The notes under the pieces are model-generated. The model ran no database searches and had not been told where the DNA came from. It saw only the letters and a program-made list of their open reading frames with translations. The position numbers were made by a program, and so were the translations under genes. Positions 1-64,000 of a DNA stretch of 64,000 nucleotides are shown here, in pieces; the stretch's first letter is position 1, and each line of letters opens with the position of its first letter. This DNA is from Peptococcaceae bacterium (GTDB lineage: Bacteria; Bacillota; Dehalobacteriia; UBA4068; JAAVYR01). Where the stretch lies: assembly GCA_022791255.1 (NCBI GenBank), contig JAAVYR010000014.1, positions 62,001 through 126,000 on the forward strand, written 5' to 3'.

Positions 1-789
1 AAGCCCGTCACTTCCCAGCACCGCTTGTGCCTGAAGAAACTCTTCTTCTAATTGCCTAGCAGCTTGGGCCAATTGCTCCCTGTCGACTGGCAATTCATGA
101 GCAGGACAAAGCAAAAACTCCTCTATAGCACTGGTCATTCGCTGGTTCGCCACGGAGAAAAAGTGGATAGCTTCCACCTCATCATCAAAAAACTCTACCC
201 GAATAGCCTGCCCATAAACAAAGGGATAAATATCCAAAATATCCCCTCGCAAACTAAAACAACCAGCCTCTTCTACTTTTTTCTCTCTTCGATAGCCCAG
301 CTTTATCAGGGTTTCTGGCAATTGCGTCAAATCCACCTGGTCACCTTTTTTCACCATACGGATATCTGCAGCAAAATGAGATAAAGGCGCCAGTTTCCGG
401 GTAAGGCTGGCACCCTCTGCTACCACCAGGATTTTTTCTTTTTTTGCCAGTCTCGTCAATACCTGGATACGTTGACGAACCACTTCCAGGTTATTCCCCT
501 GGACAGCAAAAGGCAGCAGCTCCAGATAAGGAAATAAATAAACCTGCTCCTCTCCTAATACACCAGACAGATTATGATACATAAGCTGAGCAGATTTCTC
601 ATCCACTGTCACCACCAGTTGACTGCTACTGCCAGCTAGAAAGGTATTGATAATGGTGGCAGTCTGTGCTAAAAGATTAGTCGCGACTATCTCCGTCATC
701 ACTGGACTTTTCTTATTATCAGCTACCAATTGTTCCCGCAAATAAGCATAATATGGCGTTTCTTGCCAACGGGCTAATACTTCTAACAT
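1..789 (-). CDS. mfd: Transcription-repair coupling factor Mfd (N-terminal part, cut by window edge)
   Basis: This is an open frame of 263 codons that leaves the window, so it is missing from the ORF track. ATG at 787-789 follows GGAGG with a 7-nt gap; the other nearby ATG hits a stop within four codons. Mfd is the ATP-dependent translocase that removes stalled RNA polymerase and recruits UvrA. The visible part is the UvrB-like N-terminal module, recognised by EEAGCFSLRGDILDIYP followed by RVEFFDDEVEAIHFF. The helicase domain lies outside the window. The gene follows pth on the same strand, 41 bases on, the usual order in Bacillota. The family call is firm; only about the first quarter of the protein is seen. 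Confidence 0.9.
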   Translation of the reverse strand, partial: MLEVLARWQETPYYAYLREQLVADNKKSPVMTEIVATNLLAQTATIINTFLAGSSSQLVVTVDEKSAQLMYHNLSGVLGEEQVYLFPYLELLPFAVQGNNLEVVRQRIQVLTRLAKKEKILVVAEGASLTRKLAPLSHFAADIRMVKKGDQVDLTQLPETLIKLGYRREKKVEEAGCFSLRGDILDIYPFVYGQAIRVEFFDDEVEAIHFFSVANQRMTSAIEEFLLCPAHELPVDREQLAQAARQLEEEFLQAQAVLGSDGL

Positions 790-830
790 GTCATGCCTCC
801 TTTATATTGCTTTCCAGAGAGTGGTAAATC

Positions 831-1397
831 CTATTTATCTTGCCGATTATAACGGTTCATGGCCTCTGTGATACCATGCTTTACCCAGCAAGTAATGGCG
901 TCCATGGCTTTTGCAATGCCATCATCAATCAGTGCGTCTTCTTCTGGGGAAAATTTTCCCAGAACAAAATCTTTGCCTTGGGCATACTGACTTTTCCCAA
1001 TGCCGATTTTCAGCCGAGAAAGCTGTTCCGTACCGAAAAGACGGATAATATCTCGCATACCGTTGTGCCCACCGCAGCTGCCCTTTTGCCGCAGTTTCAC
1101 AGTACCCACCGCTAAATCCATATCATCATACACAACCAGCAGGTCTTCTTTATCTACTTTATAAAACTGCATCACAGCAAGAACAGCCTGCCCGCTTAAA
1201 TTCATAAAAGTTTGGGGCTTTACTAATAACACCTTTTCCCCGTCAATTTTGGTCTCGCCGATGAGGGCCTGAAAGTTGTTTTTCCATCCTTGCACACTAT
1301 GTCTTTCCCCAAAGCTATCAATGGTCATAAAGCCCACATTATGACGAGTAGCCGCATACTCTATACCGGGATTACCTAATCCTACAACGATTTTCAT
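831..1397 (-). CDS. pth: Peptidyl-tRNA hydrolase
   Basis: The product cleaves peptidyl-tRNA released by drop-off and recycles tRNA in the cytoplasm. The 188 residues are the usual Pth length. GLGNPG at the start, the catalytic histidine in TRHNVGF (about residue 20), the aspartate region VVYDDMDL and the glycine loop KGSCGGHNGMRDI are all present. It lies directly before mfd and behind its own promoter, because a terminator separates it from prs upstream. Function is certain from the motifs. Confidence 0.97.
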   Translation of the reverse strand: MKIVVGLGNPGIEYAATRHNVGFMTIDSFGERHSVQGWKNNFQALIGETKIDGEKVLLVKPQTFMNLSGQAVLAVMQFYKVDKEDLLVVYDDMDLAVGTVKLRQKGSCGGHNGMRDIIRLFGTEQLSRLKIGIGKSQYAQGKDFVLGKFSPEEDALIDDGIAKAMDAITCWVKHGITEAMNRYNRQDK

Positions 1398-1433
1398 TTT
1401 TCTTCCTCACGATTATTTTTTCTAGAGTTCTTT

Positions 1434-1463
1434 ATTATAATCCTATTTTTAAGAATTAGTCAA
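1434..1463 (-). promoter_or_regulatory. Sigma-A promoter for pth-mfd
   Basis: On the minus strand TTGACT (1458-1463) and TATAAT (1434-1439) are separated by 18 bases, about 35 bases upstream of the pth start codon. It sits downstream of the prs terminator, so it would give pth-mfd independent transcription. Confidence 0.7.
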
Positions 1464-1567
1464 TGCACCTTTTGCCTTCGCTCTCATATAATAAGATTAG
1501 ATACTGAAAAGTATCTGATTTACCCTGGGCAATCTTTTACCCGCATTGTTACCTCTCCTCCTCAAAA

Positions 1568-1597
1568 AAGGTCTAAAGCGTTTGCTTTAGACCTTTT
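1568..1597 (-). terminator. Rho-independent terminator after prs
   Basis: The stem AGGTCTAAAGC/GCTTTAGACCT has a 4-base loop and is followed on the minus strand by a T run. It lies 37 bases beyond the prs stop codon. Confidence 0.85.
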
Positions 1598-1633
1598 TCC
1601 TATTCTTATATTTTCTTACATTAAGATACCATC

Positions 1634-2581
1634 TTAGTCAAATAATTTGCTGACAGATAAATCTTCATGGATGCGAATAATCCCTTCGCCCAAGAGAGAC
1701 GCTACAGAAATAGATTTAATTTTACTGGAGGTGCCTTGTCTGTCTGGCGTCAAGGGAATAGTGTTGGTAATCATCACTTCTTTTATCACCGAATTTTCCA
1801 ACCGTTCTACAGCAGGCGGAGAAAATACCGGATGGGTACAGCAGGCATAGACCGTCTTTGCCCCCATTTTTTTGAGCACTTCTGCGCCTTTGGTAATGGT
1901 ACCGGCCGTATCAATAATATCATCTACCATAATGACATTTTTATCTTTGATATTCCCGATAACATTCATGATTTCCGCTTTATTCGCTTCCGGACGCCGC
2001 TTGTCAATAATCGCAATTTCTGCACCTAAACGATGGGCCATATTCCGAGCACGAACCACACCGCCAATATCAGGAGAAACCACCACAATATCCTCTAAGC
2101 CCATATTCTTATAATACTCCGCAAGGAGAGGAACGCCTGGCAAGTGGTCCAATGGAATGTCAAAGAACCCTTGGATAGCGCTGGCATGTAAATCCATAGA
2201 AACCACTCTGTCAGCTCCGGCAGCTGTAATCAAGTTGGCCATGAGCTTGGCAGAGATTGGGTCACGGGCCTTGCTTTTCCGTTCTTGACGAGCATAGCCA
2301 TAATAAGGAATAACAGCGGTAATCCGTTGGGCAGAAGCCCGTTTCATGGCGTCTATCATAATCAACAATTCCATAATATTATCATTGGTTGGATAGCAAG
2401 TAGGCTGCACGATAAATACATCAGCACCCCGCACGCTTTCGTTGATTTCGATGGCAATTTCCCCATCGCAAAAAGTCTTTACTTTAGATTGTCCCAGCTC
2501 GATACCAAGATAATCAGCAATTTCTTTAGCTAATTCCGGATTAGCATTGCCGGTAAAAAGCTTTAATTTCCGCAAAGTCAT
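1634..2581 (-). CDS. prs: Ribose-phosphate pyrophosphokinase
   Basis: The enzyme makes PRPP from ribose 5-phosphate and ATP for nucleotide, histidine and NAD synthesis. The 315 residues match the class I enzyme. Visible motifs are the flexible loop RQERKSKARDPISAKL, the metal-binding DLHASAIQGFFDIP, VVSPDIGGVVRARNMA, and the PRPP-binding loop VDDIIDTAGTI. The start has GGAGG 8 bases upstream. It lies downstream of glmU with a repeat-bearing 250-base gap and ends at a strong terminator. Confidence 0.97.
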   Translation of the reverse strand: MTLRKLKLFTGNANPELAKEIADYLGIELGQSKVKTFCDGEIAIEINESVRGADVFIVQPTCYPTNDNIMELLIMIDAMKRASAQRITAVIPYYGYARQERKSKARDPISAKLMANLITAAGADRVVSMDLHASAIQGFFDIPLDHLPGVPLLAEYYKNMGLEDIVVVSPDIGGVVRARNMAHRLGAEIAIIDKRRPEANKAEIMNVIGNIKDKNVIMVDDIIDTAGTITKGAEVLKKMGAKTVYACCTHPVFSPPAVERLENSVIKEVMITNTIPLTPDRQGTSSKIKSISVASLLGEGIIRIHEDLSVSKLFD

Positions 2582-2644
2582 AAAGATTTCCTCCCGATAT
2601 TTATTCCCTATATTCTGTTACAACATTTTATAAAATGAAACCAT

Positions 2645-2717
2645 ATTGTCATTCCGAAGCGTAAAACGACGAAAAATCTTTTTAAATCCTTCCCATGCGT
2701 TCAGGATGACAATATTG
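2645..2717. repeat. Degenerate dispersed palindromic repeat (TGTCAT...GGATGACA family)
   Basis: The prs-glmU gap holds an inverted repeat starting ATTGTCATTCCGAAGCG and ending GTTCAGGATGACAATAT. It is one of about ten copies of the TGTCATcCTGAG / CTCAGGATGACA element seen in intergenic regions of this window. The rest of the gap shows nothing. Confidence 0.6.
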
Positions 2718-2830
2718 TACAAGAATGCATACAATTTTTTATTACTATAAATAATTCGACTTGTTTCCAGAATATCCTGCCATAGCTTGTCCCATATTCC
2801 AAGAAAGAGACAGGATATTTTCCCGCTGTT

Positions 2831-4192
2831 TTATTTTTTCTTTACCCAGTCTTCCTTGATATATTGCCGACCTCTGGCTACAGCCAAAGCATTTGCCGGC
2901 ACTTCCTTGGTTATGGTAGAGCCTGCAGCTACAAAGGCGTTTTCTCCCACTTCTACCGGCGCTACCAAGTTGCTATTGCTGCCGATAAAGGCACCGTCTC
3001 TAATGATAGTTGGATGTTTTTTCTCACCGTCATAGTTACAAGTAATCGTACCGCAGCCAATATTAACATGGCTGCCAACAGTAGCGTCACCGATGTAGCT
3101 CAAGTGCGGCACCTTGCTGCCTTCCCCTATCTGAGAATTTTTAATTTCGACAAAGTCGCCTACTTTTGCATTTTCTGCAATGACGCTGCCTGGCCGCAAA
3201 TAGGCAAAAGGACCGATTTTCACATGGCTACCCACCTGAGACTCCCACAAAACCGATTTCTTGATTTCACAAAAATCATCTATCACCGTATCAATCAGCT
3301 CTGTATCTGCACCGATAAAGCACTCCCTGCCGATTTTTGTATTGCCTTTTAGCTGTACATTTGGTTCGATAATGGTATCAATATCCACCTCTACATCCTG
3401 TTCGATGTAAACTCGATTAGGGTCTACGATGGTCACCCCTTTGAGCATTAGCTCTTCGCATTTCCGCTTCCGCAAGATGTCCACAGCCTGGGCCATCTGG
3501 ACCCGGTTATTTACCCCTAGGATTTCATGATAATCTGACAGCAACTGCCCGGCAACAACTTTTCCCCGTTTACAAAGATAGCTGATGGTATCTGTCAGAT
3601 AATATTCTCCTGCTGCATTTTCATTATTTAAATGCTCTAATGCCTCTTTCAAATCTGCAACTTTAAAGCAATAGGTACCGGTGTTAATTTCGTTGATACG
3701 CTTTTCCGTCACAGAAGCGTCCTTTTCCTCAATGATAGCGACTACCTGCTCCTCTTCACCACGGATAATACGGCCATAACCAGTAGGATTAGGGAGTTTT
3801 GCTGTCAGCACCATACAAGAAGCGTCACTACTATAAAAAGATTGCAGCATTTTTAATAAAGAATTTCCCGTGAGGAGAGGGGTATCCCCGCAAACCACCA
3901 TGACCACATCAATATCATCTTTGAGGACTGGCATAGCACTCATGATAGCGTGCCCTGTCCCTAGCTGTTCCCGTTGCACAGCATAGTCTACTTGGTCCCC
4001 ATAGACTTCTTGCACCAGTTCCCCCTCATGACCGACCACCATCACAGTCTGGTCTAAATGACACTTCGCAAGCGCTCGGATAACATGAGCCGTCATCGGT
4101 AAACCATTGATTTTATGTAATACTTTTGGTAATTTTGAATTCATCCTAGTGCCTTTCCCGGCTGCTAGAATAATCGCACCTTGCTTTACCAA
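2831..4192 (-). CDS. glmU: Bifunctional UDP-N-acetylglucosamine pyrophosphorylase / glucosamine-1-phosphate acetyltransferase
   Basis: The product carries out the last two steps to UDP-GlcNAc, the precursor of peptidoglycan. The N-terminal nucleotidyltransferase shows LAAGKGTRMNSKLPKVLH (residues 10-27). The C-terminal half is a left-handed hexapeptide-repeat acetyltransferase ending with IGSNSNLVAPVEVG. The length of 453 is standard. The start is TTG, chosen because GGAGG sits 7 bases upstream. It works with GlmS and GlmM, which are encoded near 50 kb in the same window. Confidence 0.97.
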   Translation of the reverse strand: MVKQGAIILAAGKGTRMNSKLPKVLHKINGLPMTAHVIRALAKCHLDQTVMVVGHEGELVQEVYGDQVDYAVQREQLGTGHAIMSAMPVLKDDIDVVMVVCGDTPLLTGNSLLKMLQSFYSSDASCMVLTAKLPNPTGYGRIIRGEEEQVVAIIEEKDASVTEKRINEINTGTYCFKVADLKEALEHLNNENAAGEYYLTDTISYLCKRGKVVAGQLLSDYHEILGVNNRVQMAQAVDILRKRKCEELMLKGVTIVDPNRVYIEQDVEVDIDTIIEPNVQLKGNTKIGRECFIGADTELIDTVIDDFCEIKKSVLWESQVGSHVKIGPFAYLRPGSVIAENAKVGDFVEIKNSQIGEGSKVPHLSYIGDATVGSHVNIGCGTITCNYDGEKKHPTIIRDGAFIGSNSNLVAPVEVGENAFVAAGSTITKEVPANALAVARGRQYIKEDWVKKK

Positions 4193-4320
4193 ATTAATTC
4201 CTCCGTTCTTTCGTCAGAAAATTACATGATTGTTAATATTATATCAACTTTCCCCTCATAAGACCAGCAAAATATTATATACCAACTAGAAAGAAATTAT
4301 ACATACCCTCCCTATTTACA

Positions 4321-4353
4321 AAAAAATAGACCATATCATATGGTCTATTTTTT
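4321..4353 (-). terminator. Palindromic terminator after spoVG
   Basis: ATAGACCATAT and ATATGGTCTAT form a nearly perfect stem flanked by A and T runs. It lies 63 bases beyond the spoVG stop. Confidence 0.85.
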
Positions 4354-4415
4354 ACATCTCCATAAAATTCCATCAAATTCCATGAAATTCTACGCAAACC
4401 TATAGGTTTTACGTG

Positions 4416-4706
4416 TTACTCCACTTCGTCAACTGGTTCATTTTCTGCAGCAGCTAAAGCTTCATAATATTTATCCAAAACTTCTTTTTGGATTAAATCT
4501 CTGGCTTCTTGGGAAATAGGATGGGCAATATCTCTAAAGTCGCCTGTTGCAGTTTTGCGACTAGGCATCGCTACAAAAAGACCATTTTGTCCATCAACAA
4601 CCTTCACATCATGTACCACCAAAGCATTGTCGATGGTCACGGAAACGATTGCTTTCATTTTTCCTTCTGCTAAAATTTTTCTTACTCTTACATCAGTAAT
4701 ATCCAT
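4416..4706 (-). CDS. spoVG: Septation protein / RNA-binding regulator SpoVG
   Basis: The 96-residue product matches SpoVG through [21 protein letters not shown] and FRDIAHPIS. SpoVG is a small nucleic-acid-binding regulator linked to septation and sporulation. I start at the ATG at 4704-4706 because GGGTGGGG lies 6 bases upstream and the family begins M(E/D)(V/I)TDVR. The ORF track starts 7 codons earlier at a TTG that lies within the Shine-Dalgarno region. The gene precedes glmU, as in many Bacillota. Confidence 0.95.
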
Positions 4707-4922
4707 GGTCAACCCCACCCTTCTCAAAACAAAAACTCTGTAAATAAATTCTGCAAATTAAATACTTCTTTTTTATACTTTATCTCTTATTTTATATATT
4801 CTAGACAGATAAAAATTCTCCTTTATTTTTTTCTTATTATTCCAGGAAAAACAGGTTTTTCTCCCCTATATTCCATCCATCACTACTCCTATTACTTTTC
4901 CCGGATTAAATAAAAAAATTCT

Positions 4923-4951
4923 TTGCTTTTAGCCCATAGGAAAGTTATAAT
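4923..4951 (+). promoter_or_regulatory. Sigma-A promoter of the corA leader transcript
   Basis: TTGCTT (4923-4928) and TATAAT (4946-4951) are 17 bases apart. Transcription would begin near 4958 and give a 5' leader of about 135 bases before the corA ATG. Confidence 0.75.
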
Positions 4952-4994
4952 AAATCTAAGAGTATCATACTTATTTTTTATGGAGGTGACCATA

Positions 4995-5048
4995 GTGGAG
5001 GCTGACCCTAAATATCATATAAGAAATTTTTTTGCATTACAAAAATAA
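4995..5048 (+). CDS. Putative 17-residue leader peptide upstream of corA
   Basis: GGAGGTGA (4982-4989) is 5 bases before GTG, which opens a frame encoding MEADPKYHIRNFFALQK and stops at TAA 5046-5048. It is too short for the ORF track. Two in-frame upstream starts (ATG 4980, GTG 4986) lack a Shine-Dalgarno. The acidic-proline N-terminus resembles the enterobacterial MgtL leader, whose early Glu/Asp-Pro codons destabilise ribosomes when Mg2+ is low. The stop codon directly touches the first arm of the hairpins that control access to the corA ribosome-binding site. Translation of this frame is inferred from the strong Shine-Dalgarno. A regulatory role is inferred from the layout. Confidence 0.55.
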   Translation: MEADPKYHIRNFFALQK

Positions 5049-5093
5049 GGGGAAACCACCACAGGACTTTCCCCAGAAGAAAGGGGAAAGATT
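5049..5093 (+). promoter_or_regulatory. Mutually exclusive hairpins controlling the corA ribosome-binding site
   Basis: There are three segments: 1 = GGGGAAA (5049-5055), 2 = CTTTCCCC (5067-5074), 3 = GGGGAAAG (5083-5090). Segments 1:2 can form 7 pairs and segments 2:3 can form 8 pairs. They cannot form together. Segment 3 is the Shine-Dalgarno of corA (ATG at 5094). Pairing 2:3 would block translation and pairing 1:2 would free it. A ribosome terminating on the leader peptide stop would cover segment 1. Confidence 0.6.
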
Positions 5094-6026
5094 ATGCTCA
5101 CCATCTATCAGACAACAGCTACAGACGATATTGCAGCTATTTCTACCATCGAAAAAGGCTGCTGGATTAATCTCATCAACCCTACCGAAGCAGAAATCGC
5201 CTATATCGCCCAAAGCACCGAGATTGCTACCGACTTCTTAAAATATCCTTTGGACGATGAAGAAATTTCCCGTGTAGAAGTAGAAGAAGAACAAACCATG
5301 ATTATCGTCAATGTGCCAGTAGAACGGGACGCTGATGTCAACTATGACACTATTCCATTAGGCATTGTTTTAAACGACGACTATATTATCACCGTCTGCT
5401 TAGAAGATATTAAGCTGGAAAATGATTTTGTCAAAACCCGCGTCAAGGGCATGACCACTTACAAGAAAACCCGGTTTATCCTGCAGCTGCTGCAGAAAAA
5501 GACTAATTTATACTTAAAATATCTGCGGGAAATCAACCGTCATACAGAAGATATCGAGCGAGAGCTGCACCGCTCCATGCGCAACCAGGAATTAAGCCAT
5601 TTGCTGAACATCCAAAAAAGCTTGGTATACTTCATCACCTCCCTCCGCGCTAATGAAAAGGTAATGCAGCGACTTCTCCGCGGCAAGGCATTAAAACTCT
5701 ATGAGGAAGATGAAGACCTATTAGAAGATGTATTAATCGAAAACCATCAGGCAATCGAGATGGCGGATATTTACAGCAACATTTCTACCGGCACCATGAA
5801 TGCCTTCGCTTCCATCATTTCTAATAATCTCAGCATCGTTATGAAGCTACTAGCCGGCATCACCATTGTCATGTCCATCCCTACCATGATTGCCAGTTTC
5901 TTCGGCATGAATTTACTTGGCATTCCCTTTGCTGACCATCCTTACGGCTTTGCCATTATCTCAGGCATTGCAGTCATCGCCTGTTGCATCAGCATCATCA
6001 TCCTGATGAAAAAAGATATGTTATAA
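5094..6026 (+). CDS. corA: CorA family Mg2+ (divalent cation) channel
   Basis: The 310-residue protein has a long cytoplasmic helical N-terminal part and two C-terminal membrane segments. Between these lies the CorA signature GMN (FFGMNLLGIPF, about residue 270). The family forms pentameric channels that import Mg2+, and often Co2+ or Ni2+. The start has AGGGGAAAG a few bases upstream. It stands alone, divergent from spoVG, with its own promoter and terminator. The leader suggests control of translation by Mg2+ (see the leader entries). The family is certain; the ion preference is by analogy. Confidence 0.93.
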   Translation: MLTIYQTTATDDIAAISTIEKGCWINLINPTEAEIAYIAQSTEIATDFLKYPLDDEEISRVEVEEEQTMIIVNVPVERDADVNYDTIPLGIVLNDDYIITVCLEDIKLENDFVKTRVKGMTTYKKTRFILQLLQKKTNLYLKYLREINRHTEDIERELHRSMRNQELSHLLNIQKSLVYFITSLRANEKVMQRLLRGKALKLYEEDEDLLEDVLIENHQAIEMADIYSNISTGTMNAFASIISNNLSIVMKLLAGITIVMSIPTMIASFFGMNLLGIPFADHPYGFAIISGIAVIACCISIIILMKKDML

Positions 6027-6049
6027 AAACAACTTGATAAAAACAATAA

Positions 6050-6078
6050 ATGCCCAGCATTTCACGCTGGGCATTTTT
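6050..6078 (+). terminator. Rho-independent terminator after corA
   Basis: ATGCCCAGC and GCTGGGCAT form the stem, followed by TTTTTAT. It begins 24 bases after the corA stop. Confidence 0.88.
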
Positions 6079-6096
6079 ATATATGGTATTAATAGA

Positions 6097-7848
6097 TTAG
6101 TTGTAATAATAAATCATATAATAGGGCACATCATACCACAGTGCGTCTTTATCTTTGGGGCCGTTTTGCATCAGCGCCAAATAATAGTCTCCCTTTTCCA
6201 TAGTGCCATATAAAGTCTGCATACAGGAGTTATTGATTGTTTCAGCGTCACTAAGAGCGATGATATTTTCTTCGTCATCAATTAACATTAGCACTAAGTT
6301 TTTGGTAAACCAATCAGAACCACAAGTTAACCCCACCGCAATGTAAGTTTTTTCCGTTACAGAAATCCGAAACATATCTACATCATTCGGCGTATCAATA
6401 GCCCCAATCATCATTTCATCAGCCGGATACACATTGGCATTGCCTCGGGTATCATTGGGCTCCTGTTCATAGTAGTTGCCCTCTTCATCAGAGGATAAGG
6501 CCTCAAGATGATGCTCATTAAATAAATAGGCTAAGGACTCGCCATCTGTCAAAGGCACCTCTGCGATGTGATTAGCCGCCACCGCAAAACCAACATTTTT
6601 ATCATCTCGCAAACCGCTGGTAGTTACACCAATGACCTGTCCTCGTTCATTGAGTAGCGCACCACCAGAACTACCCGCCGCAATAGGCGCTGTCATCTGT
6701 AACATGACTTTTTTATTCACCAACTGGTGCCGATTGGTAACCAGCCCCTCTGTTAGGGTATTCATATGCCCCTTAGGGCTGCCCAGCGCATAAACTTTAT
6801 CGCCGTTTTCTACCAAATCAGAATTACCAATGGTCAAATAGGGCGTTTTTTTCGTGGTCTTAATTTGCAGGATAGCCAGGTCATTCTCTTCGTCGATACC
6901 CCAAACCACATCTACTGGATAAGTCTTGCCATTGGTCAGATGAACTTTAGCGCTATAAGCATTTTTTATCACATGGTAATTGGTCACAAAACGGCCGTCT
7001 TCTCCAATGAAGAAGCCGCTGCCCGTACCTAAAAGCACATCCTTTCGGTCGAATACTTCGATTAAGAAAACAGCTGGAGATGCTTTTTCATAAATCTCTC
7101 CGGCACTAAGCTGCAAAGAGCCGGCAGTAAGGTCTAGTTCTTTCTCAGCAAAGATAGCAAGCTGTTCGTCATTTTCTGCTGCAGCAAGGATTGCCTCCCC
7201 AGTGATAGCACCATCATTTAAATAAAGCTTCTTTAAAAGAGATATATCACTATCCTTCAATGTTACAAACAGAGCTTGATAAGAAAGATGCACACAATAA
7301 CCACGGGTTAAAAATTCCATAGACTGCAAACGATCATATTGTTCCTGAGTATATAATCCTACTTCCAGGCCCTTTTTTAAAGAAGCGTCATAGGTAAAGT
7401 CTTTCCCCTCGCCATCCTGATACCCCAAAGACCGCAATAGAAAGGTAACAAACTGACTAGGTGTTACACTCTCCCCAAAGCCAAATAAATCCTTTCCAAC
7501 GCCATTGGTTAAACGCTCTTGATACAAATAGCCCAGATAAGGGTCTGCCCAAGCCTGACTATCCCGGAAGGGATGACTGGCATTTATCTCTTTGGCTAAG
7601 TTTTCTTTCCCCAAAAGCCGCGTCAGCATCACAGAGCTTTCTGCACGGCTAGCAAGCCGGTGCAGCTCGTAGCCTCGCTCCGTCCCCAGAAAAAGCCCCA
7701 TGTTATTCAAAGTGTCCGCCTCTGCTAAATAACTAGGCTCAGCTGCAGCCCAAGCGCCTTGCGGCAACAAAAACAACAAAAACAAGACCAACAGCAAACA
7801 CCATATATTTTTACCCTGTTTATATTTCAAATGCACTACATATGCCAT
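6097..7848 (-). CDS. Secreted trypsin-like serine protease with N-terminal SLH-like and C-terminal PPC-like domain
   Basis: There is a signal peptide with a long leucine-rich core ending at AWAAA (about residue 36). Residues about 40-210 resemble SLH-like surface-attachment modules (ADTLNNMGLFLGTERGYEL). A trypsin-fold protease of the DegP/HtrA type follows, with histidine in TNYHVI, aspartate in ENDLAIL and serine in AAGSSGGAL. Then EQEPNDTRGNANVYP begins a bacterial pre-peptidase C-terminal type beta-sandwich. GAGGTGAT precedes the ATG. It probably acts at the cell surface. Substrate unknown. It stands alone between two terminators. Confidence 0.85.
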   Translation of the reverse strand: MAYVVHLKYKQGKNIWCLLLVLFLLFLLPQGAWAAAEPSYLAEADTLNNMGLFLGTERGYELHRLASRAESSVMLTRLLGKENLAKEINASHPFRDSQAWADPYLGYLYQERLTNGVGKDLFGFGESVTPSQFVTFLLRSLGYQDGEGKDFTYDASLKKGLEVGLYTQEQYDRLQSMEFLTRGYCVHLSYQALFVTLKDSDISLLKKLYLNDGAITGEAILAAAENDEQLAIFAEKELDLTAGSLQLSAGEIYEKASPAVFLIEVFDRKDVLLGTGSGFFIGEDGRFVTNYHVIKNAYSAKVHLTNGKTYPVDVVWGIDEENDLAILQIKTTKKTPYLTIGNSDLVENGDKVYALGSPKGHMNTLTEGLVTNRHQLVNKKVMLQMTAPIAAGSSGGALLNERGQVIGVTTSGLRDDKNVGFAVAANHIAEVPLTDGESLAYLFNEHHLEALSSDEEGNYYEQEPNDTRGNANVYPADEMMIGAIDTPNDVDMFRISVTEKTYIAVGLTCGSDWFTKNLVLMLIDDEENIIALSDAETINNSCMQTLYGTMEKGDYYLALMQNGPKDKDALWYDVPYYMIYYYN

Positions 7849-7872
7849 AATATCACCTCATATCTATCAGCA

Positions 7873-7912
7873 TAAAAAAAGAACCTTGGTATTTTCTTAA
7901 AAAAACCAAGCT
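7873..7912 (-). terminator. Probable terminator after the GntR gene
   Basis: On the minus strand GCTTGGT and ACCAAGG pair across an A/T-rich loop and are followed by a run of T. It lies 31 bases past the gntR stop. Confidence 0.6.
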
Positions 7913-7943
7913 CCTTTCTCTTTATTTATGATTTATTTATTCT

Positions 7944-8645
7944 TTATTCATGAATGTTACCAACGCCATATTGATTATTTAAAATATCCACAATACTAAT
8001 ATGAGCATTATTAATATGTACAGATGCCGCTTGTCTTGCTGCTTCCCTATCCCGGCGAGAAAGAGCTGCCACAATATCCTGATGTTCTTGATAAGCAAAT
8101 TTAATACGCTCTTCAGGTTTTAAGGACATTTTCCGATAGCGCAGAATTTTTTCCATGATATTGTTAATCATCTGCACCAATCGTTCGTTTTGACTGGCTG
8201 TATAAATCACTGCATGAAAAGAAGTATCCAGCTTCACCCATTCTTCTACATCATGGCTGGCAGTAGCTTTTTCAAACAAATCCAAATGCCGGTATAAATC
8301 TGCAATTTGTTCTTCAGAAATCCGTTCTGCCGCAAGAGAAGCAGCCAATGCCTCTAATGCTTCCCGAATTTCAAACACATCTGTGATGTCTTTCAAAGAA
8401 AATCCAGATACATAAGCGCCTTTTCTGGGCGTCATAACAACGAAACCTTCCATTTCCAGGCGGCGGATAGCCTCCCGTACAGGCGTCCGGCTTACCCCTA
8501 AATCCTCTGCCAGCTGCACCTCCATCAGGCGCTCTCCAGAAGGCAGTGTGCCATCGACGATAGCCTCCCGCAGTTTTTCAAACACCAATTCCCGCAGAGG
8601 TTTATAACTCTCTAGTTTGATTGTTGTTAAAGCCCCTCTTGTCAT
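7944..8645 (-). CDS. GntR family regulator, FadR/FCD subfamily
   Basis: An N-terminal winged helix (VQLAEDLGVSRTPVREAIRRLE, about residues 38-58) is followed by an all-helical FCD ligand domain (residues about 80-220). I start at the ATG at 8643-8645 (MTRGALTT) because GGGAGGGG lies upstream of it; the longer ORF has no such signal. This gives 233 residues, typical for the group. It follows ispE on the same strand, but no catabolic target gene is adjacent. FCD regulators usually bind small carboxylates; the ligand cannot be read here. Confidence 0.88.
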   Translation of the reverse strand: MTRGALTTIKLESYKPLRELVFEKLREAIVDGTLPSGERLMEVQLAEDLGVSRTPVREAIRRLEMEGFVVMTPRKGAYVSGFSLKDITDVFEIREALEALAASLAAERISEEQIADLYRHLDLFEKATASHDVEEWVKLDTSFHAVIYTASQNERLVQMINNIMEKILRYRKMSLKPEERIKFAYQEHQDIVAALSRRDREAARQAASVHINNAHISIVDILNNQYGVGNIHE

Positions 8646-8756
8646 GAAAAAGCCCCTCCCTTTACACTTCCCATCAAATCCCCGTAGACACGCCATCACC
8701 TACTATAACAGCAGCTTGGCGCTACAAACGGCTAATGCAGCCTTTATAAACATCTT

Positions 8757-9635
8757 TTATATGGTCTGGCAAAACACGGTAATCGGCCACTTAGGCGCAA
8801 TCTTTTCCTCTATATGCTTTCGTTCTGTAGCCCCCTGCCAAAAAGCAATGACAGACGGACCGCTACCGGACATAAACGGATGCAAACCAATAGCTGCTAA
8901 ATCCTCTTTGATTTCTGCTATTACAGGATAGCGCCCAATGGCTGCCGCTTCTAAATCATTCTGCATCCATTGGTCTACCTGTTCCCAGCTTAACTGAGAA
9001 AAAGGGCCACCAAAAGAATGCTTATCTTTGGCAATCTTGTTTTTTTCTATTATATCATACTCACGGAAAATTTCACTGGTTAAAACAGAAATTCCTGGAT
9101 TTACCAGCACACAATCCCGCGACGGCAAGGCTGGAAGCGGCGTCACTCGCTCTCCCATACCCTCTGCCCGCGCTAACCCCTGATAGATACAAAAGGGCAC
9201 ATCCCCACCAAGAGACGCTCCCATCCGCGCCAACTCTTCAAGAGAAATCCCCAGACCAAACAATTGATTTATCCCTTTCAGCACTGCCGCCGCGTCACTA
9301 CTGCCCCCAGCAAGCCCTGCACCTACCGGGATATTCTTTTCGATGTGGATGGCAATGCCTTCCGGAAGACCATACTTTTCCTGCAACAGCCGCCAAGCCC
9401 GCATGGCCAGATTATTTTCGTCTTCGGGAATAACTCCCACTTCATTAGGATAAGCAACCGTTAAATAAGAACTGCCCTGCCGCTTTTCTATGGTCACCAA
9501 ATCCTTAAGGGAGATAGACTGCATCAGCATGTCCAAATCATGATAACCTGCATAAGGCCCGGTAGTAAAACGACCTAAAACAGACAAATATAAATTAATC
9601 TTTGCCGGAGCTTCCAGAAAAATTGCTTGCATCAT
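8757..9635 (-). CDS. ispE: 4-diphosphocytidyl-2-C-methyl-D-erythritol kinase
   Basis: This is the fourth step of the MEP isoprenoid pathway, a GHMP kinase. APAKINLYLSVLGR opens the protein, the ATP loop is PVGAGLAGGSSDAAAVL, and the C-terminal glycine motif is MSGSGPSVIAFW. The length of 292 is typical. AGGAG lies upstream of the ATG pair. The downstream gntR gene is 111 bases away and may be co-transcribed. Confidence 0.96.
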   Translation of the reverse strand: MMQAIFLEAPAKINLYLSVLGRFTTGPYAGYHDLDMLMQSISLKDLVTIEKRQGSSYLTVAYPNEVGVIPEDENNLAMRAWRLLQEKYGLPEGIAIHIEKNIPVGAGLAGGSSDAAAVLKGINQLFGLGISLEELARMGASLGGDVPFCIYQGLARAEGMGERVTPLPALPSRDCVLVNPGISVLTSEIFREYDIIEKNKIAKDKHSFGGPFSQLSWEQVDQWMQNDLEAAAIGRYPVIAEIKEDLAAIGLHPFMSGSGPSVIAFWQGATERKHIEEKIAPKWPITVFCQTI

Positions 9636-9741
9636 CCTATCACTCCTGCTATCGCTTATCTAGCGATGTATACTCATTTAATATTATGACATATTTCGAC
9701 GGAAATTCCTATAGATTTTTTTCATTTTCTCAAAAAAATAT

Positions 9742-9771
9742 TTTCTGCTACCCACCAAAACATGATATGAT
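9742..9771 (+). promoter_or_regulatory. Possible extended -10 promoter for nadE
   Basis: TATGAT (9766-9771) is preceded by TGA, an extended -10, with a weak TTTCTG about 18 bases upstream. The nadE start is 39 bases downstream. Confidence 0.45.
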
Positions 9772-9809
9772 GATAAAAAGAAATGAAATAACAAGGGCAG
9801 GCGTGTAAT

Positions 9810-11504
9810 ATGCATACAGCAAAAATAGCCATCGGACAAATCCAGATACGACCGGAGAACCTCCACTACCAGGCGCAGCAAATCAAGGAAATTATCCAAG
9901 CAGGAAAAGAGCAGCAAGTAGACTGCCTGATATTCCCGGCCTTTTCTACCACCGGCTACCTGCCAAAAGACACCATGCTCTTCCCGGATTTTTATAGAGA
10001 CTGTCAGGCACTAGACCAAGAAATCGCAGCCTTATCAGAAAACATTACGATTATTTGGGGCAGTATCACCTATGCACAAGAGCAGGTTATTCCCACCATC
10101 TTCCTGGCTAGAAATCATAAAATTCTCTTTTCCATTACGCCTTCTTCACAAACAGAGCATTATGATTTCACCATAGGAGATACCCCACTCTCTCTAGCCT
10201 TTTCCTGGGAAACGCCGCAAAACACAACCAGCACAAGAGACAATAGTCCACAACTAGAATTGGTTTTTTATGAAAATCCAACCCAGGAGCTAGCAGCAGA
10301 TAGGAAAACCGCTACAGAAACAGTTGCCGTACCTATGCTTTATCTTCATAATACAGGCCTTAGCTATGCAGAAAAACAAATCTATGTATTGCCGGGCACT
10401 CACTTTGCACGACCTCAAAACGGTGAACACTACAGACTTCCTCAAGGAGCCACCGGCTTATTCACATTGGAAGATTTTCTGGCAAATCCCGTTACCAAAG
10501 AAGAGACTATCGACACTATTTACCAACGCACTGTTTATGGCATCAGGGCCTTTCTGGAAAGCAGCAACCTAAAAAAAGTGGTCATCGGTCTTTCCGGCGG
10601 CATCGACTCCGCCCTAGGCGCCTGCCTCTATCAGCAGGCCATCGGTGCAGAAAATGTGCTACTGGTCAATATGCCCAGCCGTTATAATTCTCATCTGACG
10701 CAAAACTTAGCCAAAAAACTCAGCGAAAGGCTGGGCTGCTACTATAGTGTTTTTCCTATTGAAGAAACCGTCAATATGACCATAAGCCAATTAGAAAATA
10801 CGCCTCTGATACGACAAGAAGAAATCCTACCACTGCAAGTATCCGGCTTCACCGAAGAAAATATCCAGGCAAGAGACAGAGGCAGCCGCATCCTTGCCGC
10901 CATCGCCCAGAGCGTCTCCGGCGTCTTTACTGCCAACTGCAACAAGACAGAGATTGCTGTGGGCTATGCCACCATGTATGGAGACCAGGCAGGCTTTTTA
11001 GCTGCTACTGGTAACCTCTGGAAGCATGAGGTATATGCGCTGGCTCACTATATGGACAAGGAAATCTATCAGGAACCTATCTTAGCAGATATCATCAACT
11101 TAAAGCCCAGCGCAGAGCTATCTCCTCAACAAGACATCACCAAGGGCCTAGGCGATCCTCTGATTTATGACTATCATGACAGACTGCTAGCCGCCTGGGA
11201 GGACAGCAAAACACCACTAGCCTTAGAAGAAATCATTTCTCTCTATGCGGAGAAAAAGCTAGGTAAAGCCATTGGCTGCCCACAAGAAATCATTGACGAC
11301 CACTTTCCTACAGCGGAAAGCTTCATCAATGACCTGGAAAGATGGTGGCGGGCTTATAGCGGCATGGCCAATGTAAAGCGGCTCCAATCGCCCCCTATCC
11401 TCATCGTCCACAACCCGCCAAAAAGCTCACATCTACATCGCCTGCACGACCCCTACTTTAGTCCAGAATATCTCAAGAGAAAAGCAGAACTAATCAAGGC
11501 ATAA
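9810..11504 (+). CDS. nadE: NAD(+) synthetase with a degenerate glutaminase (nitrilase-fold) domain
   Basis: The C-terminal part is a clear NAD synthetase: the ATP-pyrophosphatase loop IGLSGGIDSALGA (about residue 262), then NCNKTEIAVGYATMYGD. It amidates deamido-NAD. The N-terminal ~235 residues align with the nitrilase-fold glutaminase of long NadE (IFPAFSTTGY, and LYLHNTGLSYAEKQIYVLPG), but the catalytic Glu-Lys-Cys triad is not found. The glutamate of the usual FPELxLTGY is alanine, no lysine follows in the expected KxHL region, and no cysteine lies at the expected CEDxW. It probably uses ammonia directly. It is divergent from ispE. Confidence 0.9.
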   Translation: MHTAKIAIGQIQIRPENLHYQAQQIKEIIQAGKEQQVDCLIFPAFSTTGYLPKDTMLFPDFYRDCQALDQEIAALSENITIIWGSITYAQEQVIPTIFLARNHKILFSITPSSQTEHYDFTIGDTPLSLAFSWETPQNTTSTRDNSPQLELVFYENPTQELAADRKTATETVAVPMLYLHNTGLSYAEKQIYVLPGTHFARPQNGEHYRLPQGATGLFTLEDFLANPVTKEETIDTIYQRTVYGIRAFLESSNLKKVVIGLSGGIDSALGACLYQQAIGAENVLLVNMPSRYNSHLTQNLAKKLSERLGCYYSVFPIEETVNMTISQLENTPLIRQEEILPLQVSGFTEENIQARDRGSRILAAIAQSVSGVFTANCNKTEIAVGYATMYGDQAGFLAATGNLWKHEVYALAHYMDKEIYQEPILADIINLKPSAELSPQQDITKGLGDPLIYDYHDRLLAAWEDSKTPLALEEIISLYAEKKLGKAIGCPQEIIDDHFPTAESFINDLERWWRAYSGMANVKRLQSPPILIVHNPPKSSHLHRLHDPYFSPEYLKRKAELIKA

Positions 11505-11556
11505 GGAACTCGGTAATAAAAGATAACAGGAACCCTCCACATATATATTTAAAAGT

Positions 11557-11950
11557 TGCTTTCTACCGCTGACAGATGGGCAGGTGCAAATTATTTACCC
11601 TTGGATTGCCCTCCCCATATACTAAAAGATCCTTCGCTTCGCTAACGCTCTGCTCAGGATGACAATTAGAAACACTTACTACCTCTCCATGTCATCCTGA
11701 GGAACGCAGTGACGAAGGATCTTTAAATACTTTCTCGGGGACTCGCCGCCTAGATATACCACTTTTACATATTGGCCTACATTTTACTTTTCCCAGTCCG
11801 GAAGTACTAGGTAGAACCTACCTTAAAAGTGGCAGGTTATAACCAGGCGGCGGTTTTGCTTCTTTTCTTAAAAGAAGTTAAAGATTTACCCAAAGTAACT
11901 TTTAGCACTTGCCCTCCTGTAAAAAGTAAAATTTATCTTATTAAAAATCA
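11557..11950. repeat. Long dispersed repeat, copy 1, with ~100-bp inverted core
   Basis: This gene-free stretch of about 460 bases shares left and right flanks in the same orientation with 61871-62310 (for example TTTCTCGGGGAC, AAAGAAGTT-like and AAAGATTTACCCAAAG blocks). The inner segment (11625-11724) is bounded by AAAGATCCTTC and GAAGGATCTTT, and is in the opposite orientation relative to the other copy. No transposase or credible ORF is present. Confidence 0.8.
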
Positions 11951-11962
11951 CTATTTAATTCC

Positions 11963-12262
11963 TCAATCATAATCCTCTGCCACTAAATCCGTCTGATACA
12001 CTTCTGCCATAATTTTCATCCCCAAGCGAAGTCCATCTAAAAACATATAGGCTATATCCCATTCCGTTTCCAGATATCTCGCGTCTGACATTTCATTAAA
12101 CGCCTTCCCATACTTTGGGTCCATTTTCTCTAAGGCTTCTCCTATCCAATCATAACGAATTTTTTGCTCATGTATTAAATCTTTATGTTCCTCTAAAATT
12201 GGTTCATATCTTGCTCGCGGGTCTATTTCTCCTTTATACAGTTGATATAAGATACTCTTCAT
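11963..12262 (-). CDS. Small uncharacterised protein, resembles the DUF6809 group
   Basis: The frame has 99 codons with AAGGGGAA just upstream of the ATG. The beginning MKSILYQLYKGEI and the ending FLDGLRLGMKIMAEVY resemble short helical proteins common in Clostridia that I associate with DUF6809; this is from memory. There is no signal peptide, membrane segment or metal motif. It is charged and probably cytosolic. It stands between the long repeat and the patatin gene. Function unknown. Confidence 0.7.
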   Translation of the reverse strand: MKSILYQLYKGEIDPRARYEPILEEHKDLIHEQKIRYDWIGEALEKMDPKYGKAFNEMSDARYLETEWDIAYMFLDGLRLGMKIMAEVYQTDLVAEDYD

Positions 12263-12372
12263 CTTATTTTCCCCTTTCTCTTCATCATTTACCTTTCTGG
12301 TTTCATTATATAAACATCCAAAATATTTGCATATCTGCGAAAATTCACACCTACTTGTTTCTTTCCAAAAAT

Positions 12373-12417
12373 AGAAAAAGAGAGTAAGAACTAATTAATT
12401 TCCTACTCTCTTTTTCT
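12373..12417 (-). terminator. Rho-independent terminator after the patatin-like gene
   Basis: AAAAAGAGAGTA and TACTCTCTTTTT pair around an A/T-rich loop, giving runs of T on both strands. It lies 34 bases beyond the patatin stop. Confidence 0.75.
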
Positions 12418-12450
12418 ATTTATCTTTTTCTATTTATCTTTTTATTTTAT

Positions 12451-13230
12451 TTATTTATTTTGATAATCTGCAATAAGCTGTTGGATTTCCTCCAGCTTTT
12501 CCCGGGCGATGGCTTCCCCCATGGCCAGGTATTCCTGGCCTTTGTGGAAATCCAGCACCCCGATAGGCGAGTCAAAGGGAATAGAAATAGGCTCCAGCAC
12601 CACATCTGCATCGGTTAAAATCTGCTTGTTGGAGACAATCTCGATAGAGCGAGTCAGCACATCCACGATGTTTTTCGGTTCTTGCTTACCACCAGCCCGC
12701 AGGTTGATGGCAATGACAATATCCGCTCCCATCTCTTTAACGATGGTATCAGGGCAAGCGTCCAGCATGCCGCCGTCTGTCAGCAGCATACCGTTATACT
12801 TCACCGGTGCAAAGACGCCAGGAATAGAGGAGCTAGCCCGCACCCCTATGGCGATATTCCCTCTATCCAGTACTACCTTTTCCCCAGTGCATAAATCTAC
12901 TGCGACCAAGCGCAAGGGGATATTGGCGTCTTCAATATTTTTGTTTTTGGTACAGAGACGGATAAACTCCGTGTATTCATCCCCCTGGACCATGCCCAAG
13001 CGACTGATTTTCAGCCGCACCAACCGGGAAAAATTAATATTCTGTACAATGTCTGCCATCATCTTCCCGGTATATCCGCATGCATATAAAGACGCCACCA
13101 GCGCCCCAGCAGAAGTACCGGCAACAAAATCAGCATGAATACCTGCTTCTTCAAAAACACGAATAGCCCCGATATGGGCAAAACCGCGCACACCGCCGCC
13201 ACCAAAGGCAAAACCGATTTTCGGCTGCAT
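12451..13230 (-). CDS. Patatin-like phospholipase / acyl hydrolase (RssA type)
   Basis: This is a patatin-fold serine hydrolase. The oxyanion loop is GGGGVRGFAHIGA (residues 9-21), the nucleophile elbow is GTSAG, and the catalytic aspartate is in DGGMLDACPD. The length of 259 matches bacterial RssA-like proteins. There is no signal peptide, so it is probably cytoplasmic and acts on lipids at the membrane. It precedes a terminator and follows dapF by 34 bases, so the two may share a transcript. Substrate unknown. Confidence 0.9.
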   Translation of the reverse strand: MQPKIGFAFGGGGVRGFAHIGAIRVFEEAGIHADFVAGTSAGALVASLYACGYTGKMMADIVQNINFSRLVRLKISRLGMVQGDEYTEFIRLCTKNKNIEDANIPLRLVAVDLCTGEKVVLDRGNIAIGVRASSSIPGVFAPVKYNGMLLTDGGMLDACPDTIVKEMGADIVIAINLRAGGKQEPKNIVDVLTRSIEIVSNKQILTDADVVLEPISIPFDSPIGVLDFHKGQEYLAMGEAIAREKLEEIQQLIADYQNK

Positions 13231-13264
13231 CGCTGTCCCTCCCTAGATGTCCGTTAAACTTTAC

Positions 13265-14086
13265 TTATCCTAAATATTCCGCCGTGAAGACAAAGGCTGC
13301 TTCCCCGGTCATAAAGACCTTTTCCGTTATCTCATCCCAAGTAATATTCAAGGTGCCGCCATCCAACACCACATCAATGGTTCTATCCGTTAGCCCATTT
13401 AAGATAGCGGCAACAGCAGTAGCGCAGGCACCGGTACCACAAGCCATGGTTTCCCCACAGCCCCGCTCCCATACCCGCATGCGCACTTTCTGCCGGGACA
13501 ATACTTGGACAAATTCTGTATTAATTTTTGCAGGGAAAAAAGAGTGCTTTTCACTAACAGGACCATAAGTAGCCAAGGGAAAGTGCTCCACATCCTCTAC
13601 AAAAATGACGCTATGAGGATTACCCATAGAAACACCCGTAAAGCGAAACTCTTTATCTAACAGCTGGATAGGCTGAGCAATCATCCGCCCCTCGCCCACC
13701 ACTGGAATATCTGCAGCTTCCAGCACCGGGCGCCCCATGTCGACAGATACCAGGTTATCTCCTTTTATCTCGATGCCGATAGGACCAGCCAGCGTTTCCA
13801 CGGTAAAAGCATTTTCTCTTACCAACCCTTGTTCTTTAGCAAAGAGCGCAAAGCAGCGAATGCCATTGCCACACATCTCTGCCTCAGTACCGTCAGAATT
13901 GATAATGCGCATACGCAAGGTATCCGTCTCAGATGGCAACAGTAAAATCAGCCCGTCCGCCCCGACGCCAAAACGACGATGACACATCTTCACAGCCAGC
14001 TGAGAGATATCCTCTGGTAACTGTTCCTGAAATCCATTTACCATTACAAAGTCATTCCCCAGGCCATGCATTTTCATAAACTTCAT
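13265..14086 (-). CDS. dapF: Diaminopimelate epimerase
   Basis: The enzyme converts LL- to meso-diaminopimelate for lysine and peptidoglycan. Both catalytic cysteines are visible: AEMCGNGIRCFA (about residue 71) and MACGTGACATAVA (about residue 216). The start MKFMKMHGLGNDFVMV is canonical and the length of 273 is typical. It lies 69 bases after the ANTAR regulator gene on the same strand. Confidence 0.97.
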   Translation of the reverse strand: MKFMKMHGLGNDFVMVNGFQEQLPEDISQLAVKMCHRRFGVGADGLILLLPSETDTLRMRIINSDGTEAEMCGNGIRCFALFAKEQGLVRENAFTVETLAGPIGIEIKGDNLVSVDMGRPVLEAADIPVVGEGRMIAQPIQLLDKEFRFTGVSMGNPHSVIFVEDVEHFPLATYGPVSEKHSFFPAKINTEFVQVLSRQKVRMRVWERGCGETMACGTGACATAVAAILNGLTDRTIDVVLDGGTLNITWDEITEKVFMTGEAAFVFTAEYLG

Positions 14087-14155
14087 AAATTTCGTCCTCT
14101 TTTCCTCTTTACTGCAATTATTTAAACGAAAAACCGATTAAGAATGTTCCCGTTC

Positions 14156-14740
14156 CTAATCTTTCGCTGTTTCTTTTTGTTGAATGATTTCTTGAGAAAG
14201 CGCCGCTAGAGATATCATCCGCTCCATGCTGGTATGACGCAACCATTGATAGGCTTCCTTCTCGGTCCAGCCCTTTTGGGCCATGAGGATACCTTTGGCA
14301 CAGGCAATCCATTTGCTGTTTTCTAAATCTTTCCGCAGCTTCACCAGCTCCATTTCTAGCTGGGACACCCTAGCATCGGCTGCCTCTAAGCAAAGGGCAA
14401 ATTGCAAGAACACTTCTTGCTGCATCGGCTTAGGCAGCACCACCAAAAGGCCCTCCTCCTGATAAGCCTCTACCCCATAGTTCCACTTGCTGCTAAAGAC
14501 GATAATGGGACAAACTTGTTCTTTGGCTAAGATTTTCCCGATGGCCAGTCCCTTCTGGTCCGGTAAATCGTCATCAATCACCAGCAGCTGAGGCAGGAGC
14601 ATGCGAGCCAAACGCAAAGCCCCAGCCCCATCCTTACACTCTCCGGCAATGCGATAGCCCAGCGGTAGGAGCGCTCCCCCTACCTGTTTTAGCAATTTCT
14701 TATCAGGGGTGACAATCATCACTTTTTTTTCTTTTCGCAT
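14156..14740 (-). CDS. Response regulator with receiver and ANTAR RNA-binding domain
   Basis: Residues 1-125 form a receiver domain (VMIVTPDKKLLKQV; acceptor aspartate in VIDDDLPDQKG; conserved lysine in VLPKPM). After a short coiled coil, KGILMAQKGWTEKEAYQWLR is an ANTAR domain, which binds paired hairpins in mRNA to prevent termination. AGGTGTG precedes the ATG. No sensor kinase and no obvious nitrogen-utilisation operon is adjacent, so it is an orphan here. Targets cannot be inferred. Confidence 0.88.
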   Translation of the reverse strand: MRKEKKVMIVTPDKKLLKQVGGALLPLGYRIAGECKDGAGALRLARMLLPQLLVIDDDLPDQKGLAIGKILAKEQVCPIIVFSSKWNYGVEAYQEEGLLVVLPKPMQQEVFLQFALCLEAADARVSQLEMELVKLRKDLENSKWIACAKGILMAQKGWTEKEAYQWLRHTSMERMISLAALSQEIIQQKETAKD

Positions 14741-14813
14741 GTTGTCACACCTCCTTCATGTGATACCATCCTATGTGCCCTATAACTATTTGGTGCATGG
14801 TCCATCTTAATGC

Positions 14814-17800
14814 CTAGTTCATGCCCATTTGGATATAGCTGCTTTTCCCTTGGGCAGCAGGAGACACCACCAAGAACCGGGGCAATCTGCTTTTGATTTC
14901 CGGTACATGAGTAATGATACCCACCATTTTATTGCCTATGGGCAGCTTTTCTAATACAGATAACACAACTTCTAATTTTTCTTCATCTAAGGTACCAAAT
15001 CCTTCATCTAAAAAGAAAAAGTCTAAGCTGTATTTTCCTTTGAGCTGTATCTTATTAGAAAGAGCCAAGGCCAAGGCTAATGACACCAAAAAAGTCTCGC
15101 CCCCAGAAAGACTTTTTACCGGGCGCATCTGCCCGCCATTGTAGGCATCTATCATGATAAAGTTTTCTTTAAAGCCGTCTTTTCCCACCACCTCTAGACT
15201 ATAACGATGGTTAGTCAGCACATCCAGCAGTTGAGAGGCCTCATAGGCCATATCTACTAAATATTCCTGGGCAAGATATTTGATGAGCTTTTTCCCAGCG
15301 CACAGTTTTTGCAGTCTTACTAATCGCTCTAATTGCGTTTCTTTTTCTTTTACTTCCACCGCTAGCTGCTGCATTTTCGTAAGTGTTGCAACACACTGGT
15401 CATAGCGCTCATTTAACGTAGCTGCCAATGCTAACGCTTGGGCATAGGCAGCAGATATTTCCTCATACTGAGCAGTTATCTCTGCATAAACATCCGGCAG
15501 ATAATGGCCAGCACGAAGCACCTGCTGCAAAACTACCTGCCTTTCGGCTGCAGCTGTTTTTTGCTCCTCATATTGGGCAATTTTCTCTTCTATTTCAGCC
15601 AGTTTTTCCAGGTCTGTCATGCCCTTTTTTATTTGCTGCCAAGGTTCTCCCTCTGATGTTAAGATACCCTTTGCCGCTGCCTCTTGCAGCACATTCTCCT
15701 GCAGACGGTCCCGGTTTCTTTGCTTTTCCTCCAACACCGCTAACATGGTATGATAAGCACTATGAGATGTCTGATATTGCTCCACAGCTTCCTTTTGCCC
15801 TTGTTGGAAACGGGCAATCTGCGCCAACTTATCCTGATGTTGCTGCTGCAGCTGCATGATAAGCCCCTCTAATGACTGCCAATCACCGATAACGGGCAGC
15901 TGCCACCTCTGACAAACAGCCAGCTTTTGCTCTTCATATTGGACCCGTTGCTGCTGTTGTTCTGCTGCCTGCACGGCCAACTTTTCCAGCTCTATCTGTA
16001 GTTGCCGATATTGCTCCCGTTTTTCCTCTAGGCTGGCTTCACTGCCTTTTATTTTACTGCTTATCTCTTCCTGCCGCTCTGCCAAAGCCCACCATTGCTT
16101 ATCTGCAGACTGCAGCTGTCGATAGGCTTCTGCAAAAGATAGCTGCCCATTCTGGATAAAGTCCTTTTCCCATGCCTGCCACTGCGCTTTGGCAGTAGCA
16201 AAAGCTTCCTTAGCCACAGTTAGAGCCGCCAGATAAACAGCCTCCTGCTCTTTTATTAAAAGAGAAAATTGCTCCTCTTGCTGGAGAACCTTAGAATAGT
16301 CTTGTAAACACTGCTCATACACCCCTTGGGTAGAAATGCGCTGTTCTTTTACCTGCTCCCACAGAAGCAACACATTTTCTGAAGGTTCAGTTTCTGGCTG
16401 CTGTTCCCTAGGATGGTCCAAGCTGCCGCAAACCGGGCAAGGACATCCTGGCTTTAACTCGCCAGAAAGCTGTTGCCGCAAATACATCCCATTTACATGC
16501 TGCCATTGCTGCTCCGTCTGTTCCTTCTCTATCTCAGCGACTCTCAGTTTTTCCTGGACTTGTCCGGCTAGGCAATGAATTTTTTCCTGATAGCCCGTAA
16601 GCAGTTCCTTGGTTAAAACAAAGTTTTCCTCCCGGATAAGGTCAGATAAATAGCTTTCCTCAGCTATTTCTGCGACGCCATCTGCACAGATAGATTTCAC
16701 CCATGTCAATAATTCTTCATAAAATTTACAAAGTTTTTCACTATTCCGCCCACAGTCGGCCTGGATGCGTTCTACATTTTTCTGCTGCAAGTCATATTGC
16801 TTTTGCAGTTCACTACCTTGTTCTAATAAATCTCGCTGCCTGATACATTGCTGCAAACGGTTTTTTTCCTCTTCTATTTTCGCCAGCTGATTTTTAAGGA
16901 CGTTCAGCTCCCCTTTTTCTGTTTCAGCAGACTGAGTCAGCTGCTGCAATTGATTTTGATAAAGAGTGATTTTTTCCTGCCGCTCTACTTCTTTTCGCTT
17001 TAAGGCTGCGATTTCCTGAGAAACTGGCAACAGCCGTTCTACATCGCCAATGGCTCTTTCTAAACGGCTACCCTCCTCTTGCCACTGCGGAAATTCCTTC
17101 TCTTGCAGCCTAAAACTTTCTAACACTGATTGAGCCTGACTTAAAGCTGTCTTTTGGTGATCAACAGCCACCGTTTCCTTTTCTAATTGTTGCGTCAAAT
17201 CCTCTGCTTGCACCACACTATGAGAAAGAGACTGCAGCACCTTTAGGCGAGAAAGTACCGTCTGCATTGCTTCTATCTGCGGTCTCGCCTGCTCCAGCTG
17301 GGATAAAAGTGCTTCTGTTTCCTTTAGCTCCTGAGCGTTTTTCTCTAGCTGCTGATAGAGATGATAAGCCGTCTCTGCCTTTTGCTTCTCGGCTTCCAGC
17401 TGGGTTACCCTTTCCTTTGCCTGGCTAAGCTGGGCTGCGATTTCAGACTTATCGGCTTCGGTAAAACCTGCCACTGCTGCCCATTCCCCTTTTAAGGCAG
17501 CAAGAGATAAATCCAACTCACTTTTATTATGCAGAATTTTGGCTGTCAGCTTATCACCATACTTTTCTAAGCTAAAAATATTTTCCAGCATTTCACCTCG
17601 GTCCTTCCCCGTCAAGGTCAGGAACTCCTGAAACTTGCCCTGAGGCAACACCACCGCCCGGCAAAAATCCTCCATGCCAATGCCTAATAAGCTAAAAATC
17701 AACCCATCTACCTGCTTTGCCTTATCAGCAAGAACCGTATCCTGGGTTTTATCATAAAGACGGCACTGCTTGGTATTGGTCTTTTCTTTATCCTTCTTAT

Positions 17801-18086
17801 CCCGCTCCAAGAGCCGCTCCACCAGATAAATATGGTCGCCTAGAGAAAATTCTAAAGCCACATGAGCCTTTTCGCATTGCAGGTGGATAATGCCATTCAA
17901 ATTCCCTGCTGCACGAACAATTTTCCCATAGAGAGCCAAAGTAATGGCGTCTAAAATGGTAGACTTCCCCGCCCCCGTAGGGCCAAAAATACCAAATAAA
18001 CCATAGGCGCCTAAAGACGAGAAATCAATGGTTTGTTCTTCCATATAGCTATGAAGCCCAGAAAATTCTAACCGAATAGGACGCAT
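14814..18086 (-). CDS. sbcC: Exonuclease SbcC (Rad50-like ATPase subunit)
   Basis: This is an SMC-like ATPase of 1090 residues. The Walker A is FGPTGAGKSTILDAITLALYG near residue 35. Long Gln/Glu-rich coiled coils surround the zinc hook CPVCG (about residue 547). The ABC signature LSGGETFLVSLALALALS and Walker B FFFLDEGFGTLDEE are at the C-terminus. With SbcD it forms the nuclease that opens hairpins and blocked DNA ends. Its ATG directly follows the sbcD stop codon (TAGATG), so the two are translationally coupled. Confidence 0.96.
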   Translation of the reverse strand: MRPIRLEFSGLHSYMEEQTIDFSSLGAYGLFGIFGPTGAGKSTILDAITLALYGKIVRAAGNLNGIIHLQCEKAHVALEFSLGDHIYLVERLLERDKKDKEKTNTKQCRLYDKTQDTVLADKAKQVDGLIFSLLGIGMEDFCRAVVLPQGKFQEFLTLTGKDRGEMLENIFSLEKYGDKLTAKILHNKSELDLSLAALKGEWAAVAGFTEADKSEIAAQLSQAKERVTQLEAEKQKAETAYHLYQQLEKNAQELKETEALLSQLEQARPQIEAMQTVLSRLKVLQSLSHSVVQAEDLTQQLEKETVAVDHQKTALSQAQSVLESFRLQEKEFPQWQEEGSRLERAIGDVERLLPVSQEIAALKRKEVERQEKITLYQNQLQQLTQSAETEKGELNVLKNQLAKIEEEKNRLQQCIRQRDLLEQGSELQKQYDLQQKNVERIQADCGRNSEKLCKFYEELLTWVKSICADGVAEIAEESYLSDLIREENFVLTKELLTGYQEKIHCLAGQVQEKLRVAEIEKEQTEQQWQHVNGMYLRQQLSGELKPGCPCPVCGSLDHPREQQPETEPSENVLLLWEQVKEQRISTQGVYEQCLQDYSKVLQQEEQFSLLIKEQEAVYLAALTVAKEAFATAKAQWQAWEKDFIQNGQLSFAEAYRQLQSADKQWWALAERQEEISSKIKGSEASLEEKREQYRQLQIELEKLAVQAAEQQQQRVQYEEQKLAVCQRWQLPVIGDWQSLEGLIMQLQQQHQDKLAQIARFQQGQKEAVEQYQTSHSAYHTMLAVLEEKQRNRDRLQENVLQEAAAKGILTSEGEPWQQIKKGMTDLEKLAEIEEKIAQYEEQKTAAAERQVVLQQVLRAGHYLPDVYAEITAQYEEISAAYAQALALAATLNERYDQCVATLTKMQQLAVEVKEKETQLERLVRLQKLCAGKKLIKYLAQEYLVDMAYEASQLLDVLTNHRYSLEVVGKDGFKENFIMIDAYNGGQMRPVKSLSGGETFLVSLALALALSNKIQLKGKYSLDFFFLDEGFGTLDEEKLEVVLSVLEKLPIGNKMVGIITHVPEIKSRLPRFLVVSPAAQGKSSYIQMGMN

Positions 18087-19352
18087 CTATTCCGCCGCCT
18101 CCTTTTCCTCTGCTGCAACCATAGGCACCGTCTCTTCCTCTGCCACCAGAGATAAAAATAAATCTACAAGCGCCTGCTCCGGTAAACACCCTTCTTGCGC
18201 CTGGAAAAAGCCAGAGAATTTTTCCGCTAGTGTTAAACTAGCCAAAGTCGGCTTTTCCTCTGCTTTCGAGGATTGCTTGGTATAGACAGGACGGATTTCT
18301 AAAAGCCGAGGATGGGCCTGGCGCAAGGCTTTGATTTCTAGTCCCGTTAAAGGAGACTCCATCACGATGGTAATATTCACCCACTGCTGATGATGAGCAC
18401 CATCTTCACACCAGGCAAGAGCCGCCTCATAATCAGAAAAATCCTGCGTTGTTAAGGGGTAGCCGCTGCTTAGCGGTAAAAAGGTTACTTGCACTTCTTC
18501 TCCAGGTGCCACATCTATGAGCAGGACGCCCTTTTCCTGTCTGGTCTCCCGGAAGCTATAGCTAAGAGGCGAACCGCTGTAATAACACGGGTGGGCTCCA
18601 CCTCGCACCTTTTGCATGCCATGCAAATGTCCAAGGGCAATATAGTCTAACTTCGGTAAATCCTCTTTGTTTACGGAAAGAGCGCCGCCTAGCTGTATCT
18701 GCCGTTCGCTGCCGCTTTCCACCCCGCCCAAGGTATAGAGATGACCCAAACCGATTTGGATAGCCTCCCCATCCGCACTTTCTGCCACAGCCTGCTGCCA
18801 CATCTCCCCGATACGAGCAGAATAACCGGCCTGCATTTCCTGTTCTTCACTTAGATGGTCTGCCAATACTTCACCTAAGCGAGCTTCCGAAAGATATGGC
18901 AGCGCCGTGAAAACAATCTTTTCCCCGCTATCGCCAAGCTGCAGCTTTAGCCAGTTTTCCCCGCAAGCGAGAAGGCTTACGCTAGCGGTCTCTTCCATGC
19001 CTTGCTGGAATTTCTTACATTGGTTAGGCAGGCCGATTAAAAATACACCCAGTTCCTGGGCTAATCCCCAAGCAGCAGACATCCGCTCCGGTTGGTCATG
19101 GTTACCAGCAATAGCGACCACTGCTTTGCAGCCGGCACTGATAAACCGCTGTAAGTAGCGATAAAACAGCTTCTCTGCCTCGGCGGGAGGGTTGACACTG
19201 TCAAAGACATCCCCGGCAATCAGCAACACATCAATCTGTTGTTCCCGGATAAGGTCTGTCAGCTCGCTTAAAAACTGCTGCTGTTCAGCAATACGGGAGT
19301 TTCCCTCCAAGGGCTTCCCTAAATGCCAATCTGCCGTATGTAATAATCTCAT
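18087..19352 (-). CDS. sbcD: Exonuclease SbcD (Mre11-like nuclease subunit)
   Basis: The metallophosphoesterase motifs are all present: HTADWHLGK at the start, AGDVFDSVNPP, AIAGNHDQPERM and ALGHLHGMQ. The length of 421 is typical. AAAGGAGG lies upstream of the ATG. It is the first gene of an sbcD-sbcC pair, and its stop touches the sbcC start. Given many palindromic repeats in this genome, hairpin nuclease activity may matter for their stability; that is inference. Confidence 0.96.
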   Translation of the reverse strand: MRLLHTADWHLGKPLEGNSRIAEQQQFLSELTDLIREQQIDVLLIAGDVFDSVNPPAEAEKLFYRYLQRFISAGCKAVVAIAGNHDQPERMSAAWGLAQELGVFLIGLPNQCKKFQQGMEETASVSLLACGENWLKLQLGDSGEKIVFTALPYLSEARLGEVLADHLSEEQEMQAGYSARIGEMWQQAVAESADGEAIQIGLGHLYTLGGVESGSERQIQLGGALSVNKEDLPKLDYIALGHLHGMQKVRGGAHPCYYSGSPLSYSFRETRQEKGVLLIDVAPGEEVQVTFLPLSSGYPLTTQDFSDYEAALAWCEDGAHHQQWVNITIVMESPLTGLEIKALRQAHPRLLEIRPVYTKQSSKAEEKPTLASLTLAEKFSGFFQAQEGCLPEQALVDLFLSLVAEEETVPMVAAEEKEAAE

Positions 19353-19391
19353 AATCGGCCCTCCTTTCTGGTAAAAGTACTACCGGTTTCT

Positions 19392-20225
19392 TTATTTTAC
19401 GTCAGCGATAGCGGCTGCAACTTTCCCTGCCGCCATATCGTTTCGGTCGTTACAAGCTGTTGTTAGCTCCGTAAAGACAGGCCCAAGCCCAGCCCTTAAT
19501 ATCTGCACGCCCCGCTCAGTAATGCCGCCTTTCGTTGCCACACGGGCAATCATCTCCGCAAAAGACATCTCTGTCTTTTCCATCAGCGCTACCGTACCGC
19601 CTACCGTTTCCAGAAGGGTGAAGAAAAGAATTTCTTTTAGTTCCTCCGACAGCACTTGTTCCCCTGCTGCCAGCCACTGCTCAAATAATGCCGCAATAAA
19701 AGCCGGTCCACAGCTGGTAAACTGCATAAAGGTTTTCAGATGTTCTTCCGGCAGCGCAACGATTTTTCCCATAAGACCAAGATTTTTTTCCAGCCAAGCC
19801 TTATCGTTACTGCTAACCACTTCATTGTGAGAGATGAGCGCATAGCCCCGGTCTATTTCTGCTAGGAGCGTGGGAATAACCCGGCTGATAGCACCATGAA
19901 ACACCTGACGATATGCTGCCATATCCCCAGCACCGCCAATGGTAATCAGGTGGGTATGAGCAGAAAGCACATCTTTGATCTCACCTAAGACCCCAGCCAT
20001 CTGCATAGGCTCTACACATAAGAAAACATGGGCGCACGCCGCTGCCTCCCGGTTATCCGCAGTTGCAGTTACCTCCGGATAAACTGCTACCAAATCCGCC
20101 ATTTTCTCCACATGGCGGTTAGACACTACCATGGTTTCTGCTGCTATCCCATGGCGCAAAAAGCCCTGGGTAAGCATTTTCCCCATAGAACCATAACCGA
20201 TAATCCCGATTTCTTTTTGTTGCAT
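19392..20225 (-). CDS. Pyrroline-5-carboxylate reductase family oxidoreductase (ProC/ComER-like)
   Basis: An N-terminal Rossmann fold starts IGIIGYGSMGKMLTQGF and is followed by the all-helical P5CR C-terminal domain (TSCGPAFIAALFEQWL, and TKGGITERGVQIL). I start at ATG 20223-20225 (MQQKEIG), which has GAGGTAAAG just upstream; the ORF-track start 14 codons earlier has none. The product may make proline from P5C, but VEPMQ replaces the more usual VKPQ. A ComER-like paralogue is a real alternative, so no symbol is given. Confidence 0.82.
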   Translation of the reverse strand: MQQKEIGIIGYGSMGKMLTQGFLRHGIAAETMVVSNRHVEKMADLVAVYPEVTATADNREAAACAHVFLCVEPMQMAGVLGEIKDVLSAHTHLITIGGAGDMAAYRQVFHGAISRVIPTLLAEIDRGYALISHNEVVSSNDKAWLEKNLGLMGKIVALPEEHLKTFMQFTSCGPAFIAALFEQWLAAGEQVLSEELKEILFFTLLETVGGTVALMEKTEMSFAEMIARVATKGGITERGVQILRAGLGPVFTELTTACNDRNDMAAGKVAAAIADVK

Positions 20226-20434
20226 ATTCTTTACCTCGCTTTTTATCTCAATCGTAAATGCATTCATAAAACAGCTATTTTATTTTCTATTATACATCTA
20301 CCTAGGAGGAAAAGACAAGAATTGGCCTGGACTTATCTTGACGAAAAAACCTGATAACGGTAAAATAAAAGAATAGGAATATTCTGTAAAAATCAGCCAA
20401 TGCTACTAAAAGAAAGCCAAATAAAAATAAAGGA

Positions 20435-22183
20435 ATGAATTCATTGGAAAATAAAAATACGAATGCAACAACTGCAAATGTAACAACGGCAATAGAAGAA
20501 CAAAACAAAAAAGATGCCGCTGAAGGCACCAACTTCATTCACAGTCAGATTGACGCGGAGCTGGAGCAAGGCCACGCAAGACAAATCCATACCCGCTTCC
20601 CACCAGAGCCAAACGGCTATCTCCATATCGGCCATGCAAAGTCTATTTGCTTAAACTTTGGGACCGCCCTAAAATATGCCGGCTTATGCAATCTGCGTTT
20701 CGACGACACCAACCCGGTAAAAGAAGACACCGAATACATCGACTCCATCATGGAAGATGTAAAATGGCTGGGCTTCGACTGGGAAGACCGCTTGCATTAC
20801 ACTTCTGATTATTTTCATATTTTATATGAAAATGCCGTTCACCTGATAAAAGAAGGCCTGGCCTTCGTCTGCGAACTAAATCAAGAAGAAATGCGTAAAT
20901 ACCGCGGCACCCTGACCCAACCAGGCACACCCAGCCCCTACCGAGACCGCCCTATCGAGGAAAATCTCCGTCTCTTTGAAGAGATGAAAGCCGGCAAATA
21001 CCCGGACGGCGCTATGGTCCTGCGGGCAAAAATCGATATGGCGTCTCCAAATATCGTCATGCGTGACCCGGTTATCTACCGTATCCAACATGAAAATCAT
21101 CACCGCACCGGAGATGAATGGTGCATTTATCCTATGTATGACTACGCCCATCCCCTCTCTGACGCTATCGAAAATATCACCCACTCTATCTGTACATTAG
21201 AATTTGAAAATAATCGCCCTCTTTATAATTGGATTATTGAACACAGCATTTTAGAGGCCAGACCACGGCAAATCGAGTTTGCCCGCTTAGGCCTTACCTA
21301 CACGGTCATGAGTAAACGGAAATTGCGCCGTCTAGTAGAAGCTGGCTTCGTTTCCGGTTGGGACGACCCTCGTATGCCAACCATATCTGGTCTTAGGAGA
21401 CGGGGTTACACCCCTGCTTCTATCAGGGATTTTTGTCAGAAAATCGGCGTGGCCAAGGCTAATAGCATGGTTGATATCGCCCTGCTGGAGCACTGCATCC
21501 GAGAAGATCTCAACTATAACGCACCAAGAGCCATGACAGTGCTACGCCCTGTAAAATTAGTGATTACCAATTACCCCGAAGGCAAGACAGAAATGCTCAC
21601 AGGGGATATTAACCCAGAACGGCCGGAAGACGGACAAAAAGAAATCCCCTTCTCCCGAGAAATTTACATTGAGAGAGAAGATGTCATGGCAGAGCCAGTA
21701 CCAAAATTCTTCCGTCTCTATCCCGGCAATGAAGCACGGTTAAAATATGCTTATATTATCAAATGTGAAGAAGTCATCACCGACGATGCCGGCAACATCA
21801 CAGAAGTCCATTGCACCTATGACCCTACTTCTAAATCTGGTGGAGAGACAGCTAATCGCAAAGTAAAGTCCACCCTTCACTGGGTAGACTGCGCTACCTG
21901 TAAGCCTGTAGAAGTGCGGCTCTATGACCATCTTTTCACAAAAGAAAATCCAGACGACACTGAAGAAGGACAAGATTTCACTGATTTCGTAAATCCAGAC
22001 TCTCTGACAATCCTTTCTGACGCCGTTACAGAACAATGGGTAGCAAAAGAACCAAAACAAAGCTATCAATTCTTACGGCAAGGCTATTTTGCCCTAGACC
22101 CAGACAGCACAGATGATAAGTTAGTCTTTAATCGAGTAGTATCCCTCAAGGACACCTGGGCAAAAATCCAAAAGAAAAACTAA
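20435..22183 (+). CDS. glnS: Glutamine-tRNA ligase
   Basis: This is a class I aminoacyl-tRNA synthetase. HIGH is present as [21 protein letters not shown] as VMSKRKL, and the early motif is [12 protein letters not shown]. The C-terminal half is the two-barrel anticodon-binding region. There is a ~35-residue Asn/Thr/Ala-rich N-terminal leader. The real start may be TTG at 20444, since AAGGA (20430-20434) is 9 bases before it and abuts the ATG at 20435. A GlnRS means Gln-tRNA need not rely wholly on the amidotransferase route. Confidence 0.95.
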
Positions 22184-22226
22184 AAAAAGCCCTGTTATGA
22201 AAAGTTCATAACAGGGCTTTTTTCTT
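22183..22226. terminator. Bidirectional terminator between glnS and the YitT-family gene
   Basis: AAAAAGCCCTGTTATGAA and TTCATAACAGGGCTTTTTT form a long stem with a short loop between converging genes, with T runs on both strands. Confidence 0.92.
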
Positions 22227-23151
22227 ATGATTTCAAGCTGCTACCTAATACATCGGATACTTCGGAAATAGTCACAAAGGCTTTATTATCAATGGCAGAA
22301 ATGAGCCGCTTCATCCTCCCTACCTGGAAACGGTTGACTACAAAGTAAATAATGGTCTTCTCTTCATTAGAATAAAATCCTTTGGAAGCAATATGGGTAA
22401 TACCGCTGCCAAAAGCTTCCGAAAGCGCCTCACTCATTTCCTGCTCCTTGGTGGTCACAATCATGGCCGATTTTGCCTTATCCAGACCGTCTACAATAAA
22501 GTCCACCGCTTTAATGGCAACGCCATAAGTGATAATGGAATATAAGGGCGCTATCCAGCTTTGAAAAATAAAACCGATAACCACATAGAGCACTACATTA
22601 TACATCATCACAAAAGTACCTACCGTCATGCCTAATTTCTTGGCAAAGATGACAGCCAGCACCTCCATGCCGTCGATAGCACCACCATAACGAATGGTAA
22701 TGCCACTACCCATACCAGAGATTAATCCACCGAAAATCGCACAAAGAATTAAGTCGTATTCTGCAATAGGCGAACCATGGGTTACATCAATGGGCAGCAC
22801 ATCTGTAATCAGATAGGACACAAGAGAATAGATAAATACAGCCCAGATAGAATACACTGTAAACGCGACACCTTGCTTTTTATAACCGAAAGCAAAAAGG
22901 GGAATATTCAACACAATCAGGAAAAAGGACAAAGTCAAGGCCTCTGGCGTCAACTGCCACAAGAGCATGGCTGTACCAGAAATCCCGCTATCATATAGCC
23001 CTCCCGGCGCTAAAAACATAGTAACCCCCACGGCGTTAATAGCACCAGCAATCAAAAGGATTATAAAAGTAGAAAACTTTAATTCCGAAAAAACCTCGCT
23101 TACCTTTGATTGTTTAGACACACTTTGATTTTGTGTTCTCGTTTCTGTCAC
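22225..23151 (-). CDS. YitT family membrane protein (DUF161 with DUF2179 C-terminus)
   Basis: The protein has 308 residues with about five or six hydrophobic segments between residues 30 and 210, including FIILLIAGAINAVGVTMFLAPGG and the RYGGAIDGMEVLAVIF motif of the family. A soluble DUF2179 domain with a ferredoxin-like fold follows. GTG start, with GAGGTG upstream. Family members are inner-membrane proteins of unknown transport role. It ends at a strong shared terminator. Confidence 0.9.
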   Translation of the reverse strand: MTETRTQNQSVSKQSKVSEVFSELKFSTFIILLIAGAINAVGVTMFLAPGGLYDSGISGTAMLLWQLTPEALTLSFFLIVLNIPLFAFGYKKQGVAFTVYSIWAVFIYSLVSYLITDVLPIDVTHGSPIAEYDLILCAIFGGLISGMGSGITIRYGGAIDGMEVLAVIFAKKLGMTVGTFVMMYNVVLYVVIGFIFQSWIAPLYSIITYGVAIKAVDFIVDGLDKAKSAMIVTTKEQEMSEALSEAFGSGITHIASKGFYSNEEKTIIYFVVNRFQVGRMKRLISAIDNKAFVTISEVSDVLGSSLKS

Positions 23152-23210
23152 ACCAACACCTCTTTCCTCATCATATTATTCCCACAGAACTATAAATAAA
23201 ACCATCATTT

Positions 23211-23240
23211 TAAGATCCTTCGCTACGCTCAGGATGACAT
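23211..23240. repeat. Dispersed GATCCTTCGC...AGGATGACA repeat (half copy)
   Basis: AAGATCCTTCGCTACGCTCAGGATGACAT lies between lgt and the YitT gene. It is a clean single arm of the element found in pairs at 11625 and 62025. Confidence 0.75.
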
Positions 23241-23251
23241 AGATAAACCAC

Positions 23252-24043
23252 TTAAAAACGAGAAAGCTGCTTTTCACTCTTCACGCCATCCATGAGATAG
23301 GTATAGTCTTTGCCATGGCTTCTTTGCCACAAGAAAATCATAACACCAATCAGCATCCCAGCAACACTAATAACCATAGCCATCCGGAACGGCCCCAACA
23401 TTAGGCTATCTGTCCGCAGCTGCTCGATAAAAAACCGACCTAAAGAATAGCCAAAAGCATAAAGGGCCAGCACATAACCTTGCCGTTGAGGCGGACGATT
23501 TAAATACCAAAGCAATAAAACACACAGCCCCAAATCCCAAATAGACTCGTATAAAAAAGTAGGATGACGATAAGCCCCGTCGATATACATAGCCCAAGGC
23601 AAATTGGTTTCGTAGCCATATGCTTCTTGATTAAAGAAATTACCCCAGCGGCCGATAGCCTGCCCTAAGGCCACCGAAGGCATAGCCACATCTGCAAAGA
23701 GCCAAAAAGGCTTTTTCTTCAGCCGACCATAGAGGATACCTACCAAAATCGCCCCGATAAGCCCCCCATGGATAGCCATGCCGCCATGCCAGATTTTAAT
23801 GATTTCTCCTGGGTGCGCACTATAATAATCCCAAGAAAAAAGCACATAGTAGACTCTCGCGCCGATAACAGCTGCCGGCAATACCCACAAGCCCACATCT
23901 AAAATATCATCCAAGACGATACCTTTTTTCTTCCCCTCTTTTGCTGCTAAAAAAAGTCCCACTGCCATAGCAGAAGCGATGAGAATACCATACCATCTTA
24001 CAGTAAAAGGCCCTAGGACAAAAGCAATACCATTCTGGTTCAT
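23252..24043 (-). CDS. lgt: Prolipoprotein diacylglyceryl transferase
   Basis: This is an integral membrane enzyme that moves a diacylglyceryl group onto the lipobox cysteine of prolipoproteins. The family signature GQAIGRWGNFFNQEAYG (about residue 127) and FTVRWYGILIASA near the start are present. Seven hydrophobic segments are visible. The length of 263 is standard. AAGAGG precedes the ATG. Confidence 0.96.
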   Translation of the reverse strand: MNQNGIAFVLGPFTVRWYGILIASAMAVGLFLAAKEGKKKGIVLDDILDVGLWVLPAAVIGARVYYVLFSWDYYSAHPGEIIKIWHGGMAIHGGLIGAILVGILYGRLKKKPFWLFADVAMPSVALGQAIGRWGNFFNQEAYGYETNLPWAMYIDGAYRHPTFLYESIWDLGLCVLLLWYLNRPPQRQGYVLALYAFGYSLGRFFIEQLRTDSLMLGPFRMAMVISVAGMLIGVMIFLWQRSHGKDYTYLMDGVKSEKQLSRF

Positions 24044-24205
24044 ACAGCCTCTTTTCCGGTTTATCCTGAAAACCTAGTTGTTATTCTTAGAATTTAGATT
24101 ATAATAGTGAACAGGAAAAATCAATCTTTTTGTAAGGAAAATGCCCTTCAAAAATTCACTTTTCAATTTTACTTTAAGAGAAATAAAAGGAGCTTATTCA
24201 TTACC

Positions 24206-25228
24206 ATGGAACAGTTCAATAAAACTGCCTCATCTACCATACATATCTTATCACAGAAAGATGAGAAAAAGCTGAAACATTCTGACGAACCCCAAACTTT
24301 TTCTTACCTAAACTTTCGCCCGGTGGAGATTTCCCACCGACCGCTGATTAACAGCTACCTGCAAGACCATCACTACAACACCATCGAATATTTATTTACC
24401 ACCCTCTTTATCTGGCAGGAGTCTTATGGCTTTGCCTGGGCAGAGGAAGAAGATGTTCTCTACATCCGCAGCTGTTATCACAATCAGACAAAATTTTTTC
24501 CACCCATCCTCAAGACCAGTGCTATCCCTCTAGAAAAACAACCGCTGGCATATGCTGCCGCCATTGAAAAAATCCTTGTCTATTGCAAGGAAAACAGCAT
24601 AGAACCAATCTTTGAAGAAATCACCGAACAAGACCGGGACAACATGCTGCACTACCTCAAACAAGACTTTCACTTTCAAGCCAATCGGGATTTAGCCAAC
24701 TATATTTATTATGTATCTACCCTGACCCACTTAAAAGGTCGTTCTTTTAACGGCAAGCGCAACCATATCCGCCATTTTGAGGCAGAAAATCCCGGTTACC
24801 AATTTCAGCCCATCACAGAGGCTCTATTGCCTGCCTGCCGCCTTCATGCCGAGGGCTGGTATGAGCACCACCCGGAAAAAGACCAGTCTACCTTGATAGA
24901 AGAAAAAGAAGCCATCCTCAAAGCGCTGGACTACTTTACCGAGTTAGAGCTTACTGGCGGCTGTATCATCATAGATGGGAAAGTAGAAGGCTTTGCTATC
25001 GGAGAACCACTCAATCCAGATATGGCAGTCATCCACTTTGAAAAAGGCAATTTAAATATTAACGGCATTTATACTGCATTAAATAAATATTTCTTAGCGC
25101 AAAGCTGGCAAGACTATCTCTTGGTAAACCGAGCAGAAGACCTGGGGCTGCCCGGACTAAAAAAAGCCAAAAAAGACTATAAACCAGCTTGGCTGGAAAT
25201 GAAATACACCGCAACCCGTATCCAATAA
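24206..25228 (+). CDS. DUF2156 protein (GNAT-fold, phosphatidylglycerol lysyltransferase C-terminus-like)
   Basis: FRPVEISHRPLINSYLQ and then YLFTTLFIWQESYGFAWAEE are typical DUF2156 openings. RSFNGKRNHIRHFEAENPGY and FEKGNLNINGIYTALNKYF are the conserved C-terminal motifs. There is no membrane domain, unlike MprF. I start at ATG 24206 (340 residues); AAAAGGAG lies 13 bases upstream, rather far, and the longer ORF start has no Shine-Dalgarno. It probably transfers an aminoacyl or acyl group; acceptor unknown. It is followed 46 bases on by another acetyltransferase. Confidence 0.82.
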   Translation: MEQFNKTASSTIHILSQKDEKKLKHSDEPQTFSYLNFRPVEISHRPLINSYLQDHHYNTIEYLFTTLFIWQESYGFAWAEEEDVLYIRSCYHNQTKFFPPILKTSAIPLEKQPLAYAAAIEKILVYCKENSIEPIFEEITEQDRDNMLHYLKQDFHFQANRDLANYIYYVSTLTHLKGRSFNGKRNHIRHFEAENPGYQFQPITEALLPACRLHAEGWYEHHPEKDQSTLIEEKEAILKALDYFTELELTGGCIIIDGKVEGFAIGEPLNPDMAVIHFEKGNLNINGIYTALNKYFLAQSWQDYLLVNRAEDLGLPGLKKAKKDYKPAWLEMKYTATRIQ

Positions 25229-25274
25229 ACTGCAACGCTACCCAATCAGCAAAATCATATAGGAGCAATACAAG

Positions 25275-26504
25275 ATGACAAACACAATAGATTATCAAAC
25301 AACAACTACCCTTCCTCAACATCCTACGACGGAACAAACAGCAGAAATCATCAACTTATGGCGTTACTGCTTCCAGGATAGTGAAGCCTTCATCCAATGG
25401 TATTTTACAGATTGTTACACCCCAGAACAAACCTATTTGCTGCAAGCAAAAGACCAGGAACTGGTAGCTGCCGCTCTACAGAGCCGTCCTTATACACTGC
25501 ACATCAGAGGTACAGAGTTTCCCGCTGCTTATTTGGCAGGCGTCTGCACCCATCCTGCTTACCGCGGAGACGGTTACTTCCGTCAGCTATTCCCTGCTGT
25601 CTTACAGCAGTTAGCCCAGAAGGGTATGGCAATAGCTTTTTTACAACCAATAGATAATCTCCTTTATCAACCCTATGATTTTGCTTTCACTCACTACCGG
25701 CAGGATTATTGCCTTACCATGACAGATATAGCAAGCTTAGCTAAAAAAGGCGCCGCCAATGCACAAGAATACACCATCACCCTGATAACGGAACCAGAAA
25801 AATATTGGTACCTCTATCAAGAAATCTACCGGACATATCATAGCAACCACCATGGCTATGCCTGCCGCACAGAAGATAACTGGCGTGAGCACTTGACGGA
25901 TTGGCAGTTAGACCAAGGGCATATAGCACTATTCTCTTACCAAAACCAAGCCACTGCTTATCTAGTGTATCGACTGGAAGGCTCAAAGCTAGAAATCTTA
26001 GAGATGGCTTACCAAAGACCAGCAGATTATCAGGCCATCTGGCACTACATCTATGGCCATCGCACCCAGGCAGAACAAATCTGCTGGAGTGCCCCCATGG
26101 AAGATAAACTATTAGAAACAATCCCCCACTGGCAAGGGAAATGCAATCTGCACCCAGATGTAATGACGCGCATTCTTTCCGTAGAGTCGCTGTTATCCCA
26201 TGTTACCTACCCCAGAGACTTTACCGGCATCTTGTGGCTCACCATCACAGATGACATTATCCCAGCTAATAACGGTACCTTTTCTTTAAGCATCCATCAA
26301 GGAACCGCTGCCATCAGAAAAATGGCATACACCCCTAACGCTTATTGCAGCCTTAGCATAAAAGACCTAACCGCTTTAATTATGGGACAAGCTTCTGCCC
26401 TAGAGTTAGTTGAACAAGGACAACTAACTGGTATCGAAAATCAAATTCACGCCTTAGAAAAGTTATTTCCAAAAAAGAAAAACACCATAAATGAAAGTTT
26501 TTAA
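25275..26504 (+). CDS. GNAT acetyltransferase, Eis-like with C-terminal SCP2-type domain
   Basis: The N-terminal GNAT domain has the acetyl-CoA loop VCTHPAYRGDGYFRQLF (about residue 85). A second acetyltransferase-like domain follows (residues about 150-290). A C-terminal sterol-carrier-like domain ends with SLSIKDLTALIMGQASALELVEQG. This three-part layout is that of the Eis family, which acetylates amines. AGGAG is 9 bases before the ATG. It is co-directional with the DUF2156 gene, so the pair may be one transcript. Substrate unknown. Confidence 0.85.
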   Translation: MTNTIDYQTTTTLPQHPTTEQTAEIINLWRYCFQDSEAFIQWYFTDCYTPEQTYLLQAKDQELVAAALQSRPYTLHIRGTEFPAAYLAGVCTHPAYRGDGYFRQLFPAVLQQLAQKGMAIAFLQPIDNLLYQPYDFAFTHYRQDYCLTMTDIASLAKKGAANAQEYTITLITEPEKYWYLYQEIYRTYHSNHHGYACRTEDNWREHLTDWQLDQGHIALFSYQNQATAYLVYRLEGSKLEILEMAYQRPADYQAIWHYIYGHRTQAEQICWSAPMEDKLLETIPHWQGKCNLHPDVMTRILSVESLLSHVTYPRDFTGILWLTITDDIIPANNGTFSLSIHQGTAAIRKMAYTPNAYCSLSIKDLTALIMGQASALELVEQGQLTGIENQIHALEKLFPKKKNTINESF

Positions 26505-26529
26505 AACGGAAGCTTTTCATCAAAAGAGC

Positions 26530-26606
26530 GCTTTTGCCTTCTGTCAGAAGCAGTAAGGCGTTCTCATACCCAGTAGCACTACATGTCATTCTGAGCACAG
26601 CGGATA
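26530..26606. repeat. Half copy of the 91-bp element plus TGTCATTCTGAG spacer
   Basis: TTCTGTCAGAAGCAGTAAGG and a degenerate GTAGCA end match the right half of the 91-bp units found at 28035-28381. ATGTCATTCTGAGCACAGCGGATA then matches the spacer between those units. Confidence 0.6.
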
Positions 26607-28015
26607 CTGCCACTTTTTAAGGAAGCATTACCTCCTACTTCCGCCAAATGCCTACCAGCTATCAGAGGTACTCGGTAGTGCCCAGGTACAGCGTGGCAAT
26701 ATTCCGGAACCTTTTGGATAGTAAAGGAACCATTGGATACTTCATAAGCCCCAGCACCAGAACCAATACCCGCAACATTGGTAACAGCAATTGTTTTAGA
26801 TACTTTGCTGCTTAATTCTGTTTCTAGTGCAGCTTTGGTTCTAGCCGTTACTGCAGTTAGATTTGCAGAGCGAATATTATTTAAGTCATAACCACTTTGC
26901 GCATAAATAGGGGTAGCGTCAGCACCCCATTTTTGTTTATTGGCCGTATAGTAAGTACCATTATTCACCGTCAAGCTGCACGCGTTAGACTTCCGAATGG
27001 TACCGCCAGAACCGGCTGTACCACCTTTACCGCCGCCCCAAGAAATAGAAGAAGCACTATTACCATCAGTGCCGCCAAAACCACCGATTAAGCCGCCTTT
27101 ATAATACGCATATCTACCACCACCAGTATCCCCCTGGGCAAAATAACCACCGCCGCCACTGTGCCAGTTCGAGGTTACCCCCTTGGCGCCGCCTGTACCG
27201 TTTTCCCGTTTGGCACCACCTGTTTCCCCAGAACCGCCAGAGAACCCACCGGCACCACCAGCCGTATCACCGCCGCCAGCACCAGCACCACCGCCACCGA
27301 TACCCGCAGCCGGGTATCCGCCGCCACCACCGCCAGAAGTCGCCGTAACGCCTGACACGGTACCAGTACCGCCACCAGCTCCGCCTGCACCACCGTTTGC
27401 AGTTACTTTTACATTGTCAAGAAGATTAATAGTCCCAGCACTAACCCCGTTACCACCATTACCACGACTAGGAGTGCCACCAATACCGCCATTCCCACCG
27501 ATGCCGGCACCTGCACCACCACCGCCGCCGCCGCCAATATCTACCTGACCGGCCACACCAAGCTGTTGGATACCACCATCACCTGCCGGTCCACCATTAG
27601 CTGTTAAATAACCGTGCCCCATGACAGTCAACGTCGTACCGCTAGGAACAAATATTCCGGCATAACCAGCAGCAGCCTGAGAGCCTGTTGGATTAGCCCC
27701 ATTACCAGCCTTCCCCCCAGTTACCTGCAAAGTACCATCTACCACCAAAGTCAGGTGCGCATTACCGCCCAAGCTAATTGGGCTACAACCATTTTCGTAG
27801 TCGTTAATCTTCACCGTTTGATTTGCCGGCACCCGCAAAGTAGCAGAACCACTTGACAGCACAAAAGTAGTGTTGCTGATGTCTGCTGACTGCAGGCTAT
27901 AATCGCCACCGTTAGCTAGGTTGTAGATTTTGTTGCTTTGCGGTGCAAAGCTCCCAGCGAGCGTCCCGGTACTGCTTGGCGCCGCCCATGCCGCCTGTGG
28001 GATAGGGGGAACCAT
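26579..28015 (-). CDS. Glycine-rich surface-protein fragment, copy A (frameshifted signal, lost stop)
   Basis: The 478-codon frame starts inside what should be a signal peptide (MVPPIPQAAWAAPSS, cleavage after AWA). It continues with a short beta-rich domain and a long Gly-rich region (IGGGGGGGAGAGIGGNGG). It is a diverged copy of 28382-29731. Relative to that copy, one extra base upstream puts the hydrophobic core out of frame. The stop after IQKVPE is changed from TAG to TAT, adding 40 residues read from the 91-bp repeat. No Shine-Dalgarno is seen. It is probably a non-functional fragment. The Pro-rich frames on the opposite strand are shadows. Confidence 0.6.
   Translation of the reverse strand: MVPPIPQAAWAAPSSTGTLAGSFAPQSNKIYNLANGGDYSLQSADISNTTFVLSSGSATLRVPANQTVKINDYENGCSPISLGGNAHLTLVVDGTLQVTGGKAGNGANPTGSQAAAGYAGIFVPSGTTLTVMGHGYLTANGGPAGDGGIQQLGVAGQVDIGGGGGGGAGAGIGGNGGIGGTPSRGNGGNGVSAGTINLLDNVKVTANGGAGGAGGGTGTVSGVTATSGGGGGGYPAAGIGGGGAGAGGGDTAGGAGGFSGGSGETGGAKRENGTGGAKGVTSNWHSGGGGYFAQGDTGGGRYAYYKGGLIGGFGGTDGNSASSISWGGGKGGTAGSGGTIRKSNACSLTVNNGTYYTANKQKWGADATPIYAQSGYDLNNIRSANLTAVTARTKAALETELSSKVSKTIAVTNVAGIGSGAGAYEVSNGSFTIQKVPEYCHAVPGHYRVPLIAGRHLAEVGGNASLKSGSIRCAQNDM
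26608..26698. repeat. 91-bp element, unit 1 (TGCCAC...GTGGCA)
   Basis: This unit begins TGCCACTTTTTAAGGAAGC and ends GTACAGCGTGGCA. It shares length, both ends and internal blocks (CTACTTCCGCCAA, TCAGAGGTACTCGGTA) with units at 28035, 28155, 28291 and 29726. It lies inside the 3' end of the first glycine-rich frame because that frame lost its stop codon. Confidence 0.8.
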
Positions 28016-28381
28016 GGAGAGCAGCAGGGAATGATGCCACGCTCTACGAAAGCACTACTTTCTACTACCGACAAATGTCTATCATCTGTCAGAGGTACTC
28101 ACTATTTCTCATGTACAGCGTGGCACTACTTGTCATCCTGAGCATAGCGGATACTGCCACTTTTTACGGAAGCACTTTATCCTACTACCGCCATCTACCC
28201 ATCATTCTGTCTGAAGTAGTAAGTATTTATCAGGCCCAGCGTGGCACAATAAGATGCTTCGTCGCTATGCTCCTCAGCATGACAAAATGATGCCACTATC
28301 ACGAAAGCATTTTATCCTACTTCCACCAATTACTTACCTCTCTGCCGGAAGCACTCGGTAATGCCCATGTACAACGTGGCA
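28016..28381. repeat. Array of three 91-92 bp elements with ~30-45 bp spacers
   Basis: Units lie at 28035-28125, 28155-28246 and 28291-28381. Each starts TGCCAC and ends GTGGCA, with an imperfect internal palindrome (CTACTACCG...CTGTCAGAAGTAGT-like). The spacers carry TGTCATCCTGAGCATAGCGGATA and GATGCTTCGTCGC...CAGCATGACA, members of the other dispersed repeat. This fills the whole gap between the two glycine-rich frames; no gene is seen. Confidence 0.85.
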
Positions 28382-29731
28382 CTATTCCGGAACCTTTTGG
28401 ATGGTAAAGGAACCATTAGAACTTTCTGTATAACCTGCTCCGGAACCAACCCCAGCAAGTGCTGTAGCTTTGATGGAACTACTCTTACCTTTTGTGCCCA
28501 GCTCGCTTTCTAGTGCACTTTTCGTTCTGGCGTTTACATTGGTGACCCCTGCTGTCCGCAACAGTGCTAAGTCATAACCGCTTTGGGCATAGATAGGCGT
28601 TGGATTAGAACCCCAGGCTTTTGAAGCTGTTTTGTAGCTGCCATTTACCACCGTCAGGGTTGCTGTATTAGCCCTGTATACAATTCCACCAGCACCAGAT
28701 TGCCCACCATGACCACTAACTAATGTATTGGCACCAGCAGGACTATCCGGAATATAGCAATGCGCACCGCCACCACCAATTAATCGGTATTCAACTTCAT
28801 TGGCGGCACCAGCCTGAAAATAACCATTACCTGGGTTCATCCACCAAGTACCTTGGCGAAAAGGTGCTTCCGGATGAGCAAGACCATCACTAGCGCGACG
28901 GACAGGTTTAGAAGCACCACTTGTAATTTCAGCCATACCACCAGAAAAGCCACCAGCACCACTACCAGCATCCCCTGCACCGCCACCGGCGCCGCCACCA
29001 CCGATACCAGCAGCAGGATAACCGCCACCGCCACCACTACCAGGTTGACCACTACTAATATTCGAATGGTCAGAAGTCCCCCCTGCACCACCTGCACCAC
29101 CGTAGGCAAATACTTTTACCGTTTCATATATACTGATACTACCAGCACTTACCCCTACACCACCATTACCTGCTGCACGCCGACCACCAACACCACCGTC
29201 GCCACCAATACCAGCGCCAGCTCCACCACCACCACCTGCACCACCATTGGTTGCAATATTAGCATCGCCACCATCACCAGCATGACCACCATTAGCAGTT
29301 AAAGAACCTGTTCCTTTGATGACCAAGTTTGTGCCAGAAGGCACGGAAATACCAGCATACCCTTTTGCTGCATCAGTAACGGAAGTAGAACCTTTTTCCC
29401 CTGCACCGCCAGTAACAACTAAAGTACCATCCACTATCAGGGTTAGTTTCCCGCTACCACTCAGACTAATAGGACTACAACCACTGCCAGCATCGTTAAT
29501 CTTCACTGTCTGTCCTGCCGGCACTCGCAAAGTAGCAGAGCCGCTTGACAGCACAAAGGCAGTGCTGCTGATGTCCGCTGACTGCAGGCTATAATCGCCG
29601 CCATTTGCCAATGGATAGATTTTGTTGCTTTGCGGTGCAAAGCTCCCAGCGAGCGTCCCGGTACTGCTTGGCGCCGCCCATGCCGCCTGTGGGATAGGGG
29701 GAACCATGGAGAGCAGCAGGGATATTGCCAC
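28382..29731 (-). CDS. Glycine-rich surface-protein fragment, copy B (repeat-bounded)
   Basis: This is a 449-codon frame. The GTG start is the first three bases of a GTGGCA repeat end. It gives the hydrophobic start MAISLLLSMVPPIPQAAWA with no positive charges, so the signal peptide looks truncated; an in-frame TAG lies two codons upstream. Residues about 25-100 are beta-rich (KIYPLANGGDYSLQSADI). Then come Gly/Ala-rich blocks (GGGGGYPAAGIGGGGAGGGAG) and a tail IYAQSGYDL...FTIQKVPE. The stop TAG lies immediately before the next TGCCAC repeat end. It is probably part of a larger surface protein. Expression is doubtful. Confidence 0.6.
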   Translation of the reverse strand: MAISLLLSMVPPIPQAAWAAPSSTGTLAGSFAPQSNKIYPLANGGDYSLQSADISSTAFVLSSGSATLRVPAGQTVKINDAGSGCSPISLSGSGKLTLIVDGTLVVTGGAGEKGSTSVTDAAKGYAGISVPSGTNLVIKGTGSLTANGGHAGDGGDANIATNGGAGGGGGAGAGIGGDGGVGGRRAAGNGGVGVSAGSISIYETVKVFAYGGAGGAGGTSDHSNISSGQPGSGGGGGYPAAGIGGGGAGGGAGDAGSGAGGFSGGMAEITSGASKPVRRASDGLAHPEAPFRQGTWWMNPGNGYFQAGAANEVEYRLIGGGGAHCYIPDSPAGANTLVSGHGGQSGAGGIVYRANTATLTVVNGSYKTASKAWGSNPTPIYAQSGYDLALLRTAGVTNVNARTKSALESELGTKGKSSSIKATALAGVGSGAGYTESSNGSFTIQKVPE

Positions 29732-29816
29732 GCTCTACAAAAAAATACTCTCTACTACCGACAATTACCCATCCCTCTGCCAGAAGCAATCAGTCAGTCT
29801 CTCGCACTCTGTGGCA
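29726..29816. repeat. 91-bp element, unit 5
   Basis: This unit begins TGCCACGCTCTAC like the unit at 28035, and ends GTGGCA. It overlaps the GTG start of the copy B frame by six bases. Two further GTGGCA sites follow within 35 bases. Confidence 0.75.
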
Positions 29817-29932
29817 CTATCCGTACAGCGTGGCATAACCTGTGGCATTATTAAAAAATATCTTGCTTTCTATGAACCTTACACCATCGGTCATAATACT
29901 ATTTTATATAGTGTTCCGGAGGTGATAAAGAG

Positions 29933-30151
29933 TTGAGAAGTCAGAAAGAAATTGTCCGCAAAATCAATCTATACAAAGATAAGCTAGCTACAGCCATTGA
30001 GGAAAAAGAATTATACAGCAGTGAGGTGTGCCCAGATGTAGATTTAATCATCTTTTCCCTGGTAGATAAATTAGAAACATTGCTATGGGTGTTAGAAATG
30101 GATTTACCAGAAGGCGATATTTTAGATAAACTAATGGGTGTTATTCACTAA
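29933..30151 (+). CDS. Small helical protein of unknown function
   Basis: The frame has 72 codons from TTG, with an excellent GGAGGTGA 8 bases upstream and a terminator just after the stop, so I take it as a real gene. The product (MRSQKEIVRKINLYKDKL and then VDKLETLLWVLEMDLPEGD) is charged and predicted helical, with no membrane segment or cysteine motif. I do not recognise a family. It is the only plus-strand gene in the surface-protein island. Confidence 0.72.
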   Translation: MRSQKEIVRKINLYKDKLATAIEEKELYSSEVCPDVDLIIFSLVDKLETLLWVLEMDLPEGDILDKLMGVIH

Positions 30152-30160
30152 TTACTCATA

Positions 30161-30196
30161 AAAAAGGACTGTCCATAAAAAAGACAGTCTTTTTTC
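30161..30196. terminator. Bidirectional terminator
   Basis: AAAAAGGACTGTC and GACAGTCTTTTTT pair around a short loop, between the converging 72-codon gene and the SLH protein gene. Confidence 0.88.
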
Positions 30197-30206
30197 TTAT
30201 ATCATA

Positions 30207-32762
30207 TTATTTCTGATAATCCTTCCAGTTTGGAGCAGCCGTTAGCCCAGTCCATCGCTCATAGCCATTATTCAGATTTTCATAGTTGTGACTGTTAGTC
30301 GCCTCTGCTATCGCTAAGTAATACCAAGCATCAAAAGGCACATCGGACCACTGAACATATCCTTCCCATAAATCACTTTGCTTTTCAAGCAAACGGCAGA
30401 GCATACGATTAACAGTTGTCATCACCTCTGCCCGAGTAATAGGCTGTGCCGGACGAAAAGTACCGTCAGGGTAACCTTTTACCCAACCAAGAGCCGCAGC
30501 ACGCTTGATTTCCCCCTCTGCCCAATGATCAGAAATATCTGAAAAACCCTTACCCTCTGCTGCATCACTATGGTCAAACCGTGCACAAATAGCAGCAAAT
30601 TCAGCGCGTGTAATGGCTGCATCAGGCGCAAAATACCCAACGCTCCGCCCTTGAATAATACCTAACTTCTGCATAGTAGAAACAGCCTGGTTAGACCATA
30701 AGTCAGCAGACACATCTGCAAAGGTATTTACTTTCGTTAAGTTGACCTGGCGCACATCATCGGTAAGTAAACGGAAGAAAATGGCCGCCGTTTCAGCCCG
30801 ACTAATATTTTCCAGTGGTCTTACAGTGTTATCCTCATAACCAATTATATAGGCAAAATGGTCTTTTCCGTTAAGCAGTTCTGGTACCACAGCTACACGC
30901 CAACCAGCATAGACTAATTTATTTTCTGTCATTTTTACATTACCAATCGGTTTTAGCAGAGAGGCATCCTCATACCACCCAGTAAAGACATACCCTTCTC
31001 GGCTAGGCTCTTTATCTATCGTTACCACTTTATTTTCTGCATAATGTTCGCTCGAATAGGCGATATCACAATTGGTCACATATGCAAGTTCATAACGAAT
31101 AGCCCCATCATGAGAAGAACCAATAGCACCCCCACCAGGACGGCTTGTCCCCGCTTTTTTCACGGTTACATTGCAAATATCTGTATAAGCAGCTATGTTT
31201 TCATTGCCCAAAAGAGTAGCAGTAATGGTAGTCGACCCTTCTCCTACTGCAGTAACCACCCCATTTGCATCGACAGTGGCGATGGACTCATCACCGGAGC
31301 GCCAAAGCAACCCTTTATGAATGGCCTCCTCGGGCAAATGAAGCACCTCTGCAGTCAGATTAGCAGAAGTTCCTTCTCCTGATAAATTAAGCGTTATAGA
31401 CGCTTCCGCAATTTCTACCTCTAGTGCCGTTACCGCCATCACCAACTTATCATCATATGCTGCTCCACCAGGAAGGAGAATTAACGCATAATCTTCATTG
31501 TCGCTCAGGCATTGCTGCAAATCAGCCTTCGTTATCTCATAACCATTTACCCCATACGCAATTAGACGAACAGGGTTTTCGGCTGTCGGCATCACCCAAC
31601 GAGAAATACCATTCAACACATTGGCAGTAAAGGGAGCCGGCACTTGAAATAACGGCGTAATATCGCCATCATTTTCGTTACCATCCAACTCAAAATTCGG
31701 GGAGCCCTCTACAGCTGTATTTTCATTTATATACACATTTCCAGAAATTTGTACACCTTTAAATAGGGGATTTGTAAGGATACCGCCGCCATGAGTACCA
31801 GTATGATTTTTAGTAATATTACCACCGGAAAGGATTAGCTGGCCTCGTTCGCAACGGATACCCCCGCCGGCAGACTCGGCATCATTTTCAGTAATGGTCC
31901 CACCGGATATAGTTACTACCGCACTGTCTCCGGCGATAATCATGCCGCCGCCCTGTCCATTAAAATCAAAAACATCATCTAATCCAGTGCGTTTCTGCAC
32001 CTTGTTGGCACGGATTTCCCCATTTTTTAAGATAAATGAGCCGTTATTGATATAGAGACCACCGCCCCGCGCCGCAGAGCAATGCTCAATCACACCGCCA
32101 TCTAATGTAAATTGATTGGCAGCATCACCCAACACAGATACACCACCGCCATAATAAGCGCTGCAATCTCTGATAATCGCGCCTTCCTTCATGGTTACAC
32201 TACCGCCATTAAAGACACTGATACCGCCTCCACCAGGATTAGCAACATCATCAATGCCAGCAGGGTTCACATTGTTATTGTTACAAAGCACGGCCCCTTG
32301 TTCCAGCACTAAACTGCCGCCTGCCACTCGTATCAATGGCATGCCGGCAGTGACGCCATCCCTGCCGCCACCATCTATAATAATATCCTGCAATGTAAGG
32401 CTGCCGCCAGGGCCAATATTTAATAAACAGGGATGCGGAGATACGGTAACACTGTATACACAAGGATGAGCAGGGTCGAAGCTGGTAATCGTAACATCTT
32501 TACGAATGGTAGAAAGCCCCGCAGCCAAAATGTCTCTAGACACCTGTACCGTACCGCCATCATACACATTTCCATAAGCAATATGCAACGCCGATGTATA
32601 AATCCATGGACCATCCGCTGCCGCCTGGTAGCGAACAGACTGCCCTTCCTCTGTCCATGGCTCCGCTAATTGAGCTTCTGCAATAGCAAATACCGGTGCC
32701 GCCCATAAAATCAGCCCCGTAACTATCCCCAATAGTACGCAGCAAGCATGTTTTATCATCAC
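30207..32762 (-). CDS. SLH-anchored surface protein with beta-helix, Ig-like and InlB-type repeats
   Basis: This is a protein of 851 residues. It has a signal peptide (MMIKHACCVLLGIVTGLIL...AIAEA). A right-handed beta-helix follows (about residues 50-400; repeated GGGI/GGSL turns such as NPGGGGISVFNGGSVTMKEG). Next are a Big_2 Ig-like domain (RSGDESIATVDANGVVTAVG), an InlB-type repeat (REGYVFTGWYEDASLL) and three SLH motifs (FAYIIGYEDNTVRPLENISRA; FADVSADLW; GWVKGYPDGTFRPAQPITRA). The SLH part anchors it to the wall. GGGGAGG lies 8 bases before the ATG. It starts 30 bases after rpe, so it may be read from that operon. Binding partner unknown. Confidence 0.9.
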   Translation of the reverse strand: MMIKHACCVLLGIVTGLILWAAPVFAIAEAQLAEPWTEEGQSVRYQAAADGPWIYTSALHIAYGNVYDGGTVQVSRDILAAGLSTIRKDVTITSFDPAHPCVYSVTVSPHPCLLNIGPGGSLTLQDIIIDGGGRDGVTAGMPLIRVAGGSLVLEQGAVLCNNNNVNPAGIDDVANPGGGGISVFNGGSVTMKEGAIIRDCSAYYGGGVSVLGDAANQFTLDGGVIEHCSAARGGGLYINNGSFILKNGEIRANKVQKRTGLDDVFDFNGQGGGMIIAGDSAVVTISGGTITENDAESAGGGIRCERGQLILSGGNITKNHTGTHGGGILTNPLFKGVQISGNVYINENTAVEGSPNFELDGNENDGDITPLFQVPAPFTANVLNGISRWVMPTAENPVRLIAYGVNGYEITKADLQQCLSDNEDYALILLPGGAAYDDKLVMAVTALEVEIAEASITLNLSGEGTSANLTAEVLHLPEEAIHKGLLWRSGDESIATVDANGVVTAVGEGSTTITATLLGNENIAAYTDICNVTVKKAGTSRPGGGAIGSSHDGAIRYELAYVTNCDIAYSSEHYAENKVVTIDKEPSREGYVFTGWYEDASLLKPIGNVKMTENKLVYAGWRVAVVPELLNGKDHFAYIIGYEDNTVRPLENISRAETAAIFFRLLTDDVRQVNLTKVNTFADVSADLWSNQAVSTMQKLGIIQGRSVGYFAPDAAITRAEFAAICARFDHSDAAEGKGFSDISDHWAEGEIKRAAALGWVKGYPDGTFRPAQPITRAEVMTTVNRMLCRLLEKQSDLWEGYVQWSDVPFDAWYYLAIAEATNSHNYENLNNGYERWTGLTAAPNWKDYQK

Positions 32763-32792
32763 ATCGGCCTCCCCTTTCCCCTCAGCGCCTAA

Positions 32793-33482
32793 TTACTTTT
32801 TCATCCTTTCCCAACGGGCAACATTGGCTTTTTGGGCGATTTCTCGCATTTCCTCTACACGGCTAGCAATGTTCTCTGCCTTGAAGATGCCAGACCCAGA
32901 GACCAATACATTTGCTCCAGCAAGCACCACTGCTTCCGTATTTTCTAAAGTAATACCACCATCTACCTGGATATCCATATCAGAGTTCTTCATCTCTGCC
33001 ATTGTTTTTAGACGACTGATTTTATCCAGCGTTCCAGGGATGAATTTCTGCCCACCAAAGCCAGGATTTACACTCATCAACAGCACCATATCCAGGTCTG
33101 GCAATATTTCTTCTAATGTAACAAGAGGTGTAGCTGGGTTCAAAGCTACCGCTGCCTTTACCCCTAAATCTTTGATTTTTTGTACAGTGCGATGAAGATG
33201 GCGGCAAGCTTCTGCATGAACACATAAAATATCTGCCCCCGCTACAACGAAATCTTCTAAGTAACGGTCGGGGTTTTCTATCATCAGATGCACATCAAAC
33301 ACCATTTGAGAACTACTGCGTAAGGCACCTACAATATCTGCCCCATAAGAAATATTTGGCACAAAAGCCCCATCCATAATATCTAGATGAAGATAATCGG
33401 CCCCGCCTGCTTCTGCTAAAGCTACTTGCTCTCCTAGACAAGTAAAATCTGCTGCCAGGAGTGATGGTGCTATTTTAATCAT
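32793..33482 (-). CDS. rpe: Ribulose-phosphate 3-epimerase
   Basis: This is a TIM-barrel enzyme of the pentose phosphate pathway. IAPSLLAADFTCLGEQV, HLDIMDGAFVPNISYG, SVNPGFGGQKFIP and VDGGITLENTEAV are diagnostic. The length of 229 is slightly above usual because of a short charged tail. It overlaps the end of rsgA by 8 bases, the standard order in Bacillota. Confidence 0.96.
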   Translation of the reverse strand: MIKIAPSLLAADFTCLGEQVALAEAGGADYLHLDIMDGAFVPNISYGADIVGALRSSSQMVFDVHLMIENPDRYLEDFVVAGADILCVHAEACRHLHRTVQKIKDLGVKAAVALNPATPLVTLEEILPDLDMVLLMSVNPGFGGQKFIPGTLDKISRLKTMAEMKNSDMDIQVDGGITLENTEAVVLAGANVLVSGSGIFKAENIASRVEEMREIAQKANVARWERMKK

Positions 33483-34356
33483 ACAAGCCGTCCTCCTTGT
33501 TTTTGATTTCTCTTAAAAGAAATAAATAACGGTCATACCGCTCCTGAGAAATAATCCCCTCTGCCACCAGTGCCTTCACCTGACAATCAGGCTCATTTTC
33601 ATGGATACACCCTTGAAAACGGCACTTATCCGCCACGGCTACCATTTCCGGATAATACTGGCCTAACGCTTCCTTTTTCACATCTGCCACATTGAGAAGA
33701 GAAAAGCCTGGCGTATCTGCTAAAAATCCACCATCCGGCCAAGGAATAAGCTGCGCATAACGAGTAGTATGCTTCCCACGGCCTAGCTTACGGCTAATTT
33801 CTCCCGTCTCCTGGGAACCATTGGTTAAAAGACTATTAATGAGACTAGACTTCCCCACACCAGAAGGCCCAGCAAAGACTGTTATCTTATCTGCCAGCTG
33901 CTTGCGAATTTCATCAATGCCCTGCCCCGTCTGGGTGCTGACAGCAAAGATAGGAAAACCCGCCTTCTGATAAATATTTAAATAAGCTAAGTATTCTTCT
34001 GACGCTGGTAAATCTCTTTTATTCAAGCAGATAATGGGCTGAATATGATTTTTGATGGCCATTACCAGCATTTTATCTAAAAGAAGCCAGTCAGGTGCAG
34101 GATGCCCACAGGCAAGAACTAAAAACGCCTGGTCAATATTAGCTACTTTCGGACGCAGCAGGCGGTTTCGTCTAGGCAAAATTTCTTCAATGACGCCAGC
34201 ATGGTCACCAGTGACTGAAATTTGTACCATATCGCCGACGATGATCCCCCCTGGGTCTTTTCTCAACTTGCCCCGGATAGCACAGGTATACTCTTCCCCA
34301 TGAACCCAAACAAAATAAAACCCACCATAGCTTTTCAATAAAATGCCTTGCTCCAT
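33475..34356 (-). CDS. rsgA: Ribosome small-subunit biogenesis GTPase RsgA
   Basis: This is a circularly permuted GTPase that helps mature the 30S subunit. After an OB-fold N-terminus the G4 motif NKRDLP comes before the P-loop AGPSGVGKSSLINSLL and DTPGFSLL. The zinc site is CRFQGCIHENEPDCQVKA. The 293 residues are typical. It overlaps rpe and lies 21 bases after prkC. Confidence 0.96.
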   Translation of the reverse strand: MEQGILLKSYGGFYFVWVHGEEYTCAIRGKLRKDPGGIIVGDMVQISVTGDHAGVIEEILPRRNRLLRPKVANIDQAFLVLACGHPAPDWLLLDKMLVMAIKNHIQPIICLNKRDLPASEEYLAYLNIYQKAGFPIFAVSTQTGQGIDEIRKQLADKITVFAGPSGVGKSSLINSLLTNGSQETGEISRKLGRGKHTTRYAQLIPWPDGGFLADTPGFSLLNVADVKKEALGQYYPEMVAVADKCRFQGCIHENEPDCQVKALVAEGIISQERYDRYLFLLREIKNKEDGLYD

Positions 34357-34377
34357 AAATCTCCCTCAACTCATTAT

Positions 34378-36207
34378 TTATGCCCATTGATAGGTATAGA
34401 CTAACTCCCCATCAATATAAATATCCAGCGTAGCCTTACCGTGATAAGGCACTTCCTTATAATAACCATAGCCGCCGTCTACTGCATTGTTAAACAGTTC
34501 TGTCGTGCCATCATCGTCCTTTAGTTCTACTTTTAGCTGGTGGGGTTGGTTATCATCCGGTACGATATAAGCGACAGAACCAGTTTTCTCTGCCGGGCCA
34601 GGCCCCGTACTTACCGTCAAATCTACACTGCTGCCCTCTAAGATGCTGGTACCCTTTTCCACACTTTGGTGTATTACCACATCTGCCGCATATTCATGGC
34701 TTTCCATTTTTTCGGTTTTACCGATTTCCAGCTTATAATCTTCCAAAACACCTTGTGCTTTGGTTAATTCCAGTCCCAACAGGTTAGGCATGAGCACTTC
34801 TTTCCGTTCCGGACCTTGGCTGATAACCACATTTACGGTGCTATTTAATGGCACATTTGCCCCTTCCGTAGGGCTTTGAGAGATGACTTTACCGCTCTCT
34901 ATTTCTTCATGATAAGTCTCACTGAAGACCCCCGTCAGTTGTTGATTACTAAGGGCAATCTCAGCTTCACGCCTGGTCATATTTTCCAAGCTGGGCACGG
35001 TTGCTTGCTTCGTACCGGAACTTACCACCAGGTTTACCACCCGGCCTACCTTCACCTTTTGCTTTCCCGTGGGGTCCTGGCTGATTACTTTATCCTTTTC
35101 TATGGTTTCACTAATCTTAAAATCCTTATTACTGTATAGCCCAGCAGCTTCTATCATTTTCTCTGCCTCTTCATAAGGAAGGCCCACTACTTCTGGTACA
35201 GACACTTCTTCTACCTTGGTAATAGCATGCATGGCCATAAAGCCTAGCCCAGAAACGACAATGGTCAAAAATACAATAGTAAGAATTACTACATTTTTCA
35301 CATTGACTTCTTTCCGTGGTTTTCCGCTGGCATTCTTTCCATGACTGCTGCGGCTAGGTCTTGTAGTAGTCATAGCGGCTCCCGTCAAGCCTAGTTTTAT
35401 AAGTGCGTCTCGCATTTCTTTGGCGCTGGTATAACGAAGCTCTGGGTTTTTCCGCATGGCTCGCTGCACCACAAAAGACAGCTCCATAGAAATATTTTCA
35501 TTGATTTTATGCGGTGGAATAGCCCCGCCTTGAATATGTTTTTGCGCTACTTCTGATGGCGTGCTGCCCTGATAAGGTACGCGCCCAGTAAGCATTTCAT
35601 AGAGGACAATGCCCGTTGCATAAATATCCGACGCCTCTGTTGCCTTCATGCCTTGGACGATTTCCGGCGCAATGTAATGTACGGACCCTACCACGCTATT
35701 GCTGGGGTTATGGTTTAATTCCGCCATTTCATTCATGGTTACCGCAATACCAAAGTCTGTTACTTTGATTTTTCCATCTTTGCAAAACAAAATATTGTGG
35801 GGCTTAATATCACGGTGGATAATGCCATGCTCATGAGCATGTTGTAAGCCATCTAATATTTGACTAGCAATGCTAACACTGTCCGCTATCGATAAACTGC
35901 CATGTTCTCGGATGTAGGCTTTTAGGTTAGGTCCATCTGCATATTCCATGACGATATAATGAAAATCATCCTGAAATCCCACATCATAAATAGATACAAT
36001 ATTAGGATGAGAAAGACTGGCAACAGCCTGAGCTTCCTTCCGGAAACGCAGCACAAACTGTTCTTCACTGGCAAATTCGGGACGCAAAATCTTAATGGTC
36101 ACTTTTCTGTCTAAAAGCAAATCTACACCCATATAAACCAAGGCCGTCCCACCAGAACCCAGCTGACTGACGATTTCATAACGGTTATTAAATACTTTTC
36201 CTAGCAT
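34378..36207 (-). CDS. prkC: Serine/threonine protein kinase with PASTA domains
   Basis: The kinase domain covers residues 1-270 (GSGGTALVYMG; catalytic loop HRDIKPHNILF; DFGIAV). One transmembrane helix is near residues 312-335. Three extracellular PASTA domains (VSVPEVVGLPYEEAEKMIEA; VPSLENMTRREAEIAL; MPNLLGLELTKAQGVL) and a beta-rich tail follow. It senses muropeptides or lipid II outside and phosphorylates proteins inside; in spore formers PrkC signals germination. It pairs with the phosphatase gene 19 bases upstream. Confidence 0.96.
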   Translation of the reverse strand: MLGKVFNNRYEIVSQLGSGGTALVYMGVDLLLDRKVTIKILRPEFASEEQFVLRFRKEAQAVASLSHPNIVSIYDVGFQDDFHYIVMEYADGPNLKAYIREHGSLSIADSVSIASQILDGLQHAHEHGIIHRDIKPHNILFCKDGKIKVTDFGIAVTMNEMAELNHNPSNSVVGSVHYIAPEIVQGMKATEASDIYATGIVLYEMLTGRVPYQGSTPSEVAQKHIQGGAIPPHKINENISMELSFVVQRAMRKNPELRYTSAKEMRDALIKLGLTGAAMTTTRPSRSSHGKNASGKPRKEVNVKNVVILTIVFLTIVVSGLGFMAMHAITKVEEVSVPEVVGLPYEEAEKMIEAAGLYSNKDFKISETIEKDKVISQDPTGKQKVKVGRVVNLVVSSGTKQATVPSLENMTRREAEIALSNQQLTGVFSETYHEEIESGKVISQSPTEGANVPLNSTVNVVISQGPERKEVLMPNLLGLELTKAQGVLEDYKLEIGKTEKMESHEYAADVVIHQSVEKGTSILEGSSVDLTVSTGPGPAEKTGSVAYIVPDDNQPHQLKVELKDDDGTTELFNNAVDGGYGYYKEVPYHGKATLDIYIDGELVYTYQWA

Positions 36208-36226
36208 ATTATCACCTCATCCCCAG

Positions 36227-36961
36227 TTAGCAATCTACCACAGAAATGGCAGAGATATTATCATAGCCGCCATTATCTAATGCTGCAAGAATTAGTTTCG
36301 GGATTGCCCGCGCACCGTCAGACATCATAGATTGGTATATCATTTCTTCAGAAACCAGATTATATAATCCATCCGTACAAAGGAATAACATATCTCCCTG
36401 GACAAGAGGCAAGACTGTAATATCCACATCTACCAGAGGATAATAACCAATGGCTCTGGTTAACATATGCCGTTTAGGATGGTTTTTTGCCTCTTCCAGT
36501 GTAATTTCTCCATCACGAAGCATTTCCCCAGTGACAGAGTGGTCCTGGGTAATCTGCCGCATACCTTCTCCTGCACGAATAAGATATGCTCTGCTATCCC
36601 CAACATGGGCTACATAAGCTATTTGCCCATAGATATAGACGGCTGTTAATGTCGTCCCCATGGGAGAAGAAGCTTCCTGGGCTTGATAACATTGATAAAT
36701 GCTGTCATTGGCGTGATAGACAGCCTGCCGCAGATTTTCTCGTAAGGTATCCGTATCCAACTGATTACCATCCATTTCCCCCATAGCCTCTTGCAAATCC
36801 TTTACGACAATATCCAGGGCCATATGGCTGGCAATCTCACCGCCTTCATAGCCGCCCATACCATCTGCTACGATGTAGAGCTGCTTACCATCGTCTGCAT
36901 AGATGGCGTCTTCGTTTTTCTCTCTTACCGCTCCTAAATGGGTAAATGCCACGCTTTTCAT
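36227..36961 (-). CDS. stp: PP2C-type Ser/Thr protein phosphatase
   Basis: The metal-binding motifs of PP2C are present: VREKNEDAIYAD, IVADGMGGYEGGE, VAHVGDSRAYLI and LFLCTDGLYNL. The 244 residues match bacterial Stp/PrpC. It dephosphorylates PrkC and its targets. It lies between rlmN (8 bases upstream) and prkC, in a conserved operon. Confidence 0.95.
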   Translation of the reverse strand: MKSVAFTHLGAVREKNEDAIYADDGKQLYIVADGMGGYEGGEIASHMALDIVVKDLQEAMGEMDGNQLDTDTLRENLRQAVYHANDSIYQCYQAQEASSPMGTTLTAVYIYGQIAYVAHVGDSRAYLIRAGEGMRQITQDHSVTGEMLRDGEITLEEAKNHPKRHMLTRAIGYYPLVDVDITVLPLVQGDMLFLCTDGLYNLVSEEMIYQSMMSDGARAIPKLILAALDNGGYDNISAISVVDC

Positions 36962-36969
36962 ATCACACC

Positions 36970-38061
36970 TCAGCTTTCTTTTTTACCGGTTTGGTTTATC
37001 TCTTGATTTTGTGTTTTCTTATGGTTGCGCCGCTTTAGCTGTCCGCAGGCCGCTTCGATATCCTGCCCACGGGATTTCCGCACCGCCACCGCTATATGAT
37101 GACCTTCTAGGATTTCTACAAATTCCTTTATTCTTTCGCTTTTCGCTGGAAAAAATCCTGCTTCAGCCACAGGATTAGCTGGAATAAGATTAACAAATGC
37201 AAGCCGTCCCTTTAAGAGCCGCGCTAAGTCCTCTGCTGCCTTCTTACTGTCGTTTACCTCATGAAACATGGCATATTCATAGGTAATGCGCCGACCTGTC
37301 TTCTCTGTAAAGATATCGCAAGCTGCCATTAGGTCTGACAAAGGATACCGCTCATTAATCGGCATCAGCGCGCTTCTTATCTTATCATCCGCACTATGCA
37401 GAGAGACAGAGAGCTCCAACTGAAAATCTTCCTCTGCCAACTGTTTGATTTTATCAGCAAGGCCACAGGTAGAGATAGTCATTCTCCGCCAGCCAATATT
37501 TAAGCCCTCTTCATCGTTAAGGATTTGCAGACTTTTTTTCACATGGGGCCAGTTAGCAAGGGGCTCACCCATGCCCATATAGACGACATTGGTAATTATC
37601 GGCTTGCCCTGCTTTTGGCACCAGCCATTGGCAAGTAAAATCTGTCCGACGATTTCCCCAGCAGTAAGATTTCGCCCTTTCCCACACAGAGCCGTCGCAC
37701 AAAATTTACACCCCATAGCACAACCCGTCTGGGTGCTAACGCAAGTACTGACCCGGTCTTTATAAAACATCAGTACCTGTTCTACTGTATTGCCGTCGGG
37801 TAATTGCCAGAGAAACTTGATAGTATCTCCAGCATCGCCACACCAAGTATCCAATAGTACCAAAGGCGCTATCTCATAGTGAGCAGCTAATATCTGCCGC
37901 TGCTCTTTACTGAGATTGGTCATTTCATCGATACTTGACGCACCCTTTTCATGGACCCAGGAAAAGACCTGTTTGCCCCGGAAACGAGGCCAGCCAAGCT
38001 CTGCGCACACCGCGGCGATTTCTGCTTTATTCAGGTTCCGCAAATCCTGTAACGCTACCAT
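36970..38061 (-). CDS. rlmN: Dual-specificity 23S rRNA/tRNA adenine C2-methyltransferase
   Basis: This is a radical SAM enzyme. The cluster-binding motif is TGCAMGCKFCATALCG. MGMGEPLANW and ISTCGLADKI follow, and a C-terminal cysteine needed for the reaction is seen in DIEAACGQLK. It methylates A2503 of 23S rRNA and A37 of some tRNAs. It lies 6 bases after rsmB. Confidence 0.96.
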   Translation of the reverse strand: MVALQDLRNLNKAEIAAVCAELGWPRFRGKQVFSWVHEKGASSIDEMTNLSKEQRQILAAHYEIAPLVLLDTWCGDAGDTIKFLWQLPDGNTVEQVLMFYKDRVSTCVSTQTGCAMGCKFCATALCGKGRNLTAGEIVGQILLANGWCQKQGKPIITNVVYMGMGEPLANWPHVKKSLQILNDEEGLNIGWRRMTISTCGLADKIKQLAEEDFQLELSVSLHSADDKIRSALMPINERYPLSDLMAACDIFTEKTGRRITYEYAMFHEVNDSKKAAEDLARLLKGRLAFVNLIPANPVAEAGFFPAKSERIKEFVEILEGHHIAVAVRKSRGQDIEAACGQLKRRNHKKTQNQEINQTGKKES

Positions 38062-38067
38062 AGACAG

Positions 38068-39510
38068 TTACCCCTTTTTCCGTAATCTGGCAATGAAAAA
38101 ACCATCCAGCCCCTCTACATGGGGCAATATCTGCCACCAACCCTTTGCCAACTGATTTTTTAGCTTATCATCTGTCACCTGGGAGAAGAAATCTACCATA
38201 GACTCTAGTTGGAAATCTCCATGACGGGCTAAGAATTTCTCCAACTGGTCTATATTTTCTTCCCGTGTAATGGTACAAGTGGAAAACACCATGACGCCAC
38301 CAGGCGCGAGCGCTCTCGCCCCCTGGTCTAGGATTTTCTCTGCAAGAGCTGCTAATTCTTGGATGTTCCCGATGTCCTTCCGCCAGCGAATATCTGGGCG
38401 GTGAGATAAAATGCCCAGCCCTGTACAAGGTACATCAGCTAAACAATAGTCGAACTGCTCATAGTATGTTTCCCTTAAATGGCAACTATCTCCTAACACT
38501 GGACGGACGATTTCTGCTCCCAGACGTTTGCAGTTTCTCTCTAAGATTTTCACCTTGTGCTCATGGACATCCTGGGCAATGATGGTACCTTCATTTTTCA
38601 TCAATTGAGCCAGATGCGTCGTCTTGCCGCCAGGCGCCGCACATAAATCCAATACCATGCTACCAGGTGCAGGAGATAATGCTTGAGCTGCCAGCATAGA
38701 GCTTTCCCCTTGGGGCTGCAAAGCACCCTCTGGGATAGCCGGGATATCTTCTAACCCATGGCCACCCGTTACCAATACAATCCCATCTGATGCATAGTCG
38801 CAAGGCTCCACGCTTATTCCTAATGACTGCAGCTGTTTCATTAAATCTGCTTTTGATGTTTTTAAAGTATTCACCCGACAAGTAAAACGAGGCGTCTGGT
38901 TATTAGACTCCAGAAATGCCTTGCATTGTTCCCCGCCAAATAGATCCCAGGCATAATCCACCAGCCAACCAGGATGAGAAGTCATAATCTGCAAATACTT
39001 CTTGCCTATGGCAGCCTGTTCTGACCAGGTAGGATAAGTAATCTTATCTTTATTACGGTCTAAGTTCCGTAAGACCCCATTAACAAAATTTACCTGTCCC
39101 TGGTGTCCCAGTACCTTCGCCTGCTCACAAGCCTCGTTAATAATGGCATGAACAGGCACCTTGTCCAGATAGAACATCTGATAAACAGCCATCCGCAATA
39201 TCCAACGCAAATAATCCTCTACTGCTGAGAAATCTTTTTTAATAAACCCAGACAATAAAAAGTCTATGGTACCCAGATAACGCAGGGTACCATAGACTAA
39301 CTGAGTGGTCAGATTTTTATCACAAGGGGCAAACTCCACCTGGGATAAGAACCGATTTAATGCTAAATTTGCATAGGCCTCCTGTTGTTCTGTAGCCAGA
39401 AGTACAGAGAGGGCCACATTTCTTGCCGTAGACGGCAATGGCTTTTGCTGTTTTTGCTTTTGTTTTACTTTCGGATTGCTGTTATTTTTTTTAATCATCA
39501 TTACCGCCAT
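38068..39510 (-). CDS. rsmB: 16S rRNA m5C967 methyltransferase
   Basis: An N-terminal NusB-like RNA-binding domain (ARNVALSVLLATEQQEAYANLAL) precedes a methyltransferase. The SAM site is VLDLCAAPGGKTTHLAQL, and the catalytic cysteines are in ADVPCTGLG and STCTI. The length is 480 from the track start. The true start may be one of the ATGs at 39501 or 39498, since the upstream GCG GTA codons have no Shine-Dalgarno. It overlaps the end of the zinc peptidase gene. Confidence 0.95.
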   Translation of the reverse strand: MAVMMIKKNNSNPKVKQKQKQQKPLPSTARNVALSVLLATEQQEAYANLALNRFLSQVEFAPCDKNLTTQLVYGTLRYLGTIDFLLSGFIKKDFSAVEDYLRWILRMAVYQMFYLDKVPVHAIINEACEQAKVLGHQGQVNFVNGVLRNLDRNKDKITYPTWSEQAAIGKKYLQIMTSHPGWLVDYAWDLFGGEQCKAFLESNNQTPRFTCRVNTLKTSKADLMKQLQSLGISVEPCDYASDGIVLVTGGHGLEDIPAIPEGALQPQGESSMLAAQALSPAPGSMVLDLCAAPGGKTTHLAQLMKNEGTIIAQDVHEHKVKILERNCKRLGAEIVRPVLGDSCHLRETYYEQFDYCLADVPCTGLGILSHRPDIRWRKDIGNIQELAALAEKILDQGARALAPGGVMVFSTCTITREENIDQLEKFLARHGDFQLESMVDFFSQVTDDKLKNQLAKGWWQILPHVEGLDGFFIARLRKKG

Positions 39511-40183
39511 AAAATCTGGTTAATATTATTAATCTAATCAATTGCAAAATGCTGATAAGGGCTGCTGCAAGATAAGTAAGAGCCGCTGCATTTAATACTT
39601 TTTTTGCACCGCCTACTTCTTCTCTATCCAGATAACCGCCGCCTTCTAAGACTACCAATGCCCGGGAAGAAGCGTCGTATTCCACTGGCAATGTTACCAA
39701 CTGAAAGAGAACTGCAGCAGAAAACAGGATTACCCCAAAACGAGCCATCATAGGATTAGACATTAAAATACCCAAAAGAATTAAAAACCAAGAGGCATTG
39801 CTGCCGATTTGAGCAATAGGCACCAACATCGAGCGAACTTTGAGCGGTGTGTATTCTGTCTGATGTTGGATAGCATGACCTGCTTCGTGAGCAGCTACCC
39901 CGATGGCTGCAATGGAAGTGCTGTTATAGACGCTTTCTGAAAGTCGCAATACTTTTGCAGATGGGTCATAATGGTCAGTCAAATGCCCCGCTACCATTTC
40001 TACCGGCACATCGCTAAGACCATTATAGTCTAAGATACTCCTGGCAACAGCAGCGGCTGACGCCCCAGAACCGGAGGCAATCTTGCTGTATTTATTAAAA
40101 GTAATTTGCACCTTGCTCTGGGCCCACAGGGCCAGCAAAATACCAGGAATTAACAATAAATAGGTTGGGTCAAAATAGAACAT
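39491..40183 (-). CDS. Membrane zinc metallopeptidase (YugP family)
   Basis: This is a member of the Zn_peptidase_2 family, commonly found between fmt and rsmB in Clostridia. An N-terminal membrane anchor (YLLLIPGILLALWAQ), the zinc motif AAHEAGHAIQHQ and two or three C-terminal membrane segments are visible. The length of 230 is standard. GAGAGGGAA precedes the ATG. Physiological substrate unknown. Confidence 0.92.
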   Translation of the reverse strand: MFYFDPTYLLLIPGILLALWAQSKVQITFNKYSKIASGSGASAAAVARSILDYNGLSDVPVEMVAGHLTDHYDPSAKVLRLSESVYNSTSIAAIGVAAHEAGHAIQHQTEYTPLKVRSMLVPIAQIGSNASWFLILLGILMSNPMMARFGVILFSAAVLFQLVTLPVEYDASSRALVVLEGGGYLDREEVGGAKKVLNAAALTYLAAALISILQLIRLIILTRFYGGNDD

Positions 40184-40320
40184 TTCCCTCTCTTCAAGTC
40201 CTTTCTTTTTGTCATTTTATTATCCTGCCCATAGCCAAAGAAGCTTTGCACATATAACTTTCTTTCTATTTAAAAATTCTATACAAAAAAGCTGAACAGA
40301 TGCTTAAATTTTCCCAGTTT

Positions 40321-41262
40321 TTAGGCTCTGCCCAAATAGTCTCCAGCTTTGATACCATATCCACAGATAAAATCCTGAACGGCCATCATTTTTTTCCCTT
40401 CAGGCTGTACCAGTTTCAGCCAAATACTCCCTTTGCCGCAAGCCACCAGCACACCTTTTTCCTTCTCCACAGCAAGGACCTGCCCTGGCATACCTACCAT
40501 TGTAACTTCTTCTGCTACTACCGAAGCGCCGATTTTCAATCGTTTGCCCTGATACATGGTGTGTACGGTAGGAAAAGGATACATGCCACGGATGTGATTA
40601 TGCACTTCTTCCGCGGTCTTTTCCCAATGAATTTCTTCATGTTCTTTTTTTAAGAGCGGTGCATAGGTAGCAATGGCATGGTTTTGCGGTGTTCGTTTCA
40701 CCACACCGGCTTCCATATCTCGGAGAGACTGCAGGAGGAGCTCCGCGCCCATTTCCGATAACTTCTCATAAACATCGCCTACATTATAGTTATCAAAAAG
40801 AGGCATTTGCATACTGGCAATCATATCCCCCGTGTCCATTCCCTCATCCATGTACATGATGGTCACACCGGTTTCTTTTTCGCCATTGATGATAGCCCAG
40901 TGAATAGGCGCAGCACCGCGATAATAAGGCAGAAGGGACCCATGGATATTCACCGCGCCAAAAGGCGCTAACGCTAGGAGCGGCTTTTTCAACAATTGGC
41001 CAAAAGCAACCACCACCAAGATATCTGGTGCTAGCGCTGCAATTTCTGCCACTGCTTCCGGTTCATTGATACGAGCTGGCTGCAGGATAGGTAAATTATG
41101 AGCAAGAGCTGCTTCTTTCACCGGGGTAAAGAGAACTTTACCGCCTCGGCCCCGGGGACGGTCCGGCTGGGTGATAACAGCTGCGATTTCATGACCAGCA
41201 GCAATAAGTGCTTCCAGCGGTTTTACGGCAAAATCTGGACTTCCCATATAAACAACACGCAT
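40321..41262 (-). CDS. fmt: Methionyl-tRNA formyltransferase
   Basis: The product formylates initiator Met-tRNA using 10-formyl-THF. MRVVYMGSPDFAVKPLEALI is the canonical start. The folate and catalytic region is NIHGSLLPYYRGAAPIHWAI, with ETGVTIMYMDEGMDTGD after it. I start at the ATG at 41260-41262, with GAGGG 6-8 bases upstream; the track's TTG overlaps the def reading frame without its own Shine-Dalgarno. It lies 4 bases after def. Confidence 0.95.
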   Translation of the reverse strand: MRVVYMGSPDFAVKPLEALIAAGHEIAAVITQPDRPRGRGGKVLFTPVKEAALAHNLPILQPARINEPEAVAEIAALAPDILVVVAFGQLLKKPLLALAPFGAVNIHGSLLPYYRGAAPIHWAIINGEKETGVTIMYMDEGMDTGDMIASMQMPLFDNYNVGDVYEKLSEMGAELLLQSLRDMEAGVVKRTPQNHAIATYAPLLKKEHEEIHWEKTAEEVHNHIRGMYPFPTVHTMYQGKRLKIGASVVAEEVTMVGMPGQVLAVEKEKGVLVACGKGSIWLKLVQPEGKKMMAVQDFICGYGIKAGDYLGRA

Positions 41263-41266
41263 TAGC

Positions 41267-41719
41267 CTATCCCTCAACTTCCCGTTCCATAATATCTACA
41301 TACAAAACGCCCTTTAAATGGTCAATCTCATGCTGAAAAGCGCGGGCTAGTAAATCTTCCCCTTTGATGGTAAAAGACTTACCATTCCGGTCTTGGGCCG
41401 CTACTGTTACCTTTTTGGCCCGTTTTACGATACCGCTTTTTCCGGGTACGCTAAGACAACCCTCTACATCTTCTTCTACGCCTTCAGAAGCAATGATTTT
41501 CGGGTTGATGAGTTCGATAAGTCCATGTTCGTCACCGATATCCACCACTACTACTTGTTTAGAAATGCCTACTTGGGGTGCCGCAAGGCCGACGCCATCT
41601 GCAGCATAGAGCGTTTCTGCCATATCGTCTAATAGTTGATGCAGGTTTTCATTAAACCGTTTTACCTCCACTGCTTTTTCCCTTAAGATAGGGTCGCCGA
41701 TACACACGATTTGATACAC
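41267..41719 (-). CDS. def: Peptide deformylase
   Basis: This is a metallo-hydrolase that removes formyl from new proteins. All three motifs are seen: GVGLAAPQVGI, EGCLSVPG and QHEIDHLKG. I start at GTG 41717-41719 (VYQIVCIGDP) because AAGGAGG lies 9 bases upstream and the family begins there; the track start adds 11 residues (MCGLFARRKKQ) within the Shine-Dalgarno region. This gives 150 residues. Confidence 0.95.
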   Translation of the reverse strand: MYQIVCIGDPILREKAVEVKRFNENLHQLLDDMAETLYAADGVGLAAPQVGISKQVVVVDIGDEHGLIELINPKIIASEGVEEDVEGCLSVPGKSGIVKRAKKVTVAAQDRNGKSFTIKGEDLLARAFQHEIDHLKGVLYVDIMEREVEG

Positions 41720-41755
41720 CTGTTTTTTCCTCCTTGCAAATAAACCACACATATA

Positions 41756-41784
41756 TTTTTACCTGTTTTCCTATTTCTTTTCAA
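41756..41784 (-). promoter_or_regulatory. Possible sigma-A promoter for the def-fmt operon
   Basis: TTGAAA (41779-41784) and TAAAAA (41756-41761) are 17 bases apart on the minus strand, 36 bases before the def start and downstream of the priA terminator. Confidence 0.4.
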
Positions 41785-41816
41785 ATTCTTATTATTAATT
41801 TTAATTTTACCATGAA

Positions 41817-41848
41817 ATAAAAATGCTTGCTTGCAAAGGCATTTTTAT
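41817..41848 (-). terminator. Rho-independent terminator after priA
   Basis: AAAAATGC and GCATTTTT flank a short loop, with T runs on both strands, about 80 bases past the priA stop. Confidence 0.75.
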
Positions 41849-41928
41849 GAAGCCGTCAATGGCGAAGCCGCACTATAGCGCGAGAGGGCAACGCCCGAAA
41901 GCTTGCCCCGCAAGCTTTGCTGAAGTCA
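41849..41928 (-). repeat. GC-rich multi-hairpin sequence in the priA 3' region
   Basis: On the minus strand AAAGCTTGCGGGGCAAGCTTT, GGGCGTTGCCC and a CGGCTTCGCC-type loop follow each other between the priA stop and its terminator. The base composition is much more GC-rich than the surrounding gap. It is possibly another dispersed repeat, with only this copy in the window. Confidence 0.5.
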
Positions 41929-44166
41929 TTATACCATAGACAGCGGGTCTACATCTACCGTCAGCAAGATTTTTTTTGCCATGGGTTGTTCCTTTTGGAA
42001 TTGTTCCGTCGCTTGTTGGGCCCAGCTACGCAATAAAGCGCCATCAGCTCCTTTTAAAATCATCTGCATACGGTAACGGTCTTTGATTTTTTCTAAAGGC
42101 GCCGCTGTTGGCCCCAGCAAACTACCACTTAAGCCTAATGCCATTGGCTCATACTGCCGCAAATACCCCTTTAGTTTTTCTGCTGCTGTTTGCAGCACAC
42201 CCCGGTCCGTACCGCTCATCACGATGCGGATAAGAGCGACAAAGGGCGGGTACCCTGCAATCTCTCGCCGTTCCATTTCTTCTGCATAGAAAGCATGATA
42301 ATCCTGCCTAGCTGCACAGCGAATAATCCAATGGTCAGGCCGGTAAGTCTGTACCACCACATGGCCTTGGCCATCTTTCCGGCCGGCGCGACCTGCCACT
42401 TGGGTCAGCAGTTGAAAAGTGCGCTCCCCTGCCCAGATATCCGGTACATTGAGAGAAGTATCCGCTGCAATAACCCCTACAAAAGAGACGCTAGGAAAAT
42501 CCAGCCCCTTTACAATCATCTGCGTGCCGACTAAAATATCAATTTCTTGGTCCAGCATTTGCCGATAGATTTTTTCATGATTACCCCGCACTGCGGTCAC
42601 ATCTCGGTCTAGCCGAGCCACCCGCGCCTCTGGCCAACGCCGCATCACTTCTTCTGCTACTCTTTGGGTGCCGGCGCCAAACTGGCGAATAGCGGAGCTA
42701 CCACAATGGGGACAAATCTTAGGTACCTCTCCCTGAAAACCACAATAATGGCATTTTACCTTACCATCATAAGCATGATAAGAAAGAGATACCGAACAAT
42801 GAGGACACTCTAAGGCCTGCCCGCAAGTACGGCAAGAAACAAAAGTATGATACCCCCGCCTGTTTAAGAACAACAATGCCTGTTGCCCCCGTTCTAGTGC
42901 CGCAGTAATACCATCTATCAATCGGTCGCTAAAGATAGAGCGATTTCCCTGGCGCAGCTCCTCCCGCATATCTACCACCTCTACCTGAGGCAAAGGCTGG
43001 GCATAGACCCGCTGTGTAAGCTCCACCAGATGATAATCTCCCTTTTGCGCCTGGTCATAGCTATCCAGGGAAGGGGTAGCACTACCCAGCACCAGAAGTC
43101 CCTGCTGCAAGCGGCACCGTTCCCTGGCTACCTCTCTGCCATGGAAACGAGGCGTTTGCTCTTGCTTGTAGCTGGCTTCATGTTCTTCATCTACGATAAT
43201 AATGCCTAAATTTGGCACAGGAGCAAAGACAGCAGATCGCGCTCCAATCACCACCTGATAAATACCCTGCGCGATACCCTGCCAAGCCTCCCTGCGCTCA
43301 CTGCCAGTAAGACCACTATGTAAGACGGCAATAGGCACGCCGATACGGCTTTTCACATAGTCCACCATTTGCGGCGTCAAGGCGATTTCCGGCACCAGGA
43401 AAATACCTTGCTTCCCCTGAGATACAAAGTGCTGCAACAACCGTAAATAGATTTCTGTTTTCCCACTACCTGTTACCCCATGAAGCAACACCGGTTTGCC
43501 ATCTGCTTCCCAGCTACTTAATATAGCGTCCATTGCTTTTTGCTGCAAAGGGGTCAGCTCCCGCTGATTTTGAAATTGGTCAGGAGACACCGTATGATGC
43601 CATACAGTCTCTCCTACTTTCTTCACGGCACCCAGCTTGATGAGGGTCTGGATGATATTTTCTTTTACGCCCGTTGCCCCAAGGACATCTGCAAGTAGCG
43701 CTCCATCGTGTACCGCCAGATAATCCCGGACTAAGCCGCGCTTACTACCCTTTACCTCCTTGAGCAGATCCGTCCCATAGAGACGATACCGCAGCGAGGA
43801 CTGAGGCAACTTCCCAGTAAGTTGCAAACCCGCCGGCAGCATCGCCTGCATAGCAGTAACCCAAGGGCAAAGATAGCGCGCACTCATCCAATGAGAAAGG
43901 GTGATTAGCTCTTGATTAAAAAGCGGCTGGTCAGAGACGCAGGCTAAAATTTCCTTCACCTTTTCCAGAGGTACTTCCGGCTGGTCTACAAAATCCACCA
44001 CAATGCCTTCCAGCGTTTCCCGGCCAAAGGGGATTTTCACAATCATACCAATAGAGATGATCGGCTGCAAATGAGCAGGAATAGCATAATGAAATATCTT
44101 ATCCACGGCCTTCACTGCCCGATTGACAATGATAGCTGCATACTCTGGATATAACCTTTCACCCAT
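41929..44166 (-). CDS. priA: Primosomal protein N' (replication restart helicase)
   Basis: This is a superfamily 2 helicase that reloads the replisome at stalled forks. Walker A is LHGVTGSGKTEIYLRLL, and the DExH motif is IIVDEEHEASYKQEQ. Paired zinc cysteines lie in CRTCGQALECPHCS and CHYCGFQGEVPKICPHCG, and helicase motif VI is TQVAGRAGR. The length of 745 is typical. It is the first gene of the cluster but is separated from def by a terminator. Confidence 0.96.
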   Translation of the reverse strand: MGERLYPEYAAIIVNRAVKAVDKIFHYAIPAHLQPIISIGMIVKIPFGRETLEGIVVDFVDQPEVPLEKVKEILACVSDQPLFNQELITLSHWMSARYLCPWVTAMQAMLPAGLQLTGKLPQSSLRYRLYGTDLLKEVKGSKRGLVRDYLAVHDGALLADVLGATGVKENIIQTLIKLGAVKKVGETVWHHTVSPDQFQNQRELTPLQQKAMDAILSSWEADGKPVLLHGVTGSGKTEIYLRLLQHFVSQGKQGIFLVPEIALTPQMVDYVKSRIGVPIAVLHSGLTGSERREAWQGIAQGIYQVVIGARSAVFAPVPNLGIIIVDEEHEASYKQEQTPRFHGREVARERCRLQQGLLVLGSATPSLDSYDQAQKGDYHLVELTQRVYAQPLPQVEVVDMREELRQGNRSIFSDRLIDGITAALERGQQALLFLNRRGYHTFVSCRTCGQALECPHCSVSLSYHAYDGKVKCHYCGFQGEVPKICPHCGSSAIRQFGAGTQRVAEEVMRRWPEARVARLDRDVTAVRGNHEKIYRQMLDQEIDILVGTQMIVKGLDFPSVSFVGVIAADTSLNVPDIWAGERTFQLLTQVAGRAGRKDGQGHVVVQTYRPDHWIIRCAARQDYHAFYAEEMERREIAGYPPFVALIRIVMSGTDRGVLQTAAEKLKGYLRQYEPMALGLSGSLLGPTAAPLEKIKDRYRMQMILKGADGALLRSWAQQATEQFQKEQPMAKKILLTVDVDPLSMV

Positions 44167-44258
44167 CTTTAGCCCTCCCTTTTTTCTTACAGCCCAATCA
44201 GATTTATTGTTTTATTATACCATAAAAATAAGAAAAGGGGGTAAATCTCGTACCTTTT

Positions 44259-44322
44259 TGTCATTCTGAACCAATGCGAAGAAGCTTTAAGATCCTTCGT
44301 CACTGTGTTCCTCAGGATGACA
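44259..44322. repeat. Dispersed TGTCAT/ATGACA repeat
   Basis: TTGTCATTCTGAACCAATGCG and AGATCCTTCGTCACTG...CAGGATGACAG form an inverted pair between priA and spoVAE. Confidence 0.65.
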
Positions 44323-44375
44323 GGAACCTGCCATTATGCTCAGAACGACTGTGTTAGGAGTATTAAAAATAATCG

Positions 44376-44735
44376 TTAGTTTCGAGGTTTAAAAATCAGC
44401 GCGCCAATAAAGCTAAAAATAATCGCTGCAGAAATCCCCGCACTGGTCATGCTGAAAATCCCGGTAATCACACCGATGAGCCCATGAACTTCGATTTCTT
44501 CTAAAGCACCTTTTAAGAGAGAATTGCCAAAGCTGGAAATGGGCACCGAAGCTCCCGCTCCTGCTAACTCCACTAATTGGTCATAAATGCCAAAGCCCCC
44601 TAGGATAGCCCCTGCTACTACCAAGACGCACATAGCATGAGCCGGCGTCAGCTTCAGCACATCCAATAGTAACTGACCAATGACGCAAATAGCCCCACCA
44701 ACCAGAAATGCCCAAATAAATGTTGTCATATCCAT
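44376..44735 (-). CDS. spoVAE: Stage V sporulation protein AE (SpoVAEB type)
   Basis: The 119-residue membrane protein has three or four hydrophobic segments and the family motifs [32 protein letters not shown] and FGNSLLKG. It is part of the SpoVA channel that moves calcium-dipicolinate into the forespore and out at germination. I start at ATG 44733-44735, with AGGAGGTG 6 bases upstream; the track start is the GTG within that Shine-Dalgarno. It is the last gene of the spoVAC-AD-AE operon. Confidence 0.94.
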
Positions 44736-44761
44736 TGCATACACCTCCTATTATCCTTCTA

Positions 44762-45763
44762 TTATCCTTCTAAGACCACACCATGGGCGATGGCTGGGAT
44801 CGTTTCCTTCTGCTGATAAGAAAGAGGAGACATAAGAGCACCTGTTGCCACCACCAAGATTTTCTTTAGTTCTCTCCGTTGCAACCGTTTTAAGAAATGT
44901 CCATAAAGCACACTGGCACAACAACCGCAGCCGCTGCCTCCGGAAAAGACAGGTTGCGTTTCTCTATCATAGATAAGCAGACCACAATCTACAAATTGCT
45001 GGTCATTTAAGACAATTCCTTTTTGCTGCAAAAGTTCTTTGGTTATCTCATGCCCTACCTGCCCCAGGTCCCCGGTAATAATCAAATCATAAGCGTCTGG
45101 TGTCAGCTGCAAATCCTGAAAATGCTGATAAATGGTATCTGCTGCAGCTGGAGCCATAGCCGCTCCCATGTTATTTGGGTCGCTGATACCCATATCAACG
45201 ATTTTCCCCATGGTGGCCCCGGTAATACGCGGACCGCTGCCGCTGGCTGCTACCAGGCCCGCCCCTGCCGCACTTACCGTATATTGAGACTCCGGCGGCT
45301 TTTGGGCACCATATTCATTTGGATAACGGAATTGTTTTTCCGCCGTATTATTATGGCTAGAAGTAGCAGCAAGAGCATATTTTGCCGCACCGCTATCTAC
45401 CAAAAATGCAGCTAAGGCTAATCCTAACATAGAGGTAGAACAAGCACCAAAGATACCCAGATAAGGTACTTGCAGCTCCCGGGCAGTAAAGCTAGAGGAA
45501 ATAATCTGGTCTAACAAATCCCCCGCAATAAAGAAATCAATAGGCTTATCCTGGTTTCGCTTTAACACCGTATCACAGGCGTCCTGCATCATTTTCTTTT
45601 CTGCCAGTTCGAAGCTTTTTTCCCCTGCCCATAAGTCTGCATAGAGTAAATCAAAGTCATGAGCAAGAGGCCCTTTGCCTTCATCAGGGCCGGCTACTGC
45701 CGCACCGTCGATAAGCTTTGGCGGTGTAGAAAACACCCATGTTTGTTTGCCATGTTTTTGCAT
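44762..45763 (-). CDS. spoVAD: Stage V sporulation protein AD
   Basis: This is a thiolase-fold protein of 333 residues that binds dipicolinic acid in the SpoVA complex. FGACSTSMLGLALAAFLVD and ATSSHNNTAEKQFRYPNEYG are the conserved regions. It lies between spoVAC (stop directly before) and spoVAE (26 bases to its start). GGGAGGG precedes the ATG. Confidence 0.95.
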   Translation of the reverse strand: MQKHGKQTWVFSTPPKLIDGAAVAGPDEGKGPLAHDFDLLYADLWAGEKSFELAEKKMMQDACDTVLKRNQDKPIDFFIAGDLLDQIISSSFTARELQVPYLGIFGACSTSMLGLALAAFLVDSGAAKYALAATSSHNNTAEKQFRYPNEYGAQKPPESQYTVSAAGAGLVAASGSGPRITGATMGKIVDMGISDPNNMGAAMAPAAADTIYQHFQDLQLTPDAYDLIITGDLGQVGHEITKELLQQKGIVLNDQQFVDCGLLIYDRETQPVFSGGSGCGCCASVLYGHFLKRLQRRELKKILVVATGALMSPLSYQQKETIPAIAHGVVLEG

Positions 45764-45764
45764 T

Positions 45765-46334
45765 TTACAAATTCCCTCCCATGATAAAGTATTTGATTAA
45801 CGCCACAAAGAAAGCAGATACCACACCAAAAACAATAACGGAACCAGCCAACTTAAACATATTGCAGCCTACCCCCAGTACCAGTCCTTCTGTACGATGC
45901 TCGATAGCTGCTGAGGACATAGAGTTTGCAAAGCCGGTAATGGGCACTGCCGTCCCGGCCCCAGCAAACTGGGCAATTTTATCATAGAGCCCCAGCCCCG
46001 TCAAAGTAATAGAAATGATAATCAGCACCGCTACGGTAGGGTTCGCCGCCTCTTTCACAGGAAAACCAAAGTAGTTAATAAACATCTGCCGCAAAAACTC
46101 CCCAAACACACAAATCAGCCCACCTATCACAAAAGCTTTTACACAGTTTAAGAATACCGGGCGAGGCGGATTTTTCTCTTTTGCCAGCGCTGCATATTGC
46201 TGCTGCTCTTGTTGTTTCTGCTTCTGCTGCATTTCTTGTTCTATGGTTTGCGGTTGATTTTTTATCTCCTCAGAAGTCACCATTTTTACTGGCTGTTTTT
46301 CTTCCCTTGCCGCTTTTTCATTTTGTTCTGTCAT
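45765..46334 (-). CDS. spoVAC: Stage V sporulation protein AC
   Basis: The C-terminal ~140 residues are a SpoVAC membrane protein (CVKAFVIGGLICVFGEFLRQ; GLGLYDKIAQFAGAGTAVPI; GFANSMSSAAIEHR). In Bacillus this is a mechanosensitive part of the dipicolinate channel. It has an N-terminal extension of about 50 residues rich in Gln, Glu and Lys (EMQQKQKQQEQQQ), which is unusual. Its promoter is of the sigma-G type, so it should be made in the forespore. Confidence 0.94.
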   Translation of the reverse strand: MTEQNEKAAREEKQPVKMVTSEEIKNQPQTIEQEMQQKQKQQEQQQYAALAKEKNPPRPVFLNCVKAFVIGGLICVFGEFLRQMFINYFGFPVKEAANPTVAVLIIISITLTGLGLYDKIAQFAGAGTAVPITGFANSMSSAAIEHRTEGLVLGVGCNMFKLAGSVIVFGVVSAFFVALIKYFIMGGNL

Positions 46335-46374
46335 AGACTATCCCTCGCTATTCGTTTATTTTCGCCTTTTGGTA

Positions 46375-46404
46375 TAGCATGAACAGATTTTTCTTGCTTT
46401 ATGC
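46375..46404 (-). promoter_or_regulatory. Sigma-G promoter of the spoVA operon
   Basis: On the minus strand GCATA (46400-46404) and CATGCTA (46375-46381) are exactly 18 bases apart. This matches the forespore sigma-G consensus. Transcription would start about 35 bases before the spoVAC ATG. Confidence 0.7.
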
Positions 46405-46431
46405 ATATTTTTCCTGATTTCTGCCATCTTA
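46403..46431 (+). promoter_or_regulatory. Possible divergent sigma-G promoter for the DUF421 gene
   Basis: GCATA (46403-46407) and CATCTTA (46425-46431) are 17 bases apart on the plus strand. The -35 shares the palindrome TATGCATA (46400-46407) with the opposite spoVA promoter. The -10 is a weaker match. Confidence 0.45.
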
Positions 46432-46482
46432 ATCCATAAGAATGATTTTAGCTAAAAACATGAAAAAAAGGAGCAAGACTTT

Positions 46483-47199
46483 ATGTATATCTTAGCCATT
46501 CGCTCACTTATTTTGTATATCGGTGTGCTCATCGCCATCCGTCTCATGGGCAAGCGGCAAATCGCCCAGCTGCAGCCCTTTGAGTTTGTTGTCATTTTGA
46601 TTATTTCCGAGATGGTATCGGTAGCACTGCAAAGCACTAATATTCCTCTAATCAATACCGTTATTCCCATTATTGTTCTTGTAGTGTGCCAGGTTTTCAT
46701 TGCGCAGATGGACTTAAAAAGCGATAAATTCCGCAACCTTATTTGCGGCTCACCGGCTATCCTCATTAGCGATGGTGTGCTGCAAGAAAAGACAATGGTC
46801 AGTCAACGGTTAGATATTAATGATATTTTAGAACAAATGCGCGCCAAAGGTTTTTTTGATATAGAAGATATCGCCTATGCCATCTTAGAAACCAACGGGC
46901 AAATCAGCTTCTTACCCAGAAGCGCTGTCCGTCCAGTGCAGCCCAGCGATATGCAGCTAGATGTCCCCAAAGAACGGCCGGCTATCACTTTGATTGCTGA
47001 TGGAAAAATCAACTACAACCATCTGCAGTGGGCCAATGTAGATGTTAATCAACTAATGCAGGCAATCAAAAAGGCCGGCTTTCCCCATGAAAAAGATGTT
47101 TTTCTTGCTAGCCTAGATTACCAAAGAAATCTTTTCGTTCAATGCAAACATGGCAAAGAACAGCAAGGACAAAAGAAAACTGCAACCGTAAAACTATAA
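46483..47199 (+). CDS. DUF421 membrane protein (YetF family)
   Basis: The 238 residues show three N-terminal membrane segments (SLILYIGVLIAIRLMGKRQ, FEFVVILIISEMVSVALQ) and a two-part soluble domain (CGSPAILISDGVLQ; GFFDIEDIAYAILETNGQISFLP). These are diagnostic of the family. AAGGAG precedes the ATG. It is divergent from spoVAC and followed by a DUF4363 gene; a sporulation role is suggested by context only. Confidence 0.92.
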   Translation: MYILAIRSLILYIGVLIAIRLMGKRQIAQLQPFEFVVILIISEMVSVALQSTNIPLINTVIPIIVLVVCQVFIAQMDLKSDKFRNLICGSPAILISDGVLQEKTMVSQRLDINDILEQMRAKGFFDIEDIAYAILETNGQISFLPRSAVRPVQPSDMQLDVPKERPAITLIADGKINYNHLQWANVDVNQLMQAIKKAGFPHEKDVFLASLDYQRNLFVQCKHGKEQQGQKKTATVKL

Positions 47200-47213
47200 A
47201 GGAGCACCCTATT

Positions 47214-47588
47214 ATGAAAATTTATCTATCTCTGCCCATTGCCATTCTGCTTTTTATCTTTTCTGCAAACTTCGCCATCAATCTCTTAGAAAATGACGCC
47301 CAAGACCTAACCCAACAACTACAACAGATAGAGGCAGCCATAGAAAAAGGCGACCAAGCAAAGGCCGCCATCATTTATGAAAAAATAGCTCAGAAATGGG
47401 AAACAGAATATAAAAAATGGGCCGTGCTAGTAGACCACGACAAGCTAGATGATATTAACCGACTGCTAGTCAAAATCAAAATCGACATTGCCCAAAACCA
47501 ATCTCCTGACCAAGATATTGCAGAAGTCATCTATCTGCTAGAGTCTATCCCCCGTACCGAAAAAATCACCTGGCAAAACATCCTATAA
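47214..47588 (+). CDS. DUF4363 family small exported protein
   Basis: I start at ATG 47214, with AAAGGAG 11 bases upstream; the track start 24 codons earlier lies in the DUF421 gene. The 124 residues begin with a signal anchor (IYLSLPIAILLFIFSANFAI) and continue as a helical domain (QQLQQIEAAIEKGDQAKA; WAVLVDHDKLDDINRLL) that fits DUF4363. This family often follows DUF421 genes in Clostridia. Function unknown. It lies 14 bases after the DUF421 stop. Confidence 0.83.
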   Translation: MKIYLSLPIAILLFIFSANFAINLLENDAQDLTQQLQQIEAAIEKGDQAKAAIIYEKIAQKWETEYKKWAVLVDHDKLDDINRLLVKIKIDIAQNQSPDQDIAEVIYLLESIPRTEKITWQNIL

Positions 47589-47590
47589 GC

Positions 47591-47678
47591 TGCCACTTAA
47601 GTATATAAAACTGCATAATACTTCCGACAATTACCTTTTTGCCAGAAGCCGCTTGCAACGCCTTAGTATAAGGTAGCA
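47591..47678. repeat. Degenerate copy of the 91-bp element
   Basis: TGCCAC at the left, CTTCCGACAATTACC and GCCAGAAGC inside, and GTAGCA at the right match the 91-bp units of the 28-kb array. It immediately follows the DUF4363 stop codon. Confidence 0.5.
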
Positions 47679-47682
47679 GGAT

Positions 47683-47743
47683 ATAAAAAATACTTACTCC
47701 TTTTTACCATTATATTGCTGGTAAGAAGTAGTAAGTATTTCTT
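47683..47743 (-). terminator. Possible terminator after glmS
   Basis: AATACTTACT and AGTAAGTATT pair outside an inner TTACCA/TGGTAA stem, followed by T-rich sequence on the minus strand. Confidence 0.5.
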
Positions 47744-47756
47744 ATTTATATTTTAT

Positions 47757-49586
47757 TTATTCTACCGTTACGCTTTTTGCTAGGTTTCGCGGCTGGTCTA
47801 CATCACAGCCACGAGCCACCGCCGTATAATAAGCCAAAAGCTGCAGCGGCACTACCGTGAGAATTGGTGATAAGAAATCATCTGTTTTTGGGATATAGAT
47901 AGCATGGTCTACTACCTTTGCCAAAGAGGCTTCCCCAGCAAACCCTACACCGATTAAATGGGCGTCACGAGCTTTGATTTCCTTCATATTGCTAACGGTT
48001 TTATCATAGACATCCATTTGCGTACAAAGAGCGACCACCGGCACACCATCTTCGATTAACGCTAAGGTACCATGCTTTAACTCTCCAGCCGCATAAGCTT
48101 CCGCCCGGAGATAAGAAATTTCCTTTAATTTCAAGGAGCCTTCTAGCGCTACTGCATAGTCCATGCCTCTGCCGATGAAAAACACATCTCGCTTGCTTGC
48201 TATATCTTGGGCCAATTCTTCTATTTCGGGAATAGCACTATCCAGGATTTGTTGGATTTTCTGTGGTAAAGCAGATAACTCTGTAAGCCAGGCTTTTCCT
48301 TGCTCTGGAGAAATCCTACCTAAAAGCTGGCCCAAATAAATGGTTAAAAGATAAATGGCTACTAATTGGGTCATATAAGCTTTGGTAGAAGCCACGGCGA
48401 TTTCCGGACCGGCCCAGGTATAGATAACATCATCTGCTTCCCGCGAAATAGAGCTGCCTAATACATTGGTAATAGCGATACATCTAGCGCCTCGTTTTTT
48501 CCCTTCTCTAAGGGCTGCCAAAGTATCCGCTGTTTCCCCAGACTGGGAAACAACAATGAGCAACGTGTGTTCATCAATGATAGGGTCTCGATAGCGAAAT
48601 TCTGACGCGATATCCACTTCTACCGGTAACCGAAGCGCCTTTTCCATGGCATATTTACCGATTAAACCAGCATGATAAGCCGTCCCGCAAGCTACCACCA
48701 TTACCTTGTTCACGGTCTGCATAAAGTCAGCAGTCATGCCCACTTCCTGCAAATCCACTTTACCACCATTACCAGTCACACGCCCCTTTAAGGTTTGTTG
48801 CACTGCCATAGGCTGTTCGAAGATTTCCTTCAACATAAAGTGAGCAAAGCCTCCCTTTTGGGCTGCTTCTGCATTCCAAGTAATCTCCGTAATTTCCCTG
48901 GCTACCGGTTGATTATCTGCAAACACTTCTACTTTATCCTTATGGATAACTGCAATATCGTTATCCTTGATGGACATAATCTTTCTCGTGTGAGCAAGGA
49001 TGGCCGGGATATCCGACGCAAAGAAATTTTCCCCCTCACCCACACCGATAATCAGTGGGTTATCCTTGCGAATAGCCACTAAGACATCAGGGTTTTCCTG
49101 GCACATAGCAACGATGGCATAAGAACCCTGGAGCCGCTTACTTACTGCATACATCGCTTCATACAAGTTTCCAGCATAGACTTCTTCTAAAAGATGGGGG
49201 ATAACTTCTGTATCCGTCTCTGAAAGAAAGACATGACCTTTCCCTTCCAACTCTTCCCGCAATGTCAAGTAATTTTCAATAATACCGTTATGTACTACCG
49301 CAATGCGCCCCTTGCAATCGCAATGAGGATGAGAATTATGGTCAGAGGGACGGCCGTGGGTCGCCCATCTGGTATGGCCAATCCCTACGGTTGCAGAGAT
49401 GCTTCTCTCACCGATTTTCTCTTTCAAATCAGCGATTTTCCCCTTGCTCCGGTAAAGACCAATGCCAGAAGTCTCCTGCACAGCAATACCAGCCGAGTCA
49501 TATCCTCGGTATTCTAAGCTTTTTAAACCATCTAATAAAATGGGAACTACTTGTTTTTCCCCAATATATCCTACAATCCCACACAT
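47757..49586 (-). CDS. glmS: Glutamine-fructose-6-phosphate aminotransferase (isomerizing)
   Basis: The N-terminal glutaminase begins with the catalytic cysteine (MCGIVGYIGEKQ). GHTRWATHGRPSDHNSHPH is the second motif. Two SIS sugar-isomerase domains follow (VVSQSGETADTLAAL), and the protein ends PRNLAKSVTVE. The length of 609 is standard. It makes glucosamine-6-phosphate. The 53-base gap to glmM leaves no room for a glmS ribozyme. Confidence 0.97.
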   Translation of the reverse strand: MCGIVGYIGEKQVVPILLDGLKSLEYRGYDSAGIAVQETSGIGLYRSKGKIADLKEKIGERSISATVGIGHTRWATHGRPSDHNSHPHCDCKGRIAVVHNGIIENYLTLREELEGKGHVFLSETDTEVIPHLLEEVYAGNLYEAMYAVSKRLQGSYAIVAMCQENPDVLVAIRKDNPLIIGVGEGENFFASDIPAILAHTRKIMSIKDNDIAVIHKDKVEVFADNQPVAREITEITWNAEAAQKGGFAHFMLKEIFEQPMAVQQTLKGRVTGNGGKVDLQEVGMTADFMQTVNKVMVVACGTAYHAGLIGKYAMEKALRLPVEVDIASEFRYRDPIIDEHTLLIVVSQSGETADTLAALREGKKRGARCIAITNVLGSSISREADDVIYTWAGPEIAVASTKAYMTQLVAIYLLTIYLGQLLGRISPEQGKAWLTELSALPQKIQQILDSAIPEIEELAQDIASKRDVFFIGRGMDYAVALEGSLKLKEISYLRAEAYAAGELKHGTLALIEDGVPVVALCTQMDVYDKTVSNMKEIKARDAHLIGVGFAGEASLAKVVDHAIYIPKTDDFLSPILTVVPLQLLAYYTAVARGCDVDQPRNLAKSVTVE

Positions 49587-49639
49587 TGTTTTCGTCCGCC
49601 TTCCCTTAGCATTCTCACAGCTTTTGCGGTAAAAGCTGC

Positions 49640-50986
49640 CTACCCTAATTGTTCCTTGACTGTTAGACCGATTGCCTCTACGATTTGTTCCAATTGGGCA
49701 AAATCCGGGCCCTCTGCCATAATGCGAATAAGCTCTTCTGTACCGGAAGGACGAATGACGATCCGCCCGCTTTCACCCAATAAATGTTCTCCTTCTGCCA
49801 CAACAGCCAGGATTTTTTCATTTTCAGACCAAGCCTTTTTATCCTGCACATAAATATTTTTTAATACCTGGGGCAGCTTGGTCATAGCTTCCCGTTTCAG
49901 CACAGACAATGATTTTCCTGTTACCGCTAAAATATGTAAGAGATTTAGCGCAGTAACGAGACCATCACCGGTGGTATTATAGCGAGAAAAAATAATATGC
50001 CCAGACTGCTCCCCGCCAAGGATAGCACCTTCTGCCCGCATTTTTTCTATGACATAACGGTCGCCTACATTGGTCTGGTAAAGGGTAATACCCCGCTCTT
50101 TTGCCGCCAAAGCAAGGCCTAGATTACTCATCATCGTTACCACCAGCTTGTTTTCTGCCAGTTGGTTTTGTTCCCATAAGTATTTAGCACAGATAGCAAT
50201 AATCTCATCACCATCTACCACTTCACCCAGTTCGTCCACAGCCAAGAGCCGGTCAGCGTCCCCATCAAAAGCCAGACCAAACTGAGCTTTTTTGGCTAAA
50301 ACTTGTTGCTGCAGCTGGTCTAAGTGGGTACTGCCGCAGCCATCGTTAATATTAACGCCATCTGGTTCAGCACTGATAATATCTGCCGATAATCCTAATC
50401 TCTGAAAAAGACCTGGCGCTATCACGCTTGCCGCCCCATTGGCACAGTCTATCACCCCAGAAAGCCCACGATAATCATCCTGGAAGATAGCGGCTAAATA
50501 ATCTGCATAACAGCCAACACCTTCCTCGTCTATCGTCATTTCTCCTACAGCTGTCCCCTCTGCTAAATCAGCTTCTAGGTCTTCCCCATCTAAAATCAAT
50601 GCTTCCATAGCAAGCTCGATTTCATCAGGGATTTTATATCCCTCCCCTGAGAAAAACTTAATGCCGTTATCATAAGCAGGGTTATGAGAAGCAGAAATTA
50701 CTGCACCTGCCGCCGCGCCCCGCTGCCGCACCAAAAAGGCCACCCCTGGTGTAGGAATAACCCCCAAGGAAACCACTGGTACCCCTTGTGCCATGAGCCC
50801 TGCAGCCAGCGCCTTTTCCAGCATATCACCAGAAATACGCGTATCTCTGCCGATGAGCACAGCCCCAGTCTCGCCACGGTCACGATAGATTTTCCCATAT
50901 GCCAAGCCTATTTTATATGCAAGAGAACCAGTAAGCACAGTATTTACCTTACCGCGCACCCCATCTGTTCCAAATAATCTAGCCAA
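49640..50986 (-). CDS. glmM: Phosphoglucosamine mutase
   Basis: MARLFGTDGVRGKVN opens the protein. The phosphoserine loop is ISASHNPAYDNGIKFF, the metal loop is AFDGDADRLLAVD, and the phosphate site is RPSGTEELIRI. It converts GlcN-6-P to GlcN-1-P between GlmS and GlmU. It forms an operon with cdaA and cdaR; in other Firmicutes GlmM inhibits CdaA. Confidence 0.97.
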   Translation of the reverse strand: MARLFGTDGVRGKVNTVLTGSLAYKIGLAYGKIYRDRGETGAVLIGRDTRISGDMLEKALAAGLMAQGVPVVSLGVIPTPGVAFLVRQRGAAAGAVISASHNPAYDNGIKFFSGEGYKIPDEIELAMEALILDGEDLEADLAEGTAVGEMTIDEEGVGCYADYLAAIFQDDYRGLSGVIDCANGAASVIAPGLFQRLGLSADIISAEPDGVNINDGCGSTHLDQLQQQVLAKKAQFGLAFDGDADRLLAVDELGEVVDGDEIIAICAKYLWEQNQLAENKLVVTMMSNLGLALAAKERGITLYQTNVGDRYVIEKMRAEGAILGGEQSGHIIFSRYNTTGDGLVTALNLLHILAVTGKSLSVLKREAMTKLPQVLKNIYVQDKKAWSENEKILAVVAEGEHLLGESGRIVIRPSGTEELIRIMAEGPDFAQLEQIVEAIGLTVKEQLG

Positions 50987-51016
50987 TTGATAGCCCCCTC
51001 TTATCTATTTCAGCGC

Positions 51017-52243
51017 CTACTCTTCTACTGCCACTAGCTCGACTGCAGCAGTTGTTTCAGACTGTTCCACCAGCTGCACACCTTCAGGCAGCACCACTTT
51101 AATATCCACCTGCAAATTGCCAGCAGCAAGCCCTGTCAAATCTGCCTGCACCATAATGTCTTCTGGTTTCAGGCTGCTGATCCGTTCCCTTGTTCCCTGT
51201 ACAGTCACATCGATTTTATCAGGAACAACCTTTGCCACTAGGCCTTCTCCCACATACAGCGGTTTAATGGTAAGACCAGAGAAACTCTGCCGCTCCATTT
51301 GCTCCCGGCGAGAGATTTCCACTGTTACACTGACTTCTGACACCCCATTTACCGTGATGCCTTCCGGCAGCGTTAGCTTTTGCCGTAAAGCAATATTGCC
51401 CATAGCCCCAGCTACGTCAACTGGCTCTGTGTAAATAGTCGAAATCTTTTCTAAATCAGCATATTCACCAGAAACCGTAATTATTTCCGGATTAGTCACA
51501 ATGCGGTCAATATGATAGCCCTCTGCTACAGTGCCAGTAGTTGGTACCGTTATCGTTACCCGCTTGGTAGGCACTTCATCCACAATAGGAATAGAAACAT
51601 CCACTACAGAAGGATTTAAGCGGAAATAATCATTAATCACTTTATCATTTTTATCAAAAATCTGCACGGGCACTGCCCCCAGATAGTTTTCTGTAGGGTT
51701 GGTAATATTGGCGGTTACCACCACACGGCTAATATTATTGAGCCGGCTTTCCGCGCCAAATATCAGCACTTCTGCAGGAGTCAGCACAGGGTCTAGTACT
51801 CGTTTCCCTTGGGGAAGAGGCGTCGCAAACTCCATATTGACTTCTACCGGCAACTGTTTACTCTCTTCTGGCTCTATCTCTAAAGAGACCTGACCAGGGC
51901 TGACTGAAACAATATCAAAACTATTTGGCACAACGACCTGAACTGTAACTTCTGTTTTCCCAGCACTGGTCGCACCTAAATCAACATATGCCTGCACATC
52001 TTTAGCAGAAATAGCAGTACCATTCCCACTGCCCTGTACCCGTACCCGCACCTGCACTGGGTCATTCGTCACTACCAAGGATGCCGGCAGATTACGATAT
52101 TCTAACGGCACTGTCAGCGACAAGTCAGAAACATTATTTTGGGTCTGCATGACATAAAACCATAATAACAGCGCCAAAGCAAGAGCCGCTAATTTATACC
52201 AAAAATTATTGATGGGAACATCAATTTTTTTCATTGCTTTCAT
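51017..52243 (-). CDS. cdaR: CdaR, YbbR-domain regulator of c-di-AMP synthase
   Basis: One N-terminal membrane helix (WYKLAALALALLLWFYVM) is followed by about four YbbR repeats outside the membrane (VPLEYRNLPASLVV; VPTTGTVAEGYHID; LTGLAAGNLQVDIKV). It overlaps the cdaA gene by about 20 bases. CdaR modulates CdaA activity and is always next to it. Confidence 0.93.
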   Translation of the reverse strand: MKAMKKIDVPINNFWYKLAALALALLLWFYVMQTQNNVSDLSLTVPLEYRNLPASLVVTNDPVQVRVRVQGSGNGTAISAKDVQAYVDLGATSAGKTEVTVQVVVPNSFDIVSVSPGQVSLEIEPEESKQLPVEVNMEFATPLPQGKRVLDPVLTPAEVLIFGAESRLNNISRVVVTANITNPTENYLGAVPVQIFDKNDKVINDYFRLNPSVVDVSIPIVDEVPTKRVTITVPTTGTVAEGYHIDRIVTNPEIITVSGEYADLEKISTIYTEPVDVAGAMGNIALRQKLTLPEGITVNGVSEVSVTVEISRREQMERQSFSGLTIKPLYVGEGLVAKVVPDKIDVTVQGTRERISSLKPEDIMVQADLTGLAAGNLQVDIKVVLPEGVQLVEQSETTAAVELVAVEE

Positions 52244-53063
52244 TGCTGTTTCTCCTTTGCCAGAACAGGTGGGTCGTCTGAGATTTCACCATGAAGACTT
52301 CGCCTAAAATATCTGCTAACTGTTTTTCGTCGATATAACGCACCAGTTTGCCATCTCGTGCAACCGAGATAATGCCCGTTTCTTCTGATACGATGATGGC
52401 AATGGCATCTGCCACCTCTGTAATGCCAATAGCCGCCCGGTGCCTTGTCCCTAATGACATACTGATATAAGGATTGTCAGTCAACGGTAAAAAACAAGCT
52501 GCCGCTGCTACTCTATTTCCTCGGATAATCACAGCACCGTCATGAAGAGGCGTAGACGGCACAAACACATTTACCAAAAGCTCCGAGGTCACCACAGCGT
52601 CGATTTTAATGCCTGTTTCAATATAGTCATTGAGGCCTGTTTCCCGCTCCAAGACAATGAGCACCCCAGTTTTGGTCTTGGCACAAGCAACTGCCGCCTT
52701 GCTAAGTTCCTCGATTAAATTAACAGCGTCCCCCGTACCCAGTACAGCCGAACTCCTGGCAAAGAATTGCCCTCGCCCCAACTGTTCTAGAGCGCGACGC
52801 AACTCCGGCTGAAAGATAACAGCAAAAGCTACAAAGATAACAGACCAGATATTCTCTAATATCCAATTTACCGTATGCAAGTTTAAAAGTTCACTAATGC
52901 TAGAAGCAATAACCAAGATGACCAAGCCCTTTAACAGCTGCACTGCTCTGGTCCCCCGAATGAGCAAAATCAGCTTATAAATAGCATAAGTAACGATGAA
53001 AATATCCACTAACATCGTTATAATGGAGATAGCATCTAGTTGAAACCATGCTGGCATTGTCAT
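52221..53063 (-). CDS. cdaA: Diadenylate cyclase CdaA
   Basis: Three membrane helices near residues 10-80 precede a DisA_N domain with LHDGAVIIRGNRVAAAACFLP and SLGTRHRAAIGITE, which bind ATP and metal. It makes c-di-AMP, which controls potassium and osmotic balance. I start at ATG 53061-53063, with GGGAG 8 bases upstream; the track's GTG overlaps that signal. Confidence 0.95.
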   Translation of the reverse strand: MTMPAWFQLDAISIITMLVDIFIVTYAIYKLILLIRGTRAVQLLKGLVILVIASSISELLNLHTVNWILENIWSVIFVAFAVIFQPELRRALEQLGRGQFFARSSAVLGTGDAVNLIEELSKAAVACAKTKTGVLIVLERETGLNDYIETGIKIDAVVTSELLVNVFVPSTPLHDGAVIIRGNRVAAAACFLPLTDNPYISMSLGTRHRAAIGITEVADAIAIIVSEETGIISVARDGKLVRYIDEKQLADILGEVFMVKSQTTHLFWQRRNSNESNEKN

Positions 53064-53260
53064 CGTTATCACTCCCTTAGCAAAGATAAAAATCCCATAA
53101 TCTATATTATAATAGAAAACAAGAAAAATTCCTACTCTATTTTTTCCATTTGCTATAAAAATTTTCTTTATAATTCTCTTTTTTTAGTGGTATTCTTCCC
53201 GAAATTATAGTAGAATGAACATAATATCAACCAGATAGAAAAGAAAAGACGGGGATGATT

Positions 53261-54001
53261 ATGAACCAACTACCAAAAAATAAATATCTTACCTTTACCC
53301 TGCTTTCTTTTATGACAGGACTCTTACTAATGATGGCCATACACACCCAGTCTGCTGTGTTAAAAAGCCAAGGGGAAAACAAAAACAAAGCTATCATTGA
53401 CATGATTGAGTCCTTAGAAACAGAACTAGACGACTTAGAACAAGCTATCAGTACCACCCGAGCAGAGATAGAGACCATTGAGTCCCAGCAGGTCACCGCT
53501 GAAGAAAACTCTGAAGCGATGCAAAAAATGCTCTCTGGGCTCAGAGTACGAGCCGGCCTCACCGAAGTGACAGGCCCAGGCATCATCATCACCCTAGAAG
53601 ATAATGAGACAGGTGCTGCCCAGGCGAAGGCCCAAAATCCAAATTATTTCGTCCCAGAAAACTTCATCATCCATGATAAAAACCTGCTCTATCTGGTCAA
53701 TGCATTAGGCCTCCATGCAGAGGCTATTTCCATCAACAACCAACGCATTGTTACCACCTCACATATCCGCTGTGTGGGAACAGTTATCATGGTAAATTCC
53801 TCTCGTATGGCACCACCCTATGAAATCAAAGCCATCGGCACACCAGAGATTTTAGAAGCCTGCGTTACCTCCAGCGGCGAGTATAAAGGCTTAAAAGCGC
53901 GGGAAATGCCGGTGAAAATCACCAAAGAAGAGGAAATCACGCTGCCCGCCTACACTGGGAGTTTATCCTTCGACCACACCCAAGACGCTATCGCAAAATA
54001 A
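53261..54001 (+). CDS. DUF881 protein, YlxW/YlxX-like (first of two)
   Basis: An N-terminal membrane anchor (YLTFTLLSFMTGLLLMMAI) is followed by a coiled coil (residues about 45-90) and a DUF881 domain (GLTEVTGPGIIITLEDNE; LVNALGLHAEAISINNQRIV). I start at the second ATG (53261), six bases after GGGG. In Bacillus such genes lie beside sbp and the division genes ftsA-ftsZ. Probable role at the division site, by context. It is followed by sbp and a second DUF881 gene. Confidence 0.88.
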   Translation: MNQLPKNKYLTFTLLSFMTGLLLMMAIHTQSAVLKSQGENKNKAIIDMIESLETELDDLEQAISTTRAEIETIESQQVTAEENSEAMQKMLSGLRVRAGLTEVTGPGIIITLEDNETGAAQAKAQNPNYFVPENFIIHDKNLLYLVNALGLHAEAISINNQRIVTTSHIRCVGTVIMVNSSRMAPPYEIKAIGTPEILEACVTSSGEYKGLKAREMPVKITKEEEITLPAYTGSLSFDHTQDAIAK

Positions 54002-54056
54002 ATAACTATTCGAGAATATCATCCTATTCATCAATACAAAAGGAGTAAATATCGTT

Positions 54057-54449
54057 ATGTGGCTGCCGATTTTAGGTTTAATCACTGGGGTGCTCATTGG
54101 TTCTATGTTTACCTTTACCATCCCCATTATTTATGCAAAATATCTTTCTGTCAGTGTGCTGGCTGCCCTAGACTCACTGCTAGGCAGCGTAAAGGCATTG
54201 TTAGAAGACTCCTTTGACAGCGCCATCCTCATTTCTGGCTTTTTTGCCAATATGCTGCTGGCAGCAGGCCTTGCCTTCATGGGAGACCGCCTAGGACTAG
54301 ACTTGTATATGGCAGCAGTTATTGCTTTAGGTATTCGCTTATTTAGCAATCTAGGCGCTATCCGCCGTGATTTGATGGAAATGCACCATACAAGAAAAGC
54401 TTTGAAACAAGCAAAAGCAGGTGATGCCAGCAATGAAACACAACAGTAG
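54057..54449 (+). CDS. sbp: Small basic protein Sbp (DUF1290)
   Basis: The 130-residue membrane protein has LPILGLITGVLIGSMFTFTIP at the start, YAKYLSVSVLAALDSLLG, and MAAVIALGIRLFSNLGAIRRD, all typical of DUF1290. Three or four hydrophobic segments are seen. It is sandwiched between two DUF881 genes, as in other Firmicutes, and its end overlaps the next start. Molecular function unknown. Confidence 0.9.
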   Translation: MWLPILGLITGVLIGSMFTFTIPIIYAKYLSVSVLAALDSLLGSVKALLEDSFDSAILISGFFANMLLAAGLAFMGDRLGLDLYMAAVIALGIRLFSNLGAIRRDLMEMHHTRKALKQAKAGDASNETQQ

Positions 54450-55191
54450 TTTTTATTCCATTACGAAAATTTACCATCCTCGACATAAAAGGCAACTAAA
54501 ACCTTTTTCGCAAAAGACATGGACTGTCTCCATGTTTATCACCTTTCTCATCTTTGGTCTTTTGCTCACGGTCCAATATCGTACCAAAATCGCCGCAGAA
54601 AACTCTCTTGCCAATCAAAAACAAGAAGACTTAGTAGCTATCCTAAAAAACTTAGATACCAACAAAGCAAACTTAGAAGCAGAACTAGAGTCCTTACAAA
54701 ACACAAAAAAATCTTTAGAAGCCAAGGCAGAAGCAGGCGTTAGCTTAAATAACAGCCTGCAAAAGCAAATCCGTCAATATCAGATTGCCAATGGCAACAT
54801 AGATATTGGTGGTCCTGGTGTTAGCATCACCATTACTGCAGACTCCAACATTATGAATTATGACCTAATCGACCTAGTTAATGAGTTATGGGTTAGTGGT
54901 GCAGAAGCCGTGGCCATCAATGATATCCGCATCCTAGACACCACTACTATCGAACAAACAGAAGACAAAAATAATAATGTAGTCCTGACTGTTGACGGAC
55001 AAGTGTTGCTTTCTCCTATTATCATCACAGCTATCGGAGATAGCGCCGCCCTGGAAAAAGGGCTAACCTTTCCCGGCGGCATTGTTGATAACTTAAACAC
55101 CCTTTACCAAGTATATCCCCAAATCAAAAAAAGCGACTCTATCTTCATTCCAATGGCTACAAATATCAAAGTTAATCAATATGTAAAATAG
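54433..55191 (+). CDS. DUF881 protein, YlxW/YlxX-like (second of two)
   Basis: It has the same layout as the first: a membrane anchor (VSMFITFLIFGLLLTVQY), a coiled coil (LDTNKANLEAELESLQNTK) and a DUF881 domain (IDIGGPGVSITITADSN; LVNELWVSGAEAVAINDIRI). I start at the ATG at 54433, with GGTGATG upstream, overlapping the sbp stop; the track start is 4 codons earlier. It ends before repeats and a terminator. Confidence 0.88.
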   Translation: MKHNSSFYSITKIYHPRHKRQLKPFSQKTWTVSMFITFLIFGLLLTVQYRTKIAAENSLANQKQEDLVAILKNLDTNKANLEAELESLQNTKKSLEAKAEAGVSLNNSLQKQIRQYQIANGNIDIGGPGVSITITADSNIMNYDLIDLVNELWVSGAEAVAINDIRILDTTTIEQTEDKNNNVVLTVDGQVLLSPIIITAIGDSAALEKGLTFPGGIVDNLNTLYQVYPQIKKSDSIFIPMATNIKVNQYVK

Positions 55192-55196
55192 CCGCT

Positions 55197-55319
55197 TGCT
55201 ACCAAAACAAAAGGCAAAGACCAACTGTCAGCAGTAGTAAGTAAGCCTTCGTACCCAGTGGCATCATCTATTTTGAGCAAGGCCAATTTGTCATTCTGAG
55301 CATCGCGAAGAATCTTTTA
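55197..55319. repeat. Partial 91-bp element followed by a TGTCATTCTGAG repeat
   Basis: TGCTAC...CTGTCAGCAGTAGTAAGTAAG...GTGGCA (55197-55263) is a shortened copy of the 91-bp unit. TTGTCATTCTGAGCATCGCG (from 55289) is the other repeat family. The order unit-then-TGTCAT matches the 28-kb array. Confidence 0.55.
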
Positions 55320-55325
55320 GAAAAT

Positions 55326-55364
55326 AAAAAGGGAACAGCAATTTTTACTGTTCCCTTTTTATTT
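55326..55364. terminator. Bidirectional terminator between the DUF881 and ilvB genes
   Basis: AAAAAGGGAACAG and CTGTTCCCTTTTT form the stem between converging genes. Confidence 0.9.
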
Positions 55365-55368
55365 TATT

Positions 55369-57054
55369 TTATTTATCATCATCTTTGATAAACATTTCAT
55401 CTAGGCCTTTGCCGCCCAGGACGATTGGATAAACCATATCCTCTTTATTGGTCACACACTCAATGAGGGTAGGCTTGCCGTTAGCAAGCGCTTCTTTTAA
55501 GGTGCCTTCGATTTCGTCTTCTTTGGTAATACGATAAGCCTCAAAGCCATAAGCTTTAGCTAACATGCAAAAATCTGGGTTACCATCAAAGTCTACCCCG
55601 AAAAACTCGTTATTGCAGAAGTGATGCTGCAGCTGCCGTACCAATGCCAAACAGTTATTATTGAATAACACCACTTTTACGGGAAGATTTTGCCCTTTAA
55701 TGGTAGCAAGCTCATTGACGCTCATCTGCAGGCTGCCATCTCCCGTAATGCAGACAACAGTATCCTTCGGACAGGCCATCTGGGCACCCAACGCTGCCGG
55801 CAGGCCATAACCCATAGTGCCAAGACCACCGGAGCTAATGAAGCCGCCTAAGCGATTTGCCTGGTAAAATTGGGCTGCAGTCATTTGGTGCTGTCCCACA
55901 TCAGTGGTTAAGATAATCTTCCCGCCAGTGAGCTGAGACAGTTTTTCTACCACCTGACGACTTACTAGGTCAAAGCCTGCTTCCGCTGGATATGCTTTCC
56001 CATTGGCCCCTTTAAATTCCTCTACTTCGGCAAGCCAAGCCTTATGCTCCATAGGAGATACATTCTCTAAGATAACATCCAAGACAGTAGCTACATCCCC
56101 GACAATAGGCACATTGACACGGCGCACATTTTTACCGATTTCCGCCGGGTCGATGTCCAAGTGAACGATTTTTGCATGAGGCGCAAACTTTTCTAAAGTA
56201 ATGGTTACACGGTCGTCAAAACGAACGCCAATGCCAAATAATACATCACATTTGCTGACAGCATAGTTTGCCGCTGGCACCCCATGAAGCCCCAACATCC
56301 CCAAAGCCAATGGGTCTTCCGCTGGAAAAGCCCCCTTACCCATCAAAGTATTTACCACTGGGATTTGCAGTTTGTGCGCCAAGTCCCCCAGTTGTTTTGC
56401 ACCAGAAGCAGCGACACCGCCACCAATGTAAAATAAGGGGCGTTTGCTGTCTTTTAAGAGTTTTATCGCTTCTTTAATTTGTTTTGTGTTGCCTTTATAA
56501 GTCGGCTTATAGCCTGGTAGATTTACTTCAGAGATAAATTTCCCATGGCAAGGCGCTTCCGCCACATTCTTTGGTAAGTCGATAAGAACCGGTCCCGGAC
56601 GACCTGTACGAGCAATATGAAAAGCCTCTTTGACAATGCGCGGAATATCATCAGGGTTTGTTACCAGAAAATTATGTTTGGTAATGGGCTGTGTAATCCC
56701 GGTAATATCCACTTCTTGGAACGCGTCTGTCCCTACCATGCTGGTAGCGACCTGCCCGCTAATAGCCACCAAAGGAATAGAGTCCATATAAGCTGTAGCA
56801 ATCCCCGTTACCAAGTTGGTAGCCCCAGGACCGGAAGTAGAGATGCAGACCCCGACTGTACCAGCTGCCCGTGCATAACCATTAGCCGCGTGGGTAGCCC
56901 CCTGTTCTGTCCGCGTCAGCACATGTTTGATTTTCGACTTTTGTAATTCACTATATACCGGAAGGATAGCGCCGCCCGGATAACCGAAGACGACTTTCAC
57001 ACCTTCTTCTTCCAATACTTTTACCAGGGCTTTTGCCCCTGTCATTGTGGTCAT
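55369..57054 (-). CDS. ilvB: Acetolactate synthase large subunit
   Basis: This is a ThDP enzyme of valine, leucine and isoleucine synthesis. The catalytic glutamate is in TRTEQGATHAANGYARA, and the ThDP/Mg motif is GDGSLQMSVNELATIKGQ...NN. FAD-binding residues lie in the middle domain. The length of 561 is standard. It is the last gene of the ilv operon, 11 bases after ilvN. Confidence 0.97.
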   Translation of the reverse strand: MTTMTGAKALVKVLEEEGVKVVFGYPGGAILPVYSELQKSKIKHVLTRTEQGATHAANGYARAAGTVGVCISTSGPGATNLVTGIATAYMDSIPLVAISGQVATSMVGTDAFQEVDITGITQPITKHNFLVTNPDDIPRIVKEAFHIARTGRPGPVLIDLPKNVAEAPCHGKFISEVNLPGYKPTYKGNTKQIKEAIKLLKDSKRPLFYIGGGVAASGAKQLGDLAHKLQIPVVNTLMGKGAFPAEDPLALGMLGLHGVPAANYAVSKCDVLFGIGVRFDDRVTITLEKFAPHAKIVHLDIDPAEIGKNVRRVNVPIVGDVATVLDVILENVSPMEHKAWLAEVEEFKGANGKAYPAEAGFDLVSRQVVEKLSQLTGGKIILTTDVGQHQMTAAQFYQANRLGGFISSGGLGTMGYGLPAALGAQMACPKDTVVCITGDGSLQMSVNELATIKGQNLPVKVVLFNNNCLALVRQLQHHFCNNEFFGVDFDGNPDFCMLAKAYGFEAYRITKEDEIEGTLKEALANGKPTLIECVTNKEDMVYPIVLGGKGLDEMFIKDDDK

Positions 57055-57065
57055 CGCGCTCCCTC

Positions 57066-57551
57066 CTATTCTCCGATATCACCGCGTACCAAGGCGATTT
57101 TCCCGGTACGCACCATTTCTTTTATACCATATGGCGTCAGCGCGTCAATAAACGCATTAATCTTTTCTTCATTACCAGTCAATTCTAACATCATGGTTTT
57201 GCGGCTCAAGTCCACAATGCGGCCTTTGAAAATCTCCGTAAGGGCAACAACCTCACCACGATGGGAAGGCTCTACAGATACCGTCACCAAAACCATTTCC
57301 CGCCCCACATATTTTTCTTCTGTAATATCGCTGACTTTGAGCACCTCTACTAATTTATAAAGCTGCTTGGAAACCTGCTCTACCACATAGTTATCGCCCT
57401 CTACTACGATGGTCATACGGGAGATAGCTTCGTTTTCCGTGGTTCCCACTGCCAGACTTTCGATATTATATCCCCGCCGGCTAAAAAGCCCCGAAACCCG
57501 AGATAAGACCCCGGCATGATTTTGCACCAAAACAGATAATGTATGCTGCAT
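57066..57551 (-). CDS. ilvN: Acetolactate synthase small (regulatory) subunit
   Basis: An N-terminal ACT domain (VLVQNHAGVLSRVSGLFSRRGYNIESLAVG) binds valine for feedback inhibition. A C-terminal domain (ELTGNEEKINAFIDALTPYGIKEMVRTGKIAL) follows. The 161 residues are the usual length of the IlvN/IlvH type. It lies between ilvD and ilvB. Confidence 0.97.
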   Translation of the reverse strand: MQHTLSVLVQNHAGVLSRVSGLFSRRGYNIESLAVGTTENEAISRMTIVVEGDNYVVEQVSKQLYKLVEVLKVSDITEEKYVGREMVLVTVSVEPSHRGEVVALTEIFKGRIVDLSRKTMMLELTGNEEKINAFIDALTPYGIKEMVRTGKIALVRGDIGE

Positions 57552-57624
57552 CGTCTTCCCTCCTTTTATTTATCAACCAATTTATCATTCAATTTATCAT
57601 TTTAAACACGATTAAAAAATCTTT

Positions 57625-59286
57625 TTATTTTAGCGAGATAGCCCCCTGGGCTGCAGAACTTACTCGCCCAGCATATTTTGCCAGATAGCCTTTGGTGATT
57701 TTTGGCGCCGGTTTTTCCCAGGCCGCTTTCCGCTTTGCTAAAGTCTCCTCATCTACCAGAAGTTCTAATTTCCCATTGGGAATGTCGATGGCGATTTCAT
57801 CACCTTCTGCTACTAAGGAGATAAGCCCCCCTTCCATAGCTTCCGGAGAGACATGGCCGATAGCCGCGCCTCTAGTAGCCCCCGAGAAACGACCGTCCGT
57901 AATCAGCGCGACCGAAGAACCAAGGCCCATCCCCTGCACAGCAGAAGTAGCCGTCAGCATTTCCCGCATACCAGGGCCGCCTTTTGGTCCTTCATAGCGA
58001 ATGACCACCACTTCTCCAGCGTGGATTTCTCCAGCAAAGATCGCTTTCACCGCCTCGTCTTCCCCATCAAATACGCGAGCCTTTCCTTGGTGGACTAACA
58101 TTTCTGGTGCTACGGCACCTTTTTTTACCACAGCGCCATCAGGAGCTAAATTTCCTTTGAGGATAGCAAGCCCCCCAGTCTGGCTATAAGCAGTTTCCTT
58201 ACTGCGGATAACATCTGCGTCCCTTACTTTAGCCCCGGCAATATTTTCCGCCATGGTTTTTCCAGTGACGCTAGGTACATTTGTTTCGATAAGGCCTAAA
58301 CCATCTAATACCCCAAGCAAAGCAGGAATGCCGCCGGCCCGGTCTAAATCCTGCACATGATGTTCCCCGGCAGGAGCCAGCTTACAGAGGTGCGGTGTGG
58401 TCTTACTAATGTCGTTAATCATTTCCAAATCCAGCGTAATGCCTGCCTCATGAGCAATGGCCGGCAAGTGGAGCACCGTGTTGGTAGAACAGCCCAGAGC
58501 CATGTCCACCACTAAACCATTATGAAAAGCCTGTTCTGTTAAAATCTGACTAGGCCGAATATCTTTTGCCACTAAATCAATCACAGCCATGCCGGCTTTT
58601 TTCGCTAGTCTGGTCCGCGCCCCAGATACGGCAGGGATAGTGCCATTACCAGGCAGCCCCAGCCCTAACACTTCGGTAAGGCAATTCATAGAGTTTGCTG
58701 TAAACATCCCTGAGCAGGACCCACAGCCAGGACAAGCGCACTCTTCAATTTCTTCCAATTCACATGGCGTAATTTTCCCAGCAGCCAATTCTCCCACTGC
58801 TTCAAAGAGAGAATTCAAATCCAAAGTTTTCCCATTAGAATAACCAGTAAGCATAGGCCCGCCGCTAACGAAAACAGAAGGGATATCCAGTCTCGCCGCT
58901 GCCATGAGCATACCGGGAACGATTTTATCACAATTGGGGATAAAGACTAACCCGTCAAAAGCATGGGCAAGAGCCATAACCTCGATAGAGTCAGCAATCA
59001 GCTCCCGGCTGGCCAGAGAATATTTCATGCCAGTGTGTCCCATGGCTATGCCGTCACAAACGCCAATAGCCGGAAACTCAATAGGCGTGCCCCCTGCTAC
59101 TCGAACGCCAGCCTTTACCGCCTCACAGATTTGCCGCAAATGGACATGACCGGGAATGATTTCATTAAAAGAATTGACAATGCCAATCATCGGCCGTTCC
59201 ATTTCTTCTTTAGTCAATCCCAGTGCATATAATAAAGAACGGTGTGGCGCTTTGTCCGCACCAGTTTTAATTGCGTCGCTTCTCAT
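57625..59286 (-). CDS. ilvD: Dihydroxy-acid dehydratase
   Basis: This is an Fe-S dehydratase, the third common step of branched-chain amino acid synthesis. [39 protein letters not shown] and [20 protein letters not shown] carry the cluster cysteines and active-site residues. The length of 553 is normal. It lies 34 bases after the acetyltransferase gene. Confidence 0.97.
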
Positions 59287-59320
59287 TTTATCACCTTAAT
59301 CATTTTTATTTTTTGTAGCG

Positions 59321-59773
59321 TTATACTTCTTTTACCATGGCATATTCGTCACAGTCCGGGAATTTTGGGCAATTGATACATTCTGTCCATACTTTCTGCG
59401 GCAGTTCCTTATTTTCCACTAGCTGATAACCGCAGCTGCTAAAGAAATCCTTTTGGTAAGTCAGGGCAAAGCACCGCGTCACCCCAAGAGTCCTTGCTTC
59501 CTCCTCAAGAGCTGAGACGATTTTGCGACCGATACCTTTACCCCGGACCCCCTCTGCCACAGCCAGAGACCGCACCTCAGCCAGGTCATGCCAAAGAATG
59601 TGAAGACCACCCACACCGACAACTTGTCCAGCCTCTTCCGCTAAAACATATTCACGAATGTTTTCATAAATAGCACTTCTGGCCTTGGGCAGCATCAAGC
59701 CCTGGTCTGCATAATTATTAATCAGCGCCCGGATAGACTCCACATCTGCCATGGTAGCTTTCCGCAACAACAT
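59321..59773 (-). CDS. GNAT acetyltransferase, short ArgA-like N-acetylglutamate synthase
   Basis: The 150 residues form a single GNAT domain with the acetyl-CoA loop GVRGKGIGRKIVSALE (about residue 79). The tail has CINCPKFPDCDEYAM, which is typical of stand-alone short N-acetylglutamate synthases. It would start arginine synthesis by acetylating glutamate. No other arginine gene is nearby; it leads the ilv operon. AGGTGATG precedes the ATG. Substrate is inferred from the family. Confidence 0.78.
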   Translation of the reverse strand: MLLRKATMADVESIRALINNYADQGLMLPKARSAIYENIREYVLAEEAGQVVGVGGLHILWHDLAEVRSLAVAEGVRGKGIGRKIVSALEEEARTLGVTRCFALTYQKDFFSSCGYQLVENKELPQKVWTECINCPKFPDCDEYAMVKEV

Positions 59774-59802
59774 TAATCATCACCTGCAACATAAAACATA
59801 GC

Positions 59803-59900
59803 TATCAAATAACAATGATACACTATCTCAGCATGACAGATATAGAGATATCACCCATTTGATAATCTGTTTGATAGTCTATTTATTTTATAATTTGATA
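59803..59900. promoter_or_regulatory. TTTGATA repeats downstream of the ilv operon promoter (possible operators)
   Basis: TTTGATA occurs at 59858, 59870 and 59894, spaced 12 and 24 bases apart. TATCAAA occurs inverted at 59803. They overlap the expected start site and leader of the operon. The regulator is unknown; the GntR protein encoded just upstream is one candidate. Confidence 0.45.
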
Positions 59901-59905
59901 GAAAT

Positions 59906-59934
59906 ATTTTATCATAGAACCTCCACTGAAACAA
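59906..59934 (-). promoter_or_regulatory. Sigma-A promoter of the acetyltransferase-ilvDNB operon
   Basis: On the minus strand TTGTTT (59929-59934) and TAAAAT (59906-59911) are 17 bases apart, and TGA before the -10 makes it an extended -10 promoter. The leader would be about 125 bases. I see no T-box or attenuator in it. Confidence 0.6.
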
Positions 59935-59967
59935 TGATTAAATCCTTGAGAAAAGTTTTACAAAAAA

Positions 59968-60003
59968 GTCAAAAAATAGCGGCAATACTTGCCGCTATTT
60001 TGA
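59968..60003 (-). terminator. Rho-independent terminator after the second GntR gene
   Basis: AAAATAGCGGCAA and TTGCCGCTATTTT pair around a 3-base loop, 10 bases past the gntR stop. Confidence 0.9.
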
Positions 60004-60010
60004 TTGTTGC

Positions 60011-60706
60011 TTATTTGTTATAAACATCCCACTGCGCCTGAAAGGCCTTTTGGGCCATATGGATATGGTTTTGCGCGATTTTTTCCGCTAAATCTGCGTC
60101 ATGTTTTTGGAACGCTTCTACCATCTGCTGGTGCTCCTCTAATGTCTGATGGAGCGTGTGGGGAGTAGAAATATAGTAGGAACGAAACAACTGCAGATAG
60201 TCGTTATAGTCGCTTAAGAGCTTTGACAGCCGTTTATTCTTGCTGGCCCGATAAATGGCCATATGGAAAGAACGGTGCAAGATGCGCTCTCGATCATTCT
60301 CATTACGGTCAATGCAAAACTCCATTTCATCCAGGAGAGCATGTAGCTCTGCCAGCTCTTCTTCGGTAGCCGTTGCTGCTACCAGCCGCGCTGCATACCC
60401 CTCTAGCATGGTACAGAGGGCATACAAATCCATAGCGTCTTCCAGGCTGATTTCGCCCACTTCTAAGCCCCGCCCCTTATGCTGCTTGATGAGCCCTTCC
60501 AGCTCCAGCTTGCGGAGGGCTTCCCGAATAGGTGTGCGGGAGGCGTGAAGCTTTTCCCCCAAGTCCTCCTCTACCAGGCGGCTGCCTGGTTCCAGCTGAC
60601 GAGTAATGATAAGCTCCCGCAAATATTGATAAATCATATCCCGCATAGGCATGAAGGGGTCTTTGCCCAAAAAAGCCGGGAAATCTTGAAAAATCTCTTT
60701 TTTCAT
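60011..60706 (-). CDS. GntR family regulator, FadR/FCD subfamily
   Basis: The winged helix (EEDLGEKLHASRTPIREALRKLE, about residues 46-68) is followed by a helical FCD domain (residues about 85-225). The length of 231 is typical. It is about 300 bases upstream of the ilv operon start and just after pyrE. It could control either, or itself. The ligand is not inferable. It is distinct from the FCD regulator at 8 kb. Confidence 0.88.
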   Translation of the reverse strand: MKKEIFQDFPAFLGKDPFMPMRDMIYQYLRELIITRQLEPGSRLVEEDLGEKLHASRTPIREALRKLELEGLIKQHKGRGLEVGEISLEDAMDLYALCTMLEGYAARLVAATATEEELAELHALLDEMEFCIDRNENDRERILHRSFHMAIYRASKNKRLSKLLSDYNDYLQLFRSYYISTPHTLHQTLEEHQQMVEAFQKHDADLAEKIAQNHIHMAQKAFQAQWDVYNK

Positions 60707-60721
60707 AGCAAAATCGGTATC

Positions 60722-61303
60722 TTACTTATCAAATTTTCTGCTGCCTGGTTTTACAATAGGTAATCCTTGTTTGCAAAGTGGGCATTCATCTTCTTCATAA
60801 GACTCGATTTCCATACTGAGGAGGGCCTTGAATGGTACGCCCATATCTACCTTGCCTGCGGAACGGTCTACGATAGATGCTGCAGAAACCACTGTAGCGC
60901 CTTTTGCCTGCACCGCTTTGATAACTTCTTTACAAGAGCCGCCAGTGGTAATCACATCTTCTACCACCAATACCCGGTCTTCCGGAGATACTTCAAAGCC
61001 GCGGCGGAAGGTCATGACGCCGTCTTCCCGTTCAGCAAAGATGGTTTTTACGCCCAAGGCGCGGCCCATTTCATAGGAGAAAATAACAGCGCCCACAGCA
61101 GGCCCAGCTACCAAAGTAATCTTTTCATCTTTGAAATAAGAAGCCAGCTCTGCGCAAAGTTTGCCAAAATCTTCTGGGTATTGCATAATCTTCGCACATT
61201 GCATGTATTTGCCGGCATGGCGACCAGAAGACAGACGGAAGTGCCCCTCGAGATATGCGTTTTTGTCCTTCAACATTTGTAAAACTTCTTCTTGTGTAAT
61301 CAT
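60722..61303 (-). CDS. pyrE: Orotate phosphoribosyltransferase
   Basis: This is a PRTase with the PRPP loop VLVVEDVITTGGSCKEVI (about residue 112) and the pyrimidine-enzyme opening LSSGRHAGKYMQCAKI. It makes OMP from orotate. The tail has a cysteine pair (CPLCKQGLPIVKPGS), as in the longer archaeal/clostridial type. I start at ATG 61301-61303, with GGTGGAGG upstream; the track's GTG start lies inside that signal. No other pyr gene is adjacent. Confidence 0.93.
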   Translation of the reverse strand: MITQEEVLQMLKDKNAYLEGHFRLSSGRHAGKYMQCAKIMQYPEDFGKLCAELASYFKDEKITLVAGPAVGAVIFSYEMGRALGVKTIFAEREDGVMTFRRGFEVSPEDRVLVVEDVITTGGSCKEVIKAVQAKGATVVSAASIVDRSAGKVDMGVPFKALLSMEIESYEEDECPLCKQGLPIVKPGSRKFDK

Positions 61304-61583
61304 AAAACCCTCCACCTTTTCTTTTTATTTCACAAACCCAAAAACACCCAAAAGCTGGGCTTTTTCGGATTGATTTCCTATACATCAGAGGACAAACCTA
61401 TAAACTATACTATATTTCTACATATTTTTTCGTCTTCCTGCCAAGAGAGAAAAATAATCTTAGTAGATAAACTAAGGTTCTTTTTTTGTGAAAAAAATTT
61501 TTATTTAAATCACTTTTGAAACCGACTATCCCAACACTTTGTTTTAAACTTCAGAAAAAATATCATACAAAGGATGTGGGAAC

Positions 61584-61874
61584 ATGAAAAAACAACCATA
61601 CGCCCCCATAGAAGCAGAATGGCAAAGAACATTAACCGGCAGACTCAATCAACTATGTAAGGAACAGGACTTAACATTAAAAGACTTATCTCGAAAATCG
61701 GAAGTATCATTATCTACTATTAGAAGGGTAGCCCAAGGCAAGCATTGTAATGTAGGTATTGATGTGGTTATTAAGTTTAGCAGAGCCTTTGGGATAACTC
61801 CCAGCCAGTTCACAGATGAAACCCTTCTGAAAACAGAGGATAGAAGAAAAGAGCCAAACAAATATGACCTCTGA
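61584..61874 (+). CDS. Small XRE-family helix-turn-helix protein
   Basis: The 96 residues hold one HTH_3 domain (LTLKDLSRKSEVSLSTIRRVAQGK; VVIKFSRAFGITPSQFTD). AAAGGATGTGGG lies before the ATG. The sequence reads like a Cro/C1-type repressor without a ligand domain. It is divergent from pyrE, and its stop codon lies at the edge of the long dispersed repeat. Target unknown. Confidence 0.85.
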   Translation: MKKQPYAPIEAEWQRTLTGRLNQLCKEQDLTLKDLSRKSEVSLSTIRRVAQGKHCNVGIDVVIKFSRAFGITPSQFTDETLLKTEDRRKEPNKYDL

Positions 61875-62356
61875 CAGTTGGGCAAGTACGAATTATTTAC
61901 CTTGGGCTCGCTTTGCTTGTTCTTTTAAGAAAAGAACCAAAATCGCAATCTGGTTGCCTTTGCCTGGCAGCCTCGTCACTACCTAGTGCTCCCCGCGGCA
62001 AACAGATTGCCTTCCCCATTTACTAAAGGATCCTTCAGGGCAAAGCCCTTCAGGATGACATAGAGAGGTAGTCTGTACTTCTGATTGTCATCCTGAGCAG
62101 AGCGTTAGCGAATGCGAAGGATCTTTAGATACTTTCTCGGGGACCCGCCGCCTGTTTGACGCGGGGAACGCTAACTTCTGGCGAGGCTGTTACCAGGTCA
62201 ACCAGGCGGCAGTTTTGCTTTTTTTTCAAAAAGAAGTTAAAGATTTACCCAAAGAAGCTTACAGCACTTGTCCTTCTGTAAAAAGTAGAACCCATATTGT
62301 TAAATAGTTACTCCTGCCTCCAGAAGTAATAAGCATTTCTTTTGTACAGCGTGGCA
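61871..62356. repeat. Long dispersed repeat, copy 2, plus a half 91-bp element
   Basis: This fills the gene-free gap between the XRE and SDR genes. It matches 11557-11950 at both flanks, but carries an extra ~110 bases near the left end (61905-62015). Its core (62025-62126) is inverted relative to copy 1. From about 62308, GTACAGCGTGGCA and GTGGCACTATTCC match the right end of the 91-bp element. Confidence 0.8.
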
Positions 62357-62454
62357 CCATCTGTGGCACTATTCCTTCTTATTTGACACACCAGACATTC
62401 CATGATAGCATAAATCTATGTAAAACTAGATTAATATTAGGAGGGATTTTATTT

Positions 62455-63258
62455 ATGAAACCAGTATGCGTTATCACCGGCGGCAGCGGCGGCATAGGCT
62501 TAGAAGCTGCAAAAATGTTTCCCGACCACACCGTTGTCATTGCAGATATTAACGAGCAAGCTCTTGCTGCAGGGAAAGCAGAACTTACCGCATTAGGCAT
62601 CAATACAGTCACCGCCATTTGCGATGTGAGCAATAAAGAACAGACTGACGCCTTGGCGCAAAAAGCAGCAGCATTAGGCACCATTACCAGCGTCGTCCAC
62701 ACCGCGGGGGTCAGCGGCTCTGTTTCCAACCCAGACTTGGTGATGAAAATCGACCTCATTGGCAGCGAATACATTGTAGAGTCCTTCCTGCCGCATATGG
62801 GAGAGAACAGCTCCATGGTGCTCATCGCCTCCATGATGGCCAGCGTTGTGCCGCCAAATCCCACTTACGATAATTTAATGTTAAATTGCCAAGAAGACGG
62901 CTTCCTAGCAAAAATTGCACCCTTTACAGAAGGCAATGCAGACCACGCTTATAACTTCGCCAAACGGGGCGTGCGCCTCTTAGCTGAAAAATGGGCAGGC
63001 GCTTATGGAGAAAAAGGCGCTCGTATCAACTCTCTATCGCCTGGCATCATCGAAACCAAAATGGCGCTTCAGGCAGCAGCCGACCACCCGGAACAAATGG
63101 AAATGATGAGCAAAGCCACCCCACTGAAGCGGAACGGCAAACCAGAAGACATCGCCAATGTGGTAAAATTCCTCTGCAGCGACGCTGCCGCCTTCATCAC
63201 CGGCACCGATATTCTCGTTGACGGTGGCCTCATTAAAACCATGCTGGCTAGAAAATAA
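62455..63258 (+). CDS. Short-chain dehydrogenase/reductase
   Basis: The NAD(P)-binding motif is TGGSGGIG (residues 8-15). The catalytic Ser region is IASMMAS and the Tyr/Lys pair is YNFAK. LSPGIIETKMAL and FITGTDILVDGG are the usual C-terminal motifs. I start at ATG 62455, with TAGGAGGG upstream; the track start 24 codons earlier has no Shine-Dalgarno. The 267 residues fit a classical SDR. The insert NPTYDNLMLNCQEDGFLAKI before the Tyr resembles steroid-type SDRs of gut bacteria. Substrate not inferable. Confidence 0.88.
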   Translation: MKPVCVITGGSGGIGLEAAKMFPDHTVVIADINEQALAAGKAELTALGINTVTAICDVSNKEQTDALAQKAAALGTITSVVHTAGVSGSVSNPDLVMKIDLIGSEYIVESFLPHMGENSSMVLIASMMASVVPPNPTYDNLMLNCQEDGFLAKIAPFTEGNADHAYNFAKRGVRLLAEKWAGAYGEKGARINSLSPGIIETKMALQAAADHPEQMEMMSKATPLKRNGKPEDIANVVKFLCSDAAAFITGTDILVDGGLIKTMLARK

Positions 63259-63262
63259 AAAT

Positions 63263-63421
63263 AACTTTATTTATAATTGGAAAGATATTATTGCTGTTTC
63301 CGCCGATAGTTGTTGCACAGTAGGCTTAAAATCTGATGGTACGGTTATTGCTACAGGAAGTAATTATGACGATCAATGTAATGTTTCCAGTTGAAAAGAT
63401 ATTACGGTGCCGGGAAAATAA
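63263..63421 (+). pseudogene. Remnant of an RCC1-repeat (beta-propeller) protein gene
   Basis: The frame reads WKDIIAVSADSCCTVGLKSD, then GTVIATGSNYDDQCNVSS, a stop TGA where a Trp codon (TGG) would fit, then KDITVPGK and a second stop. This is one RCC1-type repeat and the start of another, with no start codon or Shine-Dalgarno. It begins just after the SDR stop. Confidence 0.65.
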
Positions 63422-63449
63422 AAATTTGTGATAAAAGGAGAAGAAAAAG

Positions 63450-64000
63450 ATGAAATCATCATGCAGGTTTCTTAAAACTTTTATTTTTATTCTTATTTTT
63501 CCACTGATAATAAGTTTCTTATATGATACCATTCCATGTCCCGTACTATCCATTACTTTAACTAATTTGCTTGATTTTTACGGAGCTGCATTTTCTGTTT
63601 TAGGTGCTTTTTATATCTATTTACGAGAAGTTGAAGAAAAAGAGAAAAACAGAGCAAAGGAGCAGGAAAAAGAACAAAAGCAAAAAGAAGAACAGAAAGA
63701 GCGACAAAGAGAAAAACGGAAAAGTGAAATTATGCAGGGACTTGAGGTAGAGGTCGTGCCGCCAACTAACGGCAAAAAGCTATTTTACATTAAAATCACC
63801 AGGAAAAAAGATTTGAGATTGCATTATGTTTATTTATATGATGAATTTTTTGCCACGAATTTAAGAGAATCTTACAAAATTCCGGTTACTTTTATGAAAA
63901 AAGTGGAAGAAGCGGAGCCAGAAGCACGATATAATTTTACAATGGATGAGGATATTTTGGATGCGGACGGCTATCCGAAGTATGTGCAGATAGTATGCAA
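63450..64000 (+). CDS. Membrane protein with charged coiled coil, unknown function (cut by window edge)
   Basis: ATG at 63450 has AAAAGGAG upstream and opens a frame that leaves the window (183 codons seen), so it is not in the ORF track. Two hydrophobic segments (FIFILIFPLIISFLY; FYGAAFSVLGAFYIY) precede a Lys/Glu/Gln-rich helix (residues about 70-100) and a soluble beta-rich part (KLFYIKITRKKDLRLHYVYL). It resembles small accessory-region membrane proteins; I do not recognise the family. The A/T content is higher than in neighbouring core genes. Confidence 0.7.
   Translation, partial: MKSSCRFLKTFIFILIFPLIISFLYDTIPCPVLSITLTNLLDFYGAAFSVLGAFYIYLREVEEKEKNRAKEQEKEQKQKEEQKERQREKRKSEIMQGLEVEVVPPTNGKKLFYIKITRKKDLRLHYVYLYDEFFATNLRESYKIPVTFMKKVEEAEPEARYNFTMDEDILDADGYPKYVQIVC

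Follow-up and report, generated by a model that had tools for sequence, protein, structure and literature searches.

A putative Mg2+-responsive leader-peptide attenuator upstream of corA in a Peptococcaceae bacterium, and similar acidic-proline leaders ahead of Mg2+ importer genes in Firmicutes

Several described systems couple a small open reading frame or a leader RNA to Mg2+ import. In Salmonella and E. coli, the short ORF mgtL precedes the Mg2+ importer gene mgtA (PMC11282234, PMC11552253). The EPDP motif of MgtL destabilises ribosomes, with E2 and D4 shown to matter (PMC11282234); efficient leader translation represses and early ribosome loss induces, through mutually exclusive RNA folds. 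The gene controlled in these enterobacteria encodes a P-type ATPase and the output is Rho-dependent termination. corA of the same organisms carries its own leader ORF, corL; the more corL is translated, the less corA is expressed, and abolished leader initiation in E. coli is reported to raise corA translation at high Mg2+ (PMC11552253). CorL acts through Rho, and its N-terminal region has just one Pro and is poor in acidic residues. The M-box (ykoK) riboswitch (RF00380) is an aptamer RNA that binds Mg2+ and controls the transporter families considered here with an importer-type sign. Downstream of the M. tuberculosis pe20 M-box lies a conserved small ORF with a conserved N-terminal Pro, uORF2/Rv1805A, which is Mycobacteria-specific, has its Pro at position 7 and is itself controlled by the riboswitch; neither an acidic leader nor a function as attenuator is reported for it (PMC12810186). 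M-box-regulated mgtE-nramp operons of Clostridia are described as Mg2+ transport loci (NrmT; PMC4072509), and a term search of that paper gave no leader peptide. A literature search, mainly of open-access texts, found mgtL, corL and the mycobacterial M-box uORF and no Firmicutes leader of the kind reported below, in agreement with the first-pass annotation, which knew of no described Firmicutes system of such design.

The corA leader region of the window, i.e., the whole 64-kb stretch of Peptococcaceae DNA analysed, comprises the following features.

4923..4951, + strand: probable sigma-70 promoter, tentative (TTGCTT at 4923-4928, 17-nt spacer, TATAAT at 4946-4951)
4982..4989, + strand: Shine-Dalgarno (SD) sequence of the leader ORF, GGAGGTGA, 5 nt 5' of the GTG
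4995..5048, + strand: leader ORF (GTG start at 4995, 17 sense codons V(M)EADPKYHIRNFFALQK, TAA at 5046-5048)
5049..5055, + strand: segment 1, GGGGAAA, anti-sequestor arm, starting right behind the leader TAA
5067..5074, + strand: segment 2, CTTTCCCC, partner of segment 1 (7 bp) or segment 3 (8 bp)
5083..5090, + strand: segment 3, GGGGAAAG, holding the corA ribosome-binding site (RBS)
5094..6026, + strand: corA, CorA-family Mg2+ transporter (ATG at 5094, 310 aa, PF01544)
6048..6076: terminator-like hairpin, bidirectional, separating corA from a convergent trypsin-like gene

The leader frame, its SD and segments 1-3 are all present where the first-pass annotation had placed them, as read from the sequence and from a repeat search that recovered both inverted repeats, 1:2 and 2:3; the start codon, taken there as ATG (MEADP), is actually GTG (VEADP). 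The promoter is plausible and its TTGCTT/TATAAT elements are also found in congener L003, but the -35 box has 3/6 matches and the score falls below the promoter-scan threshold. A strong SD like GGAGGTGA stands ahead of most leaders in relatives. An Rfam scan of the window returned zero matches. The convergent gene (6097-7848, - strand) encodes a trypsin-like protease (PF13365) whose N-terminal region is long, and the terminator is common to it and corA.

The start of mgtL, M-E-x-D-P, has the same pattern as the VEADP leader; the similarity concerns the start only, and no homology between the leaders is claimed. Both leaders combine a short ORF before a Mg2+ importer gene with mutually exclusive RNA folds. 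They differ in output, which is RBS hiding here (in some relatives maybe an intrinsic terminator), in the genes controlled, here corA, mgtE and nrmT, and in the frequent tandem with an M-box. With corA downstream and an RBS-hiding helix, the region would work like mgtL and is not classed as mgtL.

By analogy with that system and from the arrangement of the sequence elements, the region is probably a Mg2+-responsive leader-peptide attenuator that joins MgtL-like early drop-off (or stalling) to RBS hiding, with corA ON at low Mg2+. A ribosome would initiate on the leader at the strong SD, and codons 2-5 (Glu-Ala-Asp-Pro) would render early elongation fragile, the acidic-Pro N-terminus being the putative Mg2+-sensitive portion of the peptide. 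With ample Mg2+ the ribosome would get to the TAA and cover segment 1, so that 2:3 pairs and the corA RBS is buried (OFF). At low Mg2+ it would drop off or stall near codon 5, leaving segment 1 free to capture segment 2 first, and the corA RBS would stay open (ON). Mg2+-dependent drop-off is presumed here from mgtL, where the consequences of early ribosome loss were shown; the effect of the ribosome on leader RNA folding is deduced from geometry, and the presumed sign of regulation agrees with that of the M-box found in tandem in relatives.

The geometry rests on segment 1, which lies directly behind the stop here and within the last part of the leader in most members of the order; in both arrangements it would be masked by a ribosome that translates the leader to its end, and left exposed by one that is lost near codon 5. 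The alternative-stem score of the window was equalled in 0.5% of dinucleotide shuffles (p=0.005), and those of two congeners in 0/1000 (p<0.001 each). The proposed alternative pairing, 1:2 versus 2:3 with segment 3 as the corA RBS, is kept in congeners and exceeds chance. Alternative helices of differing sequence occur in many members of the order, including L005, L014 (AGGAGGUUAA / UUAACCUCCU / AGGAGGUUAA), L015, L016, L018, L021 (GGGAGCG / CGCUUCC / GGAGGCG), L024 and L031 (CAGGGGGCGGCC / GGCUGCCUCCUG / AGGAGG). Across the 68 loci scored, alternative stems reached p<=0.05 in 26, a descriptive figure given that the loci are related; many of the leader loci among them had no significant alternative stems under no-bulge scoring, and in most NrmT loci the RBS-hiding switch was not found. 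Naked RNA is predicted to favour the 2:3 (OFF) fold here, with a probability of about 0 that the corA SD is unpaired, and the ON state would therefore need 1:2 to form first during transcription, or other factors. Equilibrium accessibility of the SD gave no clean split between ON and OFF states and is not counted as support. When the entire leader is folded to minimum free energy (z -3.26), its SD pairs with the region around the corA start; this fold was set aside because relatives with other corA starts cannot pair in this way, as judged by eye.

Between leader and corA, loci L042, L055 and L158 carry an intrinsic terminator (hairpin and T-run) whose 5' arm is, by eye, complementary to the leader end. 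These terminators are possibly the transcriptional form of the RBS-hiding attenuator, which suggests that attenuator platforms are exchangeable. In L017, the 139 nt between leader stop and corA hold two GGGGACATTCC...GTGTCCCC copies, resembling a small inserted repeat.

Conservation of the acidic-Pro leader frame in relatives, a check proposed with the first-pass annotation, was examined with a motif-blind procedure that took, for each of 133 distinct corA loci, the short ORF with the best SD in the 300 nt upstream, and the frame proved to be kept both in congeners and more widely. Such an SD-led ORF was present in 85/133 loci against 16.2 in shuffles; 77 of the 85 leaders have Asp/Glu at residue 2 (1.5 in shuffles), 57 fit M[DE]xxP (0.1 in shuffles) and 69% have Pro5, the loci being related rather than independent, so that summed p values overstate significance. 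Examples include VDGSPSSDYHL, MEAGPSCEYRR, MDSDPADSR, VEGDPGSIYRI and MDDPEADL, as well as MDADPGEKRI (Acetobacterium) and MGDGPYSS (Caloramator). About one third of the 133 loci had no acidic-Pro-type leader by the motif-blind scan, and scans found no acidic leader in the Gottfriedia/Bacillus corA relatives (L043-L051, L058, L075) or in several Lachnospiraceae corA loci. In 35 genomes of the order, the pattern containing a GACCC-type core falls upstream of corA, and the remaining hits of the loose pattern appear to be fortuitous.

Across three congeners, residues 1-9 (VEADPKYHI) are identical, with synonymous changes only (GCT/GCG/GCA, CCT/CCG, CAT/CAC), and every change in codons 10-15 is nonsynonymous, the C-terminus drifting. 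The synonymous-only changes point to selection acting on the N-terminus of the leader peptide. All four Pro codons are in use at position 5. Codon choice is skewed elsewhere in the corA leaders L002-L229 and the mgtE/nrmT leaders L260-L267 counted together: AGT makes up 65/81 Ser codons (0.80) at positions 6-9 against 0.16 in corA, and GAC 0.78 of Asp codons near the leader start against 0.33. This bias may reflect a codon- or mRNA-level constraint added to that on the peptide.

corA itself is a confident family member, scoring 201 bits against PF01544 (cut-off 27, E 3e-59) with a GMN motif in its translation; it reaches 124.7 bits with the CorA equivalog model TIGR00383, under the cut-off of 200.75. 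Its presumed substrate, Mg2+, is assigned by family only, and the M-box association of relatives supports the assignment. The gene is single-copy and encodes the sole CorA of the 1.56 Mb genome, in which no MgtE, no Nramp and no P-type Mg2+ ATPase/MgtA above cut-off were found; corA is thus the genome's only recognisable Mg2+ importer. The RF00380 covariance model at its gathering score matched neither the window nor the whole genome, so that the leader stands here without the M-box that accompanies it elsewhere.

A relative with a 70% identical CorA has an M-box immediately upstream of the leader, and the RF00380 M-box, leader and corA stand in tandem in many other relatives. A phylum-wide DNA pattern search was used to find leaders ahead of other genes, and the MgtE and Nramp-operon genes were confirmed by Pfam for representatives. 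Leaders precede mgtE in L265-L267 (VDPDPWSSIRTF, VDPDPGSRIKK, MDPDPGSSIKN) and PRC/MgtE_N/CBS-Nramp (NrmT-type) operons in L260-L264 (MDSGPS, MDAGPS, MDAGPE), the latter related to the M-box operons of PMC4072509. Seven of these eight loci have an M-box match; the eighth, L266, is cut at a contig end. Conversely, motif-blind leaders were found in 28/68 M-box downstream regions against 1.7 in shuffles, with D/E at residue 2 in 23 of the 28 against 0.13. Leaders lacking Pro tend to be richer in acidic residues (MESDDDY, MESEEGDYY, MEYDDWD), which fits conservation of acidic/Pro fragility rather than of a fixed peptide, and counts of D/E/P composition are partly circular in that leaders were chosen by motif. 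Among the loci examined, the leader is restricted to Mg2+ transporter genes. The genomic associations strongly support a Mg2+ linkage of the leader class, and the M-box association together with the two further Mg2+ transporter families makes Mg2+, the signal proposed by the first-pass annotation, the likely one. In L271 and L282 an M-box lies upstream of a gene starting MPVFVRPDLPKKRHSGWIDLFVLIAIVGLF, which may be another Mg2+-related gene.

The distance between leader and gene varies among relatives, and this variation bears on a different reading, in which ribosomes translating the leader open the RBS hairpin and are passed on to corA, so that efficient translation means ON. Such translational coupling would suit L005, L016, L019, L023, L078 and L082, where 12-17 nt separate the leader stop from the corA start, and the NrmT loci L261 and L262, where it abuts or overlaps the downstream start; more broadly, L260-L264 (Nramp operons), L154, L016, L019 and L078 have a stop that touches or overlaps the start or is no more than about 36 nt away from it, and several relatives have a leader that extends across segment 1 to end beside or overlapping that start. 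At the closest-spaced loci, the leader-gene link is likely to differ from that in the window, and for NrmT and close-stop corA loci coupling or occlusion is possibly permitted as well. In the window, however, the stop is 45 nt from the corA ATG, upstream of the entire hairpin, and both here and in congeners there is a segment 1, for which simple coupling has no use. Coupling would moreover shut down an importer when Mg2+ is low, the reverse of what the tandem M-box does, and for the present locus we regard it as unlikely. We give slightly less credence still to a signal other than Mg2+, whereby early trouble at Pro/Asp/Ser codons would report tRNA charging, EF-P or general ribosome stress. A stall at codons 2-6 would equal drop-off in its effect on segment 1, and the preponderance of AGT among the Ser codons at positions 6-9 hints at a codon-speed element; yet the leader was seen alongside M-boxes and three families of Mg2+ transporter genes, not with amino-acid genes, and acidic residues can stand in for Pro.

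The conserved N-terminus could also belong to a small protein that acts on the transporter in trans, and small Mg2+-related proteins do exist in enterobacteria. Only the first residues are conserved, however: length (11-38 aa) and the remainder of the sequence vary freely, even within a genus, and like N-termini stand ahead of non-homologous transporters, which makes this explanation very improbable. Neither short ORFs nor repeats of 7-8 bp are unusual, and several other chance repeats occur in the same stretch, but a chance ORF with chance hairpins is contradicted by the shuffle tests and by conservation and deserves hardly any weight. The Mg2+-responsive attenuator with RBS hiding remains the preferred reading for the window.

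Beyond the single locus, the leader upstream of Mg2+ importer genes in many Firmicutes is probably a widespread, undescribed Mg2+ sensor. On balance, the comparisons lean towards an unnamed Bacillota-wide class, recognisable by its acidic/Pro N-terminus and by codons 6-9 being rich in AGU, which would control CorA, MgtE and NrmT importers by way of platforms that can replace one another (RBS hiding, intrinsic terminator or occlusion), frequently in a two-sensor tandem with the M-box and alone in some lineages, including the present one. If this is right, the M-box and leader tandem becomes testable, more than 100 natural leader sequences become available for learning what destabilises ribosomes at low Mg2+, and many uncharacterised transporters gain a regulator and a substrate hint. 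Mg2+ sensing by early ribosome fragility would then have arisen or spread independently across Firmicutes, joined to the M-box.
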